Assembly (NCBI GenBank): GCA_024684065.1
Contig: JAIKXO010000170.1
Location: 1 to 32,622, forward strand
Source: Lachnospiraceae bacterium
GTDB lineage: Bacteria; Bacillota_A; Clostridia; Lachnospirales; Lachnospiraceae
Length of the DNA: 32,622 nt
Reading direction: 5' to 3'
This document shows, one piece after another, positions 1 through 32,622 of the stretch (position 1 is its first letter; each line of letters opens with the position of its first letter). The notes beneath the pieces are model-generated. The model saw only the letters and a program-made list of their open reading frames with translations. It was not told the DNA's origin and did not search any database. The translations under genes and the position numbers were made by a program.

Positions 1-13
1 AAGGAGAGTATAA

Positions 14-970
14 ATGGGGAATAGAAAACATCATAGAAAACTGGACGAGGAGACGACCTATTGGCTGTCTTACTCAGACATGATGGCAGGGCTTCTTCTG
101 TGCTTCGTGCTTGTCATTGCGTTTACGATGCTTCAGGCGAAGGTACAGTTCGATCTGGACGAGGCCAAGCTTATCGGAAAAGAAAAGGAACTTATCATCC
201 AGTCCGATGCCCTGGATAAGGAGAGGCAGACCATAGCTTCCCAGCAGAAGCTTTTAGACCAGCAGACCCTTACAATGAGCCAGCAGCAGAAGACTCTTGA
301 GGAACAGCAGGAAGAGCTTATCCGTCAGGAGACCGCGATCAAGATGCAGTCCGATGAGATCGCCAAGCAGCAGAAGATGATGGAGGAGCTCAGGAAGACT
401 CTTGCCGACCAGCAGATAAAGCTCGATAACATCATCGGTGTAAGGGGAGAGCTTATCGAGGATCTGAAGGGTGAGTTCAATAAGTCCAATATGAATATAA
501 AGGTTGATGAGCAGACAGGCGCGATAACCTTTGATTCCAGTATTCTTTACGAATACAGTAAGGATGAACTGAGAGACACCGGTAAGGATTTCCTCGGGGA
601 ATTTATCCCCAGGTATTTAAGGATCCTTATGGGGCCTAAATACAGGCAGTACGTTGCCGAGATCATCATAGAGGGACATACCGATGATTCGGGTACTTAT
701 TTATATAACCTGGATCTGTCCCAGAGGAGAGCGCTTTCCGTTGCTGATTATATCCTTAATGAGAAAAACGGGGTTATAGACAAGCAGCAGATCGAAGAGC
801 TTGAGGATATACTGACGGTAACCGGTAAGTCCTTCAGCGATCCTATATATAAGAGTAACGGGGAGATCGATCCGGATGCGTCCCGTCGTGTTGAGTTTTT
901 GTTCAGGCTCAAGGATGAAGAGATGATCCAGGAGATGATGGATATCCTTAGTGAGGAGATTAAAGAGTAA
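14..970 (+). CDS. MotB/OmpA-family membrane protein (ZorB-like layout)
   Basis: 318 aa. A single N-terminal membrane segment (about residues 16-40) starts with a Y-W-L-S-Y-S-D-M-M motif. This places an acidic residue (D22) where MotB-type stators carry the proton-binding Asp. A Gln/Glu-rich coiled coil follows (about 43-145), then an OmpA-like peptidoglycan-binding domain (about 215-305) with EGHTDDSG, the N-x-x-LS-x-RA stretch and a C-terminal RRVEF. A strong AAGGAG lies at bases 1-6, 8 nt before the ATG, so the gene is complete. The family normally pairs with a MotA/TolQ/ExbB-like channel protein, which would lie upstream outside the window. The long coiled coil resembles ion-driven units such as ZorB more than flagellar MotB. 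No ZorC/D/E-type gene is seen downstream, so a defence role is only a possibility. The SH3 gene follows after 47 nt and is probably cotranscribed. Confidence 0.8.
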   Translation: MGNRKHHRKLDEETTYWLSYSDMMAGLLLCFVLVIAFTMLQAKVQFDLDEAKLIGKEKELIIQSDALDKERQTIASQQKLLDQQTLTMSQQQKTLEEQQEELIRQETAIKMQSDEIAKQQKMMEELRKTLADQQIKLDNIIGVRGELIEDLKGEFNKSNMNIKVDEQTGAITFDSSILYEYSKDELRDTGKDFLGEFIPRYLRILMGPKYRQYVAEIIIEGHTDDSGTYLYNLDLSQRRALSVADYILNEKNGVIDKQQIEELEDILTVTGKSFSDPIYKSNGEIDPDASRRVEFLFRLKDEEMIQEMMDILSEEIKE

Positions 971-1017
971 GCTTTAAAAAGCTATATATATTAGATTTGT
1001 CAGGCGAGGTGAGGTTT

Positions 1018-2178
1018 ATGAGAAAGCGGAGGCATAGGGAAAGACTTATCTTGATTGCAGGACTGGTTGTCGTGGCGCTTATTATCGTTGCGGTGATCCT
1101 TCTGTTAGTGTTGAACAGAAAAAAACTTGAATATCTGACTTTGACGCCCACCTTCCAGGAAACGGAGCTCGATGTAAATTCTGATTATGTATTCATGGTT
1201 ACCACGGAACCGGAAGACATAAAGCTTAAGGATCTTGAGTATTCGGTGGATGATCCTACAGCGGTATTCTCTACGGCGAGCGAGGACAATACGCAGGCTG
1301 TGCTGCATACAGGCGCAGAGGGCATGGTAAACATATATGTCAAGCAGGGCGATATCGTAAGTAATTATCTGTCGTTCTCTGTTGTGGATATCACTGCCCA
1401 GGCGCAGGCTGAGGCGGAGCTTGAGGCTCAGCGGCAGGCGGAGCTCGAGGCCCAGCAGATGTATGAGGCGGAACAGGCGGCCGCGCCGGTGGAAGAGATA
1501 AAGTACTACGTTCAGACAACGAGCAAAGTAAGAGTGAGAAGCTCAGCTTCGACGGCATCCAATGATAATATCCTTTCAATGGTCGAGAGCGGTTCTAAAT
1601 ATGTCAAGACCGGGGATACCACGGACGAAAGCGGTGCCGCATGGGTCCAGATAGATTACAACGGACAGGAGGGATATATCCGGGCTGATATGGTCAAGGA
1701 TATATCTGAGGAGGAATATACCGGAGCGGCTCCTGCCGATGACGCGCAGACCCAGGAAGCAAGCAACGCTACCGAACAGAAGCCACAGGAAGAGAAGAAG
1801 GAAGAAAAGCCTCAGGAGCAGGCTCAGGCACCTCAGCCTTCTGCCGAAGATCAGGCGGCGGCAGCCGCGCAGAAGGCACAGCAGGATGCGGCAGCGGCAG
1901 CGGCGGCAGAGCAGCAGGCTCAGGCAGAGGCGGCAGCAGCGGCAGCCGCAGAGCAGCAGGCCCAGATGGAAGCTTTGGCGGCTCAGCAGGCAGCAGCGGC
2001 AGCAGCGGCGGCAGCAGCCGGAACGGCCATTAACTGCAAAGACGGTACCTGCTATGTTACGGCGGATCAGCTGAATAAGATCCATGCAACATGGGATTTT
2101 GCGGGAGATGCGATTGAAATGGCAGGACATCACACGATCGGCGAGCTGGAGGCCGTGATCGGAGCTACCCAGCACTGA
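1018..2178 (+). CDS. Membrane-anchored SH3b-domain protein with Ala/Gln-rich tail
   Basis: 386 aa from the ATG at 1018, which has GAGGTGAGG 5 nt upstream. An in-frame TTG at 997 has no ribosome binding site and was not used. A basic N-terminus (RKRRHRER) precedes one strong membrane helix (about residues 9-32). A beta-rich region of about 85 residues, Ig-like in look, follows. Then come a short Ala/Glu/Gln helix, a bacterial SH3 domain (about 162-230, with VRVRSSAS and the GYIRADMV end), an Ala/Gln/Glu low-complexity linker (about 240-335) and a conserved-looking C-terminus containing two Cys (CKDGTC). SH3b domains usually bind cell wall. With the wall-binding OmpA protein immediately upstream, I infer a cell-envelope partner in the same complex. 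Exact function is not recognised. Confidence 0.75.
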   Translation: MRKRRHRERLILIAGLVVVALIIVAVILLLVLNRKKLEYLTLTPTFQETELDVNSDYVFMVTTEPEDIKLKDLEYSVDDPTAVFSTASEDNTQAVLHTGAEGMVNIYVKQGDIVSNYLSFSVVDITAQAQAEAELEAQRQAELEAQQMYEAEQAAAPVEEIKYYVQTTSKVRVRSSASTASNDNILSMVESGSKYVKTGDTTDESGAAWVQIDYNGQEGYIRADMVKDISEEEYTGAAPADDAQTQEASNATEQKPQEEKKEEKPQEQAQAPQPSAEDQAAAAAQKAQQDAAAAAAAEQQAQAEAAAAAAAEQQAQMEALAAQQAAAAAAAAAAGTAINCKDGTCYVTADQLNKIHATWDFAGDAIEMAGHHTIGELEAVIGATQH

Positions 2179-2227
2179 TCCGGATAACAGGCTGTGATCT
2201 GTATGATGCTTAGATAAAGAAAATTTG

Positions 2228-2266
2228 AATCCCTCTTATCAGGTTTATCCGGTAAGAGGGATTATT
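2228..2266 (+). terminator. Rho-independent terminator after the SH3 gene
   Basis: An 11-bp perfect stem (AATCCCTCTTA at 2228-2238 with its complement at 2253-2263) is extended by two inner pairs. The U-tract is weak and interrupted (ATTATTGT). It separates the envelope pair from glf. Confidence 0.7.
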
Positions 2267-2323
2267 GTAAAGCGGCATATTAACAGGATTTAATTTTCAG
2301 ATGTTCAGGGAGAGACAGGTATA

Positions 2324-3448
2324 ATGGCACAGTTTGATTATCTTATAGTAGGCGCGGGGCTTTTCGGGGCAGTGTTTGCCTGTGAGGCGGGAAAGGCCGG
2401 AAAGAGATGTCTTGTGATCGATAAAAGAGACCATATAGGAGGTAACCTATACACGGAGGATATTGTCGGGATAAATGTCCATAAATATGGGGCGCATATC
2501 TTCCACACGAGCAATAAGGATGTATGGGATTATATGAACGGCTTTGCCGTTTTCAACCGTTATACCAATTCCCCTGTGGCGCGCTACAGGGATGAGCTCT
2601 ATAACCTTCCGTTTAACATGAATACCTTTCATGCCCTCTGGGGAGTGAAGACTCCTTCAGAGGCTAAGGAAATGATAGAGAAACAGAGAGCGGAGGCCCT
2701 TTCAAAGATGAGGGAAGAAGGGGTTACGGAGCCGAGGAACCTTAAGGAACAGGCTCTGAGCCTTGTCGGAAGGGATATATACGAAAAGCTCGTGGAGGGT
2801 TATACCGAGAAGCAGTGGGGGCGCAAGGCCGAGGAACTGCCCGCTTTTATAATCAAGAGGCTTCCGGTGCGCTTTACCTATGATAATAATTATTTTAACG
2901 ACAGATTTCAGGGGATCCCGGAGGGAGGATATACCGCGATCATAGAAAAGATGCTTGATAAGGCGGAGATAAGGCTTTCATGCGACTTCTTTGATAAGAG
3001 GGAAGAGCTTTCCGGACTTGCGGAAAAGATCGTCTTCACCGGGATGATAGACGAGTTCTATGATTACCGCTTTGGTGCGCTTGAATACAGGAGCCTTAAG
3101 TTTGAGACGGAGGTTATGGACACCGATAACTATCAGGGAAATGCGGTCGTAAACTATACGGAATACGAGATCCCTTACACAAGGATAATAGAACATAAGC
3201 ATTTCGAGGGGACAGAAACTTCCAGAACGGTGATAACCAGGGAATATCCCGCCCTGTGGAAGAGGGGGGATGAGCCTTATTATCCTGTCAATGATTCTGC
3301 AAACAGTGCGTTATACGAAAAGTACAGGGAGCTTACGCTTAATGAGGATAAGGTTATCTTCGGCGGAAGGCTTTCGGAATATAAGTATTACGACATGCAT
3401 CAGGTGGTCGCAAACGCCCTGGAAGCCGTAAATAAAGAAATAAAATGA
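2324..3448 (+). CDS. glf: UDP-galactopyranose mutase
   Basis: 374 aa, full family length. The enzyme is an FAD-dependent mutase that interconverts UDP-galactopyranose and UDP-galactofuranose, supplying Galf for surface polysaccharides in the cytoplasm. The N-terminus has the FAD-binding G10-A-G-L-F-G15 loop followed by VIDKR and the HIGGN motif. The family signature HKYGAHIFHT lies near residue 52, and GYTEKQWGR and FNDRFQGIPEGGY are further conserved blocks. The C-terminal GGRLSEYKYYDMHQV stretch is the usual FAD-contact end. The ribosome binding site AGGGAGA lies about 10 nt before the ATG. The gene stands alone between a terminator and a hairpin, without glycosyltransferase neighbours in the window. 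Identification is secure from conserved motifs. Confidence 0.95.
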   Translation: MAQFDYLIVGAGLFGAVFACEAGKAGKRCLVIDKRDHIGGNLYTEDIVGINVHKYGAHIFHTSNKDVWDYMNGFAVFNRYTNSPVARYRDELYNLPFNMNTFHALWGVKTPSEAKEMIEKQRAEALSKMREEGVTEPRNLKEQALSLVGRDIYEKLVEGYTEKQWGRKAEELPAFIIKRLPVRFTYDNNYFNDRFQGIPEGGYTAIIEKMLDKAEIRLSCDFFDKREELSGLAEKIVFTGMIDEFYDYRFGALEYRSLKFETEVMDTDNYQGNAVVNYTEYEIPYTRIIEHKHFEGTETSRTVITREYPALWKRGDEPYYPVNDSANSALYEKYRELTLNEDKVIFGGRLSEYKYYDMHQVVANALEAVNKEIK

Positions 3449-3478
3449 CGGAAGAAAAGACTGATAATAACGGATGCC

Positions 3479-3512
3479 CGGGCCTGCCACTACATATAGT
3501 GGCAAAAGCCCG
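3479..3512 (+). terminator. Hairpin after glf, no U-tract
   Basis: The inner stem TGCCACTA (3485-3492) pairs with 3497-3504 around a 4-nt loop. The outer stem CGGGC (3479-3483) pairs with GCCCG (3508-3512). No T-run follows, so it may protect the 3' end rather than terminate. Confidence 0.5.
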
Positions 3513-3561
3513 CAAAGCCCCTATTTTCAATAAATTTCTAAGTTATTTTTGAAAAAAGAGC

Positions 3562-3588
3562 TTGTTTTTTCCGGATTAATGGTATAGT
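3562..3588 (+). promoter_or_regulatory. Candidate sigma-A promoter for the FliD-like gene
   Basis: TTGTTT at 3562-3567 and TATAGT at 3583-3588 are spaced 15 nt apart; using TAGTAT at 3585-3590 gives 17 nt. The setting is an A/T-rich stretch directly upstream of a long leader. The identical TATAGT hexamer is used at the better promoter at 5304-5332. No FliA-type (sigma-28) promoter was seen. Confidence 0.5.
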
Positions 3589-3599
3589 ATATAGGTACA

Positions 3600-3877
3600 T
3601 AAGTGGGTGGAGTATATTCATTTCTAAGAGGTCGAATTTTAAGGGTTTTTCGATTTCGTAATTTCATAAAGAAGGATTACGAATGAGACGCAGATTTCCA
3701 TAGGGATTTGCGTTAATATCATCTTCAAATATAAGCGCATGCTTGCTCACGCACTTCATCGGAAAAGTGGTATGTGATATCACTGAAGCGTAACAAAGGA
3801 ATGTTTACGATACCGGTGAATAGGAAAAACTGGATTTTCCGAAGCGTTCATTTCAGGGAAGAAAGGAGGGGCGGCAG
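3600..3877 (+). promoter_or_regulatory. Long folded 5' leader of the FliD-like gene
   Basis: About 280 nt lie between the putative promoter and the ATG at 3878. Visible helices are TTCGTAAT (3655-3662) with ATTACGAA (3676-3683); an imperfect stem at about 3689-3714 (ACGCAGATTTCC with GGGATTTGCGT, including wobble pairs); a palindrome GTGATATCAC near 3774; and GGAAAA...TTTTCC near 3826-3842, shortly before the ribosome binding site. No riboswitch class I know matches. Confidence 0.4.
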
Positions 3878-5185
3878 ATGGCAGATCAGATAGCGCTGAA
3901 CAATGTCTATAACAATTTGACCACGGCTTTCGGTCCGATGATGGGTACCAATACCAAGTATGATACCCATAAGAAGAGCGAACTTCGCGGTGTCTATAAT
4001 TCCATCGTAGAAAAAAGCAGAGACGACCCCGTATTTCTCCTTGATACAAGCAGAGAGACTAAGAATTTTGCGGTTTCCTTAAAGGAAAGCGCAAGGAATC
4101 TTAAGAATACCATTTCCTCGGTGTCCAATGAAACGGAGGAAGAGGAGCTTCTTTCCAAGAAAACGGTCTCCTGCAGTGATTCCGATGTCGTGGAGGTCTC
4201 TTATATAGGAGAGAAGATAAACGACAATACTATTACCAATTTCAACCTTATAGTAACGCAGTTAGCACAGACCCAGAAAAACACCGGAAAGTTTCTGCCG
4301 GACGAGAAGGCCAACCTTCCTCCCGATACCTACTCCTTCGACATCCACAGCAAGGATACCGATTACGAATTCCAGTTTAATATTGGAGAAAACGATACAA
4401 ACAGGAGCATTCAGGAGAAGCTGGCAAGGCTGATAAACCGTTCCAATATCGGGATATGGGCGACCACGATAAGCGACGGAGGAGGAAATACAGCCCTATC
4501 GCTTGAGTCAAATGACACGGGCTTAAAGAACGGAGGCGAACAGTTCAGGGTTTCCGACGACCACACCAGTAAGAGAAGCGGTGCGGTAGATTATTTCGGA
4601 ATAGACAATATCGCAAGACCTCCGACAAATGCCGAGTTTTCCATTAACGGCGTTGAAAGGGTATCTGCCTCCAATCATTTTCCGGTCGAGGACACCTACG
4701 ACCTGACCTTGAAGAACACGACAAGGGAAGGCGAATCGGTGAACATCGGATTGAAGACTGACGTTGAATCACTCACGGATAATATCAATCATTTGATTGG
4801 AGGCTATAACAGTTTTATAAAGCATGCTTCCGAGTTCCTGGAAAGCCAGCCCAATTCAAAGGCTCTCCTTCGCGAGATGCACGTTCTCTCGTTAAAGTAC
4901 GGAGAATCTCTCGGCAAGATAGGCATTAATTTCCAGGAAGACGGCACGATAGCCGTTGATAAAGATAAGATACAGCAAAACGCCCAGAAGGACGATGCGA
5001 TAGAAAGCTTTGGAACTATAAAGAGCTTTGCGACCAGCGTCCTTGATAAAGCAAACGAGGTTTCGCTTGACCCGATGCAATATACTATGCGTAAGGTCGT
5101 TGAATATAAGAATCCTGGACATTCCTACGCTACTCCTTATGTGACGAGCAATTACAGCGGAATGATGTTCTCGGGATACTGCTAG
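3878..5185 (+). CDS. FliD-like flagellar cap/hook-associated protein 2 homologue
   Basis: 435 aa, preceded by GAAAGGAGG. The C-terminal third resembles the FliD C-terminal domain: a DVESLTDNINHLIGGYNSFIK stretch (about residue 288 on) and then the GKIGINFQEDGTIAVDKDKIQQN block, the typical FliD 'LadiGI..dkdGtL.vD...L' pattern. The middle (about 95-280) is beta-rich and could hold the FliD D2/D3-like folds. FliD caps the growing flagellar filament or hook tip outside the cell. The N-terminus is not a standard FliD N-terminus, the protein ends in an aromatic/Gly tail (YSGMMFSGYC), and no fliS, fliT or flagellin gene is adjacent. It may therefore be a divergent paralogue with a non-flagellar surface role. 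A terminator follows, so it is monocistronic. Confidence 0.65.
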   Translation: MADQIALNNVYNNLTTAFGPMMGTNTKYDTHKKSELRGVYNSIVEKSRDDPVFLLDTSRETKNFAVSLKESARNLKNTISSVSNETEEEELLSKKTVSCSDSDVVEVSYIGEKINDNTITNFNLIVTQLAQTQKNTGKFLPDEKANLPPDTYSFDIHSKDTDYEFQFNIGENDTNRSIQEKLARLINRSNIGIWATTISDGGGNTALSLESNDTGLKNGGEQFRVSDDHTSKRSGAVDYFGIDNIARPPTNAEFSINGVERVSASNHFPVEDTYDLTLKNTTREGESVNIGLKTDVESLTDNINHLIGGYNSFIKHASEFLESQPNSKALLREMHVLSLKYGESLGKIGINFQEDGTIAVDKDKIQQNAQKDDAIESFGTIKSFATSVLDKANEVSLDPMQYTMRKVVEYKNPGHSYATPYVTSNYSGMMFSGYC

Positions 5186-5210
5186 CGGAACCGATATCTT
5201 CCTACAACAT

Positions 5211-5252
5211 AGCATAAGCCCTCATGGAGTAATTTCCATGAGGGCTTGCTGT
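5211..5252 (+). terminator. Strong hairpin terminator after the FliD-like gene
   Basis: A 13-bp perfect stem (AAGCCCTCATGGA at 5216-5228 with 5235-5247) encloses a 6-nt loop GTAATT. The following U-tract is weak (TGCTGTTTG). Confidence 0.75.
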
Positions 5253-5303
5253 TTGTAAAGGTTATGAAGGCTCCGGTTTTTTACAAATAATTCTTTTTTT
5301 TCA

Positions 5304-5332
5304 TTGACTGGGAATTTCAATTATGGTATAGT
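5304..5332 (+). promoter_or_regulatory. Sigma-A promoter of rpmG-secE-nusG
   Basis: TTGACT (5304-5309), a 17-nt spacer and TATAGT (5327-5332) lie behind an upstream T-rich tract at 5292-5300. It is a near-consensus promoter about 155 nt before rpmG. The start would fall near 5338-5340. Confidence 0.85.
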
Positions 5333-5345
5333 CGTATAGCAGTTG

Positions 5346-5366
5346 AAGGGCAGAGCCCTTTTTTTT
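5346..5366 (+). terminator. Early hairpin plus T-run at the 5' end of the rpmG transcript (possible attenuator)
   Basis: AAGGGC (5346-5351), loop AGA and GCCCTT (5355-5360) continue into an 8-T run at 5359-5366. This has the form of a small intrinsic terminator, beginning only 6-8 nt after the predicted transcription start. It could act as an attenuator or as a 5' stabilising hairpin. Confidence 0.5.
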
Positions 5367-5486
5367 GTAGTTCAGATTTCCTCACGGAAATGGACCGGCG
5401 GATCCATTCGGGCTCACGGGAACTGTGCAAAAGACATTTTAATCTTTGCAGTGATTCCGACTATAATCATATAAGGAGAACAGATC
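5367..5486 (+). promoter_or_regulatory. Folded leader of rpmG-secE-nusG
   Basis: Two helices are visible in the 120 nt: ATTTCC-TCAC-GGAAAT near 5376-5391 and TGCAAAAGA...TCTTTGCA near 5426-5455 with a 1-nt bulge. The L33 ribosome binding site AAGGAG follows at 5473-5478. No tRNA gene is present here. Confidence 0.4.
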
Positions 5487-5636
5487 ATGCGCACAAGGAT
5501 AACACTTGCATGTACAGAGTGCAAAAACCGTAACTATGATACGACAAAAGATAAGAAGACTCATCCTGACAGGTTAGAGCTTAAGAAATATTGCAGATTT
5601 TGCAGGACTCACACGTTACATAAGGAGACAAAGTAA
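5487..5636 (+). CDS. rpmG: 50S ribosomal protein L33 (Zn-binding form)
   Basis: 49 aa, starting [17 protein letters not shown]. Two CxxC pairs (C9/C12 and C36/C39) form the zinc ribbon of the C+ form of L33. AAGGAG lies 8 nt before the ATG. The position directly before secE and nusG is the standard Firmicute arrangement. L33 sits in the large ribosomal subunit near the E site. Length and motifs match the family exactly. Confidence 0.96.
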
Positions 5637-5638
5637 GA

Positions 5639-5869
5639 ATGAGTGACAATAAATCGAATGCCGGTACCCTTGCCGTTTCCGAAAAGGCCGGAGGGTTTTT
5701 CAAGGGTGCTAAGGCAGAATTCCGAAAGATCAGTTGGGAGACCCGTGAAAACGTCACCAAGCAGACTATCGCAGTTGTAGTCGTTTCTTTTGCTTTAGGT
5801 GTTATAATAGCTGTTTTAGATATGCTTTTACAGTACGGCGTAGATTTTATAATCAATATCGGCGGCTGA
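5639..5869 (+). CDS. secE: Preprotein translocase subunit SecE
   Basis: 76 aa, the single-helix form typical of Firmicutes. The family stretch FFKGAKAEFRKISWETRENVTKQ (about residues 20-42) is the amphipathic cytoplasmic helix, and one membrane helix follows (about 43-65). SecE clamps SecY in the protein-conducting channel. The ATG lies 2 nt after the rpmG stop; its AAGGAG (5622-5627) is inside the rpmG end, so translation is probably coupled. nusG follows after 33 nt. Confidence 0.95.
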   Translation: MSDNKSNAGTLAVSEKAGGFFKGAKAEFRKISWETRENVTKQTIAVVVVSFALGVIIAVLDMLLQYGVDFIINIGG

Positions 5870-5902
5870 ACGGGATTAAATTAAGATAGGACAGGGATAT
5901 CT

Positions 5903-6436
5903 ATGGCAGAGTATAATAGCAGTGAATCAGGCTGGTATGTAGTGCATACGTACTCAGGCTATGAGAACAAGGTGAAGGCCAATATCGAAAAGGCTATTGA
6001 AAACCGGCATCTGGAGGAAGAGATCTTAGAGGTCAGGGTTCCCGTGCAGGATGTCACGGAGCTTAAGGGCGGTTCCAGAAAGACAAGCACCAAGAAGATG
6101 TTCCCGGGTTACGTTCTTATCAACATGTATATGAATGATGTAACATGGTATGTTGTAAGGAACACCAGAGGGGTTACCGGTTTTGTGGGGCCCGGAAGCA
6201 AGCCCGTCCCGCTTTCCGAAAATGAGATGAAGCCTCTCGGGATCAAGACGGAGAACGTCCTGATCGATTTTGGCGAGGGCGATACCGTGGCAGTTGTCGC
6301 CGGCGTATGGAAGGATACCGTGGGCGTTATCCAGAGGATGGATATGGGCAAGCAGATGGCCACCATCAACGTGGAACTGTTTGGCAGAGAAACACCTGTC
6401 GAGATCAGCTTTGATGAGATCTCGCGGATGGATTAA
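5903..6436 (+). CDS. nusG: Transcription termination/antitermination factor NusG
   Basis: 177 aa. The N-terminal NGN domain (about 10-110) starts with GWYVVHTYSGYENKVKANIE and contains KKMFPGYVLINM, the part that contacts the RNA polymerase clamp. The C-terminal KOW domain (about 123-177) begins GDTVAVVAGVWKDTVG. In most NusG proteins this block reads GPF; here it is GVW, so the KOW loop is divergent. NusG modulates pausing and links polymerase with Rho or ribosomal S10. GACAGGGA lies upstream of the ATG. It is the last gene before a spacer with hairpins and repeats. Confidence 0.96.
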   Translation: MAEYNSSESGWYVVHTYSGYENKVKANIEKAIENRHLEEEILEVRVPVQDVTELKGGSRKTSTKKMFPGYVLINMYMNDVTWYVVRNTRGVTGFVGPGSKPVPLSENEMKPLGIKTENVLIDFGEGDTVAVVAGVWKDTVGVIQRMDMGKQMATINVELFGRETPVEISFDEISRMD

Positions 6437-6492
6437 CGATGATTTTTATGAAATAAATCATCGGAGCCGAAAACAATTATTATTTTTTCGGC
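6437..6492 (+). terminator. Two hairpins after nusG
   Basis: CGATGATTT (6437-6445) pairs with AAATCATCG (6455-6463), starting right after the nusG stop. GCCGAAAA (6466-6473) pairs with TTTTCGGC (6485-6492); its T-run lies inside the stem and no free U-tract follows. Probably a partial terminator or processing site, with read-through into rplK possible. Confidence 0.5.
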
Positions 6493-6534
6493 ATTAATGG
6501 ATTTATGTCAGTAAATCCTATATTGATCATTCAG

Positions 6535-6553
6535 ATATCAATTTAATTGATAT
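6535..6553 (+). promoter_or_regulatory. Perfect inverted repeat upstream of the rplK repeats
   Basis: ATATCAAT (6535-6542), TTA and ATTGATAT (6546-6553) form a perfect 8-bp inverted repeat. A further ATTGAT at 6522-6527 could pair instead with ATCAAT at 6537-6542. No clear sigma-A promoter with good spacing was found around it. It may be an operator or an RNA hairpin. Confidence 0.45.
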
Positions 6554-6561
6554 AAACAACA

Positions 6562-6784
6562 CTGGCTCCAAATTCTCTTCGAGAACCTGGAGCGTGCACC
6601 AAATTTCCTGATAGGGAAATTAGCGAAAGGCTGGCCTCAAATTTTCTTCGAGAACTTGAGGCGTGCATCAAATTTCCTGATATGGAAATTAACGAAAGGC
6701 TGGCCTCAAATTCTCTTCGAGAACTTGAGGCGTGCACCAAATTTCCTAAGGAAATTTGGCGCTGGGAGGGGGGAAGCACCCCCC
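6562..6784 (+). repeat. Three tandem 69-bp hairpin units in the rplK-rplA leader
   Basis: Units lie at 6562-6630, 6631-6699 and 6700-about 6766; the third diverges at its end. Each has a first hairpin (GCTCCA/TGGAGC in unit 1, GCCTCA/TGAGGC in units 2 and 3) with an inner helix TTCTC-TTC-GAGAA. A second hairpin is AATTTCC/GGAAATT. In unit 3 this becomes a perfect 10-bp stem (6737-6746 with 6750-6759). A G6/C6 hairpin (6768-6773 with 6779-6784) closes the array 12 nt before the rplK Shine-Dalgarno sequence. Two base pairs of the first stem change compensatorily between unit 1 and units 2-3, which points to selection on RNA structure. Confidence 0.85.
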
Positions 6785-6808
6785 GCAATTACCAAAAGGA
6801 GGATTAAA

Positions 6809-7234
6809 ATGGCAAAAAAGGTAGAAGGCTATATTAAGCTGCAGATCCCTGCCGGAAAAGCAACTCCGGCACCCCCGGTCGGCCCTGCTCTTGGTCAGCA
6901 CGGCGTCAATATCGTGGAGTTCACTAAGCAGTTTAATGCCAGGACAGCAGACAAGGGAGATGTTATCATCCCTGTAGTTATCACGGTTTACGCAGACAGA
7001 AGCTTCAGCTTCATCACAAAGACTCCGCCCGCGGCGGTTCTTATCAAGAAGGCCTGCAATATACAGTCAGGCTCAGGCGTGCCGAACAGGACCAAGGTAG
7101 CAAAGCTTTCAAAGGAAAAGCTTCGTGAGATCGCCGAGACAAAGATGCCCGACTTAAATGCGGCATCCATAGAGGCGGCAATGAGCATGATAGCGGGAAC
7201 GGCCAGAAGCATGGGCGTTACCGTGGAAGAATAG
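6809..7234 (+). CDS. rplK: 50S ribosomal protein L11
   Basis: 141 aa from the ATG at 6809, with AGGAGG at 6797-6802. Longer in-frame extensions upstream run into the repeat array and are not real. The N-terminal domain carries [23 protein letters not shown], the proline-rich motif recognised by thiostrepton-type drugs and RelA-dependent signalling. The C-terminal rRNA-binding domain carries [16 protein letters not shown]11 forms the GTPase-associated stalk base together with L10/L12. rplA follows after 11 nt. Confidence 0.97.
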
Positions 7235-7245
7235 GAGGCGGTATA

Positions 7246-7935
7246 ATGAAACACGGGAAGAAATATAAAGAAGCTGCAAAGCTCGTAGATCGTGCGACGT
7301 TATACGAGCCCGCGGATGCGATATCATTAGTTAAGAAGACCGCGACGGCCAAGTTCGACGAGACCGTTGAGGTACATATAAAGACCGGATGTGACGGACG
7401 TCACGCTGAGCAGCAGATCAGAGGCGCCGTTGTCCTTCCTCATGGAACAGGCCGTACGACAAGGGTTCTGGTCTTTGCGAAGGGCGACAAGATAAACGAG
7501 GCTGAGGAAGCCGGAGCCGATCACGTAGGAGGCGACGAGCTGATCCCGAGGATCCAGAATGAAGGCTGGCTTGACTTCGATGTCGTAGTTGCAACCCCTG
7601 ACATGATGGGTGTTGTAGGACGTCTCGGTAAGATCTTAGGACCTAAGGGTCTCATGCCTAACCCCAAGGCCGGAACGGTTACGATGGATGTGGCGAAGGC
7701 CGTAAAGGATATTAAGGCAGGTAAGATCGAGTATCGTCTTGACAAGACAAATATCATCCATGCGCCTATCGGAAAGGTATCTTTCGATGAGGAAAAGCTC
7801 AATGAGAACTTTAACACATTAATGGAGGCTCTTGTAAAGGCAAGGCCCAGCGCTCTTAAGGGCCAGTTCATGAGGAGCATAGTTTTGGCGACTACCATGG
7901 GTCCCGGCGTCAAGGTTTCAACAGCGAAGTTCTAA
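7246..7935 (+). CDS. rplA: 50S ribosomal protein L1
   Basis: 229 aa, full length. Signature parts include [39 protein letters not shown] and the L1 signature [15 protein letters not shown]. The AGGAGG site lies between rplK and rplA. L1 forms the mobile L1 stalk and in many bacteria represses its own L11-L1 mRNA. That makes the folded leader upstream of rplK a natural place for such control, although no classical L1 site was recognised. A strong terminator follows 22 nt after the stop. Confidence 0.97.
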
Positions 7936-7957
7936 AAGAAAAGATCGATCAACTAAT

Positions 7958-7993
7958 AAAAGTTCTGAGGACCCGGCTCCTCAGAACTTTTTG
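7958..7993 (+). terminator. Strong terminator after rplA
   Basis: A perfect 14-bp stem (AAAAGTTCTGAGGA at 7958-7971 with 7978-7991) with loop CCCGGC ends in a T-run. An A-run on the other side makes it potentially bidirectional. The stem ends only 32 nt before the capA-like ATG. Confidence 0.92.
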
Positions 7994-8023
7994 TTCAATA
8001 AGCGCAAAGCGCCTTCAGGTAAT

Positions 8024-9562
8024 ATGATAAAGCTCTCAAACGGTAAAAAAATCAAAGCGATCACATGGATACTGTCACTGTGTGTTATTTCTTCCCTTCT
8101 CTTAAGCGGATGCGGACTTGTGGATGCTATTTCCGAGAAGCTGTTTCCGGAAGAGAAAGCGGAGGAAAAGGCTGCGTTTGAGATGGAAGACAGCGAAAAT
8201 GAAGCTACTCCGATAATCGTCATAAACTCAGAGGATATCAAGGTGGAATTTACCGCCGACGTCACTCCGACGCCCGAGCCTGAGCCTTTTGTATATGAGG
8301 AGATCTATGACGACGAGAATAAGATCTATTCCAAAGAGGCAAAATCCTTAGACGAAGCGGTGCTGACCTTTATCGGGGATATTTCCTTTGCCGAAGGCTA
8401 CAGTAATATGAGTGCGCTCTATAAAGAGGGTGACCGCATTCTCGGATGCATCCGCCCGGAGGTGCTTGAAGGCCTTAAGGACAGCGATATTTTTATGGCC
8501 AATAATGAATTTCCCTACAGCGCCAGAGGTTCTGCCAGGGCGGGAAAGATGTTTACGTTCCGCGCAAAGCCGGAAAGCGTCTCATATCTTCACGATATGG
8601 AGGTGGATATAGTTTCTCTCGGAAACAACCACGCCTATGATTACGGTCCGGATGCGCTTATGGATACGTTTGACATCCTGAATGAGGCAAGGATCCCCTT
8701 TGTGGGGGCCGGAAGAAACATAGACGAGGCGATGAAGCCTGTCTATTATAAGGTAAACGGAAAGACTATCGCCTATACTTCGGCGACCCAGATAGAGAGG
8801 ACCGGAAGTCCCGATACGAAGGAAGCCACGGCGGATTCACCGGGGGTTCTGCGTACCCTGGATTCCTCAAAGATGGTCAGGTGCATACAGGATGCCTCTG
8901 CAAATTCGGATTTTGTGGTGGTATATGTCCATTGGGGCAGCGAGAATACTGATCTTGTAGATGAGAGCCAGAAAAAGCTTGCGAGGGATTATGTCAGCGC
9001 GGGGGCGGATCTTATCATCGGAGACCATTCCCACTGTCTCCAGGGAGTGGATTATGTGGACGGGGTGCCGGTGATCTACAGCCTCGGAAATTTCTGGTTC
9101 AATTCACGGACTATCGATACAGGGTATGTAAGGGTAACGCTTGATACCTCCGGAAATGACGTGTCCATAAAGAACTTTGAGTTCGTTCCCTGCATACAGA
9201 GAGGCTGCCATACCTATCTGGCGGATGAAACCGAAAAACAGAGGATCTTAGAGTACTTTCAGGGGATTTCCAATTACGCGCTGGTAGCATCGGACGGCCA
9301 TATTGAAAGATCCGATGAAAACCATAATAAACAAAACGGAGCGAATACCTCGCCTTCCAGGGAGTTTGTAAGGAAGACGGAGGAGGAAGCGCAGGATGCT
9401 GTCGAAGAGGCCGCGCCTGCGGCAGCTGATCCAATGGCTGAGCTTTTGCTTCAGCAGCAGGCGCTTTTGAACGGAGCACCGGGTACGGAGACTGAGAGCG
9501 TGCCCGAGACGCCGCCCGAAGTACAGCCCGCGCCGGAAACGCCCGAAGGACAGGGCGAATGA
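8024..9562 (+). CDS. CapA-family lipoprotein (poly-gamma-glutamate capsule synthesis type)
   Basis: 512 aa from the ATG at 8024; an upstream in-frame TTG at 7991 lies in the terminator stem. The lipoprotein signal peptide ends with lipobox LLLSGC, so C30 would be lipidated. An acidic linker (about 31-110) is followed by a metallophosphatase-like CapA domain (PGA_cap family, about 114-400). Its motifs are FIGD at 116, NNEFPYS, LGNNHAYDYG near 200, VVYVHWG near 300, GADLIIGDHSHCLQG and YSLGNFWFNS. The tail (about 440-512) is rich in Pro, Glu and Ala. CapA proteins act at the membrane surface in polyglutamate or related polymer handling; no capB or capC is present. Its last 4 nt overlap the next gene (ATGA), so the two are translationally coupled. 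The pair interrupts the conserved ribosomal gene order. Confidence 0.85.
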   Translation: MIKLSNGKKIKAITWILSLCVISSLLLSGCGLVDAISEKLFPEEKAEEKAAFEMEDSENEATPIIVINSEDIKVEFTADVTPTPEPEPFVYEEIYDDENKIYSKEAKSLDEAVLTFIGDISFAEGYSNMSALYKEGDRILGCIRPEVLEGLKDSDIFMANNEFPYSARGSARAGKMFTFRAKPESVSYLHDMEVDIVSLGNNHAYDYGPDALMDTFDILNEARIPFVGAGRNIDEAMKPVYYKVNGKTIAYTSATQIERTGSPDTKEATADSPGVLRTLDSSKMVRCIQDASANSDFVVVYVHWGSENTDLVDESQKKLARDYVSAGADLIIGDHSHCLQGVDYVDGVPVIYSLGNFWFNSRTIDTGYVRVTLDTSGNDVSIKNFEFVPCIQRGCHTYLADETEKQRILEYFQGISNYALVASDGHIERSDENHNKQNGANTSPSREFVRKTEEEAQDAVEEAAPAAADPMAELLLQQQALLNGAPGTETESVPETPPEVQPAPETPEGQGE

Positions 9563-11103
9563 AGATTAAAAATTTCAGGCCGGACGGCTTAAAGCTTGCG
9601 GCCTTTGCATATCTGTATATCCCGGTAATTATCTTTTTCATGACATGGCTTAAGTGGTATCTGGCCCTGCCCGCCTGTGCGGCTGTTGCTTATTCGCTGG
9701 CAATGCTCTTTAGCCGCGAGGATCATGAAGAGGATAAAAGAGGGGTACTGTTTTGGGCGCTTGCCGCCCTTGTTTTCGTTCTTTGCCTGTTCTGGTGCTG
9801 CCTGTCGGGCATCGGGGGCTTCGTTCTCCAGTCAGGGGATTTCCCGAAGCATAACATTATCCTTAAGGACCTGATCAACTGCGGGTGGCCTGTCCGTTAC
9901 CGGATGAGAGGCCGCGAGGGAGTGCTTTCCTACTATATCGGTGGGTATATCGTCCCGGCCCTTTTCGGAAAGATAGCGGGAGGAAGCTTCGATATGGCCC
10001 AGGATGCGCTTCTTGTATGGACGGCTCTGGGGATTTTTATTTCCGTTCTCATTATCTTCCGCTGTATAGAAAAGAGAATGGAAGCCTTCGACTCTGAAAA
10101 GGGTATGTCAGATATTTCAGCGGCAAAAATCCCTTTCAATAGAGAAGGAAGTAAAAAGACAGAAATTTCATTAATAGCGGTCTTCTTTGTCCTCTTCACG
10201 TTTGCGACTTTTGTATGCCCTTTGTCCGGGATCTTTGCCAAATGGTACCCGTGGGAAGCGGGGGATGGAGTGCATTGGCTCAGTAATACGATCTTTATAC
10301 AGTATTCTTCAAATATAACACTGTTATCCTATGTTTTTCCGCAGGCTGTTCCCGCTCTTTTATCGGTATCCCTGCTAAGGAGCATGCGCAGGGAATACGA
10401 CAAATGGGGGCTTATCCTTGCGCCGCTTGCACTGTACTCGGCTTTTGTATTTTTAGGCATGGCGATATTGATGGCGACGATATTTGCTGCCGATGCGATA
10501 ACTGGAAGGGGAGAGTGCCTTAAGTCCGGGAATATACTGTCAGTTTATAATATCTGCTCGGCTTTCACGGCGCTTTGTCTTGTCCTTAATCTTCTCGGAG
10601 TGATCCTGCAGGAGAAGCCCGAGAGCATCGCCATGAGCTTGGAACTCATCGACTACACCGGTTATGTCCATACCCTTGTCTTTTTTGAAGTCTCGTGGCT
10701 ATTATGGGTGCTTATCCTTTCAAGGCATAAAAGCGTTCTTATCCTGGCAGCTTCCATAAATCTTTTCTTTTATCCGTTCTTAAAGATGGGATATTACAAT
10801 GATCTCTGTATGAGGGCGAGTATACCCGCACTGCTCATTCTTTGCGTGGAAGCTGCGGAGAGGCTTGTTATCTCGTTTAACAGAGACAGGTGGTATTCTC
10901 TCCTTATCGCGGCCTGTCTTGTCATTACGGCCGCGGGCCCGTTTCAGGAGCTAAGCTATTGCTATAACGGCCGCAACACGGAGTCCCGGAATTATTACGA
11001 GCTCTATGAAAGCAGCGAGGATTTCTTTTTTTCTTACGATTTCCTGGAATACCAGTATATCGACTGGAATCCGGAGGGGATTTCGAGGTTTGTTTACAGG
11101 TGA
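9559..11103 (+). CDS. Polytopic membrane protein, possibly GT-C glycosyltransferase-like
   Basis: 514 aa, very hydrophobic, with roughly 10-12 membrane helices. The start overlaps the CapA stop by 4 nt. After the first helices a conserved-looking extracellular stretch carries GDFPKHNIILKDL (about residue 94) and WPV...LSYYIGGYIVPALFGK. Its acidic D plus WPV/YY arrangement recalls GT-C-fold glycosyltransferases and related envelope proteins, but no catalytic motif can be assigned with certainty. The C-terminus (RNYYELYESSEDFFFSYDF, about 485 on) is soluble. Coupling to a CapA lipoprotein suggests joint work on a surface polymer. I do not recognise a named gene. Confidence 0.65.
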   Translation: MKIKNFRPDGLKLAAFAYLYIPVIIFFMTWLKWYLALPACAAVAYSLAMLFSREDHEEDKRGVLFWALAALVFVLCLFWCCLSGIGGFVLQSGDFPKHNIILKDLINCGWPVRYRMRGREGVLSYYIGGYIVPALFGKIAGGSFDMAQDALLVWTALGIFISVLIIFRCIEKRMEAFDSEKGMSDISAAKIPFNREGSKKTEISLIAVFFVLFTFATFVCPLSGIFAKWYPWEAGDGVHWLSNTIFIQYSSNITLLSYVFPQAVPALLSVSLLRSMRREYDKWGLILAPLALYSAFVFLGMAILMATIFAADAITGRGECLKSGNILSVYNICSAFTALCLVLNLLGVILQEKPESIAMSLELIDYTGYVHTLVFFEVSWLLWVLILSRHKSVLILAASINLFFYPFLKMGYYNDLCMRASIPALLILCVEAAERLVISFNRDRWYSLLIAACLVITAAGPFQELSYCYNGRNTESRNYYELYESSEDFFFSYDFLEYQYIDWNPEGISRFVYR

Positions 11104-11125
11104 GAAGAGATTTTCACGGAGTAGC

Positions 11126-11338
11126 GGAAAATTTTCCACCTGTGCGGTTTTGATTGCTTTTGCAATCCAACCCACCACATACATTCGCAAAACCGCCCGC
11201 TTCGCGTGCTTAAAGATTTGCTTCGCAAATCGTTTTGCTCATTTAGAGGTGGGTTGCCCGTGTATGATAATATCTGCCTAGCTGCAAGCAGCATGCAGAT
11301 ATTATCATACACGGCAACTGCGCAGGTGGAAAATTTTT
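11126..11338 (+). repeat. Nested inverted-repeat element upstream of the rplJ promoter
   Basis: A 22-nt left arm (11128-11149) pairs over its full length with 11316-11337, with two G-U wobbles. Inside, 11258-11277 pairs perfectly (20 bp) with 11295-11314, capped by GCTGC-AA-GCAGC. Smaller helices are GATTGC-TTTT-GCAATC (11152-11167), GATTTGC-TTC-GCAAATC (11215-11231), CAACCCACC (11168-11176) with GGTGGGTTG (11248-11256), and an alternative GCGGTTTTG (11144-11152) with CAAAACCGC (11188-11196). It could be a MITE-like repeat, a composite terminator or a structured RNA. No ORF of note lies inside. Confidence 0.75.
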
Positions 11339-11341
11339 TGT

Positions 11342-11370
11342 TTGACATGTGTGTTAAGCTGTGATATTTT
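11342..11370 (+). promoter_or_regulatory. Sigma-A promoter of rplJ-rplL
   Basis: A perfect TTGACA (11342-11347), a 17-nt spacer and TATTTT (11365-11370). The predicted start near 11377 coincides with hairpin GGTC-GTTT-GACC (11377-11388). Confidence 0.85.
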
Positions 11371-11376
11371 ATACAA

Positions 11377-11524
11377 GGTCGTTTGACCGTGCCGAAGACA
11401 GCAGGTGCTTTTAAGCGTAAGAATCCACAGCGGTTCACCAGCCGAGGAAGAAAAAGGTTATATGGATTGTTTCATTCGTTAATTGTGTGCCTTTCTTTCC
11501 GCTTCGGATCGAGGGCTTTTTTAT
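11377..11524 (+). ncRNA. L10 leader RNA (autoregulatory binding site for L10/L12)
   Basis: The element contains CCGAAGACAGCAGGTGC at 11392-11408 and ACCAGCCGAGGAAG at 11437-11450, the two conserved strands of the Firmicute L10 (rplJ) leader that form the kink-turn binding region. A terminator hairpin follows. In this family excess L10(L12)4 binds the leader and lowers rplJL expression by premature termination. Confidence 0.88.
11489..11522 (+). terminator. Attenuator terminator of the L10 leader
   Basis: GCCTTT (11489-11494) pairs with GAGGGC (11511-11516), and TCCG-CTT-CGGA forms the top of the stem. A T-run at 11517-11522 follows. It lies about 50 nt before the rplJ start. Confidence 0.8.
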
Positions 11525-11570
11525 TTATAAAGAGCCTGACAAAATATAAAGAAGGAGGTAAAGGTTCAAT

Positions 11571-12149
11571 ATGGCTAAGGTTGAATTAAAGAAGCCTATA
11601 GTTGATGAAATTGCGGAGAACGTTAAAGACGCCCAGTCTGTAGTTCTGGTAGACTACCGCGGACTTACGGTTGCCCAGGATACTGAGCTTCGTACTCAGT
11701 TCCGTACAGCCGGCGTGGTTTATAAGGTTTATAAGAATACAATGATGAATTTCGCTTTCAAGGGAACTGAATTTGAAAGCCTTTCTGAGAGTCTTGAGGG
11801 TCCGAGCGCTATTGCCATCTCCAAGGATGATGCAACCGCTCCCGCGAGGATCATCGCGAAATTCGCAAAGACTGCCCCTGCCCTTGAGATGAAGGGCGGA
11901 GTCATAGAGGGTAATTACTATGACGCGAACGGGATGCAGGAAATAGCAAAGATCCCTTCAAGGGAAGAGCTTCTTTCGAAACTGCTCGGTTCCATCCAGT
12001 CGCCTATCGCCAATTTCGCGCGTGTTATCAAACAGATCGCGGAAAAGGGCGGCGCAGAGAACTGCGAGGCAGCAAAGACTGAGGAACCCGCGGCAGAAGA
12101 GCAGGCTGAAGCAGCCACTGCGGAAGCTGAAGCAGCTCCTGCTGAATAA
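11571..12149 (+). CDS. rplJ: 50S ribosomal protein L10
   Basis: 192 aa, with GAAGGAGG 12 nt before the ATG. The N-terminal rRNA-binding domain shows VVLVDYRGLTVAQDTELR and VYKVYKNTM. The middle contains EGPSAIAISKDD and GGVIEGNYYD. The C-terminal helix that binds L12 dimers (about 133-160) is followed by an extra tail of about 25 residues rich in Ala and Glu, which makes the protein longer than the usual 165-175 aa. L10 anchors the L12 stalk and, with L12, regulates its own leader upstream. Confidence 0.96.
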   Translation: MAKVELKKPIVDEIAENVKDAQSVVLVDYRGLTVAQDTELRTQFRTAGVVYKVYKNTMMNFAFKGTEFESLSESLEGPSAIAISKDDATAPARIIAKFAKTAPALEMKGGVIEGNYYDANGMQEIAKIPSREELLSKLLGSIQSPIANFARVIKQIAEKGGAENCEAAKTEEPAAEEQAEAATAEAEAAPAE

Positions 12150-12301
12150 AGAAACAAAGGTGCCGGCTTAAAACAATGTATGATAAAACATACATTAGTA
12201 GAATAAATATTAGTAAATCATAATTTACTATATGCTTATCCCGGGATACCGCATGGGATGAAGCCGGTAAAAGAACGATAAAACTAATGGAGGAGAAAAT
12301 A
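12150..12301 (+). promoter_or_regulatory. Structured rplJ-rplL spacer
   Basis: The 152-nt spacer is closed by CCGGCTT (12163-12169) with AAGCCGG (12261-12267). Inside are hairpins AATGTATG-ATAAAA-CATACATT (12175-12196), TAGTAAAT-CATA-ATTTACTA (12211-12230) and a TATCCCGGGATA palindrome near 12237-12248. The rplL Shine-Dalgarno sequence lies just outside the closing helix. Such a spacer could set the higher output of L12 over L10, by processing or by improved initiation. Confidence 0.6.
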
Positions 12302-12679
12302 ATGGCAAAATTATCTACAGCAGAAATCATTGATGCTATCAAAGAGTTAACCGTTTTGGAATTAAATGACCTTGTTAAGGCCTGTGAGGAAGAGTTCGGC
12401 GTATCAGCGGCAGCCGGAGTGGTAGTTGCTACTACGGGCGGCGACGGCGCAGCCGAGGCTGAGGAGAAGACCGAGTTTGATGTAGAGCTTTCAGAGATCG
12501 GCGAGCAGAAGGTTAAGGTTATCAAGGTTGTCCGTGAGATCACCGGTCTTGGCTTAAAGGAAGCTAAGGACTTAGTTGACAATGCTCCCAAGATGGTCAA
12601 GGAAGCCGTTTCCAAGGAAGAGGCAGAGGACGTTAAGAAGAGGCTTGAGGAAGTCGGCGCTAAGATCACCCTTAAGTAA
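12302..12679 (+). CDS. rplL: 50S ribosomal protein L7/L12
   Basis: 125 aa from the ATG at 12302; an in-frame ATG at 12287 overlaps the GGAGGAG ribosome binding site and is not used. The N-terminal dimerisation domain starts [27 protein letters not shown] short Ala/Gly hinge (about 40-57) follows, then the C-terminal factor-binding domain with [27 protein letters not shown]. Two dimers or more bind L10 and recruit EF-G, EF-Tu and IF2. A weak 5-bp hairpin (12692-12696 with 12708-12712) follows the stop, so part of the transcription may continue into rpoB. Confidence 0.97.
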
Positions 12680-12740
12680 TAAGGCAATAAAGGGATTTGT
12701 GTTACTGATCCCGCCAAATTATAAAAAAAATATAAAGTGA

Positions 12741-12770
12741 TTGACATTATAAAAGAGTTTGTGTTACCAT
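12741..12770 (+). promoter_or_regulatory. Candidate promoter of rpoB-rpoC
   Basis: A perfect TTGACA (12741-12746) is followed after 18 nt by TACCAT (12765-12770), or after 17 nt by TTACCA; the -10 is poor. A direct repeat TTTGTGTTAC (12696-12705 and 12758-12767) overlaps the region. A weak -10 behind a perfect -35 could mean activator or RNA-level control. Confidence 0.55.
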
Positions 12771-12776
12771 GGAGAA

Positions 12777-12992
12777 TGCTTTACTGTGGAAACATGGGCT
12801 CTTTTATGCTTAGAAGAGCAGCATTACAGTATTCTTTCAGCCGAAATAAGCGCTTTCGGCTCCTCAAGGTTTTGCCAAAAGTCAATATATAGTTCAGTAT
12901 AGTGTCCTGGAAAAACTTTGGGATCGAAAAGTTCTTTCCATTAGAACTTTTCTGCAATTTATCAATAATATTCAAAACGGGGTGAAACGTCG
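12777..12992 (+). promoter_or_regulatory. Folded rpoB leader with box-plus-hairpin motif
   Basis: Helices include GCTCTT...AAGAGC near 12797-12820 and AGCCGAAA (12839-12846) with TTTCGGCT (12854-12861). The motif shared with the rpsL-rpsG spacer comes next: anti-box CAAGGTTTT (12865-12873), box AAAAACTTTGGGA (12911-12923), a 10-bp hairpin (12926-12935 with 12943-12952, 7-nt loop) and GCAAT (12954-12958). The box can pair with the anti-box through nine pairs, one of them a wobble. The rpoB site GGGGTGA follows at about 12979. Confidence 0.65.
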
Positions 12993-15900
12993 ATGGAAAA
13001 AAACAGGATACGTCCCATTTCCACAGGCAGGAATACTCGTATGAGCTTTTCGAGACAGAAGGAGGTTTTGGAGATCCCCAATCTGATCGAGGTTCAGAAG
13101 AATTCCTACCGTTGGTTTCTGGAAGAGGGTCTAAAGGAAGTATTTGATGACATTTCTCCAATCACGGATTACAGCGGGCATCTCAGCCTTGAGTTTGTTG
13201 ATTTCAAACTCTGCGAGGATGACGTAAAGTATTCCATTGAAGAATGCAAGGACAGAGACGCTACTTATGCGGCACCGCTTAAGGTCAATGTCCGGCTGTA
13301 CAACAAGGAAAGCGGGGAGCTTATAAGCCATGATATTTTCATGGGAGATCTTCCCCTGATGACTGCCACGGGCACCTTTGTAATTAACGGTGCGGAAAGA
13401 GTCATAGTCAGCCAGCTCGTAAGATCGCCTGGCATATATTATGCCATAAGCCATGATAAGTTTGGCAAAAGGCTGTTTTCATCGACTGTAATACCTAACA
13501 GAGGCGCATGGCTGGAGTACGAAACGGACTCCAATGATGTGTTTTTTGTGCGCGTAGACAGAACCAGGAAGGTTCCCGTTACCGTGCTCATACGTTCGCT
13601 CGGTATAGGGAGCAATCAGGAGATCATAGACCTCTTCGGCGATGAGCCGAAGATCATGGCATCTTTTACCAAGGACACCTCCACGAACTACGAGGAGGGC
13701 CTCAAGGAGCTTTACAAGAAGATAAGGCCCGGAGAGCCCCTTACCTTAGAGAGCGCGGAAAGCCTTATCAACGCCATGTTTTTTGATGCAAGGCGTTACG
13801 ACCTTGCAAGAGTAGGCAGATATAAGTTCAATAAGAAGCTTTCCTTTAAGAAGAGGCTTAAGAACCAGATCCTTGCCGAGGACGTTGTAGATCAGGAGAC
13901 CGGCGAGATCCTCGCGGAGGCGGGAACGAAGCTGTCCGAGGAGCTTGCGGAGAAGATCCAGAATGCGGCCGTTCCTTATGTCTATATTCAGACTGAAGAG
14001 AGAAACGTAAAGGTCCTTTCCAATATGATGGTAGACCTCAGGTGCTATGTGGATGTGGATCCTAAGGAATACGGGATCACAGAGCTTGTTTATTATCCCG
14101 TGCTTAAGAGGATCCTTGATGAGTGCGGGGAAGACGCGGAGGCTCTTTCCGATGCTCTCCACGCCAACGTCCATGAGCTTGTTCCCAAGCATATCACAAA
14201 GGAAGATATCATAGCTTCCATAAATTATAATATGCATATCGAATACGGCATCGGTACGGATGACGATATCGACCACCTTGGAAACAGGCGTATCAGGGCG
14301 GTGGGCGAGCTTCTTCAGAATCAGTACAGGATAGGGCTTTCAAGGCTTGAAAGAGTGGTCAGGGAGCGTATGACGACTCAGGATCTTGAGACCGTATCCC
14401 CTCAGGCCCTTATAAATATCAAGCCCGTGACTGCCGCTGTAAAGGAGTTTTTCGGTTCCTCACAGCTGTCACAGTTTATGGACCAGAACAATCCATTAGG
14501 CGAGCTTACCCATAAGAGGCGTCTTTCGGCTCTTGGTCCCGGCGGTCTTTCCAGGGACAGGGCCGGATTCGAGGTACGAGACGTGCATTATTCCCATTAC
14601 GGAAGGATGTGCCCGATAGAGACTCCCGAAGGTCCCAACATAGGCCTTATCAACTCCCTTGCATGCTACGCGAGGATCAATGAATACGGCTTTGTGGAGG
14701 CGCCCTACAGAAAGATAGACAGATCGGATCCGGAAAATCCCGTGGTTACGGACGAGGTCGTATACATGACCGCGGACGAGGAGGATAATTTCCACGTTGC
14801 GCAGGCGAATGAGCCACTGGATGAAGAGGGCCATTTCGTAAAGCGTATGGTTTCCGGACGTTATATGGACGAGACTTCGGAATATGACAAGTCGATGTTC
14901 GAATATATGGACGTTTCGCCGAAGATGGTATTTTCGGTGGCTACAGCGCTAATTCCTTTCCTTGAGAACGATGATGCTAACCGCGCTCTCATGGGATCCA
15001 ACATGCAGCGTCAGGCGGTTCCGCTTCTTATCACCGAGGCTCCTGTCGTGGGTACAGGAATGGAGCCCAAGGCAGCGGTCGATTCGGGGGTCTGCGTTGT
15101 CGCAAAGAAGTCCGGTACCGTTAAATATGCGATGTCAAATGAGATAAGCGTGGCCAATGACGATGGAACCAAGGAAGTCTACAGGCTTTCAAAGTTCATG
15201 CGGAGCAACCAGTCAAACTGCTACAACCAGAAGCCTATCGTAGAAAAAGGCGAGCATATAGAGGCCGGCCAGATCATAGCCGACGGGCCTTCCACCTATA
15301 ATGGAGAGCTTTCCCTCGGAAAGAACCCTCTTATAGCCTTTATGACCTGGGAGGGTTACAACTATGAGGATGCTGTTCTTCTGAGTGAGAGGCTTGTCCA
15401 GGATGATGTGTATACATCCGTTCATATAGAAGAGCATGAATCAGAGGCCAGGGATACAAAGCTTGGCCCTGAGGAAATAACGAGGGATGTTCCCGGTGTA
15501 GGTGAGGAAGCTCTTAAGGACCTCGATGAGAGAGGAATAATCCGCATCGGCGCGGAGGTAAGAGCAGGCGATATCCTCGTGGGAAAGGTCACTCCCAAGG
15601 GAGAGACGGAGCTTACAGCAGAGGAAAGGCTCCTTCGGGCTATCTTCGGTGAAAAGGCAAGAGAAGTAAGGGATACTTCCTTAAAGGTTCCCCATGGTGA
15701 ATACGGTATCGTAGTGGATGCCAAGATCTTTTCAAGGGATAACGGGGACGAGCTGCCTCCCGGAGTAAATCAGTCGGTAAGGATATATATAGCTCAGAAG
15801 AGAAAGATATCCGTCGGTGATAAGATGGCAGGCCGTCACGGAAACAAGGGTGTTGTTTCCCGTGTGCTTCCCGTTGAAGATATGCCTTATCTTCCTAACG

Positions 15901-16964
15901 GCAGGCCCGTTGATATCGTGCTTAATCCGTTGGGCGTTCCTTCACGTATGAATATCGGACAGGTCCTTGAGATACATCTGTCCCTTGCCGCAAAGGCGTT
16001 AGGCTTTGATGTTGCGACACCGGTTTTCGACGGGGCTAATGAGGATGACATCGTAAGCACGCTTGAGCTTGCAAATGACTATGTAAATCTTCCTTTTGAT
16101 GATAAAGAAGCCAAAGAAGAGGCCTTAAAGAACCCTGATTATGATAAGAACGCCGGAACTTTCAGCGGGCTTCATAAGAAGGAACTGAGCGACGAGGTGT
16201 TTAACTTCCTTTCGGAAAACAGGGCTCACAGAGCTGTCTGGAAAGGTGTTCCGATCTCAAAGGACGGAAAGGTAAGGCTTCGTGACGGACGGACCGGGGA
16301 ATACTTTGATAATCCGGTTACCGTCGGCCATATGCATTATCTTAAGCTTCATCATCTTGTTGACGATAAGATACATGCCCGTTCCACAGGACCTTATTCA
16401 CTGGTTACCCAGCAGCCTCTCGGAGGAAAGGCGCAGTTCGGAGGCCAGCGTTTCGGTGAGATGGAGGTGTGGGCTCTGGAAGCTTACGGCGCTTCATATA
16501 CGCTCCAGGAAATCCTTACGGTAAAGTCGGATGACGTAATAGGGCGTGTAAAGACCTATGAAGCGATCATAAAGGGCGACAATATCCCGGATTCCGGCAT
16601 ACCCGAGTCGTTCAAGGTGCTGCTTAAGGAGCTCCAGTCTCTTGGCCTTGACGTGCGGGTGCTGAGAAATGACAATACAGAGGTTGAGATCGGAGAGAAT
16701 GTCGATTACGGCGAGACGGATTTCCGTTCGATACTTGAAGAGGATTCAAAAAAATATCGCAGCAGCTCAGAGTCCCTCAGATCTAACGGTTATACCGAGC
16801 AGGAGTTTTCGGAGGACGGTCAGCTTAACAACGTAGAGTATGATGATTACTCTGACGACTCTTCGGATGAGGACGATTATGAGCGGGATTTCCCCGAGGA
16901 CGGAGATCTGCAGGACATTGGTATGGATATGGATCTGGACCTGGATTCTGATGTGGAGGATTAA
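12993..16964 (+). CDS. rpoB: RNA polymerase subunit beta
   Basis: 1323 aa, complete. The rifampicin pocket is readable: [15 protein letters not shown] at residues 486-500 and [13 protein letters not shown] at 506-518. D497, H507 and S512 carry the wild-type residues of the usual resistance positions. The conserved ends [27 protein letters not shown] and [24 protein letters not shown] are present. An unusual acidic C-terminal tail of about 75 residues (about 1248-1323) is rich in Asp, Glu and Ser after the normal beta end. The start at 12993 has GGGGTGA upstream. rpoC begins 5 nt after the stop, so the two are cotranscribed. Confidence 0.98.
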
Positions 16965-16969
16965 ACAAA

Positions 16970-19900
16970 ATGCCTGATAATAAACAAGAGACTTACCAGC
17001 CTTTGACTTTTGATGCTATTAGGATAGGGCTTGCGTCGCCCGAGAAGATCAGGGAATGGTCCAAGGGCGAGGTAAAGAAGCCGGAGACCATAAACTACAG
17101 GACGTTAAAGCCCGAGAAGGAAGGTCTTTTCTGTGAAAAGATCTTCGGACCCAGTAAGGACTGGGAATGCCATTGCGGAAAGTATAAGAAGATCCGCTAT
17201 AAGGGCGTTATATGTGACCGTTGCGGAGTCGAGGTCACAAAAGCCAGTGTGCGAAGAGAACGTATGGGGCATATAGAGCTTGCCGCTCCCGTTTCCCATA
17301 TCTGGTATTTCAAGGGCATTCCGAGCAGGATGGGCCTGATCCTTGATATTTCTCCGAGAAATCTCGAAAAGGTTCTGTACTTTGCGAATTATATTATCCT
17401 CGATCCGGGACAGACAGACCTCAAATACAAACAGATACTTACTGAGAACGAATATCAGAAGGCTGTCAGCGAATGGGGTCCGAGAGAATTCCGTACCGGA
17501 ATGGGTGCAGAGGCCATAAAGGAGCTGTTAAGCTCCATAAACCTCGACGAGGAGGCTAAGGCTTTAAGAGAGGAACTTTCGGATGCAAACGGCCAGAAAA
17601 GGGCTAAAATAATAAAGCGGCTGGAGGTGGTTGAAGCCTTCAGAAGCTCCGGAAATATGCCGGAGTGGATGATCATGGATGTGATCCCCGTGATCCCTCC
17701 CGATCTTCGTCCGATGGTACAGCTTGATGGCGGCAGGTTTGCGACCTCTGATCTTAACGATCTTTACAGAAGGATAATCAACAGAAATAACAGGCTCAAG
17801 AGGCTTCTTGACCTTGGAGCGCCCGATATCATCGTCCGCAACGAGAAGAGAATGCTTCAGGAAGCCGTGGATGCCCTTATCGATAACGGCAGAAGAGGAA
17901 GGCCGGTGACGGGTCCCGGAAACAGGGCTCTTAAGTCGCTGTCTGATATGCTGAAGGGAAAGTCCGGACGTTTCCGTCAGAATCTTCTCGGAAAGCGTGT
18001 GGACTATTCGGGACGTTCGGTTATCGTTGTAGGTCCCGAGCTTAAGATCTATCAGTGCGGACTTCCGAAGGAAATGGCAATAGAGCTGTTCAAGCCTTTC
18101 GTTATGAAGGAGCTTGTCGCTAACGGTACTTCGCATAATATTAAAAACGCGAAGAAGATGGTTGAGAGGCTGCGCCCCGAGGTATGGGATGTGCTCGAAA
18201 AGGTGATCAAGGAGCATCCCGTAATGCTGAACCGTGCTCCTACTCTCCACAGGCTCGGTATTCAGGCGTTTGAGCCGATACTGGTGGAAGGTAAGGCGAT
18301 AAAGCTTCATCCGCTGGTATGTACGGCTTATAATGCTGACTTTGACGGAGACCAGATGGCCGTGCATCTTCCGCTTTCGGTGGAAGCCCAGTCGGAATGC
18401 AGATTCCTGCTTCTGTCGCCGAATAACCTCCTTAAGCCTTCAGATGGAGGCCCCGTTGCCGTTCCTTCACAGGATATGGTTTTGGGAATCTATTATCTGA
18501 CGATGAATAAGTACAGGGATTATTCGGCTGATCCCGATTTTAATGAAGAGATAACAGGCTCCTATGATTCCGTTGATGAAGCCATAGATTTCTATAAGAA
18601 TTATATCGAAGCGGATGAAAGCGCTAAGAAGAAGCTTTCTGAAGTAAGGCTTTCGCAGAACAGCTTTATCAGGGTATGCGTTGACAGTGACCGTGACAGG
18701 TGGGTCATCTGCCAGTTTATAGATCTGCTCGGAAGATTTTATCATTCCATGAACCAGGCTCTCCTTGCTTATGAGAATGGTGAGATCACTCTCCACCAGA
18801 GGATCAATGTAAGGGTTGAGAAGACAGACAGTGAGGGTAATGTCGTTTCCGGTATTATAAACACCACCCTGGGACGTATGATCTTTAACGAGATCCTCCC
18901 TCAGGATCTTGGCTTCGTGGACAGGAGCGATCCGGCGAACATATTAAAGCCCGAGATCGATTTCCATGTTGGTAAGAAGCACTTAAAGCAGATACTTGAG
19001 AAGGTTATAAATATCCATGGCGCGACGAAGACGGCGGAGGTTCTTGACGACATCAAGGCAATGGGTTATAAGTATTCGACCCAGTCTGCGATGACGGTTT
19101 CGATCTCAGACATGACCGTTCCTGCAGCGAAGTCAGAACTTCTTGAAAGCGCGCAGAATACCGTTGATAAGATCACGCAGAATTACAGAAGAGGTCTTGT
19201 TACGGAGGAAGAGCGTTACAAAGGAGTAATCGACACCTGGCAGAAGACGGATAAAGAGCTTACAAGGCTTCTTCTTGACGGTCTCGATAAGTATAACAAT
19301 ATATTCATGATGGCTGATTCCGGAGCCAGAGGCTCGGATGCCCAGATCAGACAGCTTGCCGGAATGAGAGGCCTTATGGCGGACACCACGGGACGTACCA
19401 TCGAGCTTCCGATAAAGTCCAATTTCCGTGAAGGTCTTGACGTTCTGGAATACTTCATGTCGGCGCACGGAGCCAGAAAGGGACTTTCCGATACGGCCTT
19501 AAGAACAGCTGACTCGGGATATCTTACCCGTCGTCTTGTCGATGTCTCTCAGGAGCTTATCATTCGTGAGCAGGATTGCATGGAGGGGCAGGAAGAGCTT
19601 GCGGGCATGTATGTCAAAGCCTTCATGAACGAGAAATCGAAGATCGAGACCTTAAAGGACCGTATTCTCGGAAGATATTCCTGTCTGGATATTAAAGATA
19701 AAGAAGGCAATATCTTAGTTAAGAAGAATCACATGATAACCCCGAGGCGTGCGGAGCTTGTCCTTGCGAAAGGCGTGGATGAAAACGGAGTTCCGTTCAG
19801 GACTGAGGATGAGAGCGGTGAATTAGTCGATAATGCGGCTTCAAAGGGAGTTAAGATAAGGACGATCCTTACCTGCCGCTGCCATAACGGGATCTGCTCC

Positions 19901-20917
19901 AAGTGCTATGGCGCGAACATGGCCACGGGTGAAATGGTTCAGGTCGGAGAGGCTGTAGGTATCATAGCTGCCCAGTCTATCGGCGAGCCCGGAACGCAGC
20001 TGACGATGAGAACCTTCCACACCGGCGGTGTCGCGGGTGAAGATATCACCATGGGTCTTCCCAGAGTAGAGGAGCTTTTCGAGGCCAGAAAGCCCAAGGG
20101 CCTTGCGATCATTTCGGAGATTGCGGGTCATGCCGTTATCGAGGATACGAAGAAGAAGAAAGAGGTCGTCGTAACAAACGAAGAGACCGGTGACATGAAG
20201 AGGTATCTGATACCCTTCGGATCAAGGATCACACCTCTTATTTCGGAGACCGAAGGCGGCGTGGACATCGAAGCCGGTGATCCGCTTACGGAAGGTTCGG
20301 TGAATCCTCATGACATCCTCAAGATCAAAGGCATCGATTCAGTCCAGGATTATATGATCAGCGAGGTTCAGAAGGTGTACAGGCTTCAGGGCGTTGATAT
20401 CAATGATAAGCACATAGAGGTCATAGTCCGCCAGATGCTTAAGAAGGTCAGGATCGAGGAAAGCGGTGATTCAGAGTATATGCCCGGTGCCCATGTGGAT
20501 CTCCTTGAATATGAGGATATGAATGAAAGGCTGATCGCCGAAGGCAAGACTCCTGCTGAAGGAAAGCGCATAATGTTAGGTATCACAAAGGCCGCGCTTG
20601 CCACTAATTCCTTCTTATCAGCCGCATCCTTCCAGGAAACGACCAAGGTACTGACCGAGGCAGCGATAAAAGGAAAGATGGATCCGCTCATCGGACTTAA
20701 GGAGAATGTTATCATAGGAAAACCGATTCCCGCCGGAACAGGCATGAGGATGTACAGGGATGTAATGTTAGATACCAGTATAGCGGATGCTTATGGGCCG
20801 AGAATCGAAGAGAGATATGATGACGATGAAGGGGATGACATGATCGACGATGCCGAGGGTTATGATGAAGCCGAGGCAGTGGAGGAGATTCCGGAAACAG
20901 AGGATTCGGAAGAATAA
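16970..20917 (+). CDS. rpoC: RNA polymerase subunit beta'
   Basis: 1315 aa. The N-terminal zinc ribbon uses C67, C69, C82 and C85. The catalytic Mg-binding motif NADFDGDQ is at 455-462 with D457, D459 and D461. The second zinc site uses C870, C969, C976 and C979. The bridge-helix/trigger-loop region with [27 protein letters not shown] lies near 1010-1040. It ends in an acidic tail (about the last 35 residues) in the same style as beta. The Shine-Dalgarno GGAGG lies inside the rpoB end, 5 nt spacing between genes. A double hairpin ends the unit. Confidence 0.98.
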
Positions 20918-20942
20918 TCCGTGTAACTGTAAGATTATGCTG

Positions 20943-21003
20943 TGCCGCCGGACAAAGCAGAATGTTTTTCCGGCGGCATGATCCGGGCTGTAAAACAGCC
21001 CGG
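20943..21003 (+). terminator. Double hairpin terminator after rpoC
   Basis: TGCCGCCGGA (20943-20952) pairs with 20969-20978, and CCGGGCTGT (20983-20991) pairs with 20995-21003 around AAA. Both are GC-rich and stable, but T-runs are short. Together they separate rpoBC from the rpsL unit. Confidence 0.75.
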
Positions 21004-21006
21004 GCT

Positions 21007-21067
21007 TATTCGACATTTGCTCCTGCCTGCGCACGTAAAGTGCCGGAAAGCATGCGAATGTCGAATA
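21007..21067 (+). repeat. Long-arm inverted repeat before the rpsL promoter
   Basis: TATTCGACATT (21007-21017) and AATGTCGAATA (21057-21067) form 11 perfect pairs around 39 nt containing a small GCGC/GTGC region. The right arm ends 8 nt before the -35 of rpsL. It may extend termination from rpoC or hold a regulator site. Confidence 0.5.
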
Positions 21068-21075
21068 TATTTTTC

Positions 21076-21104
21076 TTGACATATCTTTTTTGTAAACATA
21101 TAAT
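21076..21104 (+). promoter_or_regulatory. Consensus sigma-A promoter of rpsL-rpsG-fusA
   Basis: TTGACA (21076-21081), exactly 17 nt and TATAAT (21099-21104): both hexamers match the consensus perfectly. This is the strongest promoter in the window, fitting a ribosomal operon. Confidence 0.95.
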
Positions 21105-21110
21105 AACTAG

Positions 21111-21125
21111 GCGCCTTTCAGGCGC
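21111..21125 (+). other. 5'-terminal hairpin of the rpsL transcript
   Basis: GCGCCT-TTC-AGGCGC begins at the predicted transcription start (about 21110-21112). A hairpin at the extreme 5' end is known to protect mRNAs from 5'-dependent decay. No T-run follows, so it is not a terminator. Confidence 0.6.
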
Positions 21126-21205
21126 ATTTATAGTGGATTGCAGGCAGAGGGAGGTTCCGAAGGCTGTGAAACATAAAATAATAAAAGAAAGTGAGGTGAA
21201 AAGGA

Positions 21206-21619
21206 ATGCCAACATTTAACCAGTTAGTAAAACAGGGCAGGCAGTCTTCAGTAAAGAAGTCTACGGCTCCGGCACTTGGAAAGGGCTTTAATTCCCTGCA
21301 TAAGCGTGCCATTGATACTTCTTCTCCGCAGAAGAGGGGCGTATGTACGGCCGTTAAGACTGCTACACCCAAAAAGCCTAACTCAGCGCTCAGAAAGATC
21401 GCAAGGGTACGTCTTTCAAACGGTATCGAGGTTACAAGCTATATCCCGGGTGAAGGCCATAACCTTCAGGAGCATAGCGTAGTTCTTATTCGTGGCGGCA
21501 GAGTTAAGGATTTACCTGGTACAAGGTATCATATCATCCGCGGAACGCTTGATACGGCGGGAGTTGCAAACCGCAGGCAGGCCCGTTCCAAGTATGGTGC
21601 CAAGAGACCCAAGAAGTAA
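21206..21619 (+). CDS. rpsL: 30S ribosomal protein S12
   Basis: 137 aa, the longer Firmicute form with an insert after LGKGFNS. The decoding-centre motifs [12 protein letters not shown] and [13 protein letters not shown] keep the lysines at the two classical streptomycin-resistance positions, so the sequence looks drug-sensitive. The GTGAGGTG site lies upstream of the ATG. It is the first gene of the str-type operon. A 334-nt folded spacer follows before rpsG. Confidence 0.97.
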
Positions 21620-21953
21620 GATAAGCCGTTAAAACGGCAGGCCAGGTAAGTTTGTACCACATAAAACTAAATGTTAGCATTCCGACAAAGTTTTTTTGGG
21701 CTGTATATCATATGTTTCTATAGCCTGAATTCCAAAAAACTTTGGGACAGAAAACATGTGTATTTTACATGTTTTCGGCAATAATGAAAATCCGTCGGGA
21801 TTTTCTGCCCCTGTTTTTTGAGTAAGCGACAAAAAACTTTGGTTAGTAAACTTCCCATCAGATATATAAGAAGTTCTTACTGGCGGACACTTAGAATATG
21901 TGAGTACCTATGATTTAATTATCTTTTTTAATTTGATTAAGGAGGGAAGATCA
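21620..21953 (+). promoter_or_regulatory. Structured rpsL-rpsG spacer with duplicated box motif
   Basis: No gene is present. GCCGTT-AA-AACGGC lies near 21626. Anti-box CAAAGTTTTTTTGG (21686-21699) pairs with box 1 CCAAAAAACTTTG (21732-21744). Box 1 continues to GGGA, 2 nt, a 10-bp hairpin (21750-21759 with 21767-21776, 7-nt loop) and GCAAT (21778-21782). GAAAATCC-GTCG-GGATTTTC (21786-21805) follows. Box 2 (21830-21842) can pair with GTTTTTTG (21813-21820) or with the far anti-box. An AGTAA/ACTT hairpin (21845-21853 with 21871-21881) precedes the rpsG site. S7-based feedback in this spacer is known from E. coli; the motif here is different. Confidence 0.7.
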
Positions 21954-22424
21954 TTGCCACGTAAAGGACACATTCAAAAAAGAGACGTACTGGCTGACCC
22001 CATCTATAACAGCAAGATCGTGACCAAACTGGTCAACAATATCATGCTTGACGGTAAGAAGGGTACAGCCCAGAAGATCGTGTACGGAGCTTTTGAAAAG
22101 GTAGAAGAAAAGTCCGGAAAACCCGCGCTTGAGGTTTTCGAGACTGCTATGAACAATATCATGCCTGTGACTGAGGTTAAGGCAAGGCGTATCGGTGGTG
22201 CGACCTATCAGGTTCCTATCGAGGTAAGGCCCGACAGAAGACAGGCACTGGCTCTCCGCTGGCTTACGATGTTTTCACGCAAGAGAGGCGAGAAGACGAT
22301 GAAGGACAGGCTTGCGGGAGAGATCCTTGACGCTTCCAATAACACCGGATCGGCTGTCAAGAGAAAAGAAGACATGCACAAGATGGCAGAGGCGAACAGA
22401 GCTTTTGCACATTATCGTTTTTAA
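21954..22424 (+). CDS. rpsG: 30S ribosomal protein S7
   Basis: 156 aa from a TTG at 21954. The AGGAGGG site at 21940-21946 sits 7 nt upstream, and the resulting N-terminus (M)[15 protein letters not shown] matches S7. An ATG at 21900 would add 18 unrelated residues. Conserved parts are [49 protein letters not shown] and the C-terminal [21 protein letters not shown]7 nucleates the 30S head. fusA follows after 18 nt. Confidence 0.97.
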
Positions 22425-22442
22425 TCACCAGGGAGGTTAAAT

Positions 22443-24554
22443 TTGGCTGGAAGAGAATATCCTTTGGAAAGGACCAGGAATATTGGGATAATGGCTCATA
22501 TTGATGCCGGAAAGACGACACTTACCGAGCGTATCCTCTATTATACCGGGGTTAACTACAAAATGGGTGACACTCACGAAGGCACGGCTGTTATGGACTG
22601 GATGGAACAGGAGCAGGAGCGCGGGATTACCATAACTTCTGCTGCAACTACCTGTCACTGGACCCTCACAGATCATGCTAAGCCAAAGAAAGACGCAGAA
22701 GAGCATCGTATCAACATTATCGATACTCCGGGTCACGTCGATTTTACGGTTGAGGTTGAGAGATCCTTAAGAGTTCTCGATGGAGCGGTAGGCGTGTTCT
22801 GCGCAAAGGGAGGTGTTGAGCCTCAGTCCGAAAACGTATGGCGCCAGGCGGATACATATAACGTTCCGAGGATGGCGTTCATCAACAAGATGGACATTTT
22901 AGGCGCTGATTTCTACGGTGCCGTTGAACAGATAAGGACAAGACTCGGAAAGAACGCGATCTGTGTCCAGCTCCCCATCGGCAAGGAAGATACCTTTAAG
23001 GGAGTTGTAGACCTGTTCGAAATGGAGGCTTACATCTTTAACGGAGATAAGGGAGAAGATATTTCCGTGGTTCCGGTTCCCGATGAGATGAAAGAGGAGG
23101 CGGAGCTGTATCATACCGAGCTTGTGGAGAAGATCTGTGAGCTCGATGATGATCTGATGATGAAGTACTTAGACGGCGAGGAGCCTTCGATCGAAGAGCT
23201 TAAGGCCGCGCTCAGAAAGGGTACCTGCGAATGTGAAGCAGTCCCTGTCTGCTGCGGTTCCGCATACAGGAACAAGGGCGTCCAGAAGCTTCTCGATGCA
23301 GTTCTTGAGTATATGCCTTCGCCTGTAGATATCCCGCCGATAAAGGGCGAGGATCTTGACGGCAATGAAGTGGAAAGGCATTCATCAGACGAAGAGCCGT
23401 TCTCGGCTCTGGCATTTAAGATAATGGCTGACCCGTTTGTGGGAAAGCTTGCTTTCTTCAGGGTTTATTCAGGAACAATGGATTCCGGCACATATGTGCT
23501 CAATGCCACGAAGAATAAAAAGGAAAGAGTCGGAAGAATACTTCAGATGCATGCCAATCACAGGGCAGAGCTTCCAAAGGTTTATTCAGGCGATATCGCC
23601 GCGGCTGTAGGCTTCAAGTCTACGACTACCGGAGATACGATCTGTGACGAGGCGCACCCCGTGATCCTTGAGTCTATGGAGTTCCCTGAGCCGGTTATCG
23701 AGCTGGCTATCGAGCCCAAGACCAAGGCCGGACAGAGCAAGCTCGGAGAATCGCTTGCGAAGCTTGCGGAAGAGGATCCGACTTTCAAGGCGCATACCGA
23801 TCCCGATACAGGGCAGACGATCATTGCCGGTATGGGTGAGCTTCACCTTGAGATCATCGTAGACAGGCTCTTAAGGGAGTTTAAGGTAGAAGCAAATGTA
23901 GGAGCGCCGCAGGTTGCTTATAAAGAAGCGATCACAAAGCCTGTTGACGTAGAGGCCAAGTATGCAAGGCAGACCGGAGGACACGGACAGTACGGTCACT
24001 GTAAGGTTCGTTTTGAGCCCATGGATGCCAACGGAGAAGAGCTTTTCAAGTTTGATTCCGAGGTTGTCGGCGGAGCGATCCCCAAGGAGTTTATCCCGGC
24101 CGTAGGAGATGGCATCGAAGAAGCCACCAGGAGCGGTATTCTGGGAGGATATCCAGTTGTAGGCATTCATGCCACGGTGTATGACGGTTCCTTCCATGAG
24201 GTCGATTCTTCAGAGTTAGCGTTCCATATAGCGGGCTCCATGGCCTTAAAGGATGCCCTTCAGAAGGGAGGCTGCGTGCTTCTTGAGCCTATTATGAGAG
24301 TTGAGGTGACGATGCCTGAAGAGTATATGGGCGATGTCATCGGAGATATCAGCGGAAGAAGAGGGCGTATCGAAGGAACGGATGACGTGGGGAACGGAAA
24401 GGTAGTAAAAGGCTTTGTTCCGCTTTCCGAGATGTTCGGATATGCTACGGATCTCAGAAGCAAGACTCAGGGAAGAGGGAACTATTCAATGTTCTTTGAG
24501 AAGTATGAACAGGTCCCCAGGTCTGTGCAGGAGAAGGTCTTACATAACAGGTAA
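22443..24554 (+). CDS. fusA: Elongation factor G
   Basis: 703 aa, starting at a TTG (22443) with AGGGAGG 6 nt upstream, so rpsG and fusA both use TTG. The GTPase domain has AHIDAGKT (18-25), the switch [17 protein letters not shown] (94-98) and NKMD (148-151). Domains II-V follow, with [14 protein letters not shown] and the domain IV stretch [14 protein letters not shown] and [16 protein letters not shown]. It catalyses ribosomal translocation. It is the classical EF-G, not the EF-G2 paralogue, judged by length and by its place behind rpsL-rpsG. Confidence 0.97.
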
Positions 24555-24582
24555 CTTATAGTAAACATAGGCAAAAAATCTC

Positions 24583-24611
24583 TTGAAAATAGGGAGGACT
24601 TGCCATATAAT
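24583..24611 (+). promoter_or_regulatory. Sigma-A promoter of tuf
   Basis: TTGAAA (24583-24588), 17 nt and a perfect TATAAT (24606-24611). It gives tuf its own start besides read-through from fusA; no terminator is seen between fusA and tuf. A GTGTATACAC palindrome (24628-24637) lies in the short leader. Confidence 0.85.
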
Positions 24612-24655
24612 GACACATAGTAATCAGTGTATACACATTAGGAGGATTATAACAA

Positions 24656-25843
24656 ATGGCAAAAGCTAAATTCGAAAGAACAAAACCCCATTGTAATATT
24701 GGTACCATCGGCCACGTTGACCATGGTAAGACAACCCTGACAGCTGCAATCACAAAGGTTCTTGCAGAGAGAGTTCCCGGAAACGTAGTTACCGATTTCG
24801 ATAAAATTGATAAGGCTCCCGAAGAGAGAGAAAGAGGTATCACCATTTCAACCGCTCACGTTGAGTATGAGACCGAGAAGAGGCATTACGCTCACGTTGA
24901 CTGCCCGGGCCATGCTGACTATGTTAAGAACATGATCACCGGTGCTGCTCAGATGGACGGCGCTATCCTCGTTGTTGCCGCTACAGACGGTGTTATGGCT
25001 CAGACGAAGGAGCATATCCTTCTTTCCCGTCAGGTCGGTGTTCCTTATATCGTAGTTTTCCTTAACAAGTGCGATATGGTTGACGATCCTGAGCTTATCG
25101 AGCTCGTTGAGATGGAAGTTACCGAGCAGCTTGAGGAGTACGGATTCAATGACTGCCCTATCATCCAGGGTTCAGCTCTTAAGGCCCTTGAGGAGCCTTC
25201 AGGAGAGTGGGGCGACAAGGTTATGGAGCTTATGAACACGGTTGACGAGTACATCCCTGATCCTGAGCGTGATACCGACAAGCCTTTCCTTATGCCTGTT
25301 GAGGACGTATTCACGATCACCGGTCGTGGTACTGTTGCAACCGGAAGAGTTGAGCGTGGTACCCTTCATATGTCTGACGAAGTTGAGATCATCGGTATCA
25401 AGGAAGAGACCCAGAAGTCGGTCGTTACCGGTATCGAGATGTTCAGAAAGCTTCTTGACGAGGCTCAGGCCGGTGATAACATCGGTGTTCTTCTCCGTGG
25501 TATCAACAGAACCGATATCGAAAGAGGACAGGTTGTTGCCAAGCCCGGCACAGTTACCTGCCATCACAAATTTACGGCTCAGGTTTACGTTCTGACAAAG
25601 GATGAGGGCGGACGTCATACTCCTTTCTTCAATAACTATCGTCCTCAGTTCTATTTCAGGACAACCGACGTTACCGGTGTCTGCAACCTTCCCGAGGGAA
25701 CAGAGATGTGCATGCCCGGCGATAACGTTGAGATGACCATCGAGCTTATCCATCCGGTAGCCTGCGAGCAGGGTCTTACCTTCGCTATCAGAGAAGGCGG
25801 AAGAACAGTTGGTTCAGGAAGAGTTGCAACCATCATCGAATAA
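24656..25843 (+). CDS. tuf: Elongation factor Tu
   Basis: 395 aa. The GTPase motifs are GHVDHGKT (19-26), [18 protein letters not shown] (82-86) and NKCD (137-140). Domain II has [13 protein letters not shown]; the C-terminus ends [14 protein letters not shown]. The TTAGGAGGA site lies about 10 nt before the ATG. EF-Tu brings aminoacyl-tRNA to the ribosome. Codon use is strongly biased, consistent with very high expression. A good terminator follows. Confidence 0.98.
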
Positions 25844-25886
25844 TCGTCGCGTCAGCTCTGAGCAGAGCGCATGACATACAATAATG

Positions 25887-25925
25887 AAACAGCCCCGTGT
25901 GCTTGCACATAAGGGGCTGTTTTAA
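25887..25925 (+). terminator. Terminator after tuf
   Basis: AAACAGCCCC (25887-25896) pairs perfectly with GGGGCTGTTT (25913-25922), with an inner TGTG/CACA helix and a following TTTAAT. It works in both directions by its A- and T-flanks. Confidence 0.92.
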
Positions 25926-25995
25926 TCTTTACATTCAGCTCGCTATCCCATATTATAATTGTTGGAAACCTGCTTATTAACGGCTTATATATTCT

Positions 25996-26047
25996 GATCT
26001 GAACAGATCCGGTGAACAGGTCTGAACTGATCGGACCGGATCCAGAC
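25996..26047. repeat. GATC-rich palindromic cluster
   Basis: GATCTG-AA-CAGATC (25996-26009), ATCCGGT (26007-26013) with ACCGGAT (26035-26041), and GTCTG (26020-26024) with CAGAC (26043-26047) overlap each other. A near-direct repeat TCTGAACAGATC/TCTGAACTGATC has a spacing of about 23 nt. Five GATC sites occur in about 70 bp. The role is not known. Confidence 0.55.
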
Positions 26048-26107
26048 AGTTTCAAATCAAATCAGATCCAATCGGAGATATCCGCTAGCGCATGGAAAAA
26101 AACGTCC

Positions 26108-26253
26108 GGAATGGTATTAAATCCCGGGTAAAGCCAGATCAGTATGACTTTTCACCCGGAAAAAGGTCATGGAATGGTACTAGATTCTGAGTACAGACAG
26201 ATCAGTATGACTTCTGTCCCGGAAATAAGTGGCCGGAATGGTACTAAACACAT
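26108..26253. repeat. 63/64-bp direct repeats, about 2.3 copies
   Basis: GGAATGGTAyTA starts at 26108, 26171 and 26235. The first two units also share CAGATCAGTATGACTT and CCCGGAAA. The third breaks off after about 19 nt, at CACATCAGAC, followed by short CACATCA repeats. The array ends about 45 nt before the next gene, so it may be an operator array or part of a mobile leftover. Confidence 0.75.
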
Positions 26254-26299
26254 CAGACACATCAAAACATAGCAAAACACATCAAAGGAGGCACATGGA

Positions 26300-27157
26300 A
26301 TGCATATCAGGAAAATTAAAAGGGAAATATCTGAGGAGATCGGAAGATTAAGACGAATTGAACAGGATATTGTTAATGATAAGGGGAAGAAAAATAGCAA
26401 TATTCGAGACGGCAGGGAAAAGGATAAGAATACCGCTAACAAGGACACCAGGAAGAGAAGGTTCAGGTGTGCCAAGAAAGGGAATAATTACCAATACTAT
26501 TTTGGCAATGAATACCTGAACAGATCGAAGGCTGATCTGGCAAGAGAGGTGGCAAACAGGGAATATCGTGAAAAACTTCTGCGGACGGTACGAATGAAGA
26601 TCGGAAAGCTGGAACGCTTGCTGCAGGATATTTCATGCTCCTGGGATGGGCCGGAAAAGGTATATGACAAACTCCATCCAGCAAGAAAACGACTTGTTGA
26701 TCCCATAATTCCACCTGCAGAAGAGTATATTAGAAGATGGATGGAGGAACCGTATGATATTTGGGAGATAAAAGATGAAGAGGTTTCGGGTGTGTATTAT
26801 ACACAAAGGGGAGAACGTGTACGTTCAAAATCCGAACTGATAATAGCAGATACGCTGTTTAGATACGGCGTCCCCTATAAATACGAATATCCTTTGAAAT
26901 TGAACAACGGAAGAGGGATCATAACCAAAAGACCTGATTTTGTCGCACTGAATATTGAAACCCTGGAGTTGATGATAATAGAGCATCTTGGGATGCTTGA
27001 TCAGGAAAAATATTATAGGAACAATATCGAGAAAATAGATTTATATGAAAAAAACGGTTATCTGATCGGAAAGAATCTTATTTTGCTTCATGAAACGTCA
27101 TACAAAGCGTTAAATACAGAAATGGTCGGAAAATATATAGAAGAGTTTTTATTGTGA
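26300..27157 (+). CDS. PD-(D/E)XK nuclease-like protein of unknown function
   Basis: 285 aa, preceded by AAAGGAGG. The N-terminal half (about 1-120) is strongly basic and helical, with likely coiled coil and a Lys/Arg/Asn-rich linker, compatible with nucleic-acid binding. The C-terminal half shows RSKSELIIADTLFRYGVPYKYE (E179), RPDFVALN (D213) and IIEHLGMLD (E228), then Y...NGYLIGKNLILLHE. This order E...PD...ExH resembles the PD-(D/E)XK fold seen in small Firmicute restriction-like proteins. The usual catalytic Lys is replaced (EHL), so activity is uncertain. It stands alone behind direct repeats, separated from tuf by a terminator, and has lower codon bias than its neighbours. It is likely an accessory gene. 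Confidence 0.55.
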   Translation: MHIRKIKREISEEIGRLRRIEQDIVNDKGKKNSNIRDGREKDKNTANKDTRKRRFRCAKKGNNYQYYFGNEYLNRSKADLAREVANREYREKLLRTVRMKIGKLERLLQDISCSWDGPEKVYDKLHPARKRLVDPIIPPAEEYIRRWMEEPYDIWEIKDEEVSGVYYTQRGERVRSKSELIIADTLFRYGVPYKYEYPLKLNNGRGIITKRPDFVALNIETLELMIIEHLGMLDQEKYYRNNIEKIDLYEKNGYLIGKNLILLHETSYKALNTEMVGKYIEEFLL

Positions 27158-27319
27158 GTATGCTCTCCGCTGTAAATTATACCGTATAATAATCGAACGG
27201 CCCCATAATATACGCGAAACCGTCCGTCGATGGTGGACTGTTTGCCTCGGAAAACGCGGAAAAACAGCCGGTTTATGAAAAAAATTTTTCACTATTAAAT
27301 AAATTAATTAAGAAAGTAT

Positions 27320-27348
27320 TTGACAACAACTCGAATTAAAGATATTCT
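27320..27348 (+). promoter_or_regulatory. Promoter-like site without an obvious gene
   Basis: A perfect TTGACA (27320-27325), a 17-nt spacer and TATTCT (27343-27348) in an A/T-rich setting. The next ORF candidate starts more than 400 nt downstream. Confidence 0.5.
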
Positions 27349-27757
27349 ATTTACAGATTATATGCATTTCTTAACACATAATCGATACACACTTTAACAG
27401 ATTAGCGTAAATTTTTTTGTCAACCGGGATTTGGCCGGTAACCTATATTATTTTCAGTAACTATTTATGATCGCAGGGGTTTTGTTTTCTGATAAGAGAC
27501 AAAGTATTTTGATATTAATAAAACGGTTTAAGTAATACATGATCCGGTAAAGAACCTTTGGGCAGTGAGATAAATTGCCCGGAGAGAACATATCCATTCG
27601 AAAGCTTTTCTGCAGGGTAAACCTGACGGAGAGGCGCACACATCAGCCCCCTGAGCGGAGTGATCTGCCGGGGGGTACATTTCGGATCCGGAAAAACAGG
27701 GATGACGGAAAACAGGGATAACGGATAAGCAGACAGATATCTCTGCATCATTTATAA
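27349..27757 (+). other. Non-coding stretch before the anchor remnant
   Basis: No convincing gene is seen on either strand. It holds ACCGG-GATTTGG-CCGGT near 27424-27440, a CCCCC...GGGGG pairing near 27648-27676, and a short tandem repeat: GGAAAAACAGGGATGAC (27690-27706), GGAAAACAGGGATAAC (27707-27722) and a partial third unit. It could be a decayed gene or an untranslated RNA. Confidence 0.4.
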
Positions 27758-27778
27758 AGGATTACCATAGCGGAAGGT

Positions 27779-28012
27779 TTGACCGGGGATACGGAAACCG
27801 GAGTTAAGAAGGGCGCTGTCAAGGTCGTAACCCTTGGCGAGGAAAAAACACCTCTTGCTGCAGCACCCTTCGAGGAAAGCGTTCGTTTAAGCTGGTGGTG
27901 GCTGCTTCTCATTGCCGTATTCGGTGCTGCCGGAAAGGCAATGTATGAAAAGCACAAAGAAAAGGTTGAAGCCAGGCAGCAGGCGAGAAATAAGGATAAT
28001 GAAGACAGATGA
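27779..28012 (+). pseudogene. C-terminal membrane-anchor remnant of a surface protein
   Basis: 77 aa from a TTG with no good ribosome binding site; the frame is closed by a TAA at 27755-27757. The peptide has a Thr/Gly/Val-rich start, a KTPLAAAPFEES linker, one membrane helix (SWWWLLLIAVFGAAGKAMYE) and a positively charged, Gln/Arg-rich end. This is the form of C-terminal anchors on large Lachnospiraceae extracellular proteins. The lost N-terminal part suggests a decayed 3' end. It might alternatively be a small single-pass membrane protein. Moderate certainty only. Confidence 0.45.
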
Positions 28013-28099
28013 TCCTGTTTCCTCATTTCATAACATGATGTCATAGACTGTCATGATGCCATAATCAAATATTACACGGCACATAGTGCCCCGGTGAGC

Positions 28100-28149
28100 T
28101 TCACAGATATCGGGATGGAAAGACGGCTTTCCATCCCGATACTCGTGAA
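28100..28149. terminator. Long hairpin without U-tract
   Basis: A perfect 14-bp stem (TATCGGGATGGAAA at 28108-28121 with 28128-28141) encloses loop GACGGC and is extended by TTCAC (28100-28104) with GTGAA (28145-28149) across a 3x3 internal loop. T-runs are missing on both strands. It may mark an old 3' end or a repeat. Confidence 0.5.
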
Positions 28150-28204
28150 AAGAGTATATGCTCTTCGTCATATTATACTTTTGCCCCGGACATCATATTA
28201 TGCC

Positions 28205-28248
28205 TTGTAACTCTGTGGTGATTTGTGATATCATTATTGTCAAATCAC
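28205..28248 (+). promoter_or_regulatory. Candidate promoter with overlapping inverted repeat, upstream of the DHH gene
   Basis: TTGTAA (28205-28210), 18 nt and TATCAT (28229-28234). GTGATTTG (28218-28225) and CAAATCAC (28241-28248) are perfect 8-bp arms flanking the -10, a typical repressor operator layout. The remaining leader to 28367 shows only short pairings and a T-run at 28297-28302. Confidence 0.5.
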
Positions 28249-28367
28249 AGGACGATATGCTGATGTGATCCCTAAAGTCCGGCCACCGTGAAAAGCGGTT
28301 TTTTACACACATCGCAGGATCGGTCGGTGTCTGTTTTTCAAAAAATCAGGATAAAAGAGGTACCAAA

Positions 28368-29291
28368 ATGAGATTAGTAACGAGAAGTGATTTTGACGGC
28401 CTGGTATGTGCCATGATCTTAAAGGAGATGAAACTTATCGATGATATCAAGTTTGTACATCCCAAGGATGTGCAGGACGGTAAGATCGATCTTTCCGAAA
28501 ATGATATCACCACCAACCTTCCTTATGATCCGAGAGTTTCATTGTGTTTTGACCATCATGAGTCCGAGCTTTCCAGAAATTCCGACGCGGTTGCCGAGGG
28601 AAAATGGATAATCGAAAAGGATGCAAGGTCTGCGGCAAGGGTGGTTTACAATTATTACAAAAAACAGAACAAGCTTGAAAGGATCTCAGACGAGATCATG
28701 GCTGCTGTAGACAAGGGAGACAGTGCGGATTTTACTATGGAAGAGGTTAAGAATCCAAAGGGATGGGTTCTCATGAACTTCTTAATGGACGCAAGGACCG
28801 GTCTCGGAAGATTTCACGATTTCAGGATATCCAATTATGATCTCATGATGGAACTCATAGATTACTGTCTCGATCACAAGATCGATGATGTACTGAAGCT
28901 TCCCGATGTCAAGGAAAGAGTGGACATGTATTTTGAACAGCAGGAACTGTTCAGGGCACAGCTTGAGAGGATAGCAAAGCAGATCGGAAGATGCGTTGTT
29001 GTTGATCTCAGGAATGAGGAAACCATTTATACCGGAAACAGATTCCTTATCTATACCATGTTCCCGGATGCGTATTTTTCCCTCCATGTTGCCTGGGGAT
29101 TCAAGAAACAGAATACAGCCGTGATGATCGGAAAGTCGATATTCAAGGATTCTCCGGATGTTGATAAGAACATCGGCGAGATCTGCCTTAAGTACGGCGG
29201 AGGCGGGCACAAGAACGCGGGAACCTGCCAGCTTGAAAATGACAAGGTGGATGCTCTGCTTCCGGATATTCTTGAGTACTTTAATTCTTGA
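28368..29291 (+). CDS. DHH-family phosphoesterase
   Basis: 307 aa, with AAGAGGT before the ATG. Motif I is TRSDFDG (D8, D10), the DHH motif is FDHHES (D62-H63-H64) and the C-terminal DHHA1-like motif is YGGGGHKNAGTC (277-284). These are the metal-binding and substrate parts of the superfamily that includes exopolyphosphatases, nanoRNases and cyclic-dinucleotide phosphodiesterases. The N-terminus is at motif I, without GAF, PAS or membrane parts, so a GdpP-type enzyme is excluded. A cytoplasmic Mn/Mg-dependent phosphoesterase is expected; the substrate cannot be told. It is monocistronic, with the chemoreceptor gene 200 nt further on. Confidence 0.85.
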   Translation: MRLVTRSDFDGLVCAMILKEMKLIDDIKFVHPKDVQDGKIDLSENDITTNLPYDPRVSLCFDHHESELSRNSDAVAEGKWIIEKDARSAARVVYNYYKKQNKLERISDEIMAAVDKGDSADFTMEEVKNPKGWVLMNFLMDARTGLGRFHDFRISNYDLMMELIDYCLDHKIDDVLKLPDVKERVDMYFEQQELFRAQLERIAKQIGRCVVVDLRNEETIYTGNRFLIYTMFPDAYFSLHVAWGFKKQNTAVMIGKSIFKDSPDVDKNIGEICLKYGGGGHKNAGTCQLENDKVDALLPDILEYFNS

Positions 29292-29389
29292 TATAGTTGA
29301 GTATCGCAGCTCTTAAAAGGATGATTTTATTACGATTATATTGTAATATTTTCATATATTTATCTGTGTTCTGAATAGTATCTTATATT

Positions 29390-29421
29390 ATGAGAATAGC
29401 ATTATATGAGAATAGCATTAT
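29390..29421. repeat. Exact tandem 16-bp repeat before the chemoreceptor gene
   Basis: ATGAGAATAGCATTAT occurs at 29390-29405 and 29406-29421, preceded by a degenerate GAATAGTATCTTAT. It may be two or three sites for a regulator, or simple slippage. TATTAT at its left end could serve as a -10. Confidence 0.6.
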
Positions 29422-29492
29422 TCACATTCGGCTTATCCGGAATAACAAAGACAGGATGACAGAAAAAAAACAAAAAGGGGGTAGTTACAAAA

Positions 29493-31172
29493 TTGAAAAA
29501 AGGTAAAGGACTTGACATGTTAAAGATGCTGCTTATGTTCGGGATCATCCCGTTACTGATAGCAGTTGCCGCGATGGGATTTGAGGCTTATAGCCTCATT
29601 GAAGCCGAGGTTGAGGAAATGGTAGAGGAAAAACTGGCCATCGCAAATAAGGAGTTCAATTACTATATAACCGAGGAATATAACGAATGGGGCGAAGAAA
29701 TCCTGACGGGTGAGAAGAAGAGTTATGATTACGTTGATGCCTATCTCAGCGAAGACGTGGTATTTACGGTATTTTTGGGTGATACCCGTGTGCTTACATC
29801 CGTAAAGGATGCCGCAGGACAGAGGGCCGAGGGAACACAGGCCGGGGCAGGGGTAATAAGTGCCTGCTTACAGGGCGGACAGCATTATCAGGCAAAGGAT
29901 GTGGAGATCATCGGAAAGAAATATTACGTTGATTATCTGCCCCTTAAAGATTCAACCGGTACGATAATCGGTATGACCTTCTCGGGGGAGACCAATGAAG
30001 CCGTAAAGGGTGCCGTAAGGACTCTGGTAATGAGGATGCTTATAATCGCAGCCATAGTTGTTATACTGGTCGGAGCCCTGATAGTTGTCCTTGCCATGAA
30101 GGTAAGGAAGGCAAGCGTTGAGATCGCGGAGAGTCTTAAGATCATGACGGGCGGTAACTTAAGCGATGAGATCCTTGCAAAGAGTTCCGTTTATGAGAAC
30201 AGGGTTATGATAGAGAACCTGAAAGAGATGCAGTCTCATCTGGGTGAAACCATAAGCGGTGTCAAGGGCAGTGCGGTCAGCCTTAACGATCAGGCCGGTG
30301 AGGTTTCAAGTCTTTCCGATCAGAGTGCTGAATCCGCAGGGCAGGTATCACGTGCCATCGATGATCTGGCAGCAGGTGCCATGAGCATGGCCGAGAGCGT
30401 TGAAAGCGTTAACGGCAAGGTTATCGATATGGGTTATAAGGTTAACGAGATCAGCGAAAATGTTCATGCCCTTACCGAAAATGCCGAGAAGATGAGGACT
30501 GCCAGCAACGATGCCGCAGGCTGTATGGAAAGAGTGCTTAACAGTTCAAAGAGCACGGTTGAGAGCGTTGACAGCATCAATAAGCAGATCCTCTTAACCA
30601 ATGATTCCATCAACAAGATAAATGAGGCGATCAATCTTATCATAAGCATCGCAAACCAGACACAGCTCCTGTCACTGAATGCTTCCATAGAAGCAGCAAG
30701 AGCAGGTGAGGCAGGAAGAGGTTTTGCGGTTGTCGCCACCAATATAAGCGAGCTTTCTGAGCAGAGTAATGACGGTGCCTCCACCATCAGGGAGATAGCG
30801 GAGGAGATCCTTAAGAATTCCGATGAATCCGTTCAGTTATCCGAAAAGATCAAGCTTGCGATCGCGGATGAGCAGAAGGCTATCGTTGATGCTCAGGATA
30901 AGTTCGGAGAGCTTAACAGTGCCATAGGCGAGAGTGTTGTTGAGATCGATGCCATCGGAGACAAGACTGGCAGTCTCGATGAGATCAAATCGGCCATAGT
31001 ATCCGATGTTCAGGATCTTTCGGCAATATCCGAAGAAAATGCCGCCAGCACCGAAGAAGTTACGGCTTCCGTTCAGAGCATAGCGGCAAATATCGGAATG
31101 ATAGCCGATAAGATGAAGAATATCGACAATATGTCGGATGAGCTTGACGACATGGTAGGTTTCTTCTCATAA
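29493..31172 (+). CDS. Methyl-accepting chemotaxis protein with single Cache sensor
   Basis: 559 aa from a TTG at 29493, with AAGGGGG about 10 nt upstream; an ATG at 29517 is the alternative. Membrane helix 1 is about residues 10-31. An extracellular sensor (about 32-176) with VFTVFLGDTRVLTS, GQHYQAKDVEIIGKKYYVDYLPL and DSTGTIIGMTFSG fits a single Cache domain. Helix 2 (about 178-203) leads to a HAMP-like region and the cytoplasmic signalling coiled coil. Its tip is IANQTQLLSLNASIEAARAG around residue 386, where CheA/CheW bind. No C-terminal NWETF-type CheR tether is seen. It implies chemotaxis and motility in this organism. It converges with the next gene, 11 bp between stops; a small AGATT-GAAA-AATCT hairpin lies between them. 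Confidence 0.93.
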   Translation: MKKGKGLDMLKMLLMFGIIPLLIAVAAMGFEAYSLIEAEVEEMVEEKLAIANKEFNYYITEEYNEWGEEILTGEKKSYDYVDAYLSEDVVFTVFLGDTRVLTSVKDAAGQRAEGTQAGAGVISACLQGGQHYQAKDVEIIGKKYYVDYLPLKDSTGTIIGMTFSGETNEAVKGAVRTLVMRMLIIAAIVVILVGALIVVLAMKVRKASVEIAESLKIMTGGNLSDEILAKSSVYENRVMIENLKEMQSHLGETISGVKGSAVSLNDQAGEVSSLSDQSAESAGQVSRAIDDLAAGAMSMAESVESVNGKVIDMGYKVNEISENVHALTENAEKMRTASNDAAGCMERVLNSSKSTVESVDSINKQILLTNDSINKINEAINLIISIANQTQLLSLNASIEAARAGEAGRGFAVVATNISELSEQSNDGASTIREIAEEILKNSDESVQLSEKIKLAIADEQKAIVDAQDKFGELNSAIGESVVEIDAIGDKTGSLDEIKSAIVSDVQDLSAISEENAASTEEVTASVQSIAANIGMIADKMKNIDNMSDELDDMVGFFS

Positions 31173-31183
31173 GATTGAAAAAT

Positions 31184-32622
31184 CTATAATAATTCCGTTA
31201 TGGCTTTGACCAGTCTGGGATGGTGTATGACAAAATGAATTGCAGGGGCCGTGTTCTTCGAGATCATGGCCCATTTTTCTTTTAAGATCGTGATCTGAAT
31301 ATTTCTGAAGGAATACTTGTCTCCGTCGAGAACATGGCAGGTCATGCCCGGTGTTTCCGAGGAGACTCTGAGCTCTTTTTCGACATGCTTCATATAACGG
31401 TCAAAAGGATACGCGATGTTTTTGTCAATGAAAGTTCCCGAAAGAGCCAGATACGCCGGATGCTCCGTAAAACCCGACTCATTCGGCGTATATAAATATT
31501 CTTCCATCCGGCCGCCCTTTTGAAAGAACTGATGCACCAGATCCCTTTGAAAATCAAGAGCTGACCTAAACATTTCCGCATCGCTTTCGGAAAGATCATA
31601 GAAGCTGCTGATATCGTCACTCATAAAAGAGGACAGGGTATACAGGGAAGGTGCGGAAAGGAGCCGGATACATTCGCTTTCTTCACTGATCCCTGAAAGC
31701 TCTTTTGTCAGAAAATCCCTGTAAGCAAGTGCATTATCGCTGCGATAGGTATTCATCAGCAAAGACGCCTGTCCGAACAATTCGAGGGCCCGCCTGCGAT
31801 GGATCTCGAGTTCCCCCGGTACTTTGGTCGTTTTGATCAGAGCATTCTCGATATCATTTCCGATACATTCCCCCATGGATGCAATGTTATCCGAAAATCG
31901 CAGAAAGTGCTTAAAAACCGGATCGCTTTCTCCGGGAAAATAGTAAGAGTGCACTTTTCCTGTCATATAGATCGGAATCCAGCCCATCAGCCCGGTCAGG
32001 ATTTCATTATCCGGACGGTCGAGATGATGGATGATGTGAATATCGTGGCCCTTTTTGATGATGACCGCCAGATAGAACATATACTTTCTGTAATAATCTT
32101 TGTCCTCATCCATGGTGGTCATCGGCAGTGTGGAATACATATATACCGGAGATCTGTCGGCACTGAAAGCAACAGATCGCAAAAAGTCCAGTTCCGCGCT
32201 TTTCATACCCTTAAGCCCGGTATAGGACTTGCTGGAGCCAAGCCTGAAGGGGATGGAAGGCAGATTGATCTTATCAAAATGGATCAGGTTCATATATGCG
32301 TTGAGATCAAAACTGTCTATCTGTGACAGGAATTCTTCCGTGGTTTTGCTTTCTATGGTGTCCGATCCGTCTGAAGATGCCCGAACAGGCAATGACGGAT
32401 CCGTACTTTGATTCAACAGATAAGAAACGATTTTTGCAGACAGATGACCGGAGCCGGAAAGGGCTTTTTTATCCACATCCAGAAGTGTACTGATGACCTC
32501 CAGATCGGAATCGGCATGATATGCACTCGCACAGAAATCTCCGACATTTCTCGCAAAAAGCACATAATCCGAAGGAGAGCGTTCTCCTTTGATGATCCTT
32601 GAGACAAAACTGGGGTCATAAG
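31184..32622 (-). CDS. Large protein with N-terminal HTH (partial, 5' end outside window)
   Basis: The reading frame stays open to the window edge, so the gene is 5'-truncated; the visible part is about 478 aa. A GTG at 32561-32563 is not needed as a start. The residues encoded just upstream of it, DPSFVSRIIKGERSPSD, resemble the recognition helix and following turn of an XRE-type helix-turn-helix. After that come about 450 residues without recognised motifs, helical and rich in Leu/Ser, with HDIHIIHHLDRPDNEILTGLMGWIPIYMTGKVHSYYFPGESD in the middle and a C-terminus KEKWAMISKNTAPAIHFVIHHPRLVKAITELL. I infer a large transcriptional regulator whose long C-terminal part senses an unknown signal. 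The stop lies 11 bp from the chemoreceptor stop. Confidence 0.65.
   Translation of the reverse strand, partial: YDPSFVSRIIKGERSPSDYVLFARNVGDFCASAYHADSDLEVISTLLDVDKKALSGSGHLSAKIVSYLLNQSTDPSLPVRASSDGSDTIESKTTEEFLSQIDSFDLNAYMNLIHFDKINLPSIPFRLGSSKSYTGLKGMKSAELDFLRSVAFSADRSPVYMYSTLPMTTMDEDKDYYRKYMFYLAVIIKKGHDIHIIHHLDRPDNEILTGLMGWIPIYMTGKVHSYYFPGESDPVFKHFLRFSDNIASMGECIGNDIENALIKTTKVPGELEIHRRRALELFGQASLLMNTYRSDNALAYRDFLTKELSGISEESECIRLLSAPSLYTLSSFMSDDISSFYDLSESDAEMFRSALDFQRDLVHQFFQKGGRMEEYLYTPNESGFTEHPAYLALSGTFIDKNIAYPFDRYMKHVEKELRVSSETPGMTCHVLDGDKYSFRNIQITILKEKWAMISKNTAPAIHFVIHHPRLVKAITELL

Follow-up and report, generated by a model that had tools for sequence, protein, structure and literature searches.

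A modular palindromic repeat dispersed in intergenic spacers of a few Lachnospiraceae, including those of RNA polymerase and ribosomal protein genes

The window analysed here, a stretch of 32,622 nt from a Lachnospiraceae bacterium (assembly GCA_024684065.1, contig JAIKXO010000170.1), carries nusG, rplK, rplL, rpoB, rpsL and rpsG among its genes. A first-pass annotation, made from the sequence alone, had described a box-plus-hairpin motif shared by the rpoB leader and the rpsL-rpsG spacer. Rereading of the sequence returned all of its parts: the 13-nt box AAAAACTTTGGGA occurs in identical copies at 12911-12923 and 21735-21747, each accompanied by a hairpin of 10 bp with a 7-nt loop (12926-12952 and 21750-21776), by GCAAT on the 3′ side of the hairpin (12954-12958 and 21778-21782) and, upstream, by an arm able to pair with the box (12865-12876 and 21686-21699). 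These parts belong to a modular element that consists of a stem (stem C), the hairpin just mentioned (hairpin B), the sequence GGCAATAATG or GTCGATAATG and a further hairpin (hairpin A), followed by approximately CTATCCT. The element is intergenic, strongly folded and about 90-170 bp long, within the limit of roughly 200 bp of the BOX/BIME class. Some copies carry a second C stem, and in the pgk-tpiA gap of one relative (G023) the element occurs in tandem. The arms of stem C, delimited by script, measure 5-22 nt and its loop 3-51 nt. With regard to the terminal inverted repeats that characterise MITEs, copies of the C-B-A type are by eye devoid of inverted ends, and in those with a second C stem the ends are palindromic and resemble each other. 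The candidate that the hairpins act as intrinsic terminators was rejected, as by visual inspection neither hairpin B nor hairpin A is directly followed by a run of T.

Three copies are present in the window, all on the + strand. Copy 1 (12865-12958), in the rplL-rpoB gap, is made up of stem C (arms 12865-12876 and 12909-12920), hairpin B (12926-12952) and GCAAT (12954-12958), and has no hairpin A. Copy 2 (21686-21842), in the rpsL-rpsG spacer, comprises stem C (21686-21699 and 21732-21744), hairpin B (21750-21776), a linker (21777-21785), hairpin A (21786-21805) and a partial second C stem that repeats the box-stem (21814-21842). Copy 3 (6437-6524) lies in the nusG-rplK gap, starts immediately 3′ of the nusG stop codon and contains stem C (6437-6445 and 6455-6463), hairpin B (6466-6492) and hairpin A (6499-6518). 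The first-pass annotation had overlooked hairpin A and the partial second C stem of copy 2, as well as copy 3 in its entirety. A covariance model (R1), whose five training copies were that of the rpsL-rpsG spacer and four found in relatives, scored its training copy in the window at 92 bits and also matched two copies on which it had not been trained, copy 3 with 39.9 bits (match spanning 6461-6524) and copy 1 with 33.8 bits (E = 3.7e-6 over the window).

Repeated 13-mers are common in this window (it has 82, of which 33 fall entirely within one tandem array at 6562-6747, and 30 shuffles averaged 11), so that identity of the 13-nt box alone is weak evidence; accordingly, box matches with up to three mismatches numbered 19 when 12.9 were expected, and 7 of 100 shuffles reached 19. 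Perfect hairpins of 10 bp with a 7-nt loop gave a clearer result: the window contains exactly two, those of copies 1 and 2, and 20 dinucleotide shuffles produced one in total. By this hairpin count and by the untrained R1 match to copy 1, the layout shared by the two copies exceeds chance. The tandem array itself, 2.7 copies of a 69-bp unit, occupies part of the nusG-rplK spacer; relatives have in its place GTGGGAGG...CCGCCACTACCAC, which we take to resemble an L1-type leader.

The first 500 residues of RpoB served as the query of a scan that retained 80 loci, the closest of which (L001, 87% identity) belongs to a Lachnospiraceae MAG (G001), and 37 genomes of its genus were used as the congener set. 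BLAST of window positions 21600-22300 against these congeners recovered the orthologous region and also scattered sites in three of them, G023, G028 and G022. The scattered matches cover only parts of 21731-21806, and matches confined to the element are the mark of a dispersed repeat. A second model, R2, built from 19 copies with the rpoB copy left out, gave at E ≤ 0.01 19 matches in G028 (18 distinct copies and one antisense duplicate), five in G023 and one in G022, and none in the remaining 34 of the 37 congeners. Antisense matches to palindromes, such as G028:C48:19818 on the + strand, were excluded from the copy counts, and since the model searches score a limited number of candidates per genome, weak copies may be missed. 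Thus, G028 and G023 each hold several dispersed copies at unrelated loci (18 and 5), as in the BOX/BIME class. A search of 195 relatives of G028 with R2, run with the more stringent filters applied to large sets, returned identical carrier counts and no match in the remaining 192 genomes. No R2 match was obtained in 299 drawn genomes of the family; that draw included no known carrier, so the search of 195 relatives serves as its positive control. R1 matches in G025 (E = 1.2e-4) and G007 (E = 0.07) disappeared with R2 at 0.01 and were not counted. The exact box was found in 51 of 195 relatives of G001, many of which were also matched by a reversed-pattern control, so the box alone says little. 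Among viral contigs, one pattern hit nine stretches, none of which the model matched at E ≤ 1, and the other pattern hit none. A distant BLAST search of plasmids and phages with a single copy of 115 bases found nothing. The first-pass annotation had raised a dispersed regulatory RNA as a possibility, and BLAST and the R1 and R2 searches of congeners bore out the dispersal, revealing a scattered family with covarying stems.

We then considered whether the stems are maintained. In the 19-copy alignment, 97.4% of the cells at paired positions were standard pairs compared with 81.7% in shuffles, 11 of 19 pairs had changed on both sides, and the covariation score was 0.408 versus 0.126 in shuffles and at most 0.114 with slid structures; additional pair types were no more numerous than in shuffles (166 of 500 reached their number). 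These figures lean towards structure because the alignment was fitted to that structure and the copies are related. The stems of the element are kept by compensatory changes. One case is stem C in the rpsJ-rplC gap, CGAAGTTTTTTG/CAAAAAACTTCG in G023 and GCGGCAATTTGG/CCAAATTGCCGC in G028, where the sequence differs and pairing is kept. When bulges were allowed, 21 of the 27 copies had an 80-nt stem C region whose folding surpassed that of 95 or more of 100 dinucleotide shuffles; of the other six, three stood at 7 of 100, and two copies, G028:C36 and G023:C42, gave no signal. With an ungapped stem C score, 12 of the 27 copies ranked above all 60 mononucleotide shuffles and two equalled the highest of them. 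On the gene strand, the folding z scores of window copies 1, 2 and 3 were −4.6, −6.0 and −5.1; the opposite strand gave −3.3, −4.6 and −4.8. Both strands fold, and the folding signal is therefore not strand-specific.

The genomic context was analysed for 27 copies (18 from G028, five from G023, one from G022 and three from the window) located in 26 gaps. Twelve copies run with the neighbouring genes and 15 against them. Some sites lie among genes for ribosomal proteins and RNA polymerase, namely nusG-rplK (window and G028), rplL-rpoB and rpsL-rpsG (window), rpsJ-rplC (G023 and G028) and, in relatives, the gap before rplF and rpmD-rplO. Others adjoin pgk-tpiA and ackA (both assigned from protein ends), an OmpA-family gene, the prolyl-tRNA synthetase gene, genes for a sugar-binding protein and an ABC ATPase, a type II secretion F gene, flagellar hook-type and FlhB genes, and a glycoside hydrolase gene. 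One copy separates tRNA-Thr from tRNA-Tyr, both on one strand. Two further copies, at G028:C80 (L225) and G028:C94 (L290), lie between smpB (identified by eye) and tmRNA and between a CIRCE-like repeat and lon; the latter, being downstream of the CIRCE-like repeat as judged by eye, sits in a leader. Hence the fixed orientation and consistent gene context of a cis-regulatory leader or riboswitch were not found. An unedited codon-score gene caller was applied to 25 of the 26 gaps, the set without the tRNA gap. Three had a neighbour missing, and all 22 resolved gaps were co-directional, compared with 190 of 237 other gaps of 60-800 nt at the same loci (80%; 29 divergent and 18 convergent). This excess (one-sided Fisher P = 0.0099, with sites that are not all independent) is a weak bias, suggestive only.

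Orthologous sites are frequently devoid of the element. R2 was run on 59 congener loci, 30 around the 5′ end of rpoB and 29 around that of rpsG, with the carriers among them, and even at E ≤ 1 it matched none. In the 23 loci examined, the pattern AA[AG]CTTTGG did not occur within 330 bases upstream of rpoB, and by eye the rpsL-rpsG spacers of relatives that were compared with that of the window showed no such box motif. The nusG-rplK gap holds the element in the window and G028 and is free of it in G020, G001, G006 and G009. In G023, R2 found no match before rplF or rplO on a contig covering both, and the rpmD-rplO gap contains a stretch that, by eye, may be a decayed remnant. Gaps common to two carriers are nusG-rplK (window and G028) and rpsJ-rplC (G023 and G028); a selected function would explain these shared sites too. 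We found no mobiliser, no target duplication and no clean empty site, none being close enough for a target duplication to be read.

The spacers into which the element falls have conserved features of their own. Between rpsL and rpsG, relatives have a conserved leader with GTACCACA, CTAA, AGTGTTGGaATTC, a variable loop, CGAACACA and TGTGAGTACC (window 21655-21940; also L192, L190, L006, L031, L057, L019, L175, L182, L196, L193, L184, L200 and L179), which was compared in a 13-sequence alignment. This leader has no Rfam match and is a candidate S7 autoregulatory site, and its variable part is where copy 2 has been inserted. In rpoB leaders (window 12744-12810; L145, L163 and others), conservation was seen by eye at about TGCACTATTGTGG....TAGGCTCTTTTT around the presumed rpoB promoter and start, together with an inverted repeat formed by AAAAGAGC in the promoter spacer and GCTCTTTT after it. 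The same leader can host other repeats. In a G028 sample of 354,869 nt, mostly contigs chosen for holding the element, pattern searches identified four additional hairpin families (stretches L275-L293, L308 and L309): ATCTGCCC..GGGCAGAT, with nine copies in G028, several beside a second hairpin; AACGCAATT..AATTGCGTT, with 15 copies; and two more dispersed families with four and two copies. None of the four was present in 118,134 nt of G023 or in the remaining 193,439 nt, to which the window belonged. One ATCTGCCC..GGGCAGAT copy lies in the rpoB leader of G028. That this leader carries different repeat families in two species suggests a permissive slot rather than a specific regulator.

We also compared the element with known systems. 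Rfam 15 returned nothing for the element at gathering score: five copy-bearing loci gave no match, and the window matched the L10 leader alone (RF00557, 55.7 bits, 11374-11531), away from the copies. At E ≤ 1, two window regions gave just weak matches to MIR4372 (22 bits, cut-off 100) and rli43 (12.4 bits, cut-off 100). The Lacto-rpoB motif is a structured RNA in an rpoB leader and resembles copy 1 in that respect, but the present element is not specific to rpoB, and no Lacto-rpoB match was listed at 12680-13000 even at E ≤ 1. A search of the open-access literature on intergenic repeats of Lachnospiraceae and Butyrivibrio, with subscription papers outside its scope, found no account of the element.

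The nearest likeness is to the BOX elements of Streptococcus pneumoniae, which are small, modular, highly folded and scattered, co-transcribed with operons and without a clear tie to gene function (PMC3049150). The present repeats share small size, modularity, folding and scatter without a gene-function tie, and differ in sequence and module order (PMC3049150). One BOX separates two T boxes before trp, much as copy 2 lies inside the conserved rpsG leader (PMC3049150). BOX is over-represented between convergent genes in pneumococcus, whereas here none of the 22 resolved gaps, and 18 of 237 others, were convergent, a contrast that is not significant (PMC3049150). REPINs and BIMEs are likewise extragenic palindromic repeats able to fold in single-stranded DNA or mRNA, but the present element is longer and has three modules (PMC3116915). 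REPINs depend on RAYT transposases (PMC3116915). The Y1 transposase (RAYT) family PF01797 matched 18 of the 37 congeners and none of the three carriers G028, G023 and G022, whose genomes may be incomplete, and a RAYT-driven REPIN was rejected on this ground.

Taken together, we consider it likely that the element belongs among the small interspersed palindromic repeats as a new, BOX/BIME-like and non-autonomous family, transcribed as hairpins inside operons. It would have spread through some host or IS function and would be tolerated mainly within transcription units. Its action, if any, would be that of a strand-indifferent string of mRNA hairpins altering operon stability, processing or read-through, and it would sense no ligand. 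A point against this reading is that the copy number is modest.

An orientation-indifferent intercistronic element of mobile origin, now kept by selection in operons for RNA processing or stabilisation, is unlikely. It would fit the co-directionality of all resolved gaps, the position of the lon copy in a leader, the complete turnover of stem C with pairing kept at rpsJ-rplC and the folding of both strands. Yet co-directional gaps already make up 80% of the background (P about 0.01), other relatives do without the element, and palindromes can also stay paired through DNA-level copying. In a quite unlikely and more elaborate form, a mobile-born triple hairpin would be retained only inside transcription units as a strand-indifferent intercistronic RNA device that sets the processing or relative expression of flanking genes; its stems could turn over completely with pairing preserved, and several families per genome would compete for intra-operon slots such as the rpoB leader, nusG-rplK and rpsJ-rplC. 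Preserved pairing and co-directional placement, both read from sequence, leave room for a role in operon mRNA.

The first-pass annotation had suggested that polymerase and ribosomal transcripts share a ligand or a regulatory RNA. A riboswitch or ribosomal-protein leader of this kind, coupling both sets of operons, would agree with the three window copies, all in spacers of such genes, with the relatives' copies at rpsJ-rplC, before rplF and at rpmD-rplO, and with the covarying stems. But copies occur in both orientations and beside unrelated genes, including those for tRNAs, tmRNA, flagellar and glycolytic proteins; the orthologous rpoB and rpsG regions of congeners, 59 loci in all, are element-free; and no Rfam family matches. 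The unrelated contexts, the two orientations and the element-free leaders make this explanation very improbable. The annotation's own refuting observation, copies scattered without conserved structure or gene context, is borne out by half: structure proved to be conserved and a functional gene context did not. Finally, chance similarity of two AT-rich spacers, for which it could be said that the 13-mer by itself is not rare in the window, is scarcely conceivable given the model matches to untrained copies 1 and 3 and the hairpin count against shuffles, and is refuted by the dispersed homologues in other species.

Reading the element as an interspersed repeat removes the tempting idea of a joint switch for RNA polymerase and ribosomes. 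It also shows that a strong hairpin in a ribosomal-operon spacer of these bacteria can have arrived by insertion, a point that bears on the annotation of leaders there. Because the family is found inside operons, it lends itself to testing the influence of interspersed hairpins on operon mRNA.
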